Below are positions 1 to 64,000 of a DNA stretch of 64,000 nt, one piece after another. The translations under genes and the position numbers were made by a program. Location: NCBI RefSeq assembly GCF_027359375.1, contig NZ_CP114779.1, forward strand, positions 310,001-374,000, read 5' to 3'. The notes beneath the pieces were generated by a model. The model searched no databases, was not told where the DNA came from, and saw only the letters and a program-made list of their open reading frames with translations. This DNA comes from Prochlorococcus marinus str. MIT 0919 (lineage in GTDB: Bacteria > Cyanobacteriota > Cyanobacteriia > PCC-6307 > Cyanobiaceae). Numbering within the stretch: position 1 is the first letter of the stretch; the number at the start of each line of letters is the position of its first letter.

Positions 1-896
1 TCTGATATATCCCTAATAGATAGATTTAGCCCTTGCCCGCCGACTGGATGAACACAGTGAAAAGATTCTCCTATTAAAAGCTGCCTTTTTTTATTTATAA
101 AGAGTGTAATTGATAAAGCTGTATTGAATATTTTAGGAGAATTTACTATGTAATCAGCTTCTACCCCGCCAGGTAGGAACCTTGCTAACTCATCTAATAA
201 TTGGGAATACCTATATTGAATACGTTTATGACATATTGCATGGGATGAGGTCCAAATTATTTGGTAGAAATTCTTGCCTAATGGAAGTATGGCTAATGGT
301 CCATCCTTACAGAATATTTCCATTGCTGTAGTGTCGTTAATTCCTCTAAGTAATACTTTAAAAGAAATACATGCTTGGTCGTAAACATTAGAAAATGATA
401 ACCCAGAACATAACTTCTTGGCTTTTGAATTAAAACCATCTGCGGATATACACAAATCAAATTCGTCTAATTCATTGATTCCTTCGACTGATTGTATAAA
501 TTGAATATTTTTTTGGTTATGTATACGATTAGCTATGCATTCCATTAGCTTTGTATGCTCTATTATCCAACCTAGAGCTTGACAATCTTTATTATCTTTA
601 TATATATCCTTTATATTAAAGTTTATTTCTTCATTAATAATATTGTCCCTTACTATAAGTTTATTGAATTCCTGGAGGGAAGAGACTAATTCACTCCAAA
701 TATTAATTTCTTTAAAGAAATTGTATGAAGATTGTGTAATAGCATATGTTTTATCTTTATTAACTATATTTTTATAAGGTTCTTTATCATATAAATAAAT
801 TTTTATATTTAAGTTGGCAAGGGCTAAGGCCAATAGTGATCCTGTAGGACCTGCACCAACTATTTTAATCTTTTTATACGGGAGAATGTAATTCAT
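1..896 (-). CDS. UbiH/VisC-family FAD-dependent monooxygenase, C-terminus cut by window edge
   Basis: About 298 codons are visible and the frame runs off the left edge. The N-terminus carries the dinucleotide-binding motif GAGPTG (residues 14-19). Near the edge is GESFHCVHPVGGQGLNL, the family's second FAD-binding motif (GD/E...H...P..GQG.N). The family contains aromatic-ring hydroxylases of quinone pathways; members are usually about 400 residues, so roughly 100 are missing. The ATG at 896-894 overlaps the stop codon of the upstream gene (ATGA), so it is probably co-transcribed with that gene and dapB. The substrate cannot be told from sequence. A quinone or isoprenoid-phenol hydroxylase is the default family reading; other flavoprotein hydroxylases remain possible. 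Confidence 0.85.
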   Translation of the reverse strand, partial: MNYILPYKKIKIVGAGPTGSLLALALANLNIKIYLYDKEPYKNIVNKDKTYAITQSSYNFFKEINIWSELVSSLQEFNKLIVRDNIINEEINFNIKDIYKDNKDCQALGWIIEHTKLMECIANRIHNQKNIQFIQSVEGINELDEFDLCISADGFNSKAKKLCSGLSFSNVYDQACISFKVLLRGINDTTAMEIFCKDGPLAILPLGKNFYQIIWTSSHAICHKRIQYRYSQLLDELARFLPGGVEADYIVNSPKIFNTALSITLFINKKRQLLIGESFHCVHPVGGQGLNLSIRDIS

Positions 897-1552
897 CAAT
901 AACTTTCTTCGTTAATTCTGTAAAAGCATAATTCTTCAAATGCAGGCCTTAATAAATAAGGGTATTCACCAACCCATAGTTTCTGCTTGGGTAGCCATGC
1001 GTCGCTAGTAACTATTTGATTTTCATAGGTATTATTAATGGAAAAGATAAGACATCTAATCTTGGAACCAACTCTAATATTTTGATGTTTATCTTCTAAG
1101 GGAAATTTTAAATCTACTAAATAACCATCTTCATCACTAAGTTCAAGAACCATCCATGTCCTCCTATTTTCAATTAATTCTAGTTCACCTAGTTTATTAG
1201 CCTGCTCATGACGATTGATAATTTTTTCCTTAGTGTATATACTCGTTATCTCTCCCTGGAATAATGCTGCCTTATTATATTTTCTTAATTCTGAATTCTT
1301 CAAACTAGCTTCTAAAATAGGCCCCCATAATATATAAAGTAAACAACTTACACCTAATATAAGCCAAAATGGATATAGTTGGCTTGTAACTTGACTTTGA
1401 CTAATTAATAGAATTAATACTCCTCCTATAGATGAGATCATGAATCTTTGTAGGATTTTTTGAGGATCTCCTGAAGAGGAATTGAATTGTTTGCCTGTTG
1501 CCACAGCAGGAATCAATTTCTGTAGTTCACCTGGTTTTAGTTTTATTATCAT
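896..1552 (-). CDS. Conserved hypothetical membrane protein
   Basis: The protein has 218 residues. Two hydrophobic segments near residues 37-53 and 60-81 look like a membrane hairpin, followed by a soluble C-terminal domain rich in charged residues. I do not recognise a catalytic motif. The start codon shares one base with the dapB stop (TAATG), and the stop shares bases with the next gene's ATG, so three genes are chained by overlap and likely translated in a coupled way. Similar proteins beside dapB occur in related picocyanobacteria, as I recall, but no function is known to me. Names such as phosphate transporter permease sometimes given to such proteins are not supported by anything visible here. 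Confidence 0.85.
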   Translation of the reverse strand: MIIKLKPGELQKLIPAVATGKQFNSSSGDPQKILQRFMISSIGGVLILLISQSQVTSQLYPFWLILGVSCLLYILWGPILEASLKNSELRKYNKAALFQGEITSIYTKEKIINRHEQANKLGELELIENRRTWMVLELSDEDGYLVDLKFPLEDKHQNIRVGSKIRCLIFSINNTYENQIVTSDAWLPKQKLWVGEYPYLLRPAFEELCFYRINEESY

Positions 1553-2403
1553 TAAATTAACTTTTCTAATCCGTATACGAGATTACTAAGATCCCTCACT
1601 TTTTTAGCAGCAATCTTTACACCCGGCATATAAGCTTTCCTATCAATTGTGTTGTGAGTTAAAACATATGTTTCACCAATTGATCCAAAAATGACTTCTT
1701 GATGTGCTACTAAGCCTGGTAATCGAATCGAATGGATATTCAAACCACTCTGTCTCTTCCCTCCTCTTGATCCTGTTAGAGATTCCTCCTCCTCTTGAGA
1801 GACGTTGTTAAAGAATTTTTGAGACTCCTCAATTAACTCTGCTGTTTTAATGCAAGTTCCGCTAGGTGCATCCTTTTTCTGGTTATGGTGCGATTCTATT
1901 AATTCTGCATGATCATAAAAATAACTTGCTGCTGAGGCGGCTTGCTGAAGAAGTACCATGCCAATTGAGAAATTTGGAATAATTGCTGTACCTATAGATG
2001 CTTTACTTGCAAAAATTTCAAGTTCTTTTATCTGTTCTGGGGTTAATCCTGTTGTTCCAATAACTGGGTGTACTCCATAGGCAATTGCCGCTCTAGTGTG
2101 TTCATAAACAACAGATGGCTGTGTGAAATCAATAAGGACTGGTGTATTTAAAGGAGATGAGTCTCTATACGCCTGACTTGCACTGCAAAGACAGCCTTCA
2201 AAGTCACTATTGAGGTGAATATCTAGTTTACCTATTTTCAAAACATCTCCAATGTCTTGACCTTCTTTATCTCTGTTTAGATCAATTGCTGCTATTAAGG
2301 AAAAATCTTCTGATACAGAAATAGTTTTGACTACCTCTGAACCCATTTTCCCAAGTGCACCTGCCACAAGAATCGGGATTTTGGTATTTTCTGTTTTAGT
2401 CAT
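1552..2403 (-). CDS. dapB: 4-hydroxy-tetrahydrodipicolinate reductase
   Basis: This cytoplasmic NAD(P)H-dependent enzyme of the diaminopimelate/lysine pathway reduces the dihydrodipicolinate precursor, feeding both lysine and peptidoglycan synthesis. The 283 residues start with a glycine-rich nucleotide-binding loop ([13 protein letters not shown], from about residue 13). The catalytic block [14 protein letters not shown] holds the family's histidine pair, lysine and substrate-binding DAPSGT. Length is normal (about 270-285). The gene heads a three-gene overlapping chain on the minus strand and is divergent from chlH; the 114-base gap between the two must hold both promoters. Confidence 0.96.
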
Positions 2404-2517
2404 TAATTTAAAAAGTACGTAAATCAGATGTTTTTCAAATTAGTTGTAACAGCAATCAATTAAAAACCACAGTTTGCGCCTTATAAAAGTAGGCTTGGTC
2501 AAAATACTTAGAAAGAT

Positions 2518-5500
2518 ATGTTTACTCAGGTTCGCTCGGCCAATAGGAGAGTATCGCCTGTTGAGGGACAAACTCATAAATACGTAGTTAAGGCTGTATA
2601 CCTTGTTTTAGAACCTCAATACCAAAATGCCTTATCTGAAGCAGCAAGAGCTCTAAATAAAATGGATAGTGAGATAGGAATTGAGTTGAATGGATATTTA
2701 ATCGAAGAGCTTCGAAACGAAAATAATTTTAATGACTTCAAATCAGATATAGCTCAAGCTGATATTTTCATTGGCTCCCTAATTTTCATAGAAGATTTAG
2801 CCCAAAAAGTTGTCGAAGCAGTTGAACCTTATAGAGAAAACTTAAAGGCAGCAATTATCTTCCCATCTATGCCTGAAGTTATGAGGCTAAATAAACTTGG
2901 TACTTTCTCTATGGCTCAATTAGGTCAAAGTAAAAGTATAATTGGTGACTTTATGAAGAAGAAGAAGGAAAGTGATGGAGCTGCTTTTCAGGATTCAATG
3001 ATTAAACTTTTAAATACACTTCCATCAATTCTTAAATATTTACCTATAGATAAGGCTCAAGATGCTCGTAATTTCATTTTAAGCTTTCAATATTGGTTAG
3101 GTGGAACACCAGAAAATTTAAAGAATTTTCTTTTAATGATATCTAGAAAATATGTCTTACAAGATGAGAATATAAGTGAAAATGGTAGTAATGATGTTGA
3201 AGAACCTGAGGTTTTCCCTGATTTAGGTATTTGGCATCCATTGTCATCACAAATGTTTGAAGATATCAATGAATATCAAAATTGGACAGCTAGCAGAAAA
3301 GATTTATCAATCAAATCAAAAAAAGGACCAGTCATTGGTTTAGTCCTACAAAGAAGTCACATAGTCACCGGAGATGATGCACATTATGTTGCAATTATTC
3401 AAGAACTTGAATTTAGAGGGGCAACAGTTATCCCTATTTTCTGTGGAGGATTAGATTTTTCAAAGCCAGTAGAGACTTTTTTCTATGACCCACTTAATAA
3501 TTCACTACCTTTAGTTGATGGAGTCGTATCGCTTACAGGTTTCGCATTGGTAGGTGGACCGGCTAGACAAGATCATCCGAAGGCTGTAGAGGCATTAAAG
3601 AAGTTGAATAGACCATATATGGTTGCATTGCCATTAGTTTTCCAAACAACGCAGGAATGGGAGATTAGTGACTTAGGACTTCATCCAGTACAAGTAGCAC
3701 TTCAAATAGCAATACCTGAACTTGATGGAGCTATTGAACCCATCGTGCTTTCGGGAAGAGATGATGCGACAGGAAAGGCGCATACTTTACAAGACAGAGT
3801 AGATGCAATTGCTGAAAGGGCAATAAGGTGGTCATCCTTAAGAATCAAAGACAGAAAAGAGAAGAAATTAGCTATAACAGTATTTAGTTTCCCTCCTGAT
3901 AAAGGTAATGTTGGGACAGCAGCATATCTTGATGTATTTGGTTCAATTTTTAGAGTTTTAGAAGAACTTAAGAAGCAAGGGTATGACGTAAGAAATATGC
4001 CTAATAACCCAAAATCATTGATGGAAAGATTAATCAATGACCCTGAAGCCTTAGAAGGTTCTCCAGAACTTTCGATTGCTCATCGAATGAATGTAGAAGA
4101 ATATGAAAGATTAACTCCGTATTCGGAAAGACTTGAGGAAAACTGGGGTAAGCCTCCTGGGAACTTAAATAGTGACGGACAAAACTTATTAATTTACGGA
4201 TACCACTTTGGGAATGTTTTCGTAGGTGTACAGCCTACTTTTGGATATGAAGGTGATCCAATGAGATTGCTTTACTCTAAGAGTGCAAGTCCTCATCACG
4301 GGTTTGCAGCGTATTATACCTACCTAGAAAAAATATGGAATGCTGATGCAGTGCTTCATTTTGGAACTCATGGGTCTCTTGAATTCATGCCCGGTAAGCA
4401 AATGGGAATGAGTGAAACTTGCTATCCTGATTCCTTAATAGGTGGACTACCTAATCTTTATTATTATGCAGCAAATAATCCATCTGAAGCTACGATTGCA
4501 AAAAGGAGAGGTTATGCATCTACCATTAGTTATTTAACACCACCAGCAGAGAATGCTGGGCTTTATAAAGGACTTAAGGAATTAAGTGAGTTGGTAGGTT
4601 CATATCAACAGTTACGTGAAAGTTCAAGAGGAGTACAAATTGTCAATGCAATAATAGATACTTCTAAACAATGTAATCTAGATAAAGATATAAGATTTCC
4701 TAGCGAAGATGCCTCAACTATTGGACTCGATGAAAGAGATGAAATAGTTGGTTCTGTTTATAGACAATTAATGGAGATAGAAAGTAGATTATTGCCTTGT
4801 GGGCTTCATACAATTGGTAAACCGCCTACAGCAGAAGAAGCAATAGCAACTTTAGTAAATATTGCATCCTTGGAGAGAGAACAAGAGCAAATCAGATCCT
4901 TGCCGGGTTTATTGGCTGAATCTTTAGATAGAACTATCGAAGATATTTATAAAGGAAATAATAATGGCAATTTAAAGGACGTAGAGCTTAATAAACATAT
5001 TACAGATACAGCTAGAATTGCAGTTCAATCTCTAGTTTTCTCTTTAACTGGTAAGGAAGGTAGAGTTACTCTTGACAAAAATTTGTGGACAAGATTTTTA
5101 GACTTTTTACGCAACCTCGGTATTCAAATTGATTCACCTTGGATAACAAGTTGTAGGAAAAATGGTTTTAATAAAATAAATGTTATAGAACTAGAAAATC
5201 TTTTTAAATATTTGAGTTTCTGTTTAACTCAAATATGTGCGGATAAGGAAATGGATAGTCTTTTAAAAGCTTTGGATGGCGATTATGTTCTTCCTGGTCC
5301 AGGCGGTGATCCCATAAGAAACCCAGCTGTTCTACCAAGTGGTAAAAATATTCATGCTCTAGACCCACAATCAATACCAACTGTCGCTGCAGTTGCCGCT
5401 GCAAAAGGTGTTGTAGACAAATTAATAGAAAAACAAAGGCAAGAAGAAGGTAATTGGCCTGAAACAATAGCCTGCGTTCTTTGGGGAACAGATAATATTA

Positions 5501-6531
5501 AAACTTATGGAGAATCATTGGCACAAATTCTTTGGTTTGTAGGAGTTAAGCCTAAACCGGATTCTGTAGGAAGAGTAAATAAACTAGAACTCATACCTTT
5601 AGAAGTACTTGGCAGGCCGAGAATAGATGTCGTAGTTAATTGTTCAGGAGTATTTAGGGATCTCTTTATTAATCAAATGGCATTAATTGATCAAGCAGTA
5701 AAAATGGCAGCTGAAGCAGATGAACCTTTAGATAAAAACTTTGTTAGGAAGCATTCCCTTGAACAAGCAGAAAAAGAAGGTATTGATATTAGACAAGCCT
5801 CTTGTAGAGTATTCTCTAATGCTAGCGGAAGTTATAGTTCGAATGTAAATTTAGCTGTCGAGAATTCTTCATGGGAAGAGGAAAATGATCTTCAAGAAAT
5901 GTATTTATCACGTAAGACTTACGCCTTTGATGCAGACAATCCAGGTGAAATGAGTCAAAACCGGAATGTATTTGAATCGGTAATGAAAACAGCCGATGTG
6001 ACATTTCAGAACCTTGATTCCTCAGAAATATCATTAACAGATGTAAGTCATTACTTCGATTCTGATCCAACAAATCTTATAAAATCATTGAGAGAAGATG
6101 GTAAAACTCCAAATAGTTTTATTGCTGATACAACTACAGCTAATGCACAAGTTAGATCTTTAAGTGAAACAATTAGATTAGATTCCCGTACAAAATTACT
6201 TAATCCTAAATGGTATGAAGGGATGCTTAATTCTGGGTATGAAGGTGTAAGGGAAGTATCGAATCGACTTAATTACACTCTTGGATGGAGTGCTACAAGT
6301 GGTCAGGTTGATAACTTTGTTTATGAGGAGTCTAATGAAACATTTATAAATGATCCTCAAATGAGGAAGAGGTTAATGGAATTGAATCCTCACAGCTTCA
6401 GAAGGATTGTTGGAACACTTCTCGAGGTAAATGGAAGAGGTTATTGGGATACCTCAGATGAAAACATTGAACAATTAAAAGAGCTTTACCAAGAAGTTGA
6501 GGACAAAATCGAAGGCGTCAATAAAGATTAG
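2518..6531 (+). CDS. chlH: Magnesium chelatase subunit H
   Basis: This is the large, porphyrin-binding subunit of magnesium chelatase. With ChlI and ChlD it inserts Mg2+ into protoporphyrin IX at the cost of ATP, the committed step toward chlorophyll. The protein is 1337 residues, the normal ChlH/BchH size, and the whole length reads as one uninterrupted CobN/BchH-type protein. Conserved stretches include [17 protein letters not shown] in the middle and the C-terminal [20 protein letters not shown]. It stands alone facing away from dapB and converges on folP with a gap of only 5 bases, so there is no room for a conventional terminator. Confidence 0.98.
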
Positions 6532-6536
6532 CAACT

Positions 6537-7394
6537 TTAAGTCCAGAGTTTAGAAGACATAACAATTGTTTCTTTTGTTTCCTTAACATCATGTACTCTA
6601 ACAATGTCAGTTTTTGCTTGTACACATCTGCATATAACTGCTGATGTGCCCTGACTTCTTAATAAGGGATTTGGTTGGTTAATCACATCTCCAATAAACC
6701 TTTTACGTGAAGGTCCAACCATTAATGGATACTTTTTCTTCGTAAAAAATTCTAAATTACTAAGTAATTGCAAATTATGTTCTGTATCTTTTGCGAAACC
6801 TATACCTGGATCCCAAATAATATTTGCTTCTTTTATTCCTTTATCAATAGCAATAACTGTACGCTTATTTAACTCATCACAAACTTCATTACATACATTT
6901 TTGTAGTAAGCAAGGTTATTCATTGTTTGACTATTACCTCTGCTATGAGTAATTATGAAAGGACAGGAAGCATTAGCTACAATCTCAAGAATAATTGGGT
7001 CAATTCTCCCGCCGCTAATATCATTTATCCAATTAGCACCTAAATCAATAGCCTTTTGGGCTACTTTGCTATAAAAAGTATCAACCGAAATTATAAGTTC
7101 AGGAAATCTAGCTCTGATTGTTTTAAGGGTTGGAATCAACCTGTCCAATTCTTCCTGACTTTCAATTATTTTTGCTCCTGGTCTTGTGCTTTGAGCTCCT
7201 AAATCAAGTACATCTGCTCCATCTTCGATGCATGATTCTATTTTCTTAATTGCTAAATCTATCGTTTGATATGAGCCACCATCACTAAACGAATCTGGTG
7301 TCAAGTTTATAACTGCCATTATGCATGTTTTTTCTCTCCAGTGTTTTGGCCAAATATTTCTATTTAAGCTTTTCGTAATTAGAGATTCTTGCAA
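6537..7394 (-). CDS. folP: Dihydropteroate synthase
   Basis: The enzyme joins p-aminobenzoate to the pterin pyrophosphate in folate synthesis. The 285 residues contain the family signatures [46 protein letters not shown] and the late RVHDV. The annotated ATG lies inside the 3' end of tpiA (35-base overlap); an internal Met at residue 26, directly before the first signature, would remove the overlap. Most family members carry some residues before that signature, so the longer start is preferred but not certain. It is likely translated from the tpiA transcript. Confidence 0.95.
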
Positions 7395-8094
7395 AGCTAT
7401 TCGGGTCTAATGATGCACCACCCACTAATACACCATCGATGTCACTCATAGTCATCAATTCATCAATATTTCCAGGTTTAACTGATCCACCATATTGAAT
7501 TATCAAGTCTGGACATTCAGCCCATTGACGTATTAATCCGCAAATTCTATTAGCTTCATTGGCCTCACATGTCTTCCCTGTACCAATAGCCCATATTGGC
7601 TCATAGGCGACTACAAGCTTCTCTTTAATAGTCTTTTCTAAACCCTGTTCAACCTGCCTTCTGATTACTCTTTCTGCTTCGCCTCTTTCTCTTTGTTCAA
7701 ATGTTTCTCCAACACATACTATTGGTATTAGACCATTTGCCTGAGCTGACCTTGCCCTTAAATTAATTTGTTCATCGCTCTCACTGAAATACTTTCGTGG
7801 CTCACTGTGGCCGACAATTGCATATCTAACATTCAATTCCAAAAGCATGGTAGGAGAAATTTCCCCTGTAAATGCTCCATTATCCTCCCAGTGCACATTC
7901 TGACTTGATATATGAAGATTGGATCCTTGCGTGCAGTCCGATAGAGTTGAGAGGGCTGTAAAGGGTGGGGCAATAACAAGTTCCCTGTCATTTTGGGTAT
8001 TTCTGACCAAAGGCAGATAAGTCGCTACAAATTCCTTTGCCTGTGCACATGTCATGTGCATTTTCCAGTTTCCAGCGATTACCGTTTTCCTCAC
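7360..8094 (-). CDS. tpiA: Triosephosphate isomerase
   Basis: It interconverts glyceraldehyde 3-phosphate and dihydroxyacetone phosphate, serving both the Calvin cycle and sugar breakdown. The 244 residues begin GNWKMHMT with the active-site lysine, then [11 protein letters not shown] with the electrophilic histidine, [15 protein letters not shown] with the catalytic glutamate and flexible loop, and [10 protein letters not shown] plus [10 protein letters not shown] for phosphate binding. Length is slightly short of the usual 250. It lies upstream of folP with overlapping ends and downstream of a small S4-domain gene on the same strand. Confidence 0.97.
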
Positions 8095-8123
8095 GCCTTA
8101 CCTGTATATCTCAATTACCCAAC

Positions 8124-8318
8124 TTAGGGCTTTGTGTCTCCTTCTGAAAAGATGTGTTGAATATTGCCAAAAGATATCAAATCCCCATGAATCAATTTCC
8201 TCCCCCGTCTAGTCTCCTTATTGCCATTTACAAAAACTAAACCAGAATTTATAAGGTGTTTGGCCTGTCCACCGCTTTCAACAAATGTCTTCCATTTTAA
8301 AAATTGGTCTAATTTCAT
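8124..8318 (-). CDS. Small S4-domain RNA-binding protein
   Basis: From the ATG at 8318 the product is 64 residues, beginning MKLDQFLKWKTFVESGGQAK. This is the S4 RNA-binding fold, ending with the typical turn FVNGNKETRRGRKLIHGDLI. The family resembles YbcJ/YaaA-type single-S4 proteins, which bind structured RNA; the target is unknown. The frame stays open upstream to an ATG at 8393, but that longer form would run into the first codons of the divergent ABC exporter at 8356, and its extra 25 residues do not look like part of the domain. I chose the shorter start. Confidence 0.85.
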   Translation of the reverse strand: MKLDQFLKWKTFVESGGQAKHLINSGLVFVNGNKETRRGRKLIHGDLISFGNIQHIFSEGDTKP

Positions 8319-8355
8319 CCGAATGTCTTGTAAATAGAGTTGTTGAATTGAAGAA

Positions 8356-10095
8356 ATGAACACAGCCTCTGAAATTAGTTTTCGACGGTTCATTCCAAAG
8401 TTATTCCCTCATAAAAGGGAATTGATTTGGGGTGCTCTAGCAATGATTGTGTATGTTCTCTGCTGGCCTATCTTAGCGTGGCTTGCAGGAAAACTCATAC
8501 CTGCAATCGGTTCAGGAGATTTCCAACTTGTAATTACTGTAATTAGCCAAGCATTAATTGTTTTCTTAATTCAGAAGTTTGCACAATTTTTTCAGGATAC
8601 ACTTCTCGCTAAACCTTCATTAATATTAAGTCAACAACTTAGGCAGGATTTGTTTAAGAAGTTACAGAAAATTGAAATACAATCCATTGAGAAACTTTCA
8701 TCTGGTGATATAGCTTATAGACTTACAGAAGATGCCGATAGAGTAGGTGAAGTAATATATAAAACTATTCAAGATACAGCGCCCTGTTTGCTCCAGTTAA
8801 TTGCAGTATTTGGATATATGCTTATTTTAGACTATAAACTATCACTTGCAACTCTACTTTTAGCTCCTTTAATTTCTATTCTTGTTGGTAAGTTTGGTGA
8901 AAAAGTTTTATTTACAGCCGAAAAGAGTCAAGAACAAGTGAGCAACTTAGCCGGATTATTAAGTGAAGGGATACAAAGCTTGCCCTTAATAAGAGCTTTT
9001 GGAGTTGAAGACTGGTTCCAATCTAGATTTGACCAACAAGTAGAACTTCATAGAAAGGCACGGTTTAAAACACTTAAGTTACTAGCCTTGCAACATCCAG
9101 TTATTGGTTTTATAGAAGCATTTGGAATACTCTTTGTTTTAGCCTTTGGAGCTTTGAGAATACAAAGTGGCGATATAGATGGTCAAGGTTTTAGTAGCTT
9201 CTTCGCTGCCTTAATAATGTTGATTGATCCTATAAGCCATTTAACTACTAACTTCAATGAGCTTCAACAAGGGCAGGCATCATTAAAAAGACTAATTGAA
9301 ATAGAAAATGAAACAATGGACCCTATTGAATCAAAAGATAATATAATTCTGCCTGAGAAGATATGTAATATTAGCTTTCAAGATGTATGTTTTTCTTATA
9401 ACAATGATATCCAGGTAATCAATAACTTAAATCTTGATATTAATCCAGGAGAAGTTGCAGCTCTTGTAGGTCCTTCTGGTTCAGGAAAGAGTACAATTTT
9501 TTCGATGTTACTTAGATTTAACTTGCCAAATAGGGGGTCAATATTGTTTAATGAAATTAATTTATCAAATCTCAAAATATCAGATATTAGGAGAAAGGTA
9601 GCAATAGTACCTCAACGAGTAAATATTTTGTCAGGAACAATATCAGAGGCTATTAGTTTTGGCAGAAACGTCACTGAAGAAGAAGTAATAAAGGCTTCTA
9701 AGATTGCCAATGCACATGAATTTATTATGAATTTGAAAAATAAATATAATACTTTTATAGAAGAAAGAGGTACTAATCTTTCAGGTGGTCAACTCCAAAG
9801 GATATCGATAGCAAGAGCAATACTAGGCAATCCTTTAGTTCTTTTATTAGATGAAGCTACTAGTGCTTTAGATGCAGAAGCTGAATCTGCTGTACAAACT
9901 GGGCTAAAACAAGCCATGAAAGGTAGGACAGTACTTATAATTGCTCATAGGTTGTCTACAGTTCAAGAAGCAGATAAAATTATTTTTTTAAATAAAGGCA
10001 CTATAGAGGAAATAGGAACTCATGATTATCTCATTAGCAGAGGTGGCATGTATAGTGATTTATGTCAAAAGCAATTTATTAGAAATTCAAAGTAG
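8356..10095 (+). CDS. ABC exporter, fused membrane and ATPase domains (MsbA type)
   Basis: This is a 579-residue half-transporter expected to work as a homodimer in the inner membrane. An N-terminal six-helix membrane domain covers about residues 20-310. The nucleotide-binding domain follows: Walker A GPSGSGKST near residue 373, signature LSGGQLQRISIARA near 475, Walker B VLLLDEATSALD near 494, then the switch histidine in IIAHRLSTV. The architecture matches lipid, lipid A or multidrug exporters. The genome makes lipopolysaccharide precursors (lpxD is in this window), so an MsbA role is plausible, but substrates of these proteins cannot be read from sequence. It is divergent from the S4 gene with under 40 bases between the starts. 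Confidence 0.92.
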   Translation: MNTASEISFRRFIPKLFPHKRELIWGALAMIVYVLCWPILAWLAGKLIPAIGSGDFQLVITVISQALIVFLIQKFAQFFQDTLLAKPSLILSQQLRQDLFKKLQKIEIQSIEKLSSGDIAYRLTEDADRVGEVIYKTIQDTAPCLLQLIAVFGYMLILDYKLSLATLLLAPLISILVGKFGEKVLFTAEKSQEQVSNLAGLLSEGIQSLPLIRAFGVEDWFQSRFDQQVELHRKARFKTLKLLALQHPVIGFIEAFGILFVLAFGALRIQSGDIDGQGFSSFFAALIMLIDPISHLTTNFNELQQGQASLKRLIEIENETMDPIESKDNIILPEKICNISFQDVCFSYNNDIQVINNLNLDINPGEVAALVGPSGSGKSTIFSMLLRFNLPNRGSILFNEINLSNLKISDIRRKVAIVPQRVNILSGTISEAISFGRNVTEEEVIKASKIANAHEFIMNLKNKYNTFIEERGTNLSGGQLQRISIARAILGNPLVLLLDEATSALDAEAESAVQTGLKQAMKGRTVLIIAHRLSTVQEADKIIFLNKGTIEEIGTHDYLISRGGMYSDLCQKQFIRNSK

Positions 10096-10152
10096 GATTC
10101 TACGATATTATAAAAAATATAATTTTACTACTTCTAATCATTAACTTAAACC

Positions 10153-10377
10153 ATGGATAATGTGCCAATTAACGATTCTGAACCAATTTTAACTTTTGAA
10201 GGAAAAAGATATGAAATTAAAACATTACCTAACGATATCAAAGAACTCATCAAAGGATTACAGGTAGCTGATAATCAACTTAGACTTCATGAGGATACTC
10301 TTAAAGTCCTAGCTTTTGGCAGGCAATCTATGGCAAGAGAATTAAATGAAAAGCTTAAGGAGATAAATCCTATTTAA
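10153..10377 (+). CDS. Small conserved protein, DUF6447-like
   Basis: The product has 74 residues. A short beta-like stretch (ILTFEGKRYEIKTLP) is followed by one long helix ending in RELNEKLKEINP. This pattern fits the small DUF6447 family, found in cyanobacteria and some phages. No catalytic residues or membrane segments are apparent. It lies 57 bases downstream of the ABC exporter and may share its transcript, and it converges on carB with an 11-base gap. Family assignment is by resemblance only and function is unknown. Confidence 0.75.
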   Translation: MDNVPINDSEPILTFEGKRYEIKTLPNDIKELIKGLQVADNQLRLHEDTLKVLAFGRQSMARELNEKLKEINPI

Positions 10378-10388
10378 GTAAATGAGAG

Positions 10389-13300
10389 TTAAATTCTGTG
10401 GATATCTTGCAAGGCATTTATTGTTATACGTTGTTTTTGAAGTGCGGTTATTGCTTCAACAGCCGCTTTAGCCCCAGCCACTGTTGTCAAAGTAGGTACA
10501 GAATAGTCTAACGCTGCTCTGCGAAGATATTTATCATCAAATGCTGCTTGCCTCCCAATTGGTGTATTTATAATTAATTGTATTTTCCCTGATCTAATAA
10601 GGTCCTCTATATTTGGACGACCTTCATGAACCTTAAGGACCGTTTCCACGTTTATTCCAGATCGTTTAAGGTAACTTGATGTTCCTGAAGTTGCTATTAA
10701 TTTAAATCCGAGATTAATAAGATTTTTAGCGACGATTACTAATGATTGTTTGTCCCTATCATGTGTAGATAAAAATACAACTCCTGATACAGGAAGAGCT
10801 TCCCCTGCAGCAAGTTCTGATTTTGCATACGCCATACCAAAAGATGAGGCTGATCCCATTACTTCCCCGGTGGATCTCATCTCTGGTCCAAGTACACTGT
10901 CTGTTCCAGGAAACCTCTTAAATGGCATTACTGCTTCTTTAATTGCCTGAAGAGGTGGTTGCGGTTCTTTGTTTATTCCAAGCTCAGAGAGTGATCTGCC
11001 TGACATTAGACTTGAGGCAATTCTTGCCAAGGGAATCCCCGTTGCTTTGGAGACGAATGGTACTGTCCTTGATGCCCTTGGGTTTGCTTCAATAATAAAT
11101 ACTTGCTCGTTTCCATTAAGGTCTTTTTGAACTGCAAATTGTAAATTAATTAGACCTAGTACATCAAGAGAAAGAGATATCGACTTTGTCCATTTTTTAA
11201 TTATAGATATAGATTTCTGGCTTAAAGAAACTGAAGGTAAACAACAGGCAGAATCTCCTGAATGTATACCAGCTGGCTCTATATGTTCCATTAATCCACC
11301 AATAATAACTTCTTTGTTAGAATCACATAAAGCATCTACATCAACTTCAATTGCGTTCTCTAAATATTGATCTATAAGAACGGGATGTTCAGGCTCTATT
11401 TTAACTGCTTCCTTCATATATCTCCTTAATTCAGCATCGTCATAAACAATTTCCATAGCTCTACCACCAAGAACGTAAGATGGACGTACTACTAAAGGAT
11501 AAGAAATCAATTTTGCTATTTCGAGGGCTTCTATCGCTGATCTAGCTATTCCATTTTTGGGTTGCCTTATCCCTAATTGGTTGAGTATCAAATCAAATTG
11601 TTCTCTATCTTCTGCACGATCTATAGATATTGGCGAGGTGCCTAACACTCTTGTTTTTGTCTTTCTACCCTCTGCTGTATTAAGCCAATTTAATATTGGC
11701 ATTGCTAGTTTTAATGGTGTTTGACCACCGAATTGTATAATTATTCCTTCAGGAGATTCATATTCAATAATATTTAATACATCTTCTAATGTAAGTGGTT
11801 CGAAATACAAAATATCACTTGTATCATAATCAGTTGATACTGTTTCTGGGTTACTGTTTATCATTATCGTAGAGAATCCCTCCTTTTGGAATTGATATGA
11901 ACAGTGGCAGCAACAATAGTCAAATTCTATACCCTGACCAATTCGATTCGGCCCTCCACCAAGAATAAGAACTTTCTTATTGGAGCTTACGTCTACCTCT
12001 CTACAAGTTTCCTTTATTTCGATAATGTCTTTATTAATTAATTGCTTTAAAGGTCTTTCATATGTAGAATAATGGTAGGGTGTTGACGAGGAAAATTCCG
12101 CTGAACATGTATCTACAGTTTTAAATGTAGGCACTACATTATATTTTTTTCTTAAAGATCGGACTTCAAATTCGCCCACATCTATCAACAGTGATATTTG
12201 CTTATCTGAAAAACCTAACTGTTTCAGCTCAAAGAGTTCATTTTCACTTATCTGTGATATTTGTTTACCACTAAGAATATTTTTTTCAGCATTAAAGATA
12301 TTTCTCAGCTTGGAAAGAAACCAGCAATCTATGTTCGAAACACTATTTATCTCTTGGTCAGTCTTCCCGTGTGACATTGCCATTCTTATTGCGAAAATTC
12401 TCTCTGGAGATGGTGTTCTTAAAACTTTATCAATTTCTTTTATAGGTATTAGTTGATCATTGTCATTACTGCTCCATCCGTGTAAGCCAATCTCTAGTGA
12501 TCTTATTGCCTTTTGGAATGATTCTTCAAAGCTCCTTCCTATCGCCATTGCTTCTCCAACTGACTTCATAGAGGTATTTAAAATATTAGAACTACCTCCA
12601 AATTTCTCAAAGGCAAAACGAGGGATTTTCGTCACTATATAATCAATAGTAGGTTCAAAACATGCTGGGGTTTTGCCCGTTATATCATTAGTTATTTCAT
12701 CTAATGTATATCCAATTGCTAATAATGCTGCTATTTTTGCTATAGGGAAACCGGTTGCCTTACTTGCTAAGGCGGATGATCTACTTACTCTTGGATTCAT
12801 TTCTATAACAACTACTTCACCATTGAGTGGGTTTACTGCAAATTGAATATTGCTTCCTCCAGTTGCTACACCTATCTCTCTTATTATTTTTATAGAATAA
12901 TCCCTAAGTCTTTGATACTCCCTATCAGTTAACGTTTGTGCAGGAGCTACTGTAATTGAATCTCCTGTATGAATACCCATTGGGTCTAAATTTTCTATAC
13001 TGCATACGATCACAACATTGTCTGAAATATCTCTCATCACCTCTAGTTCAAATTCTTTCCAGCCTAAAAGTGATTTTTCGATAAGAATTTGATTCATTGG
13101 GCTAGCCTCTAGCCCTTGCTTGCAAATAGAAACATATTCCTCTTGGTTATAAGCAATTCCTCCACCACTTCCACCTAAAGTAAATGCTGGTCGTATTATT
13201 CTGGGGAAAGAACCTATTTCTTTTCCTACATTTATAGATTCGTCAATAGTTGAAGCTATACCTGATGGGCAAACAGCAATACCTATATTTTTCATTGACT

Positions 13301-13700
13301 CCTTGAAAAGAAGTCGGTCTTCTGCTTTTCTGATTGAGGTCAAATCTGCTCCAATCAGTTCTATCTCGAATTGGTCTAAGACACCTTTCTCTGCTAGTTC
13401 AACTGAGATATTTAATGCTGTTTGCCCCCCCATAGTGGGAAGAAGAGCATCTGGTTTTTCTACCTCTATAACTTGTTTAATTACATCAAAGGATAAGGGT
13501 TCTATATAGGTTCTATTAGCAATTTCCGGATCAGTCATTATTGAAGCCGGATTTGAGTTTACCAATACAACCTCATAGCCCTCTTGTCTTAAGGCTTTGC
13601 AAGCCTGAGTACCTGAATAATCGAATTCACATGCCTGGCCTATAACAATTGGACCAGAACCTAGAATGAGAATGCGACGTATATCTTTACGCCGTGGCAT
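10389..13700 (-). CDS. carB: Carbamoyl-phosphate synthase large subunit
   Basis: With CarA it makes carbamoyl phosphate from bicarbonate, glutamine-derived ammonia and two ATP, for arginine and pyrimidines. The 1103 residues have the expected duplicated layout. The first ATP-grasp half opens [20 protein letters not shown]; the second opens [20 protein letters not shown]. Each half contains an E-MNPR or E-ANPR metal-binding loop. A C-terminal allosteric MGS-like domain contains GRPNIEDLI and ends near [20 protein letters not shown]. Length is slightly above the usual 1070-1080. It stands as a single gene between two plus-strand genes. Confidence 0.98.
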
Positions 13701-13819
13701 TGGCTTTAATAATTTGCTCTAAATCGGTTAGCTTCACAAATAGCTGACTTAAATCGGCCATTCCAAAGCTAGTTACAATATAAATACTAGCTAAGTTGAT
13801 TAACTTTGAAACAAGAACC

Positions 13820-14455
13820 ATGAGCGAGCTTCAGCGACTGAAAGCGTTGCTGCCACCAGAAAATCAAAGTTGGGTGTTTATAGAGGCTTCAGCCGCTATA
13901 GATCCACCTTTAATCACTCTTGAAGAAATTGGAAGTGATGAGGTTGAAATACAACTCGATCTAGAGCAATGGGAATTTTTGGCTCAAGATCACAGAAACC
14001 TACTTTTTTGGCATGAAGTAGGACGTATTCAAAATGACACTATCCCAAGAGATGGATGGGAAATGGCAGCTCTTGCTATTGGCCTTGGGGGCGCAATTGG
14101 TGAACTGTGGGTTCAGGATGGGTTACTTCTTCTGATGGCTTTAGGCTTATCAGGTTTTGCTGGCTACAGACTTTATTTAAAAAATAATTCAGAAAAAAGG
14201 TTGCAAGACGCTATCTCAGCTGATGAAAGAGCTATTGATTTAGCTTGTAGATTCGGTTATAGCGTACCTAATGCATATAAGAGTCTCGGAGGTGCTTTGA
14301 AGGAGCTTGTTGATAAAACACGGAAGAAGAAGCAAAGATCATTTTATGAAAATAGACTTGATGCTTTAAGGAGAAGTGCAGAAAAGGCACGAGCAGAAAT
14401 GGCAGAACAGCAAGGGTCGGGAGAATCTATTACAAGTGAAAATGTTTATGGATAG
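13820..14455 (+). CDS. DUF3318 membrane protein
   Basis: Starting at the ATG at 13820 (MSELQRLKALLPPENQSWV) the protein has 211 residues; an in-frame ATG eight codons earlier is possible, but the family usually starts at MSELxRL. A soluble N-terminal half is followed by two hydrophobic segments around GLGGAIGELWVQDGLLLLMALGLSG and a charged, probably helical tail rich in Arg, Lys and Glu. Cyanobacterial DUF3318 proteins have no established role known to me. It begins a four-gene chain (this gene, rsfS, CGLD27, asparaginase) linked by overlaps. A 119-base gap to the divergent carB holds the promoters. Confidence 0.85.
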   Translation: MSELQRLKALLPPENQSWVFIEASAAIDPPLITLEEIGSDEVEIQLDLEQWEFLAQDHRNLLFWHEVGRIQNDTIPRDGWEMAALAIGLGGAIGELWVQDGLLLLMALGLSGFAGYRLYLKNNSEKRLQDAISADERAIDLACRFGYSVPNAYKSLGGALKELVDKTRKKKQRSFYENRLDALRRSAEKARAEMAEQQGSGESITSENVYG

Positions 14456-14807
14456 TAAAGAAATATTGTTTCTCGCTGCTAAAGCTTGTGATGAGAAAAA
14501 GGCTAAGAATATCAAGTTAATTAATATTGACAAGGTTTCGAGTATTGCAGAATGGATCTTAATTACTGAGGGGCTATCAGATGTCCAAGTTAGATCGATA
14601 AGTAAGTCTGTAGAAGATTGCTTAGCTAATAAGGCAAATCTTTTACCGCTGAGAAAAGAAGGAATTCAAGAAGCTAAATGGGCTCTACTAGACTATGGGG
14701 AAGTGATTATTAATATCTTTCAACCTAAAGAAAGAAGTTATTATGAATTGGAGTCATTCTGGAGTAATGGACTATTAATAGATTCATATGAGCAACTCTC
14801 CAGCTAA
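14442..14807 (+). CDS. rsfS: Ribosomal silencing factor RsfS (Iojap family)
   Basis: RsfS binds ribosomal protein uL14 and blocks joining of the subunits, saving energy in poor conditions. From the ATG at 14442 the product is 121 residues (ATG at 14448 is also possible). Recognisable family blocks are the helix ILFLAAKACDEKKAKNIK, WILITEGLSDVQVRSIS and WALLDYGEVIINIF, with the conserved aromatic DYG. A more upstream ATG at 14376 would read through the end of the DUF3318 gene in another frame and adds nonconserved residues, so it is rejected. Both ends overlap their neighbours, implying coupled translation. Confidence 0.93.
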   Translation: MFMDSKEILFLAAKACDEKKAKNIKLINIDKVSSIAEWILITEGLSDVQVRSISKSVEDCLANKANLLPLRKEGIQEAKWALLDYGEVIINIFQPKERSYYELESFWSNGLLIDSYEQLSS

Positions 14808-15300
14808 TTATTGCCCTGTGCCTTCTGGCCAAATACCTCTTCATGAATACCAAGAATTTAGTAATTCATGGTTTTTAAAACTTCCTCTTTTAGATAAATC
14901 TGCTTTTATCAAGCTCCTCTTCCTTTCTTACATTATTATATTTCCTATTTTTTGCATAATTTATAATGCTAGTGCATACCTAAAATCCCACTTAATGCAA
15001 TTAATATTTTTAACATGTATAAGTTCACTTATAGTTCCTATATTATTGTTAATTAGGCAAATAATTGTATGGAACTACATACATAATAGATTATATCTTA
15101 GACATATAGAATATGAGGAGTCAGATTGGCACGATGGGCAAAAATGGGTAAAAACGAAAGATATGCAGGATAGAGATAAGCTTATAGCTTCCTTTGAAGT
15201 AAGTCCGGTGTTATCTTATCTATATAAACTTATTAAGAATATTATTATTACTTTTATTGCCTTGATCATTTCCTATGGGTTTATTTACAAATTAGTATGA
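14788..15300 (+). CDS. CGLD27-like (DUF1230) membrane protein
   Basis: The 170-residue protein opens with CPVPSGQIPLHEYQEFSNSW, close to the usual start of the CGLD27 family (Conserved in the Green Lineage and Diatoms). Hydrophobic segments follow near residues 42-65, 70-90 and 145-168. The block YEESDWHDGQKWVK is the conserved loop of the family. The plant member has been linked to iron-limited photosynthesis; I know of no firm role in Prochlorococcus. The start lies 20 bases inside rsfS and the stop overlaps the asparaginase ATG. Confidence 0.88.
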   Translation: MSNSPANYCPVPSGQIPLHEYQEFSNSWFLKLPLLDKSAFIKLLFLSYIIIFPIFCIIYNASAYLKSHLMQLIFLTCISSLIVPILLLIRQIIVWNYIHNRLYLRHIEYEESDWHDGQKWVKTKDMQDRDKLIASFEVSPVLSYLYKLIKNIIITFIALIISYGFIYKLV

Positions 15301-16274
15301 ATAAGAATCTTTCCCATACCAGTAAAACAAATAGAGAAATAGAACCTATTGAAGTCAAGCTTGTAAGGGGTACAGATGTTGAATCAATTCATAGAGTACA
15401 CGCAGTTGTTTGTGATGATAAAGGCAGAACTCTTATGGCGGCAGGTAACCCAGAATATTCCACCTTTATAAGATCAGCCCTAAAGCCTTTTCAAGCGATT
15501 CCCTTCGTTAGTAGTGGTACAGCTGAAAAGGTTAAATGTTTTGATCAGGGCATAGCAATTGCATGTGCTTCACACTCAGGCTCTGTGGAACACTCAAGAG
15601 AGGTTTTTAAAATTCTATGGAATTCCGATATAGAAGTGGAGCAATTGCAATGTCCAGTACCTAATGGAAAAAAAAGTAAGTTAGAACATAATTGTTCAGG
15701 AAAGCATGCTGCATTCATTGCCACATGCAAAAAAATGAATTGGCCTACAGATTCATACTTAGAACCTTCTCATCCACTTCAAGACGAAATTTCCCGTCGC
15801 TTATCAGAATTACTGGGTATATCCAAATATGAATTGGTATCTGCTAGGGATGATTGTGGAGCTCCAACACTAATAATGAAGTTGTCCCAAATGGCTAGCT
15901 TATACGCCAAATTAAGCAGTTCGCAAAATGCAGATTTAGAACAGATAAATAGAGCAATACTATCTAATCCATTCCTGATAGCTGGTCATGAAAGGTTTGA
16001 TACAGAGTTGATAACCAGAGCGCATGGCCAATTAATCAGCAAAGGGGGAGCGGAGGGTATTCAATGCTTAAGCAGATATTCTGAAGGCATGGGAATAGCA
16101 ATAAAAGCTGAGGATGGATCTAAAAGAGCGAAGCACGCTGTAGCACTTCATCTTCTAAAACAGCTTGATTGGCTTACGCCTACTGGTTTAGATGAATTAG
16201 AAAACCAATTCCTTAAGATGTGGCCTGGCCTTCAACTTGAAGTTCACGGCAATTTGCGTTTTCAGGAAACCTGA
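15297..16274 (+). CDS. Asparaginase (L-asparaginase II family, PF06089 type)
   Basis: The 325-residue protein matches the bacterial asparaginase family typified by Rhizobium: an early HRVHAVVCDDKGRTL, then CASHSGSVEHSREVF, HNCSGKHAAFIATCKKM and RDDCGAPT. These enzymes hydrolyse asparagine to aspartate and ammonia and differ from the E. coli AnsA/AnsB fold. No signal peptide is seen, so it should act in the cytoplasm. Its ATG overlaps the CGLD27 stop (ATGA). It ends 47 bases before the initiator tRNA. Substrate is assigned by family; related members are called asparaginases without biochemical proof. Confidence 0.87.
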   Translation: MNKNLSHTSKTNREIEPIEVKLVRGTDVESIHRVHAVVCDDKGRTLMAAGNPEYSTFIRSALKPFQAIPFVSSGTAEKVKCFDQGIAIACASHSGSVEHSREVFKILWNSDIEVEQLQCPVPNGKKSKLEHNCSGKHAAFIATCKKMNWPTDSYLEPSHPLQDEISRRLSELLGISKYELVSARDDCGAPTLIMKLSQMASLYAKLSSSQNADLEQINRAILSNPFLIAGHERFDTELITRAHGQLISKGGAEGIQCLSRYSEGMGIAIKAEDGSKRAKHAVALHLLKQLDWLTPTGLDELENQFLKMWPGLQLEVHGNLRFQET

Positions 16275-16321
16275 ATTTTCACCCTGATGACATTCAATAC
16301 CATGTATGCTGAATACATCGT

Positions 16322-16398
<77 letters not shown>

Positions 16399-16403
16399 AA
16401 GAT

Positions 16404-16430
16404 AAGCCTGTCTAAGACAGGCTTTTTTGG
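16404..16430 (+). terminator. Rho-independent terminator of the fMet tRNA
   Basis: A perfect 9-base stem AAGCCTGTC / GACAGGCTT closes on a TAA loop and runs into a T tract. It starts 5 bases after the tRNA CCA end. Confidence 0.92.
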
Positions 16431-16491
16431 TTTTTGGTAAATATTTAGTAAGACCAAAAATCACATGTTTGGAAATACATAAGGTAAATCC

Positions 16492-16525
16492 AAAAAAAAA
16501 AGTCCTGCTGATGCAGGACTTTTTT
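16492..16525 (-). terminator. Bidirectional terminator behind the first pcb gene
   Basis: The stem AAGTCCTGC / GCAGGACTT with a TGAT loop is flanked by an A run on one side and a T run on the other, so it can stop transcripts from both directions. It lies about 30 bases beyond the minus-strand pcb stop codon. Confidence 0.9.
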
Positions 16526-16557
16526 ATTTTATAGAAAACTAGATTTAGATATTAAAA

Positions 16558-17619
16558 CTAGTTTAACTTTGTCGCTGAAGTTTCAAAGTTGTCAAACAAC
16601 TTAGTGATGCTTCTGAAATCAAAGCCTAGAGCTCTAAGTCCATGCCAGAAGTGACCTTGTAAATATACAAAACCAATGTAGTAATGAACATTAGTCAACC
16701 ATGCACGACCAGTATGAGCATCTGCAGCTAGTGAAGTGTCGGTATCAACCCAATAAGGTGCAACGCTTAACTTAAACTGAAGGATTTCGCCATAAAGATC
16801 TACAGGGTAGATAGTTGTATTGGTTGCACACCAAAGAGCAGCTACGAATGATGTGTAAGCAGCTCCTGCTAATGATGTTGAAAGAACGAACTCTGCAGAT
16901 AAGATATCCTTACCTTTGAAAGCTGTGTATTCGCCATATTGCTTGGTAAGAATATGGAAGATACCACCAATACTCATAAAGAATGCCAAGAAGGCATGAC
17001 CACCCATTACATCTTCCAAACTGCTAATAGAAAGGAAGTCTGCTTGGTGATTCCAAATCATTCCAAGGTCTAGGTTGTACTGAACTTGACGAACTGCACC
17101 AACTGCTGGGTCGTAAATTCCGTGAACTCTTGCCCATTCAACAAACTGTATGTTTCCAGCTGCTAAAAAGAGAAGATGGTGGCCAAGAATAAAAGTAAGT
17201 CTGTCTGGATCGTTCCAATCAAACTTAAATTTGTTAGCTCTTGAAGATTCAGGATAATTCTCCAACTTTTCTTCATACCTAAAGGCATGAAGCATTCCAC
17301 CAGCTGCGTATACACCGGAAAGAATGAGATGAAGTATAGCTACAACCAACAACTGATAAGTGTCAGTGAAAACGCCATTTGCAATGCCACCTATTCCTAG
17401 TCCTCCTAGGTGAGGCAATACAACTAGGCCTTGCTGTCCGATTGGCAATGAGGCGTCGTAACGAGCTAGTTCAAAGAGAGTGTTTGCACCGGCTCCGAAG
17501 CAAATCAGGCCAGTATGCGCAATATGCGAGGAAATAAATCTGCCGGATTTGTTAGTAACTGCACCAGCATTTGCCGCATACCATGCATAGGAAACGTTTG
17601 GGTCTCCGTAGGTCTGCAC
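16558..17619 (-). CDS. pcb: Chlorophyll a/b-binding antenna protein Pcb (first copy)
   Basis: Pcb proteins are six-helix thylakoid antenna proteins of the IsiA/CP43 family that bind divinyl chlorophylls a and b and feed the photosystems. The 353 residues begin MQTYGDPNVSYAWYAANAGA. Helix-borne histidines likely to ligate chlorophyll are seen in SSHIAHTGLICF, LHLILSGVYAAGG, ILGHHLLFLAAGN and MIWNHQADFLSISS. The large lumenal loop of CP43 is absent, as expected. The second Pcb at 21901 is closely similar but differs in helix 1 and at the C-terminus. Which photosystem it serves cannot be told by eye. The gene is monocistronic, with its own terminator and a long upstream region. Confidence 0.97.
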   Translation of the reverse strand: MQTYGDPNVSYAWYAANAGAVTNKSGRFISSHIAHTGLICFGAGANTLFELARYDASLPIGQQGLVVLPHLGGLGIGGIANGVFTDTYQLLVVAILHLILSGVYAAGGMLHAFRYEEKLENYPESSRANKFKFDWNDPDRLTFILGHHLLFLAAGNIQFVEWARVHGIYDPAVGAVRQVQYNLDLGMIWNHQADFLSISSLEDVMGGHAFLAFFMSIGGIFHILTKQYGEYTAFKGKDILSAEFVLSTSLAGAAYTSFVAALWCATNTTIYPVDLYGEILQFKLSVAPYWVDTDTSLAADAHTGRAWLTNVHYYIGFVYLQGHFWHGLRALGFDFRSITKLFDNFETSATKLN

Positions 17620-18143
17620 GTTGATATGTAATAAAATACTGATCCAAGATATACAAAAGTTGCGAGAACAAGGGAGAAAATTTACATCGCTTAATTGAAT
17701 ATGTTCTCAATTCCATCTATTAAAAAAAGTTAAGATTGATTGATCTCCTATCCAAGACTGAATTGTTGAATTCAAGTTTTACAAGAACTTGATATTAATT
17801 TAACCTATAAATATACTTAAAGCCCAACACTTAGTATATTTTCTTACAAATTAGTTTTGATAAAAAAAAAGATAAGTATGTAGCTATAATTATAATTAGA
17901 CTAAAATCGTAATAATATATGATTATAACACTTGATGATGCGTATAGGCCTAAAGGTCGTGAAAATAAGGGTTTTATCCTATTTCTATTTATATTTAGTA
18001 AATAATGTGGAAATTTACGGCCACAATGTTTACTCAAAGCAGAAGGAGCTGCTGTAAAAATAAAGTTAAGAATAGATAAATAGTGAAAAATACCTATTGC
18101 TCAAAAGTAAGATAAGCGCAATTTTGGGAAAATATTCTTTTAA
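17620..18143. other. Long AT-rich gap upstream of pcb
   Basis: These 524 bases are the upstream region of the minus-strand pcb. No tRNA or conserved gene is visible. A 68-codon minus-strand frame (17831-18037) and two plus-strand frames of 24-28 codons have no family features and are not called. The string TTCTCAATT at 17704-17712, about 85 bases upstream of the pcb start, resembles the heptamer repeats found before the Crp-type regulator at 23250. The GC-richer patch around 18010-18055 (including AGCAG...CTGCT) could hold a small RNA or peptide, but I see no decisive evidence. Confidence 0.5.
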
Positions 18144-18323
18144 ATGAAAACACTCCCAGAGCTTGTCTTCACTTCAACCCATGGAGCGACAATACATAAG
18201 TACCAGCTTACCGGAGGGAAAAGATCTTTCATGAGGTACTTGGGATGCTACCTAGGCTCCTGCAAGTTCTTCAATGAATTAGACGATGCTACTACCTATA
18301 TCGAGAGCACGAAACCCTGCTAA
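18144..18323 (+). CDS. 59-residue conserved-looking small protein
   Basis: ATG at 18144 to TAA at 18321-18323. The protein begins MKTLPELVFTSTHGATIHKY and ends DDATTYIESTKPC. The stretch has noticeably more G+C and more balanced codon use than the flanking AT-rich gap, and it contains few Lys, Asn and Ile codons compared with random frames here. Both point to a real gene. It has three cysteines, no obvious membrane segment and a basic middle (LTGGKRSFMRYLG). I do not recognise the family. It sits in the antenna cluster between the two pcb genes, 20 bases after an A/T-rich promoter-like stretch. Confidence 0.65.
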   Translation: MKTLPELVFTSTHGATIHKYQLTGGKRSFMRYLGCYLGSCKFFNELDDATTYIESTKPC

Positions 18324-18416
18324 AAGTTCCAAGTAACTCTCAGCATATAATTTTAAAAGCTTGTGATATTCATACAAAATGAAACAAAGAAAAGATTGAT
18401 ATAACAAAAGTGTTTA

Positions 18417-18563
18417 ATGAAGCTACAGATCTTTTTAATTCAGCTTTCTATCCCCACCTATTTCGTGGTGTACGGTAGTATCGGATTTATTCTTAAAGCC
18501 AGAAATTCTGGCTTTAATAAATGGTCATCAAACCATGAGCGAAGAAGGTGTAGCACAATTTAA
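18417..18563 (+). CDS. Possible 48-residue single-span membrane protein
   Basis: ATG at 18417 opens a frame whose first 30 residues form one hydrophobic span (FLIQLSIPTYFVVYGSIGFI), followed by a basic tail containing KARNSGFNKW. The C-terminus overlaps the first 29 bases of the Rieske gene in another frame. Composition is typical of a small thylakoid or inner-membrane peptide, but random frames in AT-rich DNA can also look hydrophobic. It is offered as a candidate, possibly a leader that couples to the oxygenase. Confidence 0.35.
   Translation: MKLQIFLIQLSIPTYFVVYGSIGFILKARNSGFNKWSSNHERRRCSTI
18495..18515 (+). promoter_or_regulatory. Hairpin in the leader of the Rieske gene
   Basis: An 8-base perfect inverted repeat AAAGCCAG / CTGGCTTT with an AAATT loop ends 20 bases before the Rieske ATG. 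No T run follows on either strand, so an ordinary terminator is unlikely. It may shape the leader or act as an operator. Confidence 0.4.
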
Positions 18564-19872
18564 AAAGGTCAACATTGGAACACAAAAATCCATAGATAAA
18601 ACTCTATCGGGATCAAATAATCAGAAAAGGTTAGAAGTTAACTCATCAAAGCCAAATAATCAATTAAAGAATGGACTATTAGGCTGGTATGCCGTTTGTA
18701 CTACAACGCAATTAAAAGACGGAAATAAACCTTATTTTTTTACTATGTATAATGAGCCCTTAATTATATATAGAGATAAAGAAAGTAATCTTAGATGCGT
18801 AAAGGATCTATGTCCTCACAGAGGCGCCTCATTTATCGATGGTGAGGTAGTTAATGGAGAACTAGTCTGTCCATATCATGGAGCACGCTTTTCGTCCAAC
18901 GGTGAATGTACCAATCTAAGCAGAATAACTTGTAATCATATTGTAGACGAAAATTATGATAACTACGCTTCAAAGATTCACTTATATCAATATATATGCA
19001 AGGAGGTAAGCAACTATATCTATATATATTATACAGGAAGAGCTAAGACAAATTTAAGCGAGTTTGATGTAAAAGATAGTTTAGAATCCCGTTTAATAGA
19101 TTCTTATGGATTTAAAGAGAATGATTATGCTTATGAAGAGGTAAGTGTCGACTTTAAATGTGATTGGGCGAGGATTATCGAAAATCATCTTGATATCCTG
19201 CATTTATTTTGGGTTCATGGAGATACAATTCCAGATAATGATGTAAATAGGGAAGTTATTACAAGTTTCAATCAAGAAATCACCAAAGAGAAAGATCAGA
19301 TTGAAAGTAAATATAAGTATAAGGATAAACAAAAAGGTGAATTTATTAGAATAAAATTTCTACCTCCTGGAAGAATAGTCATTTATAAGGGAGAACCTAA
19401 GGATTCTAGGTATATACAAGTCTTAGATCATATCCCACTTTCAAAGAATCAATCCAGAGTCATAGTAAGACATTATCGTAAGTTTATGAAAAATAAAGTG
19501 CTTACTAACATATTACTCTTTAGGCAACTTCAACACAGAGTATTTTATAAAGTATTTTCAGAGGATTATATGATTTTAAGAACTCAGACCTATAATAATC
19601 AGATGGGTTATGTAGAAAAAGATAATGTTAAATTGTTAGGTGAAGATAAAATGGTTCAATACTATTGGGATTGGTTCAAAAATTCAACGGCTATAGATCA
19701 ACCCTGGCAATTACATCCAACAAACGCAGATACTAATACTGTGTTTCAGGACATATCAATGTTGTATCCACCAGCGAACACAAAGCTAGATAAACAAAAC
19801 AAAATAGATATATATGCAAATCTTCTTCTAAGGTTACTAATACCGATAGGTCTTATTATATTAATTCTTTAA
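18535..19872 (+). CDS. Rieske oxygenase of the pheophorbide/chlorophyllide oxygenase family
   Basis: The protein has 445 residues. A Rieske 2Fe-2S motif is complete: C93-P-H95, 16 residues, C112-P-Y-H115. The mononuclear iron site follows as N217-H-L-D220-I-L-H223-x4-H228. One hydrophobic segment at the extreme C-terminus (LLLRLLIPIGLIILI) would anchor it in the thylakoid. Family members oxidise chlorophyll derivatives (chlorophyllide a oxygenase, pheophorbide a oxygenase) or related ring systems. Prochlorococcus is known to make chlorophyll b with a divergent enzyme of this type, and this gene lies between two antenna genes, so it is a candidate for that role. That is inference, and other paralogues may exist. 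Its stop overlaps the start of a 34-codon gene (TAATG). Confidence 0.85.
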   Translation: MSEEGVAQFKKVNIGTQKSIDKTLSGSNNQKRLEVNSSKPNNQLKNGLLGWYAVCTTTQLKDGNKPYFFTMYNEPLIIYRDKESNLRCVKDLCPHRGASFIDGEVVNGELVCPYHGARFSSNGECTNLSRITCNHIVDENYDNYASKIHLYQYICKEVSNYIYIYYTGRAKTNLSEFDVKDSLESRLIDSYGFKENDYAYEEVSVDFKCDWARIIENHLDILHLFWVHGDTIPDNDVNREVITSFNQEITKEKDQIESKYKYKDKQKGEFIRIKFLPPGRIVIYKGEPKDSRYIQVLDHIPLSKNQSRVIVRHYRKFMKNKVLTNILLFRQLQHRVFYKVFSEDYMILRTQTYNNQMGYVEKDNVKLLGEDKMVQYYWDWFKNSTAIDQPWQLHPTNADTNTVFQDISMLYPPANTKLDKQNKIDIYANLLLRLLIPIGLIILIL

Positions 19873-19976
19873 TGAGTCAAAATCGAAGGCCTGCCTGGCT
19901 TAATTGGCTCTACCTATTAATATTTTTATTTAGTAGTTGGCAATTATATATAATTTGGAGTCAAAGACTTTTATGA
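19872..19976 (+). CDS. 34-residue membrane mini-protein between oxygenase and ABC ATPase
   Basis: ATG at 19872 shares its A with the Rieske stop (TAATG), and the stop TGA overlaps the ABC ATPase start (ATGA at 19973-19976). The product opens MSQNRRPAWLNWLYLLIFLF, a short basic tryptophan-containing head followed by one membrane span, and ends IIWSQRLL. Exact overlaps at both ends strongly suggest a real, translationally coupled gene rather than a gap. The size and single span recall small thylakoid subunits, but I recognise no family. It may be a membrane partner of either neighbour. Confidence 0.65.
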   Translation: MSQNRRPAWLNWLYLLIFLFSSWQLYIIWSQRLL

Positions 19977-20761
19977 ATAAGTATTGGCTAGAGATAAAGA
20001 ACCTTGATTTAGAGTTTAACAACAAGACTATAATTAAAAATTTAGATTTAAAACTAGATTACAATCAGAATACTGCAATATTAGGCCCCAATGGTTCAGG
20101 AAAAAGCACATTAATAAGGGCAATTACAAAACTAAAGTATCCATTATATAAGAAAAGTTCCGAGATCAAAGTATGTGGTTCGACTAATTTGAATATCTGG
20201 GATTTCAGAAACAAAATTAATTTTTTGTTAACTGATATTCAGGATCGGATAAAAGAGAATTGTTTAGCGAAGGACGTAATACTTTCTGGTTTTCAAGGCA
20301 CTTTTGGACTTATTAATCCCGAACTGATAACATCTGATCATATATATACCTTAAATAATATTATAGAGACTCACCAATTGGAAATATCTGACAAATATTT
20401 TCGAGAACTATCCGATGGTTTAAAAAGGAGAGTATTACTAGCTAGATCAATAATAAATTCTCCAGATATACTTATTTTAGATGAGCCCACATCATTCTTG
20501 GATTTAAAATCTTTTTTTCAAATAATACTAATGCTAAATAAAATCTCTAGAAGTGGAATTTCCCTCTTATACACCACTAATTCTATTGGCTGCATATTAA
20601 ATGTCACACATAGAGTTATTCTTTTAAAAAAAGGAGTTATAATTGCCGACGATAAACCAGAAAAAGTGATAACATCAGACATTCTTAGTCATCTCTATGA
20701 TTATAATTTAGAAGTATCCAAAATCAATGGATTCTGGCATGCAACACCTGTTAATACCTAA
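19973..20761 (+). CDS. Stand-alone ABC transporter ATPase
   Basis: From the ATG at 19973 (MNKYWLEIKNLDLEFNNKT) the protein has 262 residues. Walker A GPNGSGKST, signature LSDGLKRRVLLARSI (with LSDG in place of LSGG) and Walker B LILDEPTSFLDL are all present, and the switch position carries TN rather than the usual histidine pair. An ATG 12 codons earlier lies inside the mini-gene and is rejected. No permease or binding-protein gene is adjacent. The substrate is unknown. The last bases overlap the convergent zinc-ribbon gene by 4. Confidence 0.9.
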   Translation: MNKYWLEIKNLDLEFNNKTIIKNLDLKLDYNQNTAILGPNGSGKSTLIRAITKLKYPLYKKSSEIKVCGSTNLNIWDFRNKINFLLTDIQDRIKENCLAKDVILSGFQGTFGLINPELITSDHIYTLNNIIETHQLEISDKYFRELSDGLKRRVLLARSIINSPDILILDEPTSFLDLKSFFQIILMLNKISRSGISLLYTTNSIGCILNVTHRVILLKKGVIIADDKPEKVITSDILSHLYDYNLEVSKINGFWHATPVNT

Positions 20762-20949
20762 GCAAGAATTATCAATATAAAGATTACAAAAAGCAGGATG
20801 AGACAAAAAAAGAGTTTTTTTGATCTGACAATCTTAATATCAGAAACTATATTTTTAGAACCGCAATTAGAACATATAAGCCTTCCTCCTAGAGCTCTGT
20901 CTGCTATTAATGTGTTAGAGCCACAATTTTGGCATCTTTTACCAGGCAT
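20758..20949 (-). CDS. Zinc-ribbon protein with C-terminal membrane anchor
   Basis: The 63 residues contain two CxxC knuckles (KRCQNCGS and LICSNCGSKN) spaced as in TFIIB-type zinc ribbons, then a basic stretch and a hydrophobic tail (KLFFCLILLFVIFILII) that would anchor it in a membrane with the ribbon in the cytoplasm. No enzyme activity is suggested. It follows the peroxiredoxin-like gene with a 2-base gap on the same strand, so the two are probably co-transcribed. Confidence 0.82.
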   Translation of the reverse strand: MPGKRCQNCGSNTLIADRALGGRLICSNCGSKNIVSDIKIVRSKKLFFCLILLFVIFILIILA

Positions 20950-20951
20950 AG

Positions 20952-21689
20952 TTAATTATTTAATATGTTATCAAGAAAAAATAATGGTCTTTGCATTCTT
21001 TCAGAGAAGTCTAAAAGTGCCTTAGATTTATATGAATATAAAATCTCATCTTTTTCTCCTATCAGGAAGGTGGCTCCTCTTTGAGTAATATCAGTAATAT
21101 TAGGTATATAGTCTGACCAATTGCTCAGAACTTCAATCATATTCATTAGACGTAATGATGAAAGCTCAAAGGGCCTAAGAGTTGACTTTTTGCTAATCAG
21201 CTTAAAATTTTTTGCCTTAAATTCAATTAATTTGCTAAAGCTTATAATGTCATCATCCCTAAAAAGTTTATTAGCATTATCGTCTCCAGTGTAACCTCTT
21301 ATTACTTCACGAATTGTTCCAGGTGATTTAATACCAGTACACATTAAAAGCAAATTTAAAAAAGGATAGCGAGTAAATTTCAATCCTTTTTCTAGGCCGA
21401 GCTTGTCATGAATATCGGCTTGGCTAACATTCCTGAGTCTAGATTTGGGAAATAAAGTATATTCCGAAAAACTGGCTTTTGCTTTTTCATCACCTATACC
21501 TACTACTAACATGTCTATCCCTGCTCTATCTATTGCATCAAGAAAGGGTACTAATGATTGCGCATACTCAATGCTATCAAAATCTCCAAAAACACCTAAA
21601 AGAATATATAGGTTTAATTTCGAGGAAATACTTTCTGGAAAAAATCCGCCAATGATTTCTTTAATTGCAGTACCAGATAAATTGTTCAA
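20952..21689 (-). CDS. Peroxiredoxin-like (AhpC/TSA-type) protein
   Basis: The frame gives 245 residues from a TTG at 21689; no ATG or GTG lies between it and an upstream in-frame stop, so TTG is the best start. The core LLGVFGDFDSIEYAQSLVPFL... followed by AGIDMLVVGIGDEKA looks like the cyanobacterial PRX-like branch of the AhpC/TSA fold, but the usual peroxidatic Cys motif is not seen at the matching position. A redox role is therefore uncertain. An acidic-to-basic C-terminal extension is of unknown purpose. It lies just upstream of the zinc-ribbon gene and is divergent from pcb. Confidence 0.68.
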   Translation of the reverse strand: MNNLSGTAIKEIIGGFFPESISSKLNLYILLGVFGDFDSIEYAQSLVPFLDAIDRAGIDMLVVGIGDEKAKASFSEYTLFPKSRLRNVSQADIHDKLGLEKGLKFTRYPFLNLLLMCTGIKSPGTIREVIRGYTGDDNANKLFRDDDIISFSKLIEFKAKNFKLISKKSTLRPFELSSLRLMNMIEVLSNWSDYIPNITDITQRGATFLIGEKDEILYSYKSKALLDFSERMQRPLFFLDNILNN

Positions 21690-21776
21690 TTGTCTGACAG
21701 AGTAAATTTAATACGTTGTAAAAGATGAAATTTCAGTAATTAGCGGCAATTAACATAGCTCTGAATGATATTAGAC

Positions 21777-21808
21777 ACAGGGAATAGCTGATAAATACAT
21801 TGCCCTGT
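21777..21808 (+). promoter_or_regulatory. Inverted repeat upstream of the second pcb
   Basis: ACAGGGAAT (21777-21785) and ATTGCCCTGT (21799-21808) form an imperfect palindrome with one extra base, followed directly by TATAAAA. It lies about 95 bases before the GTG start of pcb and could be an operator or a 5'-leader hairpin. Confidence 0.35.
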
Positions 21809-21900
21809 ATAAAAACTACATTAGTGATAAACAATGTGAAATGCGAATAGTTAAAGTTCAAATTTCAAATAATTTTATAAAGCCGTTTAAAATTATTCTC

Positions 21901-22959
21901 GTGCAGACCTACGGGAACCCTAACGTTACCTATGCATGGTATGCAGGCAACTCAGGGACAACAAACCGTTCAGGAAAATTCATAGCCGCTCATGCTGCTC
22001 ATGCAGGCTTAATGATGTTCTGGGCTGGAGCCTTCACTCTTTTTGAGCTAGCTCGTTACGACTCATCTATACCGATGGGTAATCAACATTTAATTTGCCT
22101 ACCTCACATAGCTGGTCTAGGTATTGGAGGTGTTTCAAATGGAGTCATCACAGAACCCTATGGCTGTACAGTCGTAGCTGTTTTGCATCTTATTTTTTCT
22201 GGTGTTCTAGGTGCTGGTGGCCTATTGCATTCAATGAGATATGAAGGTGATCTAGGAAGTTATCCAGAAGGATCAAGAGCCAAAAAGTTCGATTTTGAAT
22301 GGGATGACCCAGACAGGTTGACCTTTATTCTTGGCCATCATTTAATATTTCTTGGGCTTGGTAACATTCAATTTGTTGAATGGGCAAGAATCCACGGAAT
22401 TTATGATTCCACTCAGGGTGTTACCAGAACTGTTAACTACAATCTTGACCTTGGAATGATTTGGAATCACCAAGCAGACTTCCTTTCTATTAGCAGTTTG
22501 GAAGATGTAATGGGTGGTCATGCCTTCTTGGCATTCTTCCTGATCATTGGAGGCGCATTCCATATAGCTACTAAGCAATATGGTCAATACACTGAATTTA
22601 AAGGTAAAGGACTGTTATCTGCCGAATCGGTTCTCTCGTATTCACTAGCGGGAGTAGCTTATATGGCATTTGTAGCAGCATTTTGGTGTTCAACAAATAC
22701 CACTATTTACCCAACTGATCTTTATGGCGAAGTCCTTAAATTACAGTTCGAATTCGCACCTTATTTTGCTGACACAGCAACAGACCTACCGGCCACTATG
22801 CATACATCTCGTGCATGGTTAGCTAATGTTCATTTCTTCCTTGGTTTCTTTTACCTGCAAGGCCATTTATGGCACGCTCTAAGAGGAATGGGATTTGACT
22901 TTAGACGAGTCGGAAAGGCTTTTGACAATATGGAAGACGCGAAAATTACTGCCGGTTAG
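21901..22959 (+). CDS. pcb: Chlorophyll a/b-binding antenna protein Pcb (second copy, GTG start)
   Basis: Starting at the GTG at 21901 the protein has 352 residues and begins MQTYGNPNVTYAWYAGNSGT, aligning exactly with the first Pcb (353). The frame extends upstream to an ATG at 21841, but those 20 residues have no counterpart in the family, so GTG is preferred. The six helices and histidines are conserved (AAHAAHAGLMMFWAG, ILGHHLIFLGLGN, MIWNHQADFL). The C-terminus VGKAFDNMEDAKITAG differs from the first copy. Helix 1 contains MMFWAGAFTLFE, richer in Met/Trp than the first copy. Proximity to a Crp-type regulator, ferritin and FutC-like genes raises the possibility of iron-responsive use, as for IsiA; this is inference. 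Confidence 0.96.
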   Translation: MQTYGNPNVTYAWYAGNSGTTNRSGKFIAAHAAHAGLMMFWAGAFTLFELARYDSSIPMGNQHLICLPHIAGLGIGGVSNGVITEPYGCTVVAVLHLIFSGVLGAGGLLHSMRYEGDLGSYPEGSRAKKFDFEWDDPDRLTFILGHHLIFLGLGNIQFVEWARIHGIYDSTQGVTRTVNYNLDLGMIWNHQADFLSISSLEDVMGGHAFLAFFLIIGGAFHIATKQYGQYTEFKGKGLLSAESVLSYSLAGVAYMAFVAAFWCSTNTTIYPTDLYGEVLKLQFEFAPYFADTATDLPATMHTSRAWLANVHFFLGFFYLQGHLWHALRGMGFDFRRVGKAFDNMEDAKITAG

Positions 22960-22996
22960 AAAATTACTCCATCAATACAATTGCTATTTTCTCCTG

Positions 22997-23021
22997 AGGG
23001 TCCTTTATGGACCCTTTTTTT
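22997..23021 (+). terminator. Terminator of the second pcb
   Basis: The stem AGGGTCC / GGACCCT with a TTTAT loop is followed by a run of T. It starts 38 bases after the pcb stop. Confidence 0.92.
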
Positions 23022-23096
23022 ATACGAAGAAAGAATAGATCAGATAAACTGCCTAATTAAAAAAAACGTCTTGCAATTGATTCCAATTTAAATTTC

Positions 23097-23230
23097 GATT
23101 CTCAAACATAAATGTATAAAAAAACCTAATTCTACGTATAAAATTTACGTAAAATCTCAATTGACTTGTTGCTATTGAGAATCGGTTGCAAAAAGGCTAC
23201 CCGTTAATGTAATTTGATATGGATTCTCAA
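23097..23230 (+). promoter_or_regulatory. Three GATTCTCAA repeats, candidate Fur-type operators
   Basis: The 9-mer GATTCTCAA occurs at 23097-23105 and 23222-23230, and inverted (TTGAGAATC) at 23175-23183, within 134 bases directly upstream of the Crp-type regulator. The core ATTCTCA/TGAGAAT matches the well-known half-site of ferric uptake regulator (Fur) boxes. Two ACGT-centred palindromes (TACGTA at 23133 and TTTACGTAAA at 23144) lie between them. Binding by Fur or by the regulator itself is inferred, not shown. Confidence 0.5.
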
Positions 23231-23249
23231 TTGCAAAGAATTTGAATAA

Positions 23250-23843
23250 ATGAACTACAGGTTTCTCCCTGATGGTCCCGTTCCAAAAGTAAGGATGACA
23301 CCAGGTCAAACAGTACTAATAGACCCTTCAGCAAGGTCAGAAGGTTCCTGTCTAGAAGTTCTTGATGGAATAGCGAGAGTTTATTGTCCTTGTGAGGAAA
23401 CTGAAGGAATGACATTGGCCTTTCTTCAAAATGGAGATCAATTAAGAACAGCTAGATTGTGCAGTGAAGGAATATGCGTAGAAGCTCTAACTCCACTTTG
23501 CTTTAAAAGTGACACTGAAGCTTCTGAGGCAAATGGCTATGACGCAGTTAACGAATGGACACTTCAGTTATTAAGAATTAGACATTTAGGTAATGCTGAA
23601 CAAAGACTTCAAGCTTTATTAGCATTATTAGTCAATAGATTGGGCAGAAGATGCGGTGACTGGTGTCAGTTACCTTTTCGTCTTACTCACGAACGTATTG
23701 GGGAGTTAATTGGCTCAACAAGAGTCACATCAACAAGGTTAATCAGTCGCCTTAGATCAGCAGATCTTTTATTAGTCCCTACAGGTGAAACAACAATAAG
23801 CTTGGCTCCTGAATTTGTAGAAGCAGCTCCTTTAACCCTTTAA
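23250..23843 (+). CDS. Crp/Fnr-family transcriptional regulator, cysteine-rich
   Basis: The 197 residues have an N-terminal beta-rich effector region and a C-terminal winged helix-turn-helix (LTHERIGELIGSTRVTSTRL, about residues 146-164). Eight cysteines are present (near residues 34, 46, 48, 71, 76, 84, 135 and 139), including a C-P-C pair, which is unusual for this family and could mean metal or redox sensing. IdiB-type Crp-family regulators control iron-stress genes in other cyanobacteria; the neighbours here (pcb, ferritin, an iron-transport ATPase) fit such a role. The upstream gap carries repeated Fur-like heptamers. The next gene starts 4 bases after its stop. Confidence 0.85.
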   Translation: MNYRFLPDGPVPKVRMTPGQTVLIDPSARSEGSCLEVLDGIARVYCPCEETEGMTLAFLQNGDQLRTARLCSEGICVEALTPLCFKSDTEASEANGYDAVNEWTLQLLRIRHLGNAEQRLQALLALLVNRLGRRCGDWCQLPFRLTHERIGELIGSTRVTSTRLISRLRSADLLLVPTGETTISLAPEFVEAAPLTL

Positions 23844-23847
23844 TAAC

Positions 23848-24126
23848 ATGAGAAATACACTCCAAACTTCTGATTCGTTAATAAGCAGTCTTTGCAGAGA
23901 GGTAGACCAACTAAGGTTTAGATATACCTCTATTGTTAATTCTCTTGATTGTTGCCATGATAAAAATCTAAAGAAGAGGTTATCTCAAGAACTATTCTTA
24001 TTAACCAAACGACAAAGTGAACTCAAAAATATTGCAAAGAGTTTTAGCCTAAAATCAACAACACTTGGTTTATCAACTCTACTTCTCTTAGAACTATGTA
24101 GAAGACCACTTAAAGTAGCAGCTTAA
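23848..24126 (+). CDS. Small helical conserved hypothetical
   Basis: This is a 92-residue protein, mostly helical, with a heptad-like central stretch (RLSQELFLLTKRQSELKNIA) and a weakly hydrophobic C-terminal segment (LGLSTLLLLELCRRPLKV). It contains a CC pair near residue 45. It begins 4 bases after the Crp-type regulator and is almost certainly in the same operon, then converges on ferritin with a 4-base gap. I do not recognise the family; it may assist the regulator or iron storage. Confidence 0.75.
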   Translation: MRNTLQTSDSLISSLCREVDQLRFRYTSIVNSLDCCHDKNLKKRLSQELFLLTKRQSELKNIAKSFSLKSTTLGLSTLLLLELCRRPLKVAA

Positions 24127-24130
24127 ATTT

Positions 24131-24685
24131 TTATTTTTTATTAGCCAACTCATTGTCAATAATCAAAATGGCAGATGGTTGTTCATCTGCAAATTTGACT
24201 TTACCTAAGATATAAGCAAATTCATCCTCGGAATTTGTTTGACTATCTATTATTGGGTCAAGGAAAACATTAGTTCGGGTATCTAAAGCTCTTTCTGACA
24301 TTGAATATATCTGGTGCAGTGAAGTAGTTACTTCTGCTTCCATCTGAAAAGCATGACTTATAACGTCATATATAGAATTCCACTTCTGAATAGGAGCAAT
24401 CACCTCATTAAGTTGTACTGATTGGCCTCTGGCTATTAAATAATTAGCAAAATTAGAAGCATGTTCATGTTCTGCTAAACCTTCATGCTTAAAGAAGTGA
24501 GAAAAACCTCGGAATTCTCTTTCAGCGAACCATAGAGAAATAGCAAAGTACTGCGCACTAGCGTTACGCTCCATACTTAAATGTTGATATAGGGCTTCAA
24601 CTAATGAAGTTTCCATTGGTTGAGCCATAGCTCTTCCAGAAGGCCCTGAGTTTATTGAAAGAGTTTTGGTTGCTATGTCATTCAT
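24131..24685 (-). CDS. Ferritin
   Basis: This iron-storage protein forms a hollow cage that oxidises and holds ferric iron. The 184 residues show the four-helix ferritin pattern with ferroxidase residues: the first-helix Glu in HLSMERNASAQYF, the ExxH-type pair in FKHEGLAEHEHASNF, the Glu in SHAFQMEAEVTTSL and the later TNSEDEF. About 20 residues precede the first helix. It lacks the Met heme ligand expected in bacterioferritin, so non-heme ferritin is preferred. It lies back-to-back with a micro-ORF and near an iron transporter ATPase. A Fur-like heptamer lies about 130 bases upstream of its start. Confidence 0.93.
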   Translation of the reverse strand: MNDIATKTLSINSGPSGRAMAQPMETSLVEALYQHLSMERNASAQYFAISLWFAEREFRGFSHFFKHEGLAEHEHASNFANYLIARGQSVQLNEVIAPIQKWNSIYDVISHAFQMEAEVTTSLHQIYSMSERALDTRTNVFLDPIIDSQTNSEDEFAYILGKVKFADEQPSAILIIDNELANKK

Positions 24686-24814
24686 GGCTTAAAAGGGGGA
24701 AAATATGTAGGTATTAGGGTGATAAGTATGTGAATCTGTTCAAATAATACAAGATAATTAATAAAATGACAGTTCGTATTGGATCATGCTGAATATAAAG
24801 AGATACTTGTAAAG

Positions 24815-24829
24815 TGAGAATGAAACTCA
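24815..24829 (+). promoter_or_regulatory. Fur-like palindrome between ferritin and the Cys-rich micro-ORF
   Basis: TGAGAATGAAACTCA fits a 7-1-7 inverted repeat with two mismatches (TGAGAAT, G, AAACTCA). It carries the same TGAGAAT heptamer found three times before the Crp-type regulator. It lies 29 bases upstream of the ORF at 24859 and about 130 bases upstream of ferritin on the other strand. Confidence 0.4.
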
Positions 24830-24858
24830 ATAGCTTTTATGAAGGCTTATTCTAAATA

Positions 24859-24981
24859 ATGAAACATCATATTTTAAGTATTAAATTAGGCAATAATATA
24901 TTCTATAAAAATAAAAAAAAGCAATGCAAAAAGAAGAAGTGTTCGAATTGGAAAGGAGGAAAATGTATTTGTGCGAAATAA
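24859..24981 (+). CDS. Possible 40-residue Lys/Cys-rich metal-binding peptide
   Basis: ATG at 24859 to TAA at 24979-24981. The C-terminal half reads KKKQCKKKKCSNWKGGKC and ends ICAK, giving four cysteines in 16 residues (C-x4-C-x7-C-x-C) plus one Trp, on a strongly basic background. Lysine is expected by chance in this AT-rich DNA; clustered cysteine is not. It lies in the ferritin-FutC gap with a Fur-like palindrome just upstream, so a small iron- or zinc-binding protein is possible. It is not part of a family I recognise. Confidence 0.45.
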   Translation: MKHHILSIKLGNNIFYKNKKKQCKKKKCSNWKGGKCICAK

Positions 24982-24997
24982 ATAAGTTGTAAAGTCT

Positions 24998-26074
24998 TCA
25001 AGCATTAGATTTCAAAATACAAGAAATACAGCCAGGATATAAAAAGCTATATTTTCCAGAAACAAAATTTATATCACAATGCTCTCCTATTTTGATATCA
25101 GTATCTAGAGAAAGCCAAACTCTTAGAATTTCATTATTTACCTTAACTCTAGCTATCCAATAGGATCCACGAAATTCCTTACTTTCAACAAGTCCTAAAC
25201 CAGTGTTATTGGGAACTATTTCTAATGACATTTCGTCAAACATTAGAAACCTTGGCGTATCAACAAGCAGATGAGGTTTAACAATAACTGTTCCATATGG
25301 TGTAGAAATTGATGAATTTACAAAATCAATAGGAATAATATTATTTTGGAAAACAAATTTCCCTATAAAAGGAGTAGCTGGCTTAGAAAGCATTTCGGAG
25401 GGAGAAGAACATTGGTGCAAAGTTCCATCCTTCATGACAGCAACACGATCACAAATACCTAATGCTTCCTGCGGATCGTGAGTAACAAGAATTGCTGTGG
25501 CAGAGCAAGACTTTAGGACGTTGGACAATACATTCCGTAAGGTATGCCTTACTTCAACATCAAGACTGCAGAAAGGCTCATCTAAAACTAGTAAGGAAGT
25601 ACCAGGTGCCAATGCTCTGGCTAAAGCCAAACGTTGACGTTGGCCACCAGAAAGCTGATGAGGAAACTTATTTCTTAAATGTTCTAAACCTACAAGTTCC
25701 AAAAGCCAAGAAGCTCGTGGGGTATCTTTTCTATGCTTTAAACCAAAACATACGTTTTTCCAAACATTTAAATGGGGAAATAAAGCATAATCCTGAAACA
25801 CCATTCCAATATCACGTTGTTCAGGTGGAAGAACGTAAGTACTAGATGAAATAATTGAATTGTTTAAAGTGACAGATCCTTCGAGTGGTCTTTCAAAACC
25901 AGCAATTATTCTCAACAAAGTGGTTTTGCCACAACCAGAAGGACCTAACAAGCCTAGAAGTTCACCCCTCATCAAAGAGAGGTTAATTGATCTAATTACG
26001 TGCTCAGTATTAGCGGACTGACCATACTTATGGCTTACATTATCTATACCTAGATGAATATCGGGCACTGTCAA
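24998..26074 (-). CDS. futC: Ferric iron ABC transporter ATP-binding protein (FutC/FbpC type)
   Basis: The 358 residues are an import-type ABC ATPase: Walker A GPSGCGKTT, Q-loop VFQDYALFPHL, signature LSGGQRQRLALARAL, Walker B LLVLDEPFCSLD and the switch TILVTHDPQEAL-like segment (AILVTHDPQEALGI). The region after about residue 235 is a TOBE-like regulatory domain. The sequence and length match FbpC/FutC rather than the sugar or sulfate branches, and ferritin next door supports iron. The permease and binding protein are not in this window, which is common in Prochlorococcus. A 160-base gap separates it from the divergent nth. Confidence 0.85.
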   Translation of the reverse strand: MTVPDIHLGIDNVSHKYGQSANTEHVIRSINLSLMRGELLGLLGPSGCGKTTLLRIIAGFERPLEGSVTLNNSIISSSTYVLPPEQRDIGMVFQDYALFPHLNVWKNVCFGLKHRKDTPRASWLLELVGLEHLRNKFPHQLSGGQRQRLALARALAPGTSLLVLDEPFCSLDVEVRHTLRNVLSNVLKSCSATAILVTHDPQEALGICDRVAVMKDGTLHQCSSPSEMLSKPATPFIGKFVFQNNIIPIDFVNSSISTPYGTVIVKPHLLVDTPRFLMFDEMSLEIVPNNTGLGLVESKEFRGSYWIARVKVNNEILRVWLSLDTDIKIGEHCDINFVSGKYSFLYPGCISCILKSNA

Positions 26075-26233
26075 AAAAGAGAAATGAAGTATAAGACCAT
26101 GTAATTATAATAATATATACTGTATAAAAGAGAAGGTAAACAATATAAAAAATAGAAAAATAACTTTATATTTTCTTACGTTTTCTATATGGTAGAATTA
26201 ACTCGTCATAATTAGAAATTATCAATAATATAA

Positions 26234-26887
26234 ATGCGCCAAGAAGAATTATCTGCAGTAATTATCAAGAGATTAGATCAATTTTATCCAAACCCAACTA
26301 TTCCTTTGGATCATAGCAATGAATTCACATTACTAATAGCTGTAATGCTAAGTGCTCAGAGTACAGATAAGAAGGTGAATGAAGTTACAAAGGACTTGTT
26401 TTGTAAATACGATAGTCCTGAGAAAATGTGTCGTTTGAGTCAAATAAAAATATACGAGTATATAAAACAACTAGGCCTTGCCAAACAAAAGGCAAAATAC
26501 GCACTTGAATTATCCAAAATGATAGTTAAGAAGTATTCTGGCAATGTGCCAAGGGATATTGAAGAATTAAAGTTATTACCAGGGGTAGGTCATAAAACGG
26601 CTAGTGTTGTAATTTCGCAAGCGTTCAAGATACCAGCCTTTCCTGTCGATACACATATACACAGATTAGCCCAGAGATGGAAAATTACATCTGGGAAAAG
26701 TGTTACACAAACTGAAAAAGATATGAAAAAGTTATTTCCTATAAATATATGGAATAAACTCCATCTCCAAATAATCTATTATGGGAGAGAATACTGCACA
26801 GCAAGATCGTGTTATGGTTTAGAGTGCCCAATTTGTACAGAACTATATCCTAAACGAAGGCAACCAATTAAAACACTTAAGGCTTAA
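26234..26887 (+). CDS. nth: Endonuclease III (DNA glycosylase/AP lyase)
   Basis: This base-excision repair enzyme removes oxidised pyrimidines. The 217 residues carry the helix-hairpin-helix LPGVGHKTASVV with the following catalytic aspartate in FPVDTHIHRLAQR; the catalytic lysine lies in the hairpin (GHKTAS). Four C-terminal cysteines (in EYCTARSCYGLECPICTEL, spaced C-x4-C-x4-C-x2-C) likely hold the 4Fe-4S cluster, with spacing different from the E. coli C-x6-C-x2-C-x5-C pattern. Length is normal. Confidence 0.95.
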   Translation: MRQEELSAVIIKRLDQFYPNPTIPLDHSNEFTLLIAVMLSAQSTDKKVNEVTKDLFCKYDSPEKMCRLSQIKIYEYIKQLGLAKQKAKYALELSKMIVKKYSGNVPRDIEELKLLPGVGHKTASVVISQAFKIPAFPVDTHIHRLAQRWKITSGKSVTQTEKDMKKLFPINIWNKLHLQIIYYGREYCTARSCYGLECPICTELYPKRRQPIKTLKA

Positions 26888-26955
26888 CCAAGAAATCTAA
26901 CCTTTTAATTCAATTGTTACTATAATAAAAGAAATAGACTAATTCAATCAAGTTA

Positions 26956-27624
26956 ATGAAAATAGCAATCAGTGGAGCATCGGGAAAAACTGGATATAGA
27001 ATTGCGGAAGAAGCAATAAAGAATAATTACAAGGTTTTATTATTAATTAGAGCTGGATCTGTATTGCCAGAATCCCTGCTTTCAGAAGAGAAAGTAGAAA
27101 TTTCAATCTTTTCGAAAGAATCATTAGATCAAGCTCTTCAAAATTGCGATTCACTCATTATCGCAACAGGTGCTAGACCTAGCATAGACCTTACCGGTCC
27201 ATGCAAGATTGACGCTAGAGGGGTTTCAAATCAAGTAGAAAGTTGTAAAAGGGTAGGGATTAAGAGAATTATTTTGGTTAGCTCATTATGTACCGGAAGG
27301 TTAATACATCCTTTAAATCTCTTTGGATTCATCCTCTTGTTCAAAGCCATAGGAGAGAAAGCATTACAAAAGAGCGGATTAGACTGGACGATTATTAGGC
27401 CTGGAGGATTAAACGAACAAGAAGATAATTTAAAGAATCTATCAATTTTATATACTGAAGCAAATACTCAAGAAGAGGGATATATACCTAGGAGACTAGT
27501 TGCTAAGAGTTGTATAGAAGCACTAAAAACTCAGGAATCAATAAATCAAATTATTGAGATTACAAGCTCAAAGGATATAAAGAATATTTCAATGAAGCAG
27601 GCCATACAATCATTTCAAGGATAA
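26956..27624 (+). CDS. NAD(P)-binding SDR/NmrA-type protein
   Basis: This is a 222-residue atypical short-chain dehydrogenase. It opens KIAISGASGKTGYRIAEEA, the TGxxGxxG-type nucleotide loop, followed by IIATGARPSIDLTGP and SGLDWTIIRPGGL, a block common to NmrA-like and Ycf39-like proteins. A canonical YxxxK is not evident, so it may be a nucleotide-sensing or assembly protein rather than a dehydrogenase. It lies between nth and a 61-residue gene on the same strand with short gaps. Confidence 0.85.
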   Translation: MKIAISGASGKTGYRIAEEAIKNNYKVLLLIRAGSVLPESLLSEEKVEISIFSKESLDQALQNCDSLIIATGARPSIDLTGPCKIDARGVSNQVESCKRVGIKRIILVSSLCTGRLIHPLNLFGFILLFKAIGEKALQKSGLDWTIIRPGGLNEQEDNLKNLSILYTEANTQEEGYIPRRLVAKSCIEALKTQESINQIIEITSSKDIKNISMKQAIQSFQG

Positions 27625-27649
27625 TATAAACAAGTCAATAAATTTTAAG

Positions 27650-27835
27650 ATGCAAACAAGTCCAAAGATAGATTCACTTCAGTTAATGCTTACGGATCTA
27701 AGAACTAGAAACGAGCATATTAGGCATAAAGCAGCCTTTAAAGGTTGCCAACCAGAGTTTCAATCTTTAGTCGCCAAACTTATAAATCAACTTGAAGAGG
27801 AATTATCTGCAGAAAAAAAATTATTAAGGGAGTAA
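27650..27835 (+). CDS. Small conserved hypothetical
   Basis: This 61-residue, hydrophilic and mainly helical protein begins MQTSPKIDSLQLMLTDLRTR and ends with an acidic-basic helix EELSAEKKLLRE. No motif is recognised. It starts 25 bases after the SDR gene and stops 2 bases before the convergent GNAT gene, a position that makes a real gene likely despite the small size. Confidence 0.7.
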   Translation: MQTSPKIDSLQLMLTDLRTRNEHIRHKAAFKGCQPEFQSLVAKLINQLEEELSAEKKLLRE

Positions 27836-27837
27836 AA

Positions 27838-28731
27838 CTAGCCAAGTTCTAAGCAAGCAAGTCCATAAATTTCATTCATTGTTATGTGAGGTTGACTCCC
27901 TTTATACATTCTCACAGTATGCGAAATCGAAGTAAAGCCTAGTGAACTCATTAATTTGTTTGCTGTTGGATTTAGCCCAGGAGTATCTATTAAAACAATA
28001 CCAGGATGCCTAACAAGAAAGGATTGTATCAATATTGAAGCTAATTCAGGGGTATCTGCGATAAGTGGTCCTATTCTCCAACCTATACCTTTCTTTAATA
28101 AACATTTTCTTATTCTGCCAAATCCCAAACAATTGCCTTCACTATTTACCAGAGCTAGAACAGTACCGGAGGTATGAAATAACCAATCTGATAAGAAATG
28201 CGGACGAGGGGTAGGTTCCTTATTTGCATCGTATTGTTGAATTACATTATCTGTAATTTCAGAGTCCTGTAATAAGACCAACCCGGAAATATCCGTAGTT
28301 AACCTTAATTGATTAATCACAGATTTGTTGTTTACAATAAATTGCCATCTAGTAGTTTTCGAAGATGATTTAAAACCCCAATAGGAATAATCAGTAATTC
28401 TGTCGGGAGCAGCTTCAAGGCCAATGCATTCTATATCAGTTAACTTATCTAGTACATGTTTCCATAGATTGATACCATAACCTCTCCCTCTATATTCCTT
28501 CTGAACAATGAATAAACCTAGGAAACCATAGGATTTATTATACTTTACTCCTACAATTGAGCCTATCAACTTATCACATAGGCAACCTACCCATAAGCCT
28601 TGACTATCTGTATTCTTGTAGATTCTTACATCTCCAATTCCAGGGGCAAAACCTTCGTTTCTAGCCCAATTAGTAATGGTTTTAATATCAGTTAACTTGA
28701 GTGTTCTAATAATAAAGTTATTATTATTCAT
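27838..28731 (-). CDS. GNAT-family N-acetyltransferase, two-domain
   Basis: In the 297 residues, the N-terminal half has the acetyl-CoA loop EYRGRGYGINLWKHVLD after the beta strand FLGLFIVQKE, a clear GNAT signature. The C-terminal half (from about residue 165) resembles the second domain of two-domain GNAT proteins, with FGRIRKCLLKKGIGWRIGPL and VLIDTPGLNPTA. The substrate is unknown. It overlaps the upstream small membrane gene by 8 bases and forms an operon of three with it and the DUF296-glutaredoxin gene. Confidence 0.88.
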   Translation of the reverse strand: MNNNNFIIRTLKLTDIKTITNWARNEGFAPGIGDVRIYKNTDSQGLWVGCLCDKLIGSIVGVKYNKSYGFLGLFIVQKEYRGRGYGINLWKHVLDKLTDIECIGLEAAPDRITDYSYWGFKSSSKTTRWQFIVNNKSVINQLRLTTDISGLVLLQDSEITDNVIQQYDANKEPTPRPHFLSDWLFHTSGTVLALVNSEGNCLGFGRIRKCLLKKGIGWRIGPLIADTPELASILIQSFLVRHPGIVLIDTPGLNPTANKLMSSLGFTSISHTVRMYKGSQPHITMNEIYGLACLELG

Positions 28732-28963
28732 TGTCTATGCTGGAACTTGAGTCCAAACTATTAGTATATATTTTGGGAACATAATACAAAAATAAAACCC
28801 ACCATATTATAATTAGTGAGGTGATTAAAATATCTACAAATAGAATTTCTATAAAAAAATAAGTGGAAATAATAATAACAAGACCTGTTAATAGTATTGA
28901 CCATGGTCTACACCAAAAAGGTTTTCCCGACCAAAAAGAAATATTGTGAGTCGGAAAAGTCAT
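28724..28963 (-). CDS. Small membrane protein, DUF6737-like
   Basis: The 79-residue protein opens with ISFWSGKPFWCRPWSILLTG, the Trp/Pro-rich start typical of cyanobacterial DUF6737, followed by two close hydrophobic spans and a short polar tail rich in Ser and Asp. No role is known to me. The start overlaps the DUF296-glutaredoxin stop by 4 bases (ATGA) and the end overlaps the GNAT gene by 8, so all three are tightly coupled. Confidence 0.82.
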   Translation of the reverse strand: MTFPTHNISFWSGKPFWCRPWSILLTGLVIIISTYFFIEILFVDILITSLIIIWWVLFLYYVPKIYTNSLDSSSSIDNE

Positions 28964-29601
28964 TTTAATGAGCTAATTTGGCCGGAATCTAAAAGTTGGC
29001 TAAGTTTCTGGTAACCACCGATATAGTTATCATCAAGAAATAATTGAGGGAAAGTTGTAGAATTACTTCTTGATTTAATAGAGTTAAATGCAATGTCATT
29101 ATCTACTTTAACTAAGTCAAAAGGTACATTATTTGAATTTAATATTCTAATTGCTCTGGAGGACCATGGACAGTTAGAAATTATCGCAAGTTGAAGACGT
29201 GTCTTACCAGTATGTTTAGAAATATGCTGTTCTTTCTTAATAGTTGATTTATCTAAAATAGACAAAAGAATATTTGCTGACTTCAGTACAATTGAACCAT
29301 TTTCTAGATGCCCACCAAATACATTACATTCCGAGTCTGAAAAGCTTAAATGCAAATGACAAGTAGAGCCAGAAAATGTTCCATTTAACGAAATTATTTC
29401 GAGATTACCTTCTGAAACGGAATTGCGATCTGTGGCTGGACATTTAAATGTTGCCTTTGATAGATTGCCAACAACTCCTCCAATGTATCCAGTCAGGTCA
29501 TGTTGGCTTGTTATAGTTATTATTTCTTCCTTAATATCATCTCCAGGCTTTAATTCTAGATCAAATGCTGATGTTGAATTTATAAGTGTAATATTTGGCA
29601 T
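28960..29601 (-). CDS. DUF296 (PPC) domain fused to glutaredoxin-like domain
   Basis: The 213 residues fall into two domains. Residues 1-115 match the PPC/DUF296 fold: GYIGGVVGNLSKATFKCP, then NLEIISLNGTFSG, HLHLSFSD (82-89) and GGHL (96-99). Residues 134-213 match glutaredoxin: strand LQLAII, active site CPWS (144-147, a single thiol with Ser in the second position), cis-Pro loop TFPQLFLDD (183-191) and YIGGY. A CxxS motif suggests a monothiol or Fe-S-handling glutaredoxin rather than a dithiol reductase. Combining the two folds in one chain is unusual. Confidence 0.85.
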   Translation of the reverse strand: MPNITLINSTSAFDLELKPGDDIKEEIITITSQHDLTGYIGGVVGNLSKATFKCPATDRNSVSEGNLEIISLNGTFSGSTCHLHLSFSDSECNVFGGHLENGSIVLKSANILLSILDKSTIKKEQHISKHTGKTRLQLAIISNCPWSSRAIRILNSNNVPFDLVKVDNDIAFNSIKSRSNSTTFPQLFLDDNYIGGYQKLSQLLDSGQISSLK

Positions 29602-29630
29602 ATTGGGAATAAGGTTTTTACTTGCTTTTA

Positions 29631-29711
29631 TTAATTCTGTTCAAGCTTTTTGACGATGAAAACCATCGCGAACAATGATGCGAGAAGAAAAAGTAGTAAG
29701 AATACTGTCAT
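29631..29711 (-). CDS. Possible 26-residue single-span membrane peptide
   Basis: The minus-strand ATG at 29711 opens a frame that starts MTVFLLLFLLASLFAMVFIV and ends KKLEQN before TAA at 29633-29631. The shape (short uncharged head, one span, basic tail) matches the smallest photosystem and cytochrome b6f subunits, but it matches none that I know by sequence. It lies 29 bases upstream of the DUF296-glutaredoxin gene. No clear ribosome-binding site is seen, which is common in this genus. Confidence 0.4.
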   Translation of the reverse strand: MTVFLLLFLLASLFAMVFIVKKLEQN

Positions 29712-29840
29712 AAATTAGAAGGTCACATAATCAATTATCCCACGATATCTAATATAAATCAATATAGATATCAAAAATTAGTAAATTACTACTGGTTTTC
29801 ATTTAGAATAAATCACTCTTAGTTCAGGAGGCTACAACAT

Positions 29841-30386
29841 TTGAGATCATCCATACCCAACTTTATTACATTATCAAGAATTTTTTTAACCATACCAATA
29901 TGTATAGCTTTGAATAATAATAATTTAACCATTGCCTGGTTCTTATTTTTAATTGCGTCATTAACTGATCTCTTCGATGGATATCTTGCGAGAAAATTTC
30001 TGTGTACTTCGAAATTCGGAGCCGTATCAGACCCCTTGGCGGATAAATTGTTAGTAATACTTATATACCTTTGGCTAACTCAGAATATGATAATACCATT
30101 CTGGTCTCTATGGTTACTAATTAGTAGAGAGTTGACTGTTACTCTTCTACGTTCCTCAGAAAAGAGTGGTCAACCATCTATTCCTATTAGCAAAATTAAA
30201 ACTTTTTTTCAATTTTGCTCAATATTTTTCTTGATATTACCTTTTAATATAGATTTAGAGTCTAATCTTAACTTGCAAAATATAGGTATTCTTTTCTATT
30301 GGCTTTCATTATATACAAGTGTCATTTCGGCATTAGTATATATCAATCCCCGATTAAAGAATTATCTAAAGAACAATCAGGATTAG
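29841..30386 (+). CDS. pgsA: CDP-diacylglycerol-glycerol-3-phosphate phosphatidyltransferase
   Basis: The enzyme makes phosphatidylglycerol phosphate, and phosphatidylglycerol is essential for photosystems. The 181 residues hold the CDP-alcohol phosphotransferase motif: SLTDLFDGYLARKF followed by GAVSDPLADKLL (D-x2-D-G-x2-A-R-x8-G-x3-D-x3-D). Several membrane spans surround it. The start is TTG at 29841, preceded by AGGAG (29826-29830); no better-placed ATG precedes the conserved SIPNFITLSRI. The 3' end overlaps the convergent CSP41-like gene by 44 bases. Confidence 0.93.
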   Translation: MRSSIPNFITLSRIFLTIPICIALNNNNLTIAWFLFLIASLTDLFDGYLARKFLCTSKFGAVSDPLADKLLVILIYLWLTQNMIIPFWSLWLLISRELTVTLLRSSEKSGQPSIPISKIKTFFQFCSIFFLILPFNIDLESNLNLQNIGILFYWLSLYTSVISALVYINPRLKNYLKNNQD

Positions 30387-31260
30387 TTGCAGCAGAAATA
30401 GCATAGTCATTATTAAAACTGTCACTTAATCCATTCTCCAATGTGTAGGATGGTGTCCACCTCAAGTGATTTTCTATTTTGGAAATATCAGTTAAAAAGT
30501 GATTGAGCCTAACAGGGAATGCTTTTCGGGCTTTAGGTTCCAATTCTGTATAATCAAAGGAACGTATATCTAAATCGTCAAGAGATATATTTGCAGCTTT
30601 AGCTGCAGCGTAAATAAGCCCTTTTAAAGTAACACCTTTCTTTCCACTAATATTGTAGCATTCATTAATAGTTTTATTATTACTTATACTTAAATTAATA
30701 GCAATTGCCAAATCCTCAACATGACCTAGCTGGGTAATAATATTTCCATCCCCAGGCATAGGGATTGGCTTAAAATTCACTATCCTATCAAAGAACCATT
30801 TTTCAATAGGGTTGTAATTATTAGGTCCGTAAATATATGTGGGACGAAAAGAAGTAAAGGGAATACCTTCTCTTTTTAGCCACTGCTCTGTTTTGGCCTT
30901 TCCAATATGTCGACTATTTGGATCTAGCATATCATCCTCTTTGATAGGCAATTTATAATTAGATGAATAAATTCCAGCTGAACTTATATAAATCAACCTA
31001 TTATTAGGATAGCCAATTTGGTGAATAACTCTTTTGGTCTGCTCTAATTCTCTACCTGAACTATCGACTATTACATCAAATTTCATTCCATTTAATTTAT
31101 TAATATCGTCTGTGTCCCTATCCCCTTTTATATGTTCTGCAAAACCAGGAAGTTCATTTCTTCCTCTAGTAAATATAAAAATATCATGATTTTCCTCTGC
31201 GAATTTTTGAATTAATGCTTTTCCAACAAAGCGAGTTCCTCCCATAACAAGAATCTTCAA
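30343..31260 (-). CDS. NAD-dependent epimerase-like protein (CSP41 type)
   Basis: The 305-residue extended SDR opens KILVMGGTRFVGKALIQKF. It continues with LIYISSAGIYSS and FRPTYIYGPNN, and matches the cyanobacterial/chloroplast CSP41 branch, whose plant members bind and cut RNA. The usual catalytic YxxxK is replaced: the corresponding stretch reads SRHIGKAKTEQWL, with no tyrosine. A dehydratase or epimerase reaction is therefore unlikely. The last 15 codons or so overlap pgsA on the other strand. Confidence 0.85.
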   Translation of the reverse strand: MKILVMGGTRFVGKALIQKFAEENHDIFIFTRGRNELPGFAEHIKGDRDTDDINKLNGMKFDVIVDSSGRELEQTKRVIHQIGYPNNRLIYISSAGIYSSNYKLPIKEDDMLDPNSRHIGKAKTEQWLKREGIPFTSFRPTYIYGPNNYNPIEKWFFDRIVNFKPIPMPGDGNIITQLGHVEDLAIAINLSISNNKTINECYNISGKKGVTLKGLIYAAAKAANISLDDLDIRSFDYTELEPKARKAFPVRLNHFLTDISKIENHLRWTPSYTLENGLSDSFNNDYAISAATNPDCSLDNSLIGD

Positions 31261-31355
31261 AACCCTAAAGCAAATGAACTTATCTATTGAAGCGCGTTAT
31301 GGGTAACCAAAAAGTTGCTTGAAGATGCAGGATAGATAAAGATACATTTTCTATT

Positions 31356-32123
31356 ATGGATATTATCCCAGCTATTGACTTGCTGGACGGCAATTGTGTT
31401 CGCCTAATTCAAGGAGACTATTCTAAAGTAACTAAATTTAGTAGTAACCCAGTTGATCAAGCAATCACTTGGCAAGAACTTGGAGCAAAGAGATTGCATC
31501 TGGTTGATCTAGATGGTGCAAAAATTGGAGATTCTCAAAACAACCAAACTATTAGATCAATTGCAGAGAATATTGATATCCCAATACAGGTAGGCGGAGG
31601 GGTCAGAAGCAGAGATAGAGTTTCAGAACTAATAAGTTATGGAATTGATAAAGTTATATTAGGTACAGTTGCAATAGAAAATCCCGAAGAGGTAGAGAAA
31701 CTTGCCAATGATTACCCCGGGAAAATTATTGTTGGGATTGATGCAAGAGATGGACGAGTAGCAACAAGAGGTTGGATTGAAGAAAGCCAAGTGAAAGCAA
31801 TCGATTTGGCTGCACGGTTCTCAAATTCTAAGGTTTCAGCGATTATCTATACAGATATATCAACTGATGGGACATTAAATGGTCCAAATTTGAGAAGCCT
31901 TAGAGAAATTACTTCATCAACTAAAATACCGATAATTGCCTCAGGTGGAATTGGGTCCTTATCAGATATTATTTCACTTTTTCCTTTCAAAAAACTTGGT
32001 GTAGATGGAGTTATTGTTGGAAGAGCACTCTACGATAAGAAAGTTGACTTATCAGAAGCTATAAAAGTCTTATCAAATATCGATTTAGAGGATACACAGG
32101 CAAATTCTTCTCTGAATACTTGA
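31356..32123 (+). CDS. hisA: ProFAR isomerase (HisA)
   Basis: HisA opens the ribose ring of N'-ProFAR in histidine synthesis. The 255 residues show IIPAIDLLDGNCVRLIQGDY with the catalytic Asp, IQVGGGVRS, IIVGIDARDGRVATRGW and YTDISTDGTLNG with the second catalytic Asp, then IIASGGIGSLSD. Length is normal for the family. It stands between a divergent CSP41-like gene and a DUF3685 gene. Confidence 0.97.
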   Translation: MDIIPAIDLLDGNCVRLIQGDYSKVTKFSSNPVDQAITWQELGAKRLHLVDLDGAKIGDSQNNQTIRSIAENIDIPIQVGGGVRSRDRVSELISYGIDKVILGTVAIENPEEVEKLANDYPGKIIVGIDARDGRVATRGWIEESQVKAIDLAARFSNSKVSAIIYTDISTDGTLNGPNLRSLREITSSTKIPIIASGGIGSLSDIISLFPFKKLGVDGVIVGRALYDKKVDLSEAIKVLSNIDLEDTQANSSLNT

Positions 32124-32218
32124 TATTCTTTTTCAAGGATATTGAAACTTACATGATTAGGACTGGAATATTAGAAGAATAGTCGTTAAATTCTAATTAG
32201 AAGTATATAGGTGAAAAT

Positions 32219-33847
32219 TTGAAAGAGGAGGAAAACACTCAGATCCTATTGATAGCGCCATCTCTTCTTGGTGAAAGTTTAGCAAAGCAATTATCTTCGG
32301 GTAACCCTGGAATTAATGTTGTACTTAGTAATGATCTTCTTACAAGGAACCCCTCATTAGTAATTTGGTCTATAGACACCATTGAGTCACCTGAGAATAT
32401 TAAAATAGAAATTAAAAGACTTTCAAGAAGATGGAGTAAATCACCAACCCTTATAATTCTCCCTTCTAAATTTTTAATACCTCCAAGCAATTTATTAGAG
32501 CTTGATTGTCAGGGTATTGTCCAAGATCCTGATATTGCAACTCTAAATTCATCAATACAAACACTTTTAAATGGCGGCAGGGTGATTAAATTAACAAATG
32601 CGTTTGATGTTTCAAAGACCAAAGCCTCCCTGAACTCACCTATTCTTGACTTCCTTATAAAATCAGGTATCACTGATATAGATAAAGACATTGCAAAATT
32701 AAATTGTATAAAAGAAAGAGCAAGAAGTAATATTTTAAACAGATCAATCGTAAACGCTAGATTGAGAGAATTAAAAGCAGCTAAGAATTTACTGCTATGG
32801 ATTTGGGGACCAATGCCTATTTCTTTATCTAGTGAGATTGAGGTTGATACAAGCAAAAATGACTACCCATATAATGATTATGATACTGATATAACATTAC
32901 CAAACACAGAATCTACTACAGTTAGAGAAACAATATTTGCAAGGATCAGGCAGTCACTAAATCATGAATTGCTCAATAAAACTAATACTATATTTGCTTC
33001 CGAGGCCTTAATTTCAAGAAAACAGCGAGCCCTCTACTTGTCACTTATAAAACAACTTGAAAAGCTTATTTCAAAACTCAAGGGTTGTGAGTATGAAGGA
33101 GATGAATTATATACTGAATGGAATTTATTGCAGGAGGTTCTCAGAAGACAAACCTTAAGAGACATTGCAGATGAATATTCTAAGGCAGATTATAAAGGTA
33201 ATAGTGTAATCATAGCTGACCAATTAAATGATATGGTTTCCTTAGATGCAAGCGATTCGGAATTACCTAAACCAGACAATATGCTTGATACGTTAGTATT
33301 GGATAAGCCATTATTAGTTGACGGACAATTTTTGCCATCAGACCATCCAAAAGCTTTATTAAAAATAGAAATACTTATTTCTAACTGGTTAATTAGAACA
33401 GCAGATATTGTAAGCAGCGAACTTCTAAATACTTGTTATGAATGGTCAGCTCTAAGACAATACATCCTAAAACACCAATTAATTTCTACTAGAGAACTAG
33501 AAAGATTTAGGAATCAGTTAAATACACAAGATCGTATTAATGAACTCTTCAAAAGACCAGTTCAACTTTATGAGAGTAAGCGCCAGCTCTATAGATTGAA
33601 TAAGAGTTCTATCGAATCATTCACAATAACTGAGCCTAGAGACAATGAATTGGATGAGTTGCCCTGGTTTCAAAAACAAGTAACTTTACTAGTTGAAACT
33701 AGAGATGCTTTATCTCCCCAAGTGCAGTCTATTGTTAAGCATATTGGAGATTTAATGGTTGTATTGCTAACAAACGTCCTAGGCCGTGCTATAGGACTTA
33801 TTGGTAAAGGAATTGCACAAGGTATGGGTAGAACAATCAATAGATAA
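32219..33847 (+). CDS. DUF3685 conserved cyanobacterial protein
   Basis: The 542 residues start at TTG 32219, with AAAGAGGAGG just after it; no ATG lies before conserved sequence. The N-terminal part, ILLIAPSLLGESLAKQL, resembles a receiver-like fold but lacks the aspartates. The remainder is helical and charged, and the C-terminus ends in glycine-rich LGRAIGLIGKGIAQGMGR. I assign DUF3685 from overall pattern; no function is known to me. The plus-strand gene cluster from here to 39.4 kb has short gaps. Confidence 0.78.
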   Translation: MKEEENTQILLIAPSLLGESLAKQLSSGNPGINVVLSNDLLTRNPSLVIWSIDTIESPENIKIEIKRLSRRWSKSPTLIILPSKFLIPPSNLLELDCQGIVQDPDIATLNSSIQTLLNGGRVIKLTNAFDVSKTKASLNSPILDFLIKSGITDIDKDIAKLNCIKERARSNILNRSIVNARLRELKAAKNLLLWIWGPMPISLSSEIEVDTSKNDYPYNDYDTDITLPNTESTTVRETIFARIRQSLNHELLNKTNTIFASEALISRKQRALYLSLIKQLEKLISKLKGCEYEGDELYTEWNLLQEVLRRQTLRDIADEYSKADYKGNSVIIADQLNDMVSLDASDSELPKPDNMLDTLVLDKPLLVDGQFLPSDHPKALLKIEILISNWLIRTADIVSSELLNTCYEWSALRQYILKHQLISTRELERFRNQLNTQDRINELFKRPVQLYESKRQLYRLNKSSIESFTITEPRDNELDELPWFQKQVTLLVETRDALSPQVQSIVKHIGDLMVVLLTNVLGRAIGLIGKGIAQGMGRTINR

Positions 33848-33884
33848 GCAATCCTTACTTCGTCTATTCTATTATGTCTATAAA

Positions 33885-34442
33885 ATGATTAAAAATTTAA
33901 CTTCGTTATTATCATCGCTTTTAGTTATATTCTATTTAGCCATACCAGTAAATGCAGCTAGAGATACTAACAGTTTTGATGGAAATATATTTCCGATTTA
34001 TGCAGGGAATGGCTCACTAGTTCCTCCACAGTCAACTATTGCTGAGTCACTCAAGAATCATAGAACCTCAGTAATAGTTTTTTATTTAGATGATAGTGCA
34101 GATAGTAAGCAATTCGCGCCTGTCGTATCAGGACTAAAATTACTCTGGACTTCATCTATTGATTTACTACCCTTAACTACAGACGAACTAGACCAGAAAG
34201 CTTCCAAAGATCCAACGAATCCTTCATTTTATTGGCATGGGAATATTCCTCAGATTGTCGTACTCGATGGAGAGGGCAATATACAACTTGACAAAGAAGG
34301 ACAGGTTTCCATTGAAGAAATAAATCAAGCCATAACAAAATCTACAGGTTTGAATACACCTGATTTTACTATTACAATTAAAAGTTTTAATGAATATAAT
34401 AGTGATGCCTCTAAAGATGGATATACTGATCCACGAAAATAA
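33885..34442 (+). CDS. Thylakoid lumen thioredoxin-like photosystem I accumulation factor
   Basis: From the ATG at 33885 the protein has 185 residues, with a signal peptide (MIKNLTSLLSSLLVIFYLAI then PVNAA). The mature part has a thioredoxin-like strand SVIVFYLDDSADSKQFAPVV, with the usual active-site cysteines missing, and NIPQIVVLDGEGN near the cis-Pro position. This fits the cyanobacterial thylakoid photosystem I accumulation factor family. A longer start at 33801 would overlap the DUF3685 gene and bury the signal peptide. Confidence 0.83.
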   Translation: MIKNLTSLLSSLLVIFYLAIPVNAARDTNSFDGNIFPIYAGNGSLVPPQSTIAESLKNHRTSVIVFYLDDSADSKQFAPVVSGLKLLWTSSIDLLPLTTDELDQKASKDPTNPSFYWHGNIPQIVVLDGEGNIQLDKEGQVSIEEINQAITKSTGLNTPDFTITIKSFNEYNSDASKDGYTDPRK

Positions 34443-34459
34443 AATCTTTAACAGTTAAG

Positions 34460-35650
34460 ATGTATCTCTTAATCCCATTTATCCTTATACTACTGTTAGA
34501 AATATCACATGCTTTAGCAAAGAAATCTTCATTAGCAATATATCCAAGTAAGATAAATTTAATTTTCAATGACAATCAACTAGCTATTACAGGAATCGTA
34601 AACTTCTCAAATAATAATAAACGTATAGAGTTAATGGTTCCAAAATTCTCAGTCAAGCCAAATCTTCTTGCAAAAGACACATTAGTTCAATTGGACCAAT
34701 TTAATATAACAACCAAAGTTAATACTTCACACATAGATGCTCCAAATCGTATGGATAATTATTGGCAGGCATATATAGTCAAATCTAAATCTTCCACTCA
34801 AGCAAATTTTACTATAAACATCAAATCTAATACAAAATCAAATTTAATAGAATCAATAGATGTTATATGGGTAGAATTAGATTGGATAGAATATGGACCT
34901 TCAGGTTACAACAAATATAAAAAAGGTTTTACTGTACCTCTAAATTCCTCAAATAATTCAAAGCAAATTACTGTACCAACATACAAATATGATGAAGTTA
35001 TCATTCAACCAATAAAAACTCATATACTAGGGTTATTAGATGACCCAATAGATATTCTAAATAGATATACTTCTAATCTAACTAATCCAGGCGACCTTAT
35101 AATTATAGGTGAGACACCGTTAGCAATAATGCAAGGCAGATATTTTCTCCCTGAAATGTTAGAAACAGGCTTACTTTCGAAAATTCTATGTAGAGCATTT
35201 CATCCAACAAGTAGCTTGGCTACTGCATGTGGGATGCAAACACTTATCAATGATGTAGGACCTACTCGCGTAATTGCAGCATGGTTTATAGGAGCCGTTT
35301 TCAAGCTAGCAAATATAAAAGGTATTTTTTACCGCTTAGCTGGTAAACAGGCTCGTTTAATAGATGACATAACTGGTACAACACCTCCTTATGATCAGAC
35401 AATCGTATTGGGGCCAAACAATCCAGAGAACTTTTGTCGTAAAGCGACTGAAGCGCTAGGACTAGATGTCTCTGTAGTAGATGTTAATGATTTAGGAAAA
35501 GTAAAAGTATTAGCAACTAGTAACCCAAGGCTTGTTCCTTTCTTAAAACATGTTCTTACTTCTAATCCTGCAGGTAATGGAGATGAGAAAACACCTCTAC
35601 TAATTCTTAGGCCTCTAAAAGATAATCTAAGCAAAAAGCCTTTAGTATAG
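34460..35650 (+). CDS. Secreted-type N-terminal domain joined to CofE-like (F420 ligase family) domain
   Basis: The 396-residue protein begins with a hydrophobic leader (MYLLIPFILILLLEISHALA). Next comes a beta-rich region to about residue 175, containing a Trp-rich IDVIWVELDWIEYGPSGY. The second half resembles the CofE-like F420-0:gamma-glutamyl ligase family: GDLIIIGETPLAIMQGR, GMQTLINDVGPTRVIAAW, YRLAGKQARLIDDITG and TIVLGPNNPENF. F420 synthesis is not expected in Prochlorococcus, so the reaction is probably different. The leader would place the domain on a membrane surface. Confidence 0.75.
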   Translation: MYLLIPFILILLLEISHALAKKSSLAIYPSKINLIFNDNQLAITGIVNFSNNNKRIELMVPKFSVKPNLLAKDTLVQLDQFNITTKVNTSHIDAPNRMDNYWQAYIVKSKSSTQANFTINIKSNTKSNLIESIDVIWVELDWIEYGPSGYNKYKKGFTVPLNSSNNSKQITVPTYKYDEVIIQPIKTHILGLLDDPIDILNRYTSNLTNPGDLIIIGETPLAIMQGRYFLPEMLETGLLSKILCRAFHPTSSLATACGMQTLINDVGPTRVIAAWFIGAVFKLANIKGIFYRLAGKQARLIDDITGTTPPYDQTIVLGPNNPENFCRKATEALGLDVSVVDVNDLGKVKVLATSNPRLVPFLKHVLTSNPAGNGDEKTPLLILRPLKDNLSKKPLV

Positions 35651-35681
35651 ATACATTTATAGAAAGATCTCTGATTAGAAA

Positions 35682-36731
35682 TTGGTCGACAACCCCGATA
35701 AAAACCTAATTGTGGACTTTTTGAACCTCAAGCATGTTTTGGATTTTAGTCCGTATATACAACATAAAACATCTAAATGGCTACAAACACTACTTGTGAA
35801 AGGATTAATAGGTAAGACAGAAAGGCAATTTTCTAGATTATTCACCTCAAGACAACCAATATGCTTAGTGATAAGTGAAGAATCTATCCCTCTTGGATTT
35901 GTAGCTCTTTCTCCAGAAAATAATACAGGGACTTGTTGGTCAATCTCACAGCCTAGATTCTTTAATAAGCCAAAATATAACACAGTTAAGAAAGCTAAAA
36001 GTGTCTTACTTAAATCAGCTTGTAGCATCTCTCCTATTAAATCAAAAAATCTAATAGCCAAATCCGAAATTAATGATAAAGATCACATAAGTAATCTAAG
36101 GGAGATTGGTTTTCAGCCTTTATCAACATATACACAGTGGTTGATTGAAGCCAAGAGTAAACTCAACAACTCAACACAATATACATCTCAATTAGATTTT
36201 GATGCTAATTGGGAAAGCCTTAATCAGAAAAATATAAATCAGATCTGGAGGTTGGAGCAAGTTTCAGAAACATCTAGTGTAAGAATGATTATTAACAGGG
36301 ATCCAGGTGATGTTGGACAACGTATAAATAATTATTGTGGTGCATTAGTCCAGTATAGGCTAAATACAAAAAATATAATCTTAGGATTGATTCTACAGGT
36401 TAGTATTGATGAAGATTTACACCTAAAACTAGTACGAGATTTAGCATTTGATAGTATAATTAAAAGTAATATAAGTTATTTAATTAAGAAGTTTGAAGAT
36501 AGAAATAGAGCATTTAGTATTGAAGTCTCTAATGAAGATATCAAAGTTAATGAGATTCTAAAAGGCCTAGGTTTCAAGCAAGCTAATGAATATATTCTAT
36601 TAGGTAAAAGCACCCTAAAACGCATTGATGTTAGAAAGTTGAATACATCAACGTCTAGCATAAACAAAATGATTGAGAAGTTAAATCCACGAACTCCTCC
36701 CCTACCGTCCCCAAGTTTGGAACCACGCTAA
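35682..36731 (+). CDS. Conserved hypothetical, possibly GNAT-like
   Basis: The 349-residue protein starts at TTG 35682 (no earlier ATG, and a stop lies upstream in frame). Two similar halves contain strand-loop patterns such as [20 protein letters not shown] and [19 protein letters not shown] that recall GNAT acetyltransferases. I do not see a clean acetyl-CoA loop. It runs into ruvX with a 2-base gap and is presumably in its operon. Confidence 0.7.
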
Positions 36732-36733
36732 AG

Positions 36734-37186
36734 ATGCCCGGGCCACAACCTCAATCAGTAATATCCCTAGATATTGGCAAAAAACGTATAGGTCTTGCTG
36801 GTTGTGATCCCTTAGGACTAACTGTTACAAGACTTGGGGCTATTCACAGGTCATCCTTTAAGCAAGAACTAACGGAACTTAAAAAACTATGCATAAAAAG
36901 GAATGTAAAAGGTCTAGTTGTTGGATTACCACTTGATAAATCTGGGGTTAAAACCAAACAATCTACTTATTGCAAGAAATATGGATGCAAATTAGCAAAA
37001 GAACTTCAACTACCATTGGCATGGGTTAATGAACATAGCAGTACATGGGAAGCAGCTCAAAAGTACAAGCTATATAATGACAGAAGTGGATCACTAGATA
37101 GTGCAGCTGCGAGCATTCTCTTATCCCAATGGTTACAAGATGGGCCCGAATTGCAATTTCTCAATTTAAAACCATTACATTCCTAA
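36734..37186 (+). CDS. ruvX: YqgF/RuvX-type Holliday junction resolvase or pre-16S nuclease
   Basis: In the 150 residues, [20 protein letters not shown] is the RNase H-like start with a catalytic Asp, [16 protein letters not shown] is the second block, and [11 protein letters not shown] plus [16 protein letters not shown] carry the last acidic residues. In bacteria YqgF takes part in trimming the 5' end of 16S rRNA; a recombination role has also been proposed. It is tightly spaced after a hypothetical and before a DUF3727 gene. Confidence 0.93.
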
Positions 37187-37225
37187 TTATTAGGAATAAA
37201 AACCTTTAAACGTATTATTCACATT

Positions 37226-37762
37226 ATGTCTGAACAAATTAGTCAAGAAAATAGCGATGTTCCTACATTATTAGTAAGAGATAGCAAAGGTAGAGAACTT
37301 TTATGCTTTCTAGAGCAAGTTGTTCCTATAGATAGCATTGATTATGTACTATTGACACCAGTTGATACTCCTGTATGTCTATTTAAATTATTAGATGAAG
37401 GTGATCCTGAATTGATAATCACAATTGAGAATGATGACCCTATTCTAGAAGTTGCAAATGTTGTTCTACAAGAACACGAATTACAATTAATAAGATCTGC
37501 TGTCACCCTAACCGTATCTGGCGAATTAGAAGAACCTGAACCTGAAGAGTTAGAAGATAAAGACCTTGATGACGAATCAGAAACCTATGAATTATTAATC
37601 AGCTTTAAATATGAAGACAACGAATATGGACTATATATACCTTTAGATCCCTTCTTCGTCGTCGGCAAATTAGAAGAAGGGGGGGCTACTGTTCTTGAAG
37701 GGGAAGAGTTTGATGCAATGCAGCCTCGTATTGAATCAGAACTTGAAGAAAGAGAATTATAA
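37226..37762 (+). CDS. DUF3727-family protein
   Basis: The 178 residues are acidic, with a central run of Glu and Asp (EEPEPEELEDKDLDDESE). Two beta-rich blocks, RDSKGRELLCFLEQVVPIDS and YGLYIPLDPFFVVGKLEEGG, match the cyanobacterial and chloroplast DUF3727 family (DUF1292-like). No catalytic site is seen. It stops 4 bases before the yqeG-like gene, so the two are likely co-translated. Confidence 0.85.
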   Translation: MSEQISQENSDVPTLLVRDSKGRELLCFLEQVVPIDSIDYVLLTPVDTPVCLFKLLDEGDPELIITIENDDPILEVANVVLQEHELQLIRSAVTLTVSGELEEPEPEELEDKDLDDESETYELLISFKYEDNEYGLYIPLDPFFVVGKLEEGGATVLEGEEFDAMQPRIESELEEREL

Positions 37763-37766
37763 TTTC

Positions 37767-38276
37767 ATGACAAGAAATTTACTATTACCGAATTGGGAAA
37801 CTGGAAATCTACTTAGTCACATTAAAAAAGATGACCTCAAATCCAGGGGCATAAAAGGTCTATTAATAGATGTTGATGGAACAGTGATAGCAGGTAATTA
37901 TAATAAGGTAGATGACTGTATAATCACTTGGATCGAAGTAATGAAAAAGGACCTAAAGCTATTCCTTATAAGTAATAATCCTTCAAAGGAAAGAATAAGT
38001 AATATTGCAAAACAACTACATTTGGATTATATACATTCTGCTTTAAAGCCTCGTAGAAAATCGATTTTGTCAGCAATTAATGCTTTGGATTTAGATCCTT
38101 CTAATATAGCAATAGTAGGTGATCGCATACTCACTGATGTTTTGGGTGGTAATAGATTAGGAATATATACAATTTTAGTAAAGCCAATAGGAAAAAATGG
38201 ATTTATAGATAAAGAAAGTAATCTCCAAAATGTTGAAATTATTCTGTCTAAGATTATATCTAGATTGCTTCCATGA
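37767..38276 (+). CDS. YqeG-family HAD phosphatase
   Basis: From the ATG at 37767 the protein has 169 residues. The HAD motifs are present: LIDVDGTVI (motif I with two Asp), LFLISNNPS (motif II), KPRRKSI (motif III Lys) and [16 protein letters not shown] (motif IV). YqeG enzymes dephosphorylate small phosphoesters such as phosphatidylglycerol phosphate in some lineages (the plant/cyanobacterial PGP phosphatase), which would fit beside pgsA, but the substrate is not proven here. An ATG at 37695 would overlap DUF3727 and is rejected. Its stop overlaps the proB start (ATGA). Confidence 0.9.
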
Positions 38277-39367
38277 CTAATTGGGTTATAAAAGTTGGTA
38301 CTAGTCTATTAAGGGGAAATAGTAATTACTCTACCAAGCAAGTTATAGAACAGTATTGTCTGTCATTATCAAATGCTATTAAAAGTGGAGATAAAATTGT
38401 AATAGTTTCCAGTGGAGCTGTAGGCCTAGGATGTAATAGACTTGAGCTTAAATCAAGGCCAAGAGATCTAGCCTCTTTGCAAGCAGCAGCTTCTATTGGA
38501 CAAGTTCAATTAATGTCCTTATACGAAGAATTAATGAGCTCTTATGGATTCAAGGTAGCTCAAATACTTCTATCACGATCAGATTTCGAGTCACGAGAGA
38601 CTTACCGCAATGCCTCCTTAACATTGCAAAGATTATTAGATTGGAATGTTTTGCCTATAGTTAATGAAAATGACGCAGTATCTAACGACGAATTGCGTTA
38701 TGGAGATAACGATACCTTGTCAGCTCTTGTAGCAACATCAATAAAAGCTGACGAATTGGTACTTTTAACTGATATAGATAGACTTTATTCGCAAGATCCT
38801 AAGTCTTCAGTTACTGCACAGCCAATAACTGACATACATAATCCAAAAGAGTTATTAGATTTAGAGTCTTCATCTACTATTAGCTCCGACTGGGGTACAG
38901 GTGGAATTAAAACAAAGCTTATTGCAGCTCGTATTGCAACAGAAAGCGGAATAAGAGTTCAATTGGCAGATGGTAGAGATCCTGAAATGCTTTCTAAAAT
39001 TCTTAAAGGAAATCGTGGTGGAACAGTATTTCATCCCAACCCAAAACCAATAGGGAATAAAAAAAGCTGGCTTGCACATGCATTGCATCCGGTAGGAATA
39101 TTATCTTTAGATAAAGGAGCTTGTTATGCTATCCAGAATAAAGGAGCCTCTCTTCTTCTTGTTGGCGTGAATAATGTAATCGGTAATTTTTCTGCAAATC
39201 AAGCAGTCAAGTTGACAGACCAGGAAGGAGTAGAACTTGGAAGAGGTATTAGTTCAATGAGTAGTGACGCGATTAATAATTCAATAAATAAACAAAATAA
39301 TTCTGAAAAGTCACCTATTGTAATTCATAGAGATGTACTGGTTTTATTAAGTGAACTTATTAACTAA
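38273..39367 (+). CDS. proB: Glutamate 5-kinase
   Basis: ProB phosphorylates glutamate in the first step of proline synthesis. The 364 residues comprise an amino-acid kinase domain ([73 protein letters not shown]) and a C-terminal PUA domain that begins near residue 280. Length is as expected with the PUA domain. The gene starts inside the last codon region of the HAD gene, implying translational coupling. Confidence 0.96.
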
Positions 39368-39387
39368 CAATCAGTAATTAACTTATC

Positions 39388-40431
39388 ATGCTATTTAGTA
39401 AATTACTAAAGAAACTTCGTCAGGGAGATTCAAATATTTTGGACCAAAATATTTGTAACGATCCTGATATTTTAAAAGCCTCATCATTAGATAAAGGTCA
39501 AGTTGGTGAAATAAGCTTTCTAGAAGAAAATAGCTATTTATTGAAAAGTATATTTTCAACCAATATTTCAGCAATACTTATACCTAACCAAACTAAAATT
39601 AAAGACCTAGCAAATGAAAAAGGAATCGCCTGGGCATCGTGTTTAGATCCAAAATTAGCCTTTGCTGAGGTTTTAGACGAACTAAACCCAAGAATGGTTG
39701 CAAGGCCTGGTATTCACGAAACAGCAGTAATAGGGTCAAATGTAGATATTTCAAAAGAAGCAAGTATAGGTGCAAATGTTTTTATAGGTGATAACTGTAA
39801 AATCGGTGAAGGAAGTTTAATTCATCCAGGGGTAGTTATATATAACAATGTGATAGTGGGTTCCAATTCGGAACTTCATGCAAACTGCGTCTTACATCCA
39901 AAAACTATTGTTGGGAACAATTGTCTCATTCACTCTAATGCAGTTATAGGCTCTGAAGGTTTTGGTTTTATTCCTACAAAAAATGGGTGGAGGAAAATGC
40001 CTCAAACAGGAAATGTAATTCTAGAAGATTTTGTTGAGATAGGAACCTGTTCAACAATAGATAGGCCCTCTGTTGGTGAAACAAGAATAGGCAAAGGCAC
40101 TAAGTTAGATAATCTTGTTCAAATAGGACATGGTGTTGCTGTTGGAAAGAATTGTGCAATGGCATCACAAGTGGGAGTAGCAGGTGGAGCAAAAATTGGA
40201 GATGGGGTCATACTTGCTGGGCAAGTAGGTGTAGGTAATAGAGTAAGAATTGGTGATGGAGTAATTGCAAGTTCTAAATGTGGTGTACATGCAGACATTG
40301 AACCTGGCCAAGTAATTAGCGGATTCCCAGCAATGCCGAACAAATTATGGCTTAGGTGTTCAGCAAGTTTTAAAAAATTACCCGACATTGCCAAGTCCAT
40401 TAGAAATGCAAAGGATCCCAAAAGTCATTAA
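39388..40431 (+). CDS. lpxD: UDP-3-O-acylglucosamine N-acyltransferase (LpxD)
   Basis: LpxD adds the second acyl chain to the sugar in lipid A synthesis. The 347 residues have an N-terminal UDP-binding part and a long left-handed beta-helix of hexapeptide repeats ([20 protein letters not shown] and on). The catalytic His region is [11 protein letters not shown]. The C-terminus is short. The gene shows that this strain makes a lipid A-like outer-membrane lipid. It precedes leuB by 30 bases. Confidence 0.95.
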
Positions 40432-40461
40432 CCTTTTTCCCATAAAATTTCAACCAGCAAA

Positions 40462-41547
40462 ATGAGAACACACAAAATCGTCTTGCTTCCGGGTGATGGA
40501 ATCGGTCCTGAAATAACAGAGGCAACAACACCTATTCTTGAATTCGTAAGTGCAAAATATGATTTCAATATTGAATTCAAAACTAAGCTAATTGGGGGTT
40601 CAGCTATTGAGGCCTTTGACAACCCCCTGCCAGACGAAACACTTCAAGCATGTAAATCAAGTGATGCTGTCCTTCTTGCCGCAATAGGTAATCCGAAGTT
40701 TGACGAGCTACCAAGAGAATCTCGACCAGAGAGTGGTCTGCTTAAACTTAGATCAGGATTGAATTTATTTGCAAATATAAGGCCCGTAAAGATATTTCCA
40801 TCACTTATTAGTGCAAGTACATTGAAACCAGAGATTGTAGAAAAGGTAGACCTGATAGTGGTTAGGGAATTAACAGGTGGAATTTATTTTGGCAAACCAA
40901 AAGGACGCATCAGTTCTGAGGAAGGGGAAAGAGCATTTAATACTATGAGTTATTCATCTGTTGAAATTGATCGAATAGCTAAGATTGCATTTGAATTAGC
41001 AAAAGATAGAAAAGGTAAAGTCTGTTCAATTGACAAAGCAAATGTTCTTGATGTAAGCCAATTATGGAGAGATAGAGTAAACGAAATTCAACTAGCTTTT
41101 AGAGGCATAGAATTAACACATCAATATGTTGATAACGCTGCAATGCAACTGGTAAGGAAACCAGATCAATTTGATGTAATTCTCACAGGAAATTTATTTG
41201 GTGACATTATTAGCGATGAAGCGGCAATGATAACTGGTTCTATCGGAATGTTGCCTTCTGCTTCATTATCTTCAGATGGACCAGGAATGTTCGAGCCTGT
41301 ACATGGATCAGCCCCAGATATAGCAAACAAAAATCTTGCTAATCCAATAGCTATGATTCTTTCTGCTTCAATGATGTTAAGGATAGCTTTGAAGGAATTT
41401 AAAGCAGCTCAAGATATAGAAGATGCAATTGACAATGTATTGGCACAGGGATATAGAACGAAAGATTTAGCTTCAGACAACTCAAATCCATTGGGATGCA
41501 AAGAAATGGGGAAGAAAATTCTTGAAAATCTCAGTTTGATTAAATAA
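40462..41547 (+). CDS. leuB: 3-isopropylmalate dehydrogenase
   Basis: The NAD-dependent decarboxylating dehydrogenase of leucine synthesis. The 361 residues show IVLLPGDGIGPEIT, ELTGGIYFGKP (with the substrate-binding region), SIDKANVLDVSQLWR, GNLFGDIISDEAAMITGSIG and HGSAPDIANKNLANPIA. Length is typical. It follows lpxD closely and is separated by 80 bases from prk. Confidence 0.97.
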   Translation: MRTHKIVLLPGDGIGPEITEATTPILEFVSAKYDFNIEFKTKLIGGSAIEAFDNPLPDETLQACKSSDAVLLAAIGNPKFDELPRESRPESGLLKLRSGLNLFANIRPVKIFPSLISASTLKPEIVEKVDLIVVRELTGGIYFGKPKGRISSEEGERAFNTMSYSSVEIDRIAKIAFELAKDRKGKVCSIDKANVLDVSQLWRDRVNEIQLAFRGIELTHQYVDNAAMQLVRKPDQFDVILTGNLFGDIISDEAAMITGSIGMLPSASLSSDGPGMFEPVHGSAPDIANKNLANPIAMILSASMMLRIALKEFKAAQDIEDAIDNVLAQGYRTKDLASDNSNPLGCKEMGKKILENLSLIK

Positions 41548-41627
41548 CAAGATCCAAAAGTGTCTGTCAAAAATAATCACATGGTCATATGACCTGCGAA
41601 AATCTTTAAGTAATCTTTTAGTTCTAG

Positions 41628-42533
41628 ATGTCGAAGCTTCATCCGGTAGTAGCTGTAACTGGTTCTTCAGGAGCTGGAACAAGCACAGTAAAGAGAGCTT
41701 TTGAGCATATTTTTGCTCGGGAAGAAATAATTCCAGCAGTAGTTGAAGGAGATAGTTATCACAGATTCGAAAGGGCACCTATGAAGCAAGCGATGTCTGA
41801 TGCTCTTGCAAAAGGAGAAAACTTTTCTCACTTCGGACCTGAAGCAAATTTATTCGACAAATTAGAAGAATTGTTCAAAGAATATGGACAAACAGGAGGT
41901 GGTCAAAAGCGTTATTACCTCCACAGTCAAGAAGAAGCAGAAGAACATAATAGTCGTTTAGGTACAAACCTAAGTCCTGGGCAATTCACTCCTTGGGAAG
42001 ATATTCCTAAAGGTACTGATGTTCTTTTTTATGAAGGTCTTCATGGCGGTGTCTCTGGAGAAGGGTATGACGTCGCATCCCTTGCTGATCTCCTCGTTGG
42101 CGTTGTACCAATAACAAATCTTGAATGGATTCAAAAAATACATAGAGATAATGCTGAGAGAGGGTATTCGGCAGAAACAATTGTTGAAACAATCCTTAGA
42201 AGGATGCCTGACTATATCAATCATATTTGCCCACAATTCAGCAAAACAGACATTAACTTTCAACGAGTACCTACAATTGATACATCAAACCCATTTATTT
42301 GCAGAAATATTCCTACTCCAGATGAAAGCTTCGTAATAATTCATTTTAGGAAAGGAGCAAGAGAAAAGTGGGGAATAGACTTTCAATATTTACTTGGTAT
42401 GATTAATGATTCTTTCATGTCAAGTCCAACTAGTATCGTTGTTAATGGTGGGAAAATGGGATTCGCAATGGAACTAATTTTGACACCTATAATCCACAAA
42501 ATGATTGAAGAAAAAGGTAAATTGAATAGATAA
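41628..42533 (+). CDS. prk: Phosphoribulokinase, class I (proteobacterial type)
   Basis: PRK makes ribulose 1,5-bisphosphate for Rubisco. The 301 residues read VVAVTGSSGAGTSTVKRAFE (P-loop), VVEGDSYHRFERAPM, LLVGVVPITNLEWIQKIHRD and FQRVPTIDTSNPFICRNIP. This closely matches the octameric class I enzyme of purple bacteria, and not the class II enzyme of plants and many cyanobacteria, whose P-loop (GCGKST type) carries a redox-regulating Cys. None of the P-loop residues here is Cys. It lies between leuB and accD. Confidence 0.94.
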   Translation: MSKLHPVVAVTGSSGAGTSTVKRAFEHIFAREEIIPAVVEGDSYHRFERAPMKQAMSDALAKGENFSHFGPEANLFDKLEELFKEYGQTGGGQKRYYLHSQEEAEEHNSRLGTNLSPGQFTPWEDIPKGTDVLFYEGLHGGVSGEGYDVASLADLLVGVVPITNLEWIQKIHRDNAERGYSAETIVETILRRMPDYINHICPQFSKTDINFQRVPTIDTSNPFICRNIPTPDESFVIIHFRKGAREKWGIDFQYLLGMINDSFMSSPTSIVVNGGKMGFAMELILTPIIHKMIEEKGKLNR

Positions 42534-42632
42534 ATGCGTGTAATTTTGTGTTCAATGTAATTATCATCAAGTAATCAAAATCGCTATAAGATAGGATAGT
42601 AATGCTAAACAATTAGAAGAAACATTTTTCCT

Positions 42633-43496
42633 GTGTCTTTATTTGATTGGTTTGCAGCAAGAAGAAAAGATCAGTTTGTTGGCAAAGTCACCCAAGAGAC
42701 TGATGAAGGTGATGGTCTATGGGGCAAATGCCCGGAATGCAGCCAAGTGGTTTATAGAAAAGACCTACTTGAAAATGCCAACGTATGCAGCAACTGTGGT
42801 CACCACAACAGGATAAATAGTGATGAGAGGATAGATTTAATTGCCGATAAAGATAGTTTTATTACACTCGACAGAAATTTAACTCCTACAGATCCTCTTG
42901 GATTTAAAGATCGCAGAGCATACGCAGATCGTCTAAGAGAAAGTCAAGCAAATACTGGAATGAAAGATGGAGTGATAACTGGGTTATGCAAGGTTGAAGG
43001 AATAGCACTTGCACTAGCAGTTATGGATTTTAGATTTATGGGCGGATCAATGGGGTCAGTAGTCGGAGAAAAAATAACTCGCCTTATAGAAAAATCAACA
43101 GATAAAAAGCTACCTCTTCTTATTGTTTGTGCTTCAGGAGGAGCCAGGATGCAAGAAGGCATGCTTAGCCTTATGCAAATGGCAAAAATTTCAGGAGCGC
43201 TTGAAAGACATCGAGAGGCAAGCCTCTTGTATATGCCTTTGCTCACTCATCCAACAACAGGTGGGGTAACGGCTAGCTTCGCTATGCTTGGAGACTTAAT
43301 ACTTGCCGAACCAAAAGCGCTGATAGGTTTTGCAGGAAGAAGGGTTATAGAACAAACACTACGGGAAAAACTGCCCGACAATTTTCAAACTGCTGAATAT
43401 TTGTTAGAACATGGTTTCGTAGATAAAATAATACCCCGAACAAAACTTAAAAAGACTCTGAGTAAGATTCTAAAATTACATGGTTGTACTATTTAA
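42633..43496 (+). CDS. accD: Acetyl-CoA carboxylase carboxyltransferase subunit beta
   Basis: AccD works with AccA to carboxylate acetyl-CoA for fatty acids. The 287 residues begin at GTG 42633 ([15 protein letters not shown]). A zinc finger [20 protein letters not shown] ends in CSNCGHH, giving the family's CxxC...Cxx[18 protein letters not shown] and the [16 protein letters not shown] block complete the catalytic core. An ATG at residue 114 is too far in to be the start. Length is normal for cyanobacteria. Confidence 0.96.
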
Positions 43497-43534
43497 CAAA
43501 ATCCACATTTAGTACATTTAAACATCTAGTTATT

Positions 43535-43903
43535 ATGATCAATCACATTGTTTTAATGGTCCTAGTATTGGTCTTATTTTTTCCCTTAAATGAAGTCTAT
43601 GGAACACCTATCAAGTGGACAGAAGTAGCTAATAATTACAATGGAAAGCAATATTGGGATATCAGAAGTCTTGAAATATTAGATGAAAGTGAAATCATAA
43701 TTGTTAGTAAATTTGTTCCTGTTAATCAAAGTTATACTGAAGAAATAATTTATAGAATGGATATAGATTGTAACGGGAAGCGATATCGAGATATAGAGGT
43801 TAATGGAATAACAAGTGAAAATAATAGTAAATGGTCATTACCAGATGGGGATATATTAATCAAGCGCGTAATTGATGATTCTTGCAAAAAAGCATTTACC
43901 TAG
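43535..43903 (+). CDS. Secreted small protein of unknown function
   Basis: From the ATG at 43535 the product has 122 residues, beginning with a signal-like hydrophobic run (MINHIVLMVLVLVLFFPLNE). The mature part reads GTPIKWTEVANNYNGKQYWD and resembles periplasmic adhesin-E-like small domains, with two cysteines (near DCNGK and DDSCKKAF) that could form a disulfide. No function is known. It starts 39 bases after accD and ends 7 bases before the Gfo/Idh gene. Confidence 0.75.
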   Translation: MINHIVLMVLVLVLFFPLNEVYGTPIKWTEVANNYNGKQYWDIRSLEILDESEIIIVSKFVPVNQSYTEEIIYRMDIDCNGKRYRDIEVNGITSENNSKWSLPDGDILIKRVIDDSCKKAFT

Positions 43904-43910
43904 TTTAATC

Positions 43911-45011
43911 ATGGATTCTGCTAAGAAAATACCTGTTGCCATAGCAGGAATGGGATTTGGGCAAAAAGTACATTTAAAAGCCTTATTGGACAGCAATGAA
44001 ATGGAACCAGTTGCCATCTGGCACCCTAATAAACATAAGTTCAAAGAATGGGGCGAAAAGCATGAAATAAAATTCTACGACAATTGGGATTCAATATTAA
44101 AGGATCAAAATATTGAAGGAATAATAATAGCAACACCACCAGAACCAAGATTCCTGCTAGCAAAGGAAGCGCTTAGTTATGGAAAACATTTACTACTTGA
44201 AAAGCCAGTTGCCTTGAGATCAGCTCAAATTATAGAGTTGCAGAAAATAGCTCTTAAAAAACAACTTTCAGTAGCTGTTGATTTTGAATATAGAGTAGTG
44301 CCTCATTTTCTACATGCTAAGAAAATATTAGATAGTGGCGCAATTGGCAATCCCTGGTTAATAAAGTTAGAATGGATAATGAGTAGCAGGGCGGACTATA
44401 GTAGGCCTTGGAATTGGTATTCTGATTCGGATAAAGGTGGAGGCGTAATAGGAGCTCTTGGAACACATGCAATTGACATATTACATTGGCTAATAGGCCC
44501 AACTAAAAATGTTTCAGCACTGAATTCCACCTCAATCACTAATAGAAAGTCCTTATCTAATGGAATTTTAAAAAACGTAACTAGTGAAGATATTTGCTTG
44601 TCGTATGTAGAACTTGAAAATATGTACTCGACTGAACTCATACCATGTCAAATAAGTCTTTCGTCAACATCATTAAATGGAAGAGGGTTCTGGTTAGAAG
44701 TATATGGAAGTGATGGTAATTTAGTTTTAGGAAGCAATAATCAAAAAGATTATGTTCATGGCTTTGGTCTATGGGTAGGAGATCGTGAGAAGCAAGCGCA
44801 ATCTATTAATCCAGACAAAGAATATTTATTTAATAAAACTTGGGAAGATGGAAGAGTAGCCCCTGTAAAAAGGATACATAGTCTCTGGGCAGAAAGTATA
44901 AGAACCAAAAAACCGATAATACCAGGACTTCAAGAGGGTTTAGAAAGCCAAAAAGTTTGTGAAAAAATGAAAGAGTCCAACCTTTCAGGTCTTAAATTAT
45001 CTGTAAAGTAA
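43911..45011 (+). CDS. Gfo/Idh/MocA-family oxidoreductase
   Basis: From the ATG at 43911 (MDSAKKIPVAIAGMGFGQKV) the protein has 366 residues. The N-terminal Rossmann fold carries the GxGxxG-like GMGFGQ; the next blocks are IIATPPEPRFLLAKEAL, LLEKPVALRSAQ (the catalytic EKP) and GGGVIGALGTHAIDILHWL. The C-terminal domain ends with LWAESIRTKKPIIPGL. It is a sugar- or cyclitol-type NAD(P) dehydrogenase with unknown substrate. A longer start at 43872 would overlap the upstream gene and is less likely. Confidence 0.88.
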   Translation: MDSAKKIPVAIAGMGFGQKVHLKALLDSNEMEPVAIWHPNKHKFKEWGEKHEIKFYDNWDSILKDQNIEGIIIATPPEPRFLLAKEALSYGKHLLLEKPVALRSAQIIELQKIALKKQLSVAVDFEYRVVPHFLHAKKILDSGAIGNPWLIKLEWIMSSRADYSRPWNWYSDSDKGGGVIGALGTHAIDILHWLIGPTKNVSALNSTSITNRKSLSNGILKNVTSEDICLSYVELENMYSTELIPCQISLSSTSLNGRGFWLEVYGSDGNLVLGSNNQKDYVHGFGLWVGDREKQAQSINPDKEYLFNKTWEDGRVAPVKRIHSLWAESIRTKKPIIPGLQEGLESQKVCEKMKESNLSGLKLSVK

Positions 45012-45174
45012 CAACAGGGGAACTTTATGTAGAAAAGAAATAATTAGAAACTATTAAATTAACATGTGCAAATATGCCTCTATAAAATGTAGTTTTTTAT
45101 ACATTAGAAATGTTATTTAGTTCATTACTGAAGAGGCTAAGCATGAAATGATCTACAAGAATAATTTGAGCCCA

Positions 45175-46242
45175 ATGACATTAAGTTATTACAAAGACGA
45201 ATTAAAGCAAACAGCACTTTTGCTATCTAAAACTGGGAAAGGAATCTTAGCAGTAGATGAATCTACTAAAACTATTGGGAAGAGACTCTCTTCAATAAAT
45301 GTTGAAAATACAGAGGAAAATAGAAAAGCATATAGAGGCATGCTTTTTACTACTGAAGGATTAGGTGAATATATAAGTGGAGCGATTCTGTTTGAAGAAA
45401 CTCTTTATCAGAATCACCTTGATGGTGATTCAATGGTCAAAAAGCTTGAAAAGCTAGGAATAATTCCAGGAATTAAAGTAGATAAAGGACTACGACCTCT
45501 CTCTGGAGCCAATGATGTTGAAACTTTCTGTTCAGGACTAGACGGTTTAGTGGAAAGAGCATCAGATTATTATTCTCAAGGTGCTCGCTTTGCTAAATGG
45601 AGAGCTGTCCTTCAAATTACTGATGATGGATGCCCATCAAATCTTTCAATAAAAGAAAATGCATGGGGTCTTGCAAGATACGCTAGATCAGTTCAAGAAT
45701 CTGGGCTAGTTCCAATAATTGAGCCTGAGATTCTTATGGATGGCTCTCATCAAATAGATAAAACAGCAGAAATACAAGAGGAAGTAATAAAGGAGGTTTA
45801 TATGGCATGTCAGATGAACAATGTCTTCCTAGAAGGAACTCTTTTAAAACCTTCGATGACAGTTCAAGGCGCGGAATGTACTGACAAGGCAAATCCAGAA
45901 AAAATAGCAGAATTTACAATTCGGACAATGGAACGATCTGTCCCAGCGAGTGTGCCTGGAATTGTCTTCCTATCTGGTGGTTTAAGCGAGGAAGCAGCAT
46001 CCATATATTTGAATTTAATGAACAAAGTTAAGAGAAAAGCCAAATGGAATATCGGTTTTTCTTACGGAAGGGCATTACAACATTCCTGCTTAAAGGAATG
46101 GAAAGGCACTGACGTTAAAAATGGACAGAAAGCGTTAAAGGCACGAGCTAGAGCAAATTCAGAGGCATCAAAAGGCTGTTATAGTGCAGGGTCTCAGCCA
46201 TCGTCAGATGAAGCTCTTTTTGTAGCTGGCTATAAATATTGA
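45175..46242 (+). CDS. Fructose-bisphosphate aldolase, class I
   Basis: Class I (Schiff-base) aldolase cleaves or forms fructose 1,6-bisphosphate. From ATG 45175 (MTLSYYKDELKQTALLLSK) it has 355 residues; an ATG nine codons earlier is also possible. Family blocks: GKGILAVDESTKTIGKRL, GIKVDKGLRPL, PIIEPEILMDG and VFLEGTLLKPSMTVQG with the Schiff-base lysine. It is followed 150 bases later by a class II enzyme for the same reaction. Class I needs no metal, which may help under low metal supply. Confidence 0.94.
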   Translation: MTLSYYKDELKQTALLLSKTGKGILAVDESTKTIGKRLSSINVENTEENRKAYRGMLFTTEGLGEYISGAILFEETLYQNHLDGDSMVKKLEKLGIIPGIKVDKGLRPLSGANDVETFCSGLDGLVERASDYYSQGARFAKWRAVLQITDDGCPSNLSIKENAWGLARYARSVQESGLVPIIEPEILMDGSHQIDKTAEIQEEVIKEVYMACQMNNVFLEGTLLKPSMTVQGAECTDKANPEKIAEFTIRTMERSVPASVPGIVFLSGGLSEEAASIYLNLMNKVKRKAKWNIGFSYGRALQHSCLKEWKGTDVKNGQKALKARARANSEASKGCYSAGSQPSSDEALFVAGYKY

Positions 46243-46332
46243 ATTGGCAAATACAAAGAAATATATAACTTTTACTCAAAAGAGATATTTTTATCTCATG
46301 AGTACGTGACATTTCATACCTTTATCTTCTAA

Positions 46333-46357
46333 AGTCCTGGTCCGTTTGACCTGGACT
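46333..46357 (+). promoter_or_regulatory. Hairpin upstream of the class II aldolase gene
   Basis: AGTCCTGGTC (46333-46342) and GACCTGGACT (46348-46357) pair except for one central T-T mismatch, with a CGTTT loop. No T tract follows. It ends 35 bases before the ATG of the class II aldolase gene, suggesting an operator or mRNA leader structure. Confidence 0.5.
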
Positions 46358-46392
46358 ACTTAAGGGCTGGGTCTACCTGACTACTAAAACAA

Positions 46393-47466
46393 ATGGCTCT
46401 TGTCCCACTAAGACTCCTTCTTGACCATGCTGCTGAGAACGGCTATGGAATACCTGCTTTCAATGTCAATAACCTTGAGCAGGTACAAGCAATAATGGAA
46501 GCTGCTTCAGAAACCGACAGCCCTGTAATACTTCAAGCATCTCGAGGAGCAAGAAGCTATGCAGGTGAGATATTTCTTCGCCACTTAATCATTGCGGCTA
46601 CAGAAACATATCCAAATATCCCTGTTGTTATGCATCAGGATCATGGGAATGATCCATCAACCTGTTATTCAGCAGCTATAAACGGATTCACATCAGTAAT
46701 GATGGATGGATCATTAGAGGCTGATGCAAAAACACCCGCAAGCTATGACTACAACGTCGAAGTAACAAAAACAGTTGTTGATTTTGCACACTCAGTAGGT
46801 GTAAGCGTTGAAGGCGAATTGGGTTGTCTTGGATCTTTAGAAACCGGAAAGGGAGAAGCTGAAGACGGTCATGGTTTTGAAGGAGAGTTGTCAAAGGACA
46901 TGTTGCTCACCGACCCAGCTGAAGCTGCTGATTTTGTTCAGAAAACCAAGGTAGATGCATTAGCAATAGCTATTGGAACAAGTCATGGCGCTTATAAATT
47001 CACAAGGAAGCCAACAGGAGAAGTACTTGCGATAAGTAGAATTGCAGAGATACATAAAGCCTTACCCAATACTCATCTTGTTATGCATGGATCTAGTTCA
47101 GTTCCACAAGAATGGCTTGACATGATTAATAAGTATGGTGGTGCAATTCCAGAAACTTATGGAGTTCCAGTTGAAGAAATACAAGAAGGAATAAGGAATG
47201 GTGTAAGGAAAGTAAATATAGATACTGATAATCGTCTTGCTTTCACAGCAGCAGTAAGAGAAGCAGCATCTGCAGATCCTACGAACTTTGACCCAAGACA
47301 TTTCAACAAACCTGCTAGAAAATACATGAAGCAAGTTTGTTTAGACAGGTACCAACAATTCTGGTGCGCTGGTAATGCAAGTAAGATCAAACAGCAAAGC
47401 ATTAATTATTATGCTGGGCTTTATGCCAAAGGTTCACTTGAACCTAAGACATCAGTTGCTGCATAA
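46393..47466 (+). CDS. cbbA: Fructose-bisphosphate aldolase, class II
   Basis: Class II (zinc-dependent) aldolase for the Calvin cycle and glycolysis, which in cyanobacteria also acts on sedoheptulose 1,7-bisphosphate. The 357 residues show [33 protein letters not shown] (zinc-binding His), [25 protein letters not shown] and [13 protein letters not shown]. Length and motifs match the CbbA-type enzyme. A strong terminator follows. It is likely the main photosynthetic aldolase, with the class I gene next door as a second form. Confidence 0.97.
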
Positions 47467-47489
47467 CAAACTAGCTGCAATTTAACCAA

Positions 47490-47519
47490 AAAAAGGGGGG
47501 TAACATTCCCCCCTTTTTT
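47490..47519 (+). terminator. Bidirectional terminator between cbbA and purQ
   Basis: AAAAAGGGGGG / CCCCCCTTTTTT with a TAACATT loop. The A and T runs on each side let it end transcripts from both converging genes. Confidence 0.93.
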
Positions 47520-47540
47520 AATAAGAAATTTTGAACATAA

Positions 47541-48197
47541 TTATTGCGAAAGAAGACCTCGTAGAATTTTTGCACCAAATATATTACCCATTAAAGGGTC
47601 AGTTGCACGCTCCGGATGTGGCATCAATCCAAGAACATTACCATTCTTATTAGTAATTCCTGCGATATCAGAAATAGATCCGTTAGGGTTGTCTTTGTAA
47701 CGTATAGCGATAGAATCTTCATCTTCTAGTCTTTTCAATGTATCAATATCACATTGATATCTACCTTCTCCATGTGCAATGGGTAGTTTAATGATCTCTC
47801 CTTGAGGATAAGTAGAGAACCAATCAGTCCTATAACTGCAAATAGACAATTCAATTGTATTACAAATAAAATGTAAATGTTGATTTCTAGTGAGAGCTCC
47901 AGGTAATATCCCTAACTCTGTGAGAATTTGAAAACCATTGCAAATACCAAGAACTTTACCTCCTTTCTTTACAAAATCACTCAAGGAATATATTGCTGGA
48001 GCAAACCTTGCTATTGCTCCACATCTTAAATAGTCTCCATAACTAAAACCTCCAGGAAGAACAATCGCATCAAAACCACTAAGATCCGTTGACTCGTGCC
48101 AAATAAATCTTGTTGGTAATCCGAGACACTCCTCTGTTGCCCACCTAACATCCCGATCACAATTAGATCCAGGGAAAACAATTATTCCTATAGCCAT
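47541..48197 (-). CDS. purQ: Phosphoribosylformylglycinamidine synthase subunit PurQ
   Basis: PurQ is the glutaminase that supplies ammonia to PurL in purine synthesis. The 218 residues have [30 protein letters not shown] (nucleophile Cys) and [13 protein letters not shown] (catalytic His/Glu). Length is normal. It follows purS by 5 bases on the same strand and forms the purS-purQ operon. Confidence 0.96.
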
Positions 48198-48202
48198 AAT
48201 TA

Positions 48203-48475
48203 TTAATTAAGAATTTCAGATTTAGTTTCTGAAAGTTCAAAAGTCCAATTCTCTATAACTGGGTTAGCTAATAAACGATCGCTTAGGGATTTAATGATTT
48301 CCTGAGCATCTTGTTCACACTCGGCAGACAAATCAATATCTATAGCCTTACCAATACGTAATTTGTTTATCCCTTCAAGACCAAGTTTCGAAGCTGCAGA
48401 TCTTGTTGCTTCTCCAGCTGGATCTAAAACTGAGGGGCGAAGGGTTACAAAAACCTTTGCATGAAAATGTGACAC
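48203..48475 (-). CDS. purS: Phosphoribosylformylglycinamidine synthase subunit PurS
   Basis: PurS is the small subunit that bridges PurL and PurQ. The 90 residues contain [20 protein letters not shown] and [11 protein letters not shown], the family's typical blocks. It lies just upstream of purQ, as in many bacteria with the three-part enzyme. The large subunit gene purL is not in this window. Confidence 0.93.
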
Positions 48476-48567
48476 TGTTACTTAGTAGTGGTAGTTCTCT
48501 AAAAGTGTTATTTAGAGAATGTATTTAAAAGATAAATGATTCATAGAAGTTATTTTTAAAGAAATTC

Positions 48568-48747
48568 TTAATCCTCAATAATAGTCTTAAATCCCCTTGC
48601 AAGACATTTCAGACATGTGTGATAGCAATTAGGACCTGTTTTTCTGTAGCCATTACCACCACAATCTGAGCAAGTTACAAACTTGAGGGGCTGACTAACG
48701 GGAGAATTTGCTAATTCAGTCTTATGAGATGTGAAAGATGTACTCAC
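48568..48747 (-). CDS. 59-residue zinc-finger protein (GTG start)
   Basis: The minus-strand GTG at 48747 opens a frame of 59 residues ending in TIIED. The middle carries two cysteine pairs, CSDCGGNG and HTCLKC, with a further Cys in GPNCYH, resembling a DnaJ-type CxxCGGxG knuckle. No ATG or TTG is seen in frame in the sequence just upstream of GTG. The cysteine spacing is far from random, so a zinc-binding protein is likely. It lies 92 bases upstream of purS and 110 bases downstream of the CobW gene, on the same strand as both. Function is unknown. Confidence 0.75.
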   Translation of the reverse strand: MSTSFTSHKTELANSPVSQPLKFVTCSDCGGNGYRKTGPNCYHTCLKCLARGFKTIIED

Positions 48748-48857
48748 CGCAGAAAAAGCAGACGAAAAGTAAAAGAAGAATCAACTCTCACTAGAGAATC
48801 GCTACTTTCAAGAATAATGCAACCAAAAAGTTATATAAATACCAAATATATAAAAAA

Positions 48858-49922
48858 TTAATTAAAAAAATTGTAAATGGCTTCTGAAGCTCCTTGCTTA
48901 AGGCTTAATACAATTAAGTCGGCACCTCCATTTTTAGGCTTCCAGGTGTTAGGAGGAGCATCCTCAAACCAAGCATGAAAACGCGGACCTACCATTTGAA
49001 CTTGGAGAGGTAATATTTTACCGCTCAACCAGAACCGACCCTTCAACCTAAGTATTTGATATTTCATAGAGATCTTAACTAACGCTTCTTTTATGTCTAG
49101 TTGATCAATTTCAGACTCAAATCTAAGAGAGTCTGAAATTACATCGATGTGATTGTGATCATGATGGGAATTCTCAGAGTTAGATCTAAACGGTTGGGAC
49201 ACACTCAATCGTTTAGATAATCCTATAATTAATGATGGTTGTATATCTCCTTGACTGATAGGTAAAATCGCGGTCCCATCTCTCACGTAAGAAGTTATAG
49301 ATTTTGTTATTGCCTTTATAGTTTCTGAGCTAACGAGATCAGCACGACTTAAAAGAACAAGGTCAGCAGATTTCAATTGGTCATGAAATAATTCATTGAC
49401 AGGTGTTATATGTTCAAGACTTTTATCCTCATTCCGCTGTTTTTCAAATGAACAAAGATCACCTATAGGGCTACCTAAAGATAATGCTTCAGAGTCAACA
49501 AGAGTTACAACCCCATTAACAAATAGGCTAGTTTTAATCTCTGGCCATTCTAGAGCTTGCAACAAAGGTCTGGGTAAAGCCAATCCACTGGTTTCTATAA
49601 TTATTCCATCAAGATTTTGAGATCTAGCGATAAGCTTCTCCATCGTTGGGAGGAAATCATCTTGAACTGTGCAACACAGACATCCATTATTAAGCTCTAC
49701 CAAACGGTCTTCAATTTCTTCCTCTGGACAAAAACCACAACTTTTAATTAAATCTCCATCAATTCCTACACTTCCAAATTCATTAACAACAACGGCAAGT
49801 TTTAAACCACTTTTTTGGAGAAGATTTCTAAGAAGAGTTGTTTTACCAGCTCCGAGGAATCCAGTTACTACAGTTACAGGTAATCTTTCTTGCATGGGAG
49901 GGAGAATTTGATTAATTAACAA
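48858..49922 (-). CDS. CobW/ZNG-type GTPase
   Basis: A 354-residue G3E-family GTPase. Walker A GFLGAGKTTLL near residue 23, the metal-binding ELNNGCLCCTVQDD, and IIIETSGLALPRP are all present. A histidine-rich stretch NSHHDHNHID lies near residue 240, and a CobW C-terminal domain follows. These proteins deliver metals (zinc or cobalt) to client enzymes. The start may be 49922 or the Met at 49895 (MQERLPVTVVTGFL), which would remove the 7-base overlap with the upstream pentapeptide gene. Confidence 0.9.
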   Translation of the reverse strand: MLINQILPPMQERLPVTVVTGFLGAGKTTLLRNLLQKSGLKLAVVVNEFGSVGIDGDLIKSCGFCPEEEIEDRLVELNNGCLCCTVQDDFLPTMEKLIARSQNLDGIIIETSGLALPRPLLQALEWPEIKTSLFVNGVVTLVDSEALSLGSPIGDLCSFEKQRNEDKSLEHITPVNELFHDQLKSADLVLLSRADLVSSETIKAITKSITSYVRDGTAILPISQGDIQPSLIIGLSKRLSVSQPFRSNSENSHHDHNHIDVISDSLRFESEIDQLDIKEALVKISMKYQILRLKGRFWLSGKILPLQVQMVGPRFHAWFEDAPPNTWKPKNGGADLIVLSLKQGASEAIYNFFN

Positions 49923-50425
49923 CCAAGGCTGTAAGAGGTATCAACGCCTGTAGTTGAATTTTCGCCTTCAGCCATGCTGCAAAGTTGTTTTTGTTGAATT
50001 CGACTAATAACTGCGTCTGTAAAATCTGCCCCTTTAATAGCAGCATTATCAAAAGAGCTTTCCATTAAAAGAGCATTTGTAAAATTCACATCTGAAAGAT
50101 CTGCATCATCAAAATTGGTTGCATATGCCAAGGAATCATGCATATCAGAGCCAGTCATGATAGCTCCAGACAAATTACTATTGTTAAAAACGGCTCCTGT
50201 TAAGTCTGATTGACTAAAATCTATATTTCTTAGGTCAAATTTAACAAATTCAAGTCCACTTAAATCCTGACCATGCATATCTTTGCTGATATTTAATTCT
50301 TCTTGATTTCTAATCTCTGGAGGTCTCTTCGCCCAAGAGGCGCTAGCAGGGATGAAGAGGAAGGCAATCATTATCGCCAAAACAAGGCTTGAGATAGAAG
50401 CAAATAGAGAATTTTTATGTTTCAT
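49916..50425 (-). CDS. Pentapeptide-repeat protein, exported
   Basis: The 169 residues begin with a signal peptide (LVLAIMIAFLFIPASASWA). The middle is made of A(D/N)Lxx-type repeats (LRNIDFSQSDLTGAVFNNSN, then LSGAIMTGSDMHDSL and LSDVNFTNALLMESSFDNA), which form a right-handed beta helix. Two cysteines near the C-terminus (QKQLCSM and final SLGC) could be bridged. Thylakoid-lumen pentapeptide proteins occur in cyanobacteria and plants; the role is unknown. It precedes the CobW gene with overlap. Confidence 0.88.
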   Translation of the reverse strand: MKHKNSLFASISSLVLAIMIAFLFIPASASWAKRPPEIRNQEELNISKDMHGQDLSGLEFVKFDLRNIDFSQSDLTGAVFNNSNLSGAIMTGSDMHDSLAYATNFDDADLSDVNFTNALLMESSFDNAAIKGADFTDAVISRIQQKQLCSMAEGENSTTGVDTSYSLGC

Positions 50426-50494
50426 AGAAAGTAAAAAGTACTCTTAACTAGTAGTTTATTTATTCACGTTATTGCAAATAAGCCAAAAAGAATC

Positions 50495-51103
50495 ATGTCC
50501 ATGACACTACGTGTTGTTATTCCTCCACATCCATTAATAGGCCATTGGCTATCTATACTTCGCCACAAAACAACTCCTGGTCCAATATATTCGACTGGCT
50601 TAGAGCAAATAGGCAAGTGGTTGACTTATGAAGCTTTAAGAGAATGGATACCATATAGAACTGAAAAAATCGATACGAACAAAAGCGAAACTGAGGGAAT
50701 AATTATCGATAGTGCTATTCCAATATTAGGTTTAACAAAATTCAAAAATGGCTTGCAATTATGGATGGGAGCAAGGGAACTATTACCAAACGCAACATTA
50801 TGCTTAGATACTATTCCACATAATATTGATGACAAAAGTGGTGTGATTATTTACGTTGACCAAATTATAAAAGGAGATGAAATACTTCCAAGCCTTGAAA
50901 CTCTCGTAAAATATAGAATTGGAATGGATCAAATCAGAGTTATCACTGCCTTGACGTCAAATGAAGGACTTATAAATATCGCAAAGGATTTTCCCCAACT
51001 AACCATTTACTCAACTTGTATAGATCCAGATATAGCAAACGAGAATGAATTGATACCAGGTATTGGAGATCCTCAATATAGAATTAATACTAGAGTTGCT
51101 TAA
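50495..51103 (+). CDS. Uracil phosphoribosyltransferase-like protein with degenerate PRPP site
   Basis: The 202-residue protein has the overall pattern of uracil phosphoribosyltransferase, with an N-terminal HPLIGHWLSILRHKTTPGP and a beta-rich core. The region that normally holds the PRPP loop (DPMLATGGS-type) reads VIIYVDQIIKGDEI here (around residues 118-130), and the usual C-terminal uracil-binding GD.GDR.FGT reads PGIGDPQYRINT. Catalysis may therefore be altered or lost. Start MSMTLRV or the Met two codons later. A 69-base gap separates it from the divergent pentapeptide gene. Confidence 0.75.
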   Translation: MSMTLRVVIPPHPLIGHWLSILRHKTTPGPIYSTGLEQIGKWLTYEALREWIPYRTEKIDTNKSETEGIIIDSAIPILGLTKFKNGLQLWMGARELLPNATLCLDTIPHNIDDKSGVIIYVDQIIKGDEILPSLETLVKYRIGMDQIRVITALTSNEGLINIAKDFPQLTIYSTCIDPDIANENELIPGIGDPQYRINTRVA

Positions 51104-51135
51104 TAGCATTAGAATAAAAAAGGATAATATTTTCT

Positions 51136-51435
51136 ATGGATCAATATCGAGAATCAACAACAAGTACCTTAGGCTCACTAATTAGTGGAGCAGTCTTGGG
51201 AGCAGCTGGACTTGCACTATGGCTTTTTTCAGAAGCCGACAAAAGACAACAAGCTAAAAAGCAGAGGGCAATGTTGTACGCACCTAGAATCCAGGATGGT
51301 TCAGAGGCGATCGATACTTCTTCAACAATTTCTGGCACACAAAAAAGCGACAACCTCGAAAAAAGAGTTGAGCAACTAAACAATGCTATTGCTGATGTCA
51401 GGAGACAACTCGAAGAGCTAGGCGAGCAAGATTAA
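51136..51435 (+). CDS. Small membrane-anchored coiled-coil protein
   Basis: In the 99 residues, a predicted membrane span (ISGAVLGAAGLALWLF, about residues 17-32) is followed by a basic stretch (KRQQAKKQR) and a C-terminal heptad-rich helix (LEKRVEQLNNAIADVRRQLE). No enzyme motif. It stands between the UPRT-like gene and ilvD on the same strand with 32-36-base gaps. Function unknown; the layout suits an organising or assembly factor. Confidence 0.78.
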   Translation: MDQYRESTTSTLGSLISGAVLGAAGLALWLFSEADKRQQAKKQRAMLYAPRIQDGSEAIDTSSTISGTQKSDNLEKRVEQLNNAIADVRRQLEELGEQD

Positions 51436-51471
51436 ACAGCCAAATCACGAAACAACTCCTATAGACAAATC

Positions 51472-53142
51472 ATGCTTCGATCAAATGCCATAACGCAGGG
51501 GATCCAAAGGTCTCCTAACAGGGCAATGTTAAGAGCTGTTGGCTTCGGAGATGACGATTTTGATAAACCAATTATTGGTATTGCAAATGGATATAGCACA
51601 ATTACACCTTGCAATATTGGCTTAAACAACCTAGCTAAGCATGCAGAATTGGCATCTAAGGAAGCAGGGGCAATGCCTCAGTTATTTGGAACAATAACTG
51701 TTAGTGATGGAATATCTATGGGTACAGAAGGAATGAAGTACTCACTTGTTTCACGAGAGGTAATTGCCGATTCAATAGAAACAGCTTGCAATGCACAAAG
51801 TATGGATGCTGTTCTTGCAATTGGAGGTTGCGATAAGAATATGCCAGGGGCAATGATCGCCATGGCGAGAATGAATATACCTGCAATTTTTGTTTATGGA
51901 GGAACTATAAAGCCAGGCAAGCTAAATGGATCTGACTTAACTGTTGTAAGTGCATTTGAAGCTGTAGGAAAATTAACCAGTGGCAGAATAACTAAAGAAG
52001 AATTAATTGCTGTAGAAAAAAACTGTATACCTGGAGCTGGTAGTTGCGGAGGTATGTTTACTGCAAATACAATGTCAGCCGCTATTGAGGCAATGGGCCT
52101 TAGTCTTCCATATAGCTCAACCATGGCTGCAGAAGATGAAGAAAAGACAGAGAGCGCAAAAAAGAGTGCTCAAGTGTTGGTAGAGGCAATAAGGAAAAAC
52201 ATTAGAGCAAGGGATCTTCTGACAAGAAAAGCATTTGAAAATGCAATAAGCGTTGTTATGGCAATAGGAGGATCTACAAATGCTGTTCTTCACCTACTTG
52301 CAATTGCAAAATCTTCAGGAGTAAAACTTGATATTGATGATTTTGAGAAAATCCGTCAAAAAGTACCAGTAATTTGCGATTTAAAACCGAGTGGTAAGTA
52401 CGTCACTGTAGATCTACATAAATCAGGAGGCATTCCTCAAGTCATGAAGCTTTTATTTAATGAAGGTTTAATTCATGGAGAATGCTTAACTATTGAGGGA
52501 ATAACAATTGAGGAATCATTAAGTTCAGTACCTTCCATTCCTCCCACAAACCAAAAAGTAATTTCTTCACTACAAAATCCAATCTATAAAAAAGGACATC
52601 TTGCTATTTTGAAGGGGAACCTAGCTTTAGAAGGTTGTGTGGCAAAAATCAGTGGCATAAAAACTCCTATGTTAAAGGGCCCAGCAAGAGTTTTTGAAAG
52701 CGAAGAAAATTGTCTAGAAGCAATACTAAGCAACAAAATCAACTCTGGAGATGTTGTAGTTATAAGGAATGAAGGTCCAGTTGGAGGTCCCGGCATGAGG
52801 GAAATGCTAGCTCCAACATCTGCGATAGTCGGTCAAGGTCTTGGTGACAAAGTAGCATTAATAACTGACGGACGATTTAGTGGTGGAACTTATGGTCTTG
52901 TAGTTGGTCATATAGCCCCAGAAGCAGCAGTTGGAGGAAATATTGCTCTTGTTAAAGAAGGAGACTTAATTACAGTAGATGCAAATAATAAATCAATAGA
53001 GTTGCATGTAGAAGAGGGTGAACTGTTAAAGAGAAAACAATGCTGGGAGAAGCCTACACCTAAATACAATTCAGGAGTTTTGGGGAAATATGCCCGACTT
53101 GTTAGTAGCTCTAGTAAAGGAGCAGTAACGGACAATCCTTAA
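51472..53142 (+). CDS. ilvD: Dihydroxy-acid dehydratase
   Basis: This Fe-S enzyme makes the 2-oxo acid precursors of valine, isoleucine and leucine. The 556 residues have [15 protein letters not shown] and [16 protein letters not shown] with cluster-binding cysteines, then [14 protein letters not shown] and the C-terminal [20 protein letters not shown]. Length is typical. It converges on a hypothetical gene with a 6-base gap. It shares branched-chain synthesis with leuB in this window but is unlinked to it. Confidence 0.97.
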
Positions 53143-53148
53143 ATCTAA

Positions 53149-53562
53149 TTAATTATCCCTCTCTAATAAAAACAAACTTCTTAGTCTTCTTGTAAAAGCC
53201 TCTAAAGATGGGTTGTCCTGTGGGGCATGACAACGTTTACCCGTCGTAGGGTCCATCCAAACAGGATGCCTTCCTTGCCAAAGAATAGCTGCTTCTTCTG
53301 AATTAGAGGACGACAATGTAATACTTAAATCATTTCCACTTCTAAATATTTCACATTCTAGATCTCTTTCCTTAAAACGAATTCCATGCACATCTCTACA
53401 TTCAATAATGACAATTAAATCTAAAGAGTTTTGATCATTCTGAACAGAATCATCGTCAGTAGAGATATCAACAACAGAATGCTTCCATGGCTTAAAGCAT
53501 AAATCAGCGACCTTTGCTATTTCTGTCAAAGGGTTTAAATCCAAGAGTTCAAATGTAGGCAC
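53149..53562 (-). CDS. Conserved hypothetical
   Basis: The 137-residue protein begins MPTFELLDLNPLTEIAKVAD. It contains a beta-rich centre and a Trp-rich block AILWQGRHPVWMDPTTGKR near residue 93. I recognise no family. The start overlaps the end of the CIA30 gene by 14 bases on the same strand, so the two genes are probably translated together. Confidence 0.75.
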   Translation of the reverse strand: MPTFELLDLNPLTEIAKVADLCFKPWKHSVVDISTDDDSVQNDQNSLDLIVIIECRDVHGIRFKERDLECEIFRSGNDLSITLSSSNSEEAAILWQGRHPVWMDPTTGKRCHAPQDNPSLEAFTRRLRSLFLLERDN

Positions 53563-54031
53563 TTAAGCACCTTAAAAGAATTTGAATAGGGCCCTGCAAG
53601 AAAGATTCATTTGCTTTGCCAGCCATACCAAACTTCGAGTAAAGGAGTTGAAACTGATTTACATGGTTAACTCTGAAGTCCATATTTGAAGTGACCGGCC
53701 TAGTACGAATTGTTGGCTGGAACTTTTCAAAAGGTAATCTAATTATTGATGTGCCATTCTTCTGAGTCTTGAATTCAGCAACCCACTTAATTCGATCATA
53801 AAAGTCAGGCATAAAATTCATAAACTGAGTTTTACACGAAATCGCAAATTTTAAAGTTCTACCATATCCATCTATCTTAACTTCTATACCTTTAAAAGGT
53901 GACAGATCTAATGGGGGCTCCAAAACAGGAGAACGACAACTGACAAAACCACCATTTTCTTCAATAAGAAAACCTTTTAATAGAAGTCCATTAGAAAGTG
54001 GTTCACAATTGGATTGGCTTGCACCCCCCAT
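53549..54031 (-). CDS. CIA30/NDUFAF1-domain protein, N-terminus uncertain
   Basis: This CIA30-type domain protein (complex I assembly factor fold) has 160 residues from the ATG at 54031. The frame stays open upstream to 54103. Those codons read WTPLNDTIMGGAS, the conserved start of the domain, so the true N-terminus probably lies at or before about 54058. No ATG, GTG or TTG exists upstream within the frame (stop at 54104-54106). An ATT start or a sequence error could explain it. Downstream strands (LEPPLDLSPFKGIEVKIDGY and KFAISCKT) look normal for the family. Confidence 0.75.
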   Translation of the reverse strand: MGGASQSNCEPLSNGLLLKGFLIEENGGFVSCRSPVLEPPLDLSPFKGIEVKIDGYGRTLKFAISCKTQFMNFMPDFYDRIKWVAEFKTQKNGTSIIRLPFEKFQPTIRTRPVTSNMDFRVNHVNQFQLLYSKFGMAGKANESFLQGPIQILLRCLSAYI

Positions 54032-54151
54032 TATGGTGTCATTTAAAGGAGTCCAATCAGAAAAAGGGATGGTAGAAGAAATTTGAATCTTGAAATACCA
54101 GTTTTAAGCAATACTTTAATTATAAATAAAATTTCTAGATTCCAACAAGAT

Positions 54152-54865
54152 CTATATATGAGCTGTTGCTGCTGAATCGGCAAGTATTAATATTTCAGCG
54201 GATGTACTGATAAGTTTTGCAGGTGTTCTTGTATATTCTTCATACGGATCTACAAGTCTTTTAAGAGCAAGCTTTTTGGAACTACCACTCACTAAAAAAA
54301 TAACTTTTCTAGAGAGATTAATCGCAGTAGATGTAAGGGTAACCCTGTCTTGGTTATTACCACTACTAGTAGTCGCCAATGAGTCAAGTACATGAAGAGA
54401 ATGCGTTCCAGGGAATAAAGAAGCTGTATGGCCATCCTCTCCAAGACCTAACAAAACCAAATCAAAAAGAGGAGTACCCTTGTCAATGAAGGATTTTAAT
54501 AACATCTCAAATGCAGATGCACTTGCTTTAGGACTTTCCAGCTGGGTTGTAGGAATTGGGTAAAAGTTCGCTTCTGAGCCTGGAGGAGATGAAAGCAGTG
54601 TATTTTTAATCATCAAGGCATTACTTAAAGGGTGATCATAATCAACCCATCTTTCATCACCAAGAAATACATCTACCTTATTCCAAGCCAAATTTTCCTT
54701 GCCAAGTAAAGAATATGAAGCAGAAGGAGTAGAACCACCAGAAAGAGCTATACGGCATCTGGCATGTTGTTCTAAATTAAGCAATATATGGTGCTTTATA
54801 ATCTCTGAAGTTTTAATCGCAAGAGAATTCTTATCAGGGAATGATTGAATAGTGTAAGTAGACAT
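54152..54865 (-). CDS. pgl: 6-phosphogluconolactonase
   Basis: The enzyme hydrolyses 6-phosphogluconolactone in the oxidative pentose phosphate path. The 237 residues have IALSGGSTPSASYSLL, FLGDERWV and LVLLGLGEDGHTASLFPGT, the family's signature blocks (DevB/Pgl type). Length is normal. It follows gnd by 11 bases, so both enzymes of the path lie in one operon. Confidence 0.95.
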   Translation of the reverse strand: MSTYTIQSFPDKNSLAIKTSEIIKHHILLNLEQHARCRIALSGGSTPSASYSLLGKENLAWNKVDVFLGDERWVDYDHPLSNALMIKNTLLSSPPGSEANFYPIPTTQLESPKASASAFEMLLKSFIDKGTPLFDLVLLGLGEDGHTASLFPGTHSLHVLDSLATTSSGNNQDRVTLTSTAINLSRKVIFLVSGSSKKLALKRLVDPYEEYTRTPAKLISTSAEILILADSAATAHI

Positions 54866-54876
54866 ATATTAAATTA

Positions 54877-56292
54877 TTACAACCATTCAGTGTGGTACAC
54901 ACCATCCATATCTATACGCTCATAGGTATGGGAGCCAAAGCAATCACGCATCGCCTGTATCAAATTTTGAGGCAACCGAGAAGTTCTGTAGCTATTTAAA
55001 TAGTCTAATGTACTGCTAAAGCATGGGACTGGTATTCCAAGACTACTGGCATGAGATACAACCTTTGAAAGTCCTGGCAGCCTTTTTTGGATTTGAGTGC
55101 AAAACCAAGGATCCATACAGAGGTTTGAGAGTGCTGGATTTAAATTGTAAGCTTCTTGAATACGCTTCAACAATTTTGATCTAATAATACATCCGCCTTT
55201 CCAAATTTGTGCAATTTTAGGCATGCTCAAATTGTAGTCATATTCTTTTGATGCTAAAGTCATAATTTCAATGCCCTGTGCATAACTTGCAATAGTAGAC
55301 AAGACAACAGCATCCATAATGGCCGTAGTGTTATTTGAGGATGTGCCTAATTCATATGTGTCTAACGAGGGAGACTTAAACATTGAGTCTGCCAGAACTC
55401 TTTGTTTTTTTAAGGAGCTCATAACACGGGCATTAAGAGCAGCATATATTGTTGGAACTGAAGCACCTAATTGCAGTGCACTAACTACGGTCCATAACCC
55501 TGTACCCTTTTGACCAGCCTTATCCACAATTTTTTCTACAAGATTTGAGCCATCGGAAGGGTCCTTTGTTCTTAAGCAAATTTCTGTAATCTCAACTAAG
55601 AAAGAAGAAAGTTCCTCAGTTTCATTCCAATCTTTAAAAACATTTGCAATATCATCACAAGACATTTTTAGTGACCTCTTCATCAAATCGTATGCTTCAG
55701 CCAAGATTTGTTGAATGCCATATTCGATGCCGTTATGAACTGTCTTAACAAAGTGTCCTGATCCTCTTGGACCTATGTAGGCAACACAAGGGCCATCGTC
55801 TACCTGAGCTGCCATTTTAGTTAACAAGCCTTCAATAGCGTCATATGATTCTTTGGTGCCACCTGGCATCATACTAGGACCTTCAAAAGCTCCTTTTGCA
55901 CCACCTGAAACTCCCATTCCGATATATCCGAAACTTTTACTTTCTAGTTGTTGAACACGCCTTTCAGTATCTGAAAATAATGAATTGCCACCATCAATTA
56001 AAAGGTCTCCTTTCTCTAGGTGAGGAGAGATATCATTAATAACAGCGTCGGTTGCCGGTCCAGCCTTCACCATTAACAATATTCTTCTAGGGCGCTCTAG
56101 TTTGCTTACAAATTCTTGTAGGTTGCTTGCACCAGATATTGCCTTGCCAGCGCCCCTTCCCTGAAGGAAAGCCTCCGTTTTTGCATAAGTTCTATTAAAA
56201 ACAACACTAGAGAATCCATTCCTTTCAGCATTAAGGACGAGATTCTCTCCCATAACGCCAAGACCAACCAAACCAAAATGAGCCTTGGACAT
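54877..56292 (-). CDS. gnd: 6-phosphogluconate dehydrogenase
   Basis: It oxidises 6-phosphogluconate to ribulose 5-phosphate with NADPH. The 471 residues have LVGLGVMGENLVLNAERNGF, SGGAKGAFEGPSMMPGG, GSGHFVKTVHNGIEYG with the catalytic Lys, and the C-terminal substrate region near the SYRTSRLPQNLIQ stretch. Length is normal. The pair gnd-pgl supplies NADPH at night, while glpX and rpe nearby belong to the light cycle. Confidence 0.97.
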   Translation of the reverse strand: MSKAHFGLVGLGVMGENLVLNAERNGFSSVVFNRTYAKTEAFLQGRGAGKAISGASNLQEFVSKLERPRRILLMVKAGPATDAVINDISPHLEKGDLLIDGGNSLFSDTERRVQQLESKSFGYIGMGVSGGAKGAFEGPSMMPGGTKESYDAIEGLLTKMAAQVDDGPCVAYIGPRGSGHFVKTVHNGIEYGIQQILAEAYDLMKRSLKMSCDDIANVFKDWNETEELSSFLVEITEICLRTKDPSDGSNLVEKIVDKAGQKGTGLWTVVSALQLGASVPTIYAALNARVMSSLKKQRVLADSMFKSPSLDTYELGTSSNNTTAIMDAVVLSTIASYAQGIEIMTLASKEYDYNLSMPKIAQIWKGGCIIRSKLLKRIQEAYNLNPALSNLCMDPWFCTQIQKRLPGLSKVVSHASSLGIPVPCFSSTLDYLNSYRTSRLPQNLIQAMRDCFGSHTYERIDMDGVYHTEWL

Positions 56293-56444
56293 AAAGACAA
56301 AAATTCAACTTTGACAAGTGTGACTAAAGCTTTGGGAAAGTGCTGCTATTTAGACATAAATGTCAGCATTGAATGATGAATTACTTTATGAAATCTCTAC
56401 TAACTGGATAATTTAAACTTTGTTTTAAATATTTAAAGATAGTT

Positions 56445-57740
56445 TCAAATAATTGTTCCGTCAGAAATAGTTGCATTTTTTACAACAACAACAATACCGT
56501 TTCTGATATAAAAACCCTCTTCAGGTCTGTCAGCTTCTTCAATCCTGTCTTTGTTCACGATAGTTACGTTATCTCCAATACGAGTGTTTTTATCAAGGAT
56601 AGCTCTCTTGACAGTTGTTCCCTTTCCTACTCCTAGAGGGATGCCACCTCCAGATCGGAGAGCAATTCTCTCTTCTCCTGATTCATAAAAGTCTGATCCC
56701 ATTACAAGAGAATCTTTTAATACAACATCACTTTCTATCCTGCTTCTAACTCCTAAAACGCAATGATGGATACTACATGATTTAAGTATTGAACCTTCAC
56801 CAACTATTGATTCAGTTATTTGCGCATCAACCAATTTAGAAGGTGGTAGATATCGAGCACGTGTATATATAGGGAACTTCTCATCATAAAAACTAAAAGG
56901 AGGTTTTGGTTGCTGAGTAAGCGCTAAATTTGAGTCAAAAAATGCTCCTATTGTTCCTATATCTTCCCAATAATCATTGAAAACATAACTCTTTAAAGAA
57001 TCCCCTCTAGTTAAAGCCTCAGGTATAACTTCCTTACCAAAGTCCTTGTAAGATGGGTACTTATTTAACAAATCAAAAAGCGTTTCTCGACTGAAAACAT
57101 AAATTCCCATTGAAGCCAAGTAGGGTTTATCTCTCGATGATTCTTCATCTAATCCGAATCTCGAGGTATCTACTGCCATTGCCTTCAAAGAATCGCCTGT
57201 TGGCTTCTCTCTAAACTCTTTTATATTTCCATCTTCATCGGTTCTCATTAAACCAAACCCTTCTGCTTGTTCTGCATCAACTGGCAATGCTGCGACTGTT
57301 AAATCTGCTCCAGTAGAACGATGATGATTAACAAATTGGCTGTAATCCATTCTATAGAGCTGGTCACCAGAAAGAATTAAATATTGGTCAACATCCCATT
57401 CCTGAAAAATCCATTGATATTTCCTTACCGCATCGGCAGTACCTTCAAACCAGGAAGGGCTCTCAGGTGTTTGTTGTGCTGCTAAAACCTCAACAAAACC
57501 TTGAGCGAAGGGAGAACTTAAATTATAGGTTTGTGAAATATGCCTATTCAAAGAAGCACTATTGAACTGCGTTAAGACGTACATCTTGTTGATGTCCGAA
57601 TTAATGCAATTACTGATTGGAATATCGATCAATCGATATTTACCTGCAAGAGGGACGGCAGGCTTTGCCCTCATTTTGGTTAAAGGATAAAGGCGAGAAC
57701 CTTTACCTCCTCCAAGAATGATTGCCAGGACACGCTTCAT
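56445..57740 (-). CDS. glgC: Glucose-1-phosphate adenylyltransferase
   Basis: GlgC makes ADP-glucose for glycogen. The 431 residues start [20 protein letters not shown], with the nucleotide loop and [20 protein letters not shown]. Later blocks [14 protein letters not shown] and [13 protein letters not shown], and C-terminal beta-helix repeats, fit the allosteric cyanobacterial enzyme. Length is normal. Gaps of 152 bases (to gnd) and 117 bases (to hemA) suggest independent transcription. Confidence 0.97.
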
Positions 57741-57857
57741 TCCGTTCCACTAATAGGCTTTGCGGTGCAAACCTAACGGATGATTGACGAAAATAAAAAT
57801 AAAACAGACACTTCGGAAAGATTTATAGGAGAAAATTTATTACAGGGAACTTTTTAA

Positions 57858-59165
57858 TTATTTCGAATCTGTTGAATCGAGTTCAAAAAGCGATGAAATA
57901 ACTTCTAAAGCGATTTTTCGTTGAGCGCTTTGTTGAGGAGCTCTGAGGTTTGTTACAGGAGTATGAAGGATCTTATTAATTATCCCTTTACTCAGAGCTT
58001 CTACAACTTTACGTTCTCTGGCTGAAAAATCTGGTCCCATGCGGCTTAGAGCCTTCTGCAACTCTTCTTTTCTTATAGATTCTAAATTTGATCTCAAGAG
58101 ATTAATAGTTGGAACAGCTTCTAGGCTTGCCCACCACTGAAGGAAAGTTGTGACTTCTTCAGTTATTAAATTTTCTGCTTCTTGAGCTATTAATTGCCTA
58201 GCTTCCTGATTTCGTGAAACTACTTCTTGAAGATCATCAACATCATGAGAATCTATTCCAATGATGCTTCCAACATCGTCAGAAATATTTCTTGGGACTC
58301 CTATATCTATCAATCGTAATTTGCCTTTAATGTTTAAAGAACTTATTCGAGAAGCATCAATTATAGGCTTGTCTGAAGCTGTACTAGTAAATACCAAGCT
58401 TGAGTTTTGCAAGCAATCATCCAACTGATCAAGCTGCTTACACTTAATATTTAGTTCTGTAAAATCACTCGCCAACGATTCTGCACGTTCAAGAGTTCTA
58501 TTTAAAAGCGTTAAATCAGCGCATCCTTTTGAAGATAAATGCTGTATCAAGAGTCGACTCATTCTTCCTGCACCAACCACAGATATACGTTCAGAGGAAA
58601 GACTAACTAGCTCATCCTTGCCCTGAGCTTGGCCTATTTTAAGTTGGGCAAGCTCAACAGCTGCTGAACTTATAGATACTGCTCCTGTACCTAAGTTTGT
58701 TTCGCTCCTTACTCTTTTTCCAGTGCTAACAGCTTGGGTCAGGAGTCTATTAAGTATTGGCCCCATAGAATGATTTTCCTGACCTAATCGAACCATTTTT
58801 TTAACCTGTAAGAGTATTTGACCTTCTCCTAAAACAAGACTGTCGAGACCACCAGCGACCCTCATTACATGTCGAATTGCTTCAGAGTGTTTATATGAAA
58901 ATAGATGAGGCTCTAAATGAGCATTATCTAGTCCTGAATGAGAACTTAAAAAGTTCTTTAATTCTTTTATTCCTTGTTCGGAGTCTCTTACAAATGAATA
59001 GATTTCGAGCCTATTACAAGTACTAAGTATTGAAACTTCAACAATTTGTTGATTTAGTTTTAATGCATTAAATGCTCCTTCAATATCGTTTTCAGAAATA
59101 CTGAGCTTTTCTCGGACTTCAACTGGTGCTGTCCGATGACTAAGACCGACGACAGCAATGTTCAT
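57858..59165 (-). CDS. hemA: Glutamyl-tRNA reductase
   Basis: HemA makes glutamate-1-semialdehyde, the first step to heme and chlorophyll. The 435 residues have VVGLSHRTAPVEVREKL, EVSILSTCNRLEIYSF with the catalytic Cys, LVLGEGQILLQVK and VVGAGRMSRLLIQHL (NADPH-binding). The C-terminal dimerisation helix is present. It is separated by 29 bases from glpX on the same strand. Confidence 0.97.
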   Translation of the reverse strand: MNIAVVGLSHRTAPVEVREKLSISENDIEGAFNALKLNQQIVEVSILSTCNRLEIYSFVRDSEQGIKELKNFLSSHSGLDNAHLEPHLFSYKHSEAIRHVMRVAGGLDSLVLGEGQILLQVKKMVRLGQENHSMGPILNRLLTQAVSTGKRVRSETNLGTGAVSISSAAVELAQLKIGQAQGKDELVSLSSERISVVGAGRMSRLLIQHLSSKGCADLTLLNRTLERAESLASDFTELNIKCKQLDQLDDCLQNSSLVFTSTASDKPIIDASRISSLNIKGKLRLIDIGVPRNISDDVGSIIGIDSHDVDDLQEVVSRNQEARQLIAQEAENLITEEVTTFLQWWASLEAVPTINLLRSNLESIRKEELQKALSRMGPDFSARERKVVEALSKGIINKILHTPVTNLRAPQQSAQRKIALEVISSLFELDSTDSK

Positions 59166-59194
59166 AAAACTAATTCCAAAAGGGCTAAATGGTT

Positions 59195-60199
59195 TTAATT
59201 CAAAGCAATGCTTTGTGCGCCATCCTTGATATGGACAGTGTTAGTAAATCGCGCTGTGTCATCAAGAGTACTGATTACAAGGCTACTAGTTCGAGTGCAA
59301 TCTTTCTCAAACTTCACCCCATGAAAGAGCAAACCATCTGTAATTCCACTACCGGCAAACACAACGTTATTCCCGGAAGCAAGTTCTTCTGCTTCATAAA
59401 TCTTGTCAATATCTGTAATACCCATTTCATTTAAACGTTGGATATTACCCTCCTTTGTATAGTCAGCCCATTCAGAAGTCATTGCAATTGCTGGGTCATA
59501 GACAAGCTGTCCTTGGAAATGTCCGCCAAGAGCCCTCATCGCTGCCGCTGATATAACACCTTCAGGAGCTGCCCCGATACCCATTAGACAGTGAGTGCCG
59601 GTACCTGCAAAGCCACAAGCAATAGCTGCCTGAACATCTCCATCAGAAATAGGCTGAACTTTAGCTCCAGTGGAACGAATTTCAGAAATTAATTCTTTGT
59701 GCCTAGCTCTATCCATAACAACAATTGTCAACTGATCAGCGGATAAGCCCAAACATTCAGAAAGTATACGAATGTTTTCAGTAGCAGAATTACGAATATC
59801 AACCTTCCCTTTAGCTGCAGGAGGAGCAGCAAGTTTCTTCATATAAAAATCAGGAGCATTAAAGAGGCCACCTTTATCAGATGCAGCAAGAACTGCCATT
59901 GACCCTCTTTGGTTATTAGCGCAAAGGTTTGTCCCTTCACAAGGATCGACGGCAAAATCCACACCTGGACCAGAGCCTGTTCCTACTTCTTCGCCTATAT
60001 AGAGCATAGGAGCTTCATCTCTTTCTCCTTCTCCTATAACTATTCTCCCTTGCATTTCAATTTGACCCATGCGCTTTCGCATTGCCTCAACGGCTGCAGC
60101 ATCAGCTTCGTCTTTTTTGCCTAAGCCTGTTAACTGAGCAGAAGCTATTGCTGCCTGTTCTACAACCTCGAGAATTTCTTGAATTAGAGTGCGATCCAC
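59195..60199 (-). CDS. glpX: Fructose-1,6-/sedoheptulose-1,7-bisphosphatase, class II
   Basis: This class II (GlpX) phosphatase acts on fructose 1,6- and sedoheptulose 1,7-bisphosphate in the Calvin cycle. From the GTG at 60199 the protein is 334 residues, beginning [20 protein letters not shown], exactly the family's usual start; the TTG at 60208 adds three unconserved residues. Metal-binding blocks are [17 protein letters not shown] and [10 protein letters not shown]. Gaps and strand suggest it may share a transcript with hemA. Confidence 0.96.
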
Positions 60200-60395
60200 T
60201 GGAAACAAAAGTTGGGGGAAATTTAGAGCTAGGCCAGAAAGGATGGATTCTTGTGATTAGTAAAAAAACCAATCAATAGAAATTTCCGTTTACCTGAATT
60301 ATTGGTCGAGCGGGGACAACTTTATCAGTGGAAGGAATAACTCTTTGAAATGATCAATGAATCAATAGAATCTCTGACATCCAATCATAAAAATA

Positions 60396-61151
60396 ATGAC
60401 CTCTTCAAACACATCCATCGGTTCTCACCCACATAGGCCTGTACAGATAATTCCGTCTGTACTACCAGCTGATTGGGCCAATATGGGCCAGTGCGTAAAA
60501 GACCTAGAGAATGCAGGCGTAGACAGAATTCAGTTTGATGTAATGGACGGAAATTTTGTACCAAATCTAACTTTTGGCCCCGAAATGATTGCTGCCTGCA
60601 GAAAATACTGCAATGTACCTTTCGAAACTCAACTAATGGTTAGTCAATACAACTGCGAAACGATGCTTGAAGCATACGTAAATGCTACAAAAGGTCCCAA
60701 CGGTGAACCTGGTGTTGTAATTGCCCATGTAGAAGCAAATGTTCATCTCCATAGGATCCTTGGTAAAATTAGACAACTTGGAGGATCACCTTCTGTAGCG
60801 TTAAACCCTCATACACCTGTTGAAATGGTCAAAAATATTTTAGATATGGTCGATCATGTTCTTGTAATGACAGTTAATCCAGGTTTTGGTGGCCAAGCTT
60901 ACATTCCAACAATGCTAGAAAAAATAAGTGAGTTGAGAAATATTATTACAAGCAGATCATTAGATGTAGATATAGAGGTAGATGGAGGAATTAAAGCAGA
61001 TTGGACAATATCTCAATGCGCAGGTGCAGGAGCTAATTGTTTCATAGCTGGTAGCGGTATGTTTGCATATCCATCTTTAAAAGAAGGTTGTGATGAACTG
61101 CGGAAGGTAGCGATTGATGCACAATCAGGGAATGTACTTTCGAAAAATTAA
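60396..61151 (+). CDS. rpe: Ribulose-phosphate 3-epimerase
   Basis: It converts xylulose 5-phosphate to ribulose 5-phosphate. The 251 residues have IIPSVLPADWANMG, RIQFDVMDGNFVPNLTFGP, LMVSQYNCE-type block, VLVMTVNPGFGGQ and IEVDGGIKADWT. The N-terminus (TSSNTSIGSHPHRP) is longer than in E. coli but typical of cyanobacteria. It is divergent from glpX with 196 bases between start codons; the gap (60200-60395) shows no other gene. Confidence 0.96.
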   Translation: MTSSNTSIGSHPHRPVQIIPSVLPADWANMGQCVKDLENAGVDRIQFDVMDGNFVPNLTFGPEMIAACRKYCNVPFETQLMVSQYNCETMLEAYVNATKGPNGEPGVVIAHVEANVHLHRILGKIRQLGGSPSVALNPHTPVEMVKNILDMVDHVLVMTVNPGFGGQAYIPTMLEKISELRNIITSRSLDVDIEVDGGIKADWTISQCAGAGANCFIAGSGMFAYPSLKEGCDELRKVAIDAQSGNVLSKN

Positions 61152-61171
61152 TAAATTAATTTGAAAAGTAA

Positions 61172-62101
61172 TCAAGATAAAAACCAACCATAACTATGCA
61201 AGCCGATTCCTAATAAATTCACTCCTAGATAACATATAATTACTACAAATAAGCCGAACAAAGCTATTAAGGCTGGCTTTCTACCTTGCCAACCTTTTGT
61301 TATTCGCGCATGTAAATAAGCTGCATACACTAACCAGGAGATCAAAGCCCATGTTTCCTTAGGGTCCCAACTCCACCAAGTACCCCAAGCTTCGTTAGCC
61401 CAAACAGCACCACTAATTAGACCGAAAGTTAAAAGTAAAAAACCTAAAGTTATAATCCTATAACTCAAATTATCTAAATACTCAGCATCTGAGAATAATT
61501 TAGAAGAGTTTTCGACAAGAGGTTTTGTTAAATTAGAGAAGTTGGTTTTGAATCCACCAATGCCTATTGAGCTGCCTCGAATCTGAAGCTCTTCTGAAAC
61601 ATTGGTGAATAAAACAGCCAAGGAAAGAAGAGAGCCAAGCATTAAAGCAGCGTAGCTACACATAATTACTGTTACATGCATAACTAGCCAACTAGATCTT
61701 AAAGCTGGAACTAAATTTCCTGTAAGTTGTAATTGCTCTGGAAGGGCAAAGCTAGCAAATGAGATAGTCAATAAGGAAAATGGCGTGAAAAGTGCTGGAA
61801 TAACGGGAGAGTTATAGTTTCTTTCTATTAACAGTTGGAGTAATGTAGAGGTCCATGTTAAAAAGCATAGTGATTCATATAAATTACTTACAGGGAAATG
61901 ACCAGATTGAAGCCACCTTAAAGTTAATTGAGAAGCGAGAGTAAGATTAGAGATGGCTATAAATACTTTCACAAAGGACGATGTACGGTTAGAAGCAATG
62001 CCCCAAAACGCGAAAGGCAAGGCAAATAATATAAATAAAAAGGATATAAAACCAAGAATTAATGAAGGATCATCGAAACTAGTGATAAAAGGGATAGTCA
62101 T
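61172..62101 (-). CDS. ccsA: Cytochrome c biogenesis protein CcsA (ResC/Ycf5)
   Basis: CcsA passes heme across the membrane and attaches it to apocytochromes c in the System II pathway. The 309 residues have many hydrophobic spans and the signature [19 protein letters not shown], the tryptophan-rich heme-handling motif. Length is typical. Its partner Ccs1 is not in the window. Thylakoid location is expected. Confidence 0.96.
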
Positions 62102-62138
62102 TATTGTTAAATATGTTCTTATTCTATTATGAATGGCT

Positions 62139-63320
62139 TTAATTAGCTTGTTTTAATAAATAGGCTCCACTAAGAAGCGATATAAAAACTGGAGCCCATG
62201 CTGAAATGACAGGGTTTACAGCACCACTTACTCCAAAAGAACTAAAAGTAAAGCTCAAAACATAATAAAAAAGTATTAAGACAACACTCAAACCAAAACC
62301 TTGGCTTCTACTTGTTGAGGTATTTGGCTTTGCACCAAGAGAAGAACCAATCAAAGCGAAAACAATACAAGCCATGGGCAAGGTAAATTTCTCTTGAATT
62401 CTTACTTTCATTCTTCGCGCTTCTTTAATATTTCCACTTTTTATATAAAGTTGTTCAGCCTGTAAAGCTTCTGCAACGGTCATATCATTTGCATCCTTTG
62501 GGATAGAACCTATATTTATGGGCCCAGTACCAAGGGGATAAGAATAACTCTCAAATTTAGTAGTAGTAGAATTTCCATTAGGAGACAGAGTTAAAATCAT
62601 CCCATCAAAAAATTCCCAAAAATCTTGCGACTCATTCCATAATGCCTTTTCAGCAACTATCATTTGCGTATATCCTTTTTTAGAAAAATCTAAAAGCGTT
62701 AAATTTAATATTTGTTTCTTATCAATTTTACCAGCATAAAATAAATGCGTAAGCGTCTTCCTTCCTTTATCTTCATCAAATCCTTCAACACGACCTTTCT
62801 TTGAAAAAATAATATCTTCGCCTATCTGGGTTGAGATAGCTTTACCAAGAGAATTTTGAAGTATATATTCTGATGCTCGATTCGAACGTGGAACAATACT
62901 ATTGTTAAATATAAAGGTTAAAGATGTAATTAATAAAGCAAGTACCATCGCAGGTGCTATCATTCTTGTAGTAGATATACCAATACTTCTAAGCGCTTTT
63001 AATTCACTATTAGATGACAATCTACTATAGGCAAGCAAAGTAGCCATAAGAACAGCCATCGGGAAAGAAAGAACCATAAATCCCGGTATTCTCAAAAGAA
63101 AAACTCTTAATGCAATATTAAATGGCAACCCAGATTCAACAATCTGTCTAACAAGATCGAACATGACACCGACAGACAGAGAAACCACTGTGAATGCGGA
63201 GATAGCAAAAAATAGAGGAGGGAATAATTCACTTAAAAGCCACCTATCTAGGAGTGGTATCTGCCGCCATTTCCTCACAAATGACCGTAGGAAAGATATT
63301 GTTAGAGTTAAAGGTTTCAT
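62139..63320 (-). CDS. LptF/LptG-family permease
   Basis: The protein has 393 residues with a span near the N-terminus ([16 protein letters not shown]), further spans around [20 protein letters not shown] and two at the C-terminus, and a large periplasmic loop between about residues 135 and 290. This is the YjgP/YjgQ topology of LptF/LptG, the permease of the lipopolysaccharide exporter. The lptB-like ATPase gene lies just upstream on the same strand (11-base gap), so the two form an export operon. Cyanobacteria often carry one gene of this type, so F versus G cannot be fixed. Confidence 0.88.
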
Positions 63321-63331
63321 GTAATTAGAAA

Positions 63332-64000
63332 TTATAATTTAAAATCTTTACCTAAATAATGAGTCTTGACCAAAGGGTTATTAGCTACTTCATATGATGA
63401 GCCTGAGGCTAAAATTTTGCCGTCACTTAATATATAAGACCTGTCCGTAATAGCTAAAGTTTCTCGTACATTATGATCAGTTATAAGTATGCCCATACCC
63501 CTAGATTTAAGTTTTTGAATAAGTCCCTGTAAATCAACTACCGCCATAGGATCAACACCTGCAAAAGGTTCATCAAGGAGTAGATACTTAGGACCTGATT
63601 GACCTAACGCTAAAGCCCTTGCGACTTCGCATCTTCTACGTTCACCGCCTGAAAGTTGATAACCCCGTCTTTGAATAAAAGAGCTTAAATTAAATTCATC
63701 TACAATTCTTTCTCGGCGTATACGAGAGTGAGAGTGAGATGTAGATCCTTGAGCCAGAGCTATATCTAGATTTTGCTGAACAGTTAGCTGCCTAAACACA
63801 CTTGATTCCTGAGGTAAATATCCAACACCTAAACGAGCCCTGTGGGGCATGGAAAGGTTTGTAATTTGCTGATGTTCAAGGAAAACACCGCCAATATCTG
63901 GGCTAAGCAATCCAATGATTAAATTAAATGTTGTAGTTTTCCCGGCTCCATTAGGGCCTAAAAGACCAACCACTTCTCCTGGAAGAACGTCTAAAGAAAT
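63332..64000 (-). CDS. lptB: LptB-type ABC ATPase, N-terminus cut by window edge
   Basis: This ATPase drives lipopolysaccharide export. The visible 222 codons start within the first strand (ISLDVLPGEVVGLLGPNGAG) and contain Walker A GPNGAGKTT, signature LSGGERRRCEVARAL, Walker B YLLLDEPFAGVD and the switch in GILITDHNVRETL. The GTG at 63973 is a codon inside the protein, not its start; the frame runs off the right edge. The gene is upstream of the permease, as in other lpt operons. Confidence 0.93.
   Translation of the reverse strand: MSLDVLPGEVVGLLGPNGAGKTTTFNLIIGLLSPDIGGVFLEHQQITNLSMPHRARLGVGYLPQESSVFRQLTVQQNLDIALAQGSTSHSHSRIRRERIVDEFNLSSFIQRRGYQLSGGERRRCEVARALALGQSGPKYLLLDEPFAGVDPMAVVDLQGLIQKLKSRGMGILITDHNVRETLAITDRSYILSDGKILASGSSYEVANNPLVKTHYLGKDFKL

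What the first reader, a model, noticed from the sequence alone, without database searches (positions are those of the whole stretch)
19872..19976. 34-codon membrane mini-gene locked between two genes by overlaps
The TAATG junction with the oxygenase and the ATGA junction with the ABC ATPase leave no spare base on either side. The product has a basic, Trp-containing head and one span. Such exact coupling is hard to get by chance. It would be missed by any length cut-off, and could be a membrane partner that gives the orphan ATPase or the oxygenase its anchor.
Basis: seen in the sequence. Interest (0 to 1): 0.7.

Follow-up and report, generated by a model that had tools for sequence, protein, structure and literature searches.

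The report
Conserved picocyanobacterial single-helix membrane microprotein
The 34-codon frame is a real gene for a one-helix membrane protein found, in a single copy, in almost all Prochlorococcus, Synechococcus and Cyanobium (family Cyanobiaceae) and in none of the other cyanobacteria sampled; it has no known family, and in Prochlorococcus it came to lie next to the probable chlorophyll b synthase gene.

Summary
The frame at 19872-19976 exists as described: ATG in TAATG with the Rieske oxygenase stop, stop in ATGA with the ABC ATPase start. It is a real gene. A 25-sequence profile finds one copy in 165 of 201 Cyanobiaceae genomes (122 of 130 good ones). A class-wide sample gives all 36 Cyanobiaceae and none of 255 other genomes. 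The core motif is RPAWLNWxFLxIFLWSSWQLxxFW; pooled dN/dS is about 0.1. No Pfam, NCBIfam, PHROG, PDB, phage or plasmid relative was found. AlphaFold gives one helix, residues 8-33.

The Rieske protein is very probably PcCAO, the Prochlorococcus chlorophyll b synthase, and carries its own C-terminal membrane tail. Synechococcus and Cyanobium keep the microprotein without PcCAO, unlinked to the ATPase. Inside Prochlorococcus the order PcCAO-microprotein-(flavodoxin)-ATPase is common, but spacing runs from 177 nt to an overlap, and three lineages hold the microprotein elsewhere. The exact lock is late compaction.

Best guess: an accessory or assembly subunit of a thylakoid complex, unnamed as far as I could check.

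The parts
19872..19976 (+). The microprotein gene: 34 codons plus stop, single-helix membrane protein with a basic, Trp-rich head
18535..19872 (+). Rieske oxygenase gene, 445 aa, very probably PcCAO (chlorophyll b synthase); own C-terminal hydrophobic tail at residues about 427-445
   Evidence: Pfam Rieske E 7e-21; only Rieske protein of the genome besides a 186-aa frame taken as PetC; close orthologues in only part of the family; tail
19973..20761 (+). ABC-type ATPase gene, 262 aa, start overlaps the microprotein stop; no permease gene evident beside it
   Evidence: Pfam ABC_tran E 8e-22; orthologues elsewhere
19870..19874 (+). TAATG junction: Rieske stop and microprotein start share one base
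   Evidence: same in near relatives only
19973..19976 (+). ATGA junction: ABC start overlaps microprotein stop by four bases

Best explanation
SHOWN: the frame is a genuine protein-coding gene for a 33-38 residue, single-helix membrane microprotein, single-copy and near-universal in Cyanobiaceae (alpha-cyanobacteria) and not detected outside them. INFERRED: it is an accessory or assembly subunit of a core membrane complex, most likely in the thylakoid. It would insert as one helix and pack through conserved intramembrane residues (N11, W12, L15, F18, S21, S22, Q24, L25, W29) against a larger integral subunit, as the many known 30-40 residue photosynthetic subunits do. In Prochlorococcus the gene became a neighbour of the chlorophyll b synthase gene PcCAO, with a flavodoxin and an orphan ATPase in several lineages. 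In streamlined lineages the junctions shrank to stop/start overlaps, so there it is probably translated by re-initiation on the PcCAO message. The overlaps give co-expression; they do not show that the neighbours are its partners.
For: Conserved frame in orthologous intervals; one copy in 122/130 good Cyanobiaceae genomes and in 36/36 against 0/255 other cyanobacteria; 294 relatives in GTDB contigs; dN/dS about 0.1 over 134 distinct DNA sequences; one confident helix; invariant polar and aromatic residues inside the span, as expected of a packed helix; kept although its place in the genome changed; present both with and without chlorophyll b synthase and with different neighbours.
Against: No homology to any known subunit of a solved complex, so the complex is unnamed. 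PDB holds no close match to the window's Pcb protein (best is IsiA), so the family's own complexes could not be checked. Location in the thylakoid rather than the plasma membrane is not shown. Some good genomes lack it, including all four sampled of genus g44. The one-face pattern of conservation is weak (p 0.04 at 100 degrees, not significant when angles are scanned).
Confidence: 0.55

Rival explanations
1. The microprotein is a dedicated partner of PcCAO (or of chlorophyll b delivery to Pcb antennae) in Prochlorococcus, recruited there from an older role.
For: Directly downstream of PcCAO in at least 72 of 83 loci; in genus g4, where it has left PcCAO, it lies between two pcb antenna genes; translational coupling in the streamlined lineages.
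Against: Present in Synechococcus and Cyanobium without PcCAO; PcCAO has its own membrane tail; separated from PcCAO in three lineages; the gene order may be inherited only.
Confidence: 0.17
2. A stress or regulatory membrane microprotein (for iron or light stress), acting like a small inhibitor or stabiliser and not a constitutive subunit.
For: Size and topology fit; linkage to flavodoxin, with pcb and ferritin-like genes near by, in several Prochlorococcus lineages.
Against: No match to a known stress family in Pfam or NCBIfam; one copy everywhere and no phage copy, unlike the multicopy, phage-borne Hlips (own knowledge); no iron- or light-related neighbours seen in Synechococcus contexts.
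Confidence: 0.18
3. The microprotein is the membrane partner of the ABC ATPase that it overlaps.
For: ATGA overlap or near contact in the window and HL-type clades; the ATPase has no permease beside it in the genomes looked at.
Against: The two are unlinked in Synechococcus types, in the MIT9313-sized genome and in g4 and g56; flavodoxin lies between them in many lineages; a single helix is not a transporter channel.
Confidence: 0.1
4. A chance open frame without a product.
For: Short length only.
Against: Family-wide conservation and dN/dS about 0.1.
Confidence: 0.005

Closest known systems
Small single-helix subunits of cyanobacterial photosynthetic complexes (PetN, PetL, PsaI, PsaJ, PsaM, Psb30, NdhP and others)
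   Same: Size of 30-40 residues, one span, short head and tail, deep conservation, single copy
   Different: No detectable sequence relation to any chain in the PDB or to a Pfam family; confined to Cyanobiaceae
Norf4 (Synechocystis small protein, 31 aa, one predicted span; PMC5126843)
   Same: Highly conserved membrane microprotein of unknown function in cyanobacteria
   Different: Reported as lacking in alpha-cyanobacteria, the very group that holds this one; sequences could not be compared
High-light-inducible proteins (Hlips)
   Same: Small one-helix thylakoid proteins frequent in Prochlorococcus
   Different: No ExxNxRxAM-type chlorophyll-binding motif seen; single copy; no phage copy
FixP_N, N-terminal helix of cbb3 oxidase FixP/CcoP (PF14715)
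   Same: Weak match of 5 of 25 members, best E 0.0083: similar Pro-Trp head before a helix
   Different: The window protein itself has no match; scores are marginal; taken as a shared membrane-interface head

Membership tests
Protein-coding gene (against chance ORF) | Frame kept and under purifying selection in relatives | tested here: met
Single-span membrane protein | One hydrophobic helix of about 20 residues | tested here: met
   (prediction only)
Known small photosynthetic subunit (PSI, PSII, b6f, NDH-1) | Sequence relation to a subunit of a solved complex | tested here: not met
   profile searches of PDB at E up to 10 found nothing relevant
Known small photosynthetic subunit (PSI, PSII, b6f, NDH-1) | Physical presence in the complex | not testable with these tools
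   needs proteomics
Hlip | Chlorophyll-binding motif and matching family model | tested here: not met
   no Pfam or NCBIfam match; motif not seen in A1/A2
Dedicated PcCAO or ABC ATPase partner | Co-occurs only with the partner | tested here: not met
   present without PcCAO and unlinked to the ATPase in Synechococcus types
PcCAO (for the Rieske neighbour) | Prochlorococcus-type Rieske oxygenase absent from Synechococcus, sole candidate in the genome | tested here: met
   described as Prochlorococcus-specific in PMC10284923 and PMC3441193
PcCAO (for the Rieske neighbour) | Sequence identity with the protein of Satoh and Tanaka 2006, or chlorophyll b formation | not tested
   paper not held; no reference sequence at hand
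Norf4 | Sequence similarity | tested here: inconclusive
   Norf4 sequence not recovered

The most novel reading that the evidence does not exclude
An unrecognised core subunit or assembly factor of a photosynthetic complex (photosystem, b6f or NDH-1) that is specific to the alpha-cyanobacteria, the ocean's most abundant phototrophs, possibly standing in for a small protein used by other cyanobacteria (such as Norf4, whose reported range is the reverse).
Probability: 0.3. Interest if true: 0.75.

Novelty: new member of a known kind. Interest (0 to 1): 0.52.

Why it matters
Prochlorococcus and marine Synechococcus do a large share of ocean photosynthesis, yet a strongly selected, near-universal membrane microprotein of theirs has no family in Pfam or NCBIfam and no counterpart in solved complexes. 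Its sharp confinement to the family marks it as part of what sets alpha-cyanobacteria apart. It is also a clean case of a gene that came to lie in the operon of a pigment enzyme and was then locked by overlaps, a warning against reading function from gene overlap alone.

Tried and rejected
Chance ORF: rejected by conservation and dN/dS. Anchor for the oxygenase: rejected as basic role (own tail; range). Partner of the ATPase: disfavoured by linkage. Known family: none in Pfam, NCBIfam, PHROGs or PDB. Phage-borne auxiliary gene: none in phages, viral contigs or plasmids. Relatives in other cyanobacterial families: only chance-level hits (none at E 0.005). Norf4 equivalence: Norf4 sequence could not be recovered from gap gene neighbourhoods, so untested. 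Literature by peptide strings or by locus tags guessed from memory: no paper. The Satoh and Tanaka PcCAO paper is not held. Searches failed through wrong coordinates of mine. Helix-face conservation: suggestive only. Shine-Dalgarno motifs: almost none in any context, so they neither support nor exclude re-initiation.

Full report
WHAT WAS CHECKED. The window lies in a 1,716,770-base single-contig genome. The mini-ORF is at 19872-19976 on the + strand. Its ATG shares one base with the TAA of the Rieske gene (18535-19872), and its TGA overlaps the ATG of the ABC ATPase gene (19973-20761) by four bases. The product is MSQNRRPAWLNWLYLLIFLFSSWQLYIIWSQRLL.

IT IS A GENE. The Rieske protein was used to collect orthologous loci. 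A frame with the motif RPxWxNWxxLxIFxxSSWQL follows the Rieske stop in nearly all of them. A profile of 25 such proteins (A1) finds a strong match, almost always a single one, in 165 of 201 Cyanobiaceae genomes and in 122 of 130 that are at least 90% complete. That includes many genomes without the Rieske gene. With a broader profile (A2) it is in all 36 Cyanobiaceae of a class-wide sample and in none of 255 other cyanobacteria at E 0.005. A pattern scan of GTDB contigs gives 294 relatives; the 80 fetched are named Prochlorococcus, Synechococcus, Cyanobium, Candidatus Synechococcus spongiarum, Vulcanococcus or unnamed cyanobacteria. Across the fetched loci there are 134 distinct DNA and 111 distinct core protein sequences. 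Pooled Nei-Gojobori values for pairs of at least 72% identity are dN 0.118 and dS 1.12. These pairs are not independent, but a ratio near 0.1 leaves no doubt about purifying selection. Some good genomes lack a match, among them all four sampled members of one genus (g44), so near-universal is the right word.

WHAT IT LOOKS LIKE. AlphaFold2 with 36 related sequences gives one helix, residues 8-33, at pLDDT about 94 in its middle. Invariant or nearly so are R6, P7, W9, N11, W12, L15, F18, S21, S22, Q24, L25 and W29. They fall loosely on one helix face (p 0.04 at 100 degrees, not significant when angles are scanned). There is no match in Pfam, NCBIfam, PHROGs or the PDB apart from marginal ones, of which the most repeated is FixP_N in a minority of members. 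Nothing was found in phages, viral contigs or plasmids. Hardly any member has a Shine-Dalgarno-like motif, whatever its context, so re-initiation after the Rieske stop is plausible in the overlapping forms but is not shown.

THE NEIGHBOURS. The Rieske protein is the only Rieske protein of the genome besides a 186-aa frame that I take to be PetC. Close orthologues occur only in a part of the family and not in the larger Synechococcus-type genomes. The literature calls PcCAO a Prochlorococcus-specific chlorophyll b synthase (PMC3441193; PMC10284923). I therefore take it to be PcCAO; the original paper (Satoh and Tanaka 2006) was not held, and no reference sequence was compared. It ends in its own hydrophobic tail, YANLLLRLLIPIGLIILIL, and a comparable C-terminal hydrophobic stretch is present in forms whose microprotein is elsewhere. 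The ABC ATPase has one orthologue per genome in 22 of 26 genomes tested, at unlinked places in Synechococcus types, with no permease evident beside it.

HOW THE CLUSTER AROSE. Of 83 Rieske loci (some of them the same genome fetched twice), at least 72 have the microprotein directly downstream; a few more use other start codons or were not counted by the script. The gap is zero (TAATG) in 13 loci near the window, 1-18 nt in other near relatives, mostly 2-7 nt in the HL-type clade, and 15-177 nt in deep lineages. In many deep lineages a flavodoxin gene sits between microprotein and ATPase. In genera g4 and g56 the ATPase follows the Rieske gene directly and the microprotein is elsewhere, in g4 between two pcb antenna genes. 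In the 2,410,873-base genome (the size of MIT9313) PcCAO, microprotein and ATPase are all apart, with the microprotein about 660 bases upstream of a flavodoxin gene. In several Synechococcus and Cyanobium genomes it lies near a 75-aa gene of unknown family and a gene that looks like a polyphosphate kinase 2. On a PcCAO tree the tight arrangement needs three changes and appears in two separated clades. The root is arbitrary, so one origin with losses is also possible. The exact lock is thus a late, lineage-bound compaction.

MECHANISM. Shown: a real, selected, single-helix membrane protein gene, confined to one family, whose linkage partners change. Inferred: an accessory or assembly subunit of a core membrane complex. 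I put 0.55 on this. The chief rivals are a stress or regulatory microprotein (0.18), a PcCAO partner (0.17) and an ATPase partner (0.10). A complementary range with Norf4, a 31-aa membrane microprotein reported as missing from alpha-cyanobacteria (PMC5126843), is a lead that I could not test.

VERDICT. Observation confirmed; gene real; anchor role not supported as basic function; a new family of a known kind (photosynthetic-type microproteins), with a useful open question. Whether some database already lists it as a hypothetical protein could not be checked here.

Noticed in passing
window 19973-20761 and 20761-20949; L186, L189, L193: The orphan ATPase gene converges on a small zinc-ribbon membrane protein gene, and this pair is kept in distant Prochlorococcus (including the MIT9313-sized genome), where PcCAO and the microprotein are not both present. 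It may be the ATPase's true partner.
   Followed up: partly
window 20952-21689 (-): A 245-aa AhpC/TSA-type protein stands between the zinc-ribbon gene and the second pcb gene, and similar proteins keep this place in L189, L190 and L193.
   Followed up: no
L013, L019, L022-L025, L027, L028, L031, L062: A flavodoxin gene lies just downstream of the microprotein in deep Prochlorococcus lineages and in the MIT9313-sized genome, but not in the window, where it has been lost from this place.
   Followed up: partly
L064 (genus g4): The relocated microprotein gene sits between two pcb antenna genes on the same strand.
   Followed up: partly
L068, L129, L131, L180 and others: A conserved 75-aa protein of unknown family (MSYEPGTSECRLLIDSK...) lies upstream of the microprotein in Synechococcus and Cyanobium; no Pfam match.
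   Followed up: partly
genomes of genus g44 (G044, G080, G104, G124): All four sampled members lack the microprotein, including one 98% complete, which may mark a true loss or a deep branch.
   Followed up: partly
L192 (MIT9313-sized genome): PcCAO of this lineage is a very long branch on the tree and carries an extension after its hydrophobic stretch.
   Followed up: no

Follow-up and report, generated by a model that had tools for sequence, protein, structure and literature searches.

On the reverse strand of the window (the whole stretch of DNA analysed, 64,000 nt) lies a gene that joins an N-terminal PCC/DUF296 domain to a C-terminal glutaredoxin domain, with two further genes behind it and a small reading frame ahead of it (Table 1). 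In the Pfam search, residues 15-115 matched the PCC family at E 4.5e-19 and 69.3 bits (cut-off 25), and residues 142-194 matched the glutaredoxin family at E 5e-13 and 49.5 bits (cut-off 22.9). Scores this far above the cut-offs bear out the initial annotation, which had read the first half as a PPC/DUF296 domain and the second as a glutaredoxin with the active site CPWS.

Table 1. Features of the locus, in window coordinates; residue numbers refer to the fusion protein.
Feature	Position	Strand	Remarks
PCC/DUF296-glutaredoxin fusion gene	28960..29601	-	Single uninterrupted ORF, 213 aa
PCC domain, residues 15-115	29257..29559	-	Pfam PF03479; fold match 2p6y, Z 19.7
Glutaredoxin domain, residues 133-213 in the model	28963..29205	-	Pfam PF00462 (stretch 142-194); fold match to E. 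coli Grx3 (1fov), Z 13.6
Active site Cys144-Pro-Trp-Ser147	29161..29172	-	Cys144, Pro145 and Trp146 in 81/81 (window and best 80 of 326)
Codon of Cys54	29440..29442	-	81/81 fusions (window and best 80 of 326); 1/55 PCC domains not joined to glutaredoxin
Codon of Cys92	29326..29328	-	81/81 fusions (window and best 80 of 326); 0/55 PCC domains not joined to glutaredoxin
His82-Leu83-His84	29350..29358	-	81/81 fusions (window and best 80 of 326); 55/55 others
Codon of His98, third invariant histidine (HxH-x13-H)	29308..29310	-	81/81 fusions (window and best 80 of 326); 55/55 others
DUF6737 membrane protein gene	28724..28963	-	Pfam PF20522, E 1.3e-17; overlaps the fusion by 4 nt (28960-28963)
Tandem GNAT acetyltransferase gene	27838..28731	-	Pfam PF00583 (Acetyltransf_1) and PF18014 (Acetyltransf_18); overlaps DUF6737 by 8 nt (28724-28731)
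26-aa hydrophobic ORF	29631-29711	-	29 nt upstream of the fusion gene

A frameshift, or two separate genes read as one, was ruled out: the frame is open in relatives, and among 60 of these a full-length match was found in 25 of 37 same-family genomes and in 0 of 23 outside the family. With the full-length frame kept in relatives and both domains passing the profile search, the DUF296-glutaredoxin fusion is confirmed as real.

Glutaredoxins of class VI are said to carry an N-terminal DUF296 domain. This class, from Couturier et al. (2009), is described as restricted to cyanobacteria in the accessible part of a later source (PMC3816324). The architecture itself is already published: the accessible part of Alves et al. 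(2009; PMC2679010) lists DUF296-GRX as a bacteria-specific architecture and suggests a role in gene regulation. The window protein has that architecture in the same domain order, DUF296 before GRX in one chain. Alves et al. assign it to the CPYC class, whereas the proteins analysed here carry CPWS or CPWC, and the accessible part of their paper names neither cyanobacterial species nor the PCC cysteines.

Distribution of the fusion and its gene neighbours

Within the family, 315 of 400 genomes gave a match at E <= 1e-25, and 311 were kept after four rows had been removed by eye, three with PCC-level scores only (G025, G083, G093) and one decayed copy with three stops (G360). At class level, 126 of 291 genomes matched at E <= 1e-15; judged by match ranges, none of the matches outside the family among these 291 covered both domains. 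The 35 of 291 genomes that matched at phylum level (E <= 1e-30) all fell within the family; each of these genome searches covered a sampled part of its group. A public genome set yielded 326 stretches that code for a relative. The best 80 of these, in which close relatives are over-represented, all carry the fusion and are, with one exception, labelled Prochlorococcus, Synechococcus, Synechococcaceae or cyanobacterium. Locus L103, the one exception, is labelled Phycisphaerae bacterium; its fusion is of the picocyanobacterial kind and has the neighbour gene that is also found in a Synechococcus locus (L117), so that L103 is probably mislabelled or mis-binned. A search of viral contigs returned no relative encoded there. 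The restriction to picocyanobacteria that the initial annotation had raised as a question holds within the sampled genomes of the family, class and phylum and within the best 80 of the 326 loci.

The two genes behind the fusion are what they had been taken to be, since Pfam places one in the DUF6737 family and finds two GNAT domains in the other. The proposal of a coupled operon is supported by the short overlaps between the genes; the part of it that made the fusion the lead gene is doubtful. A conserved hydrophobic ORF just upstream may precede the fusion on the transcript; this ORF has no Pfam match, and a motif search found similar small ORFs near the fusion in 14 of the best 80 of the 326 loci. 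A scan for promoters and terminators gave counts at chance level, and the name DUF6737 was not found in the literature covered. The acetyltransferase resembles tandem GNAT proteins, both by fold and in a sequence search of the PDB, with 3ddd as the best match and no substrate indicated.

Among the best 80 of the 326 loci, DUF6737 lies directly behind the fusion in 38, and both DUF6737 and the acetyltransferase are kept in 29. Neither partner adjoins the fusion in 42; in 37 loci the next neighbour has moved up directly behind the fusion, and five fit none of these arrangements. The operon link is real in part of the clade and confined to some lineages; as the 42 loci show, the fusion is kept where the partners are missing and does not need the operon. 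The fusion is kept across most of the Prochlorococcus/Synechococcus family, and its retention even in streamlined genomes that have lost the operon partners suggests that it matters to these cells.

These counts bear on the idea of an enzyme pathway in which the fusion, DUF6737 and the tandem acetyltransferase act together. The overlapping genes of the window, the trio kept in 29 loci and the existence elsewhere of PCC domains fused to a GNAT domain or to GlmU would fit such a pathway, but the loci in which neither partner adjoins the fusion argue against it, as does the lack of acetyltransferase families among the 25 commonest Pfam families of 85 ORFs (some possibly spurious) that flank PCC genes elsewhere. 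We consider a joint pathway very unlikely. The acetyltransferase as a general partner of PCC domains was likewise set aside, being unsupported by the same tally of flanking ORFs.

The glutaredoxin half

Cys144, Pro145, Trp146, cis-Pro185 and Gly195-Gly196 are invariant in the 81 fusions formed by the window and the best 80 of the 326 loci, and in more distant fusions Trp146 is replaced by Tyr or Phe. Position 147 is Ser in 64 of the 81 and Cys in 17, so the monothiol motif initially annotated is correct for the window and is not universal. As CPWS and CPWC both occur among the fusions, the mechanism discussed below does not hinge on whether the active site has one thiol or two.

The domain belongs to neither of the two classes against which it was scored. 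With a CPWS motif it reached 39.9 bits in the Grx4/CGFS model TIGR00365 (cut-off 117.1), which places it outside the CGFS class, and 48.8 bits in the Grx3-type class I model TIGR02181 (cut-off 90), which places it outside dithiol class I. In the glutaredoxin tree, CGFS rows and class I rows form separate groups, each supported at 100/100; the fused rows lie outside both and do not resolve into a single group.

Redox sensing and Fe-S carriage had both been put forward initially as roles for this half, and they fare differently. An Fe-S carrier would hold a [2Fe-2S] cluster on a monothiol glutaredoxin and hand it to the PCC half, and the CxxS active site of the 64 fusions would suit such a role. 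The low score in the Grx4-family model, the separate branch of the CGFS rows and the 17 fusions with CPWC argue against it, and we regard it as extremely improbable; Fe-S carriage as the main reading was rejected on the Grx4/CGFS model score and the tree placement. Redox sensing is kept, now with a concrete candidate target in the same protein. The missing Lys before the active-site Cys was also considered as a sign of inactivity and was dropped, the cyanobacterial class I glutaredoxins in the alignment also having Trp there.

The genome of the window contains the GshB ATP-grasp family, and glutathione is therefore probably made in this organism. In the same genome, a glutathione synthase adjoins a free-standing glutaredoxin (L247; G000 near 1373009-1374144).

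Conserved residues of the PCC half

PCC domains occur widely in prokaryotes and plants, and outside the plant DNA-binding proteins their biochemical role is largely unsettled. The three conserved histidines of the prokaryotic PCC/DUF296 form, present in the window protein as His82, His84 and His98, are common to fused and other PCC domains alike (Table 1; the comparison behind the 55/55 count left out the fusion L224 described below) and are probably a metal site. An AlphaFold2 monomer model of the window protein (mean pLDDT 92.1, pTM 0.68) was used for fold comparison. Its PCC half shares the fold of VCA0587 (2p6y) and, with Z 17.7, that of STM3071 (2hx0/2nmu); both proteins have the HLH...GGH pattern of the fusion and, in the alignments, differ from it in lacking a glutaredoxin and both Cys54 and Cys92. 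The "metal-containing protein AF0104" (2h6l) was matched with Z 13.8. Foldseek also returned weak matches to acetolactate decarboxylases (E about 5e-4 to 9e-4), none of which is among the 50 matches listed in the Z-scored fold comparison. PTD012 (C11orf54), which is related to these decarboxylases, holds zinc by means of three His and is active as a decarboxylase on a beta-keto acid (PMC12435205); its relation to the PCC fold would be distant, and the three-His zinc site is that of PTD012.

What sets the fused PCC domains apart is a pair of cysteines, Cys54 and Cys92, invariant in all 81 fusions formed by the window and the best 80 of the 326 loci. For a direct comparison, duplicate sequences were merged, a decayed second copy (L174) was left out, and two sequences cut short before or within the glutaredoxin part (L219, L232) were counted as fusions, both here and in the PCC tree. 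The 55 PCC domains not joined to glutaredoxin were drawn from the same family as well as others, and include some fused to GlmU or GNAT (L167-L170, L173). The pair occurs in 41 of 42 fusion rows and in 0 of these 55, in which position 92 is always Gly and position 54 is Cys once. In the eight genomes that hold both kinds of PCC domain, 8/8 fused copies have the pair and 0/10 other copies do; every copy of either kind has the histidines. It is thus the fusion, and not the composition of the lineage, to which the difference is tied.

In the PCC tree, one branch (98/90) splits the 42 fusion rows from the 55 others in all 200 bootstrap trees, and the split persists without columns 54 and 92 (SH-aLRT 89). 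The fusion row without the pair is L224, an intact fusion with Gly at position 92 and a Cys three residues past position 54; it is the earliest-branching fusion of the tree, on a long branch nearest to the other rows, and it may stand for an initial stage, or the pair may have been lost from it later. With L224 left out, the fused clade also differs at P55, E100 and L112, so the cysteines belong to a wider divergence of this clade. No description of the pair was found in the literature covered, mostly open-access papers, on DUF296 with glutaredoxin, DUF296 in cyanobacteria and class VI glutaredoxins; relative to these, the cysteine pair is what is new here.

The secondary structure of the model places both cysteines in turns, Cys54 after the strand 37-53 and Cys92 between the strands 80-88 and 94-99. 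The linker at about 118-130 is modelled with low confidence and is probably flexible, so that the modelled domain arrangement is tentative. Invariant cysteines could instead be structural, as they often are, or could themselves bind a metal; the glutaredoxin would then serve other clients, and the PCC oligomer would be a scaffold only. The flexible linker of the model and the changed residues around the cysteines are compatible with such a role. Against it stands the way in which the pair tracks the fused redox domain and is missing from the other PCC copies of the same genomes, and we hold it to be unlikely.

A candidate redox switch and its output

Both domains, their conserved fusion, the cysteine pair confined to the fused form, the histidine triad and the phylogenetic linkage are established, and on these we base a reading to which we give a probability of roughly 0.45: a PCC protein equipped with a dedicated glutaredoxin, in which thiol exchange of Cys144 with Cys54/Cys92 would make PCC activity follow the glutathione redox state of the cell. 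Cys54 and Cys92 would have arisen in the lineage in which glutaredoxin was joined to PCC. Cys144 would most likely exchange glutathione or disulfides with one of them or with both, the fused glutaredoxin acting as a reductase or deglutathionylase of its own PCC domain, and the thiol state would switch the activity of a domain whose three-His site may bind metal. The fused glutaredoxin domain of the Haemophilus hybrid peroxiredoxin-glutaredoxin HI0572 (1nm3), a protein among the matches listed by Foldseek, serves its peroxiredoxin partner. As in the fusion, it stands behind its partner domain, which is there a peroxiredoxin and not PCC.

The same cysteines could serve a different output, that of a redox-controlled DNA-binding regulator whose PCC half binds promoters and whose glutaredoxin tunes the binding through them. 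The accessible part of the work on LmiA, a DUF296 protein of E. coli O157, reports promoter binding by EMSA, ChIP-qPCR and footprint (PMC7667037), and LmiA carries His 85, 87 and 101 in the same HxH-x13-H spacing as His82, His84 and His98. That part mentions no glutaredoxin; DNA binding is documented for LmiA, whereas the window fusion is known from sequence and model. The suggestion of gene regulation by Alves et al. (2009; PMC2679010) also points this way. A mild counter-argument is the acidity of the PCC half, whose net charge is -7 in the window and has a median of -5 over 41 fusions, compared with -3 over 50 PCC domains that lack an attached glutaredoxin; the flanking genes give no hint of regulation. 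We regard such a redox-controlled regulator as unlikely.

For the glutaredoxin-controlled PCC protein, we lean towards chemistry at a metal centre, or the binding of a ligand, rather than DNA binding as the output, because of the probable zinc-enzyme relatives of the fold, the acidic PCC half and the fusion of PCC to the enzymes GlmU and GNAT in other cyanobacteria; both outputs have a precedent, PTD012 for chemistry and LmiA for DNA binding. It is possible, if doubtful, that in picocyanobacteria an old metal-binding domain became a redox switch complete in itself, through the attachment of a glutaredoxin and the appearance of a cysteine pair in its partner, and that this switch couples a metal-centred activity to the glutathione pool without a separate reductase. 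If true, such a switch would be built into a protein of some of the most abundant phototrophs. The fusion and its diagnostic cysteine pair lead to named residues and a named chemistry, which makes PCC function testable by a few point variants.

Some further forms of the genes were seen in passing. Two decayed copies of the fusion carry internal stop codons (L174, L234), and the genome of the first (G080) also holds an intact copy. In a different cyanobacterial family, a single frame encodes GlmU-like nucleotidyltransferase and hexapeptide domains followed by PCC (L167 1561-3483 and L169 2941-4791, also L168 and L170), an architecture confirmed by Pfam for L167 and L169. A GNAT acetyltransferase and PCC share one continuous frame in L173 (2410-3402) and also in L202.
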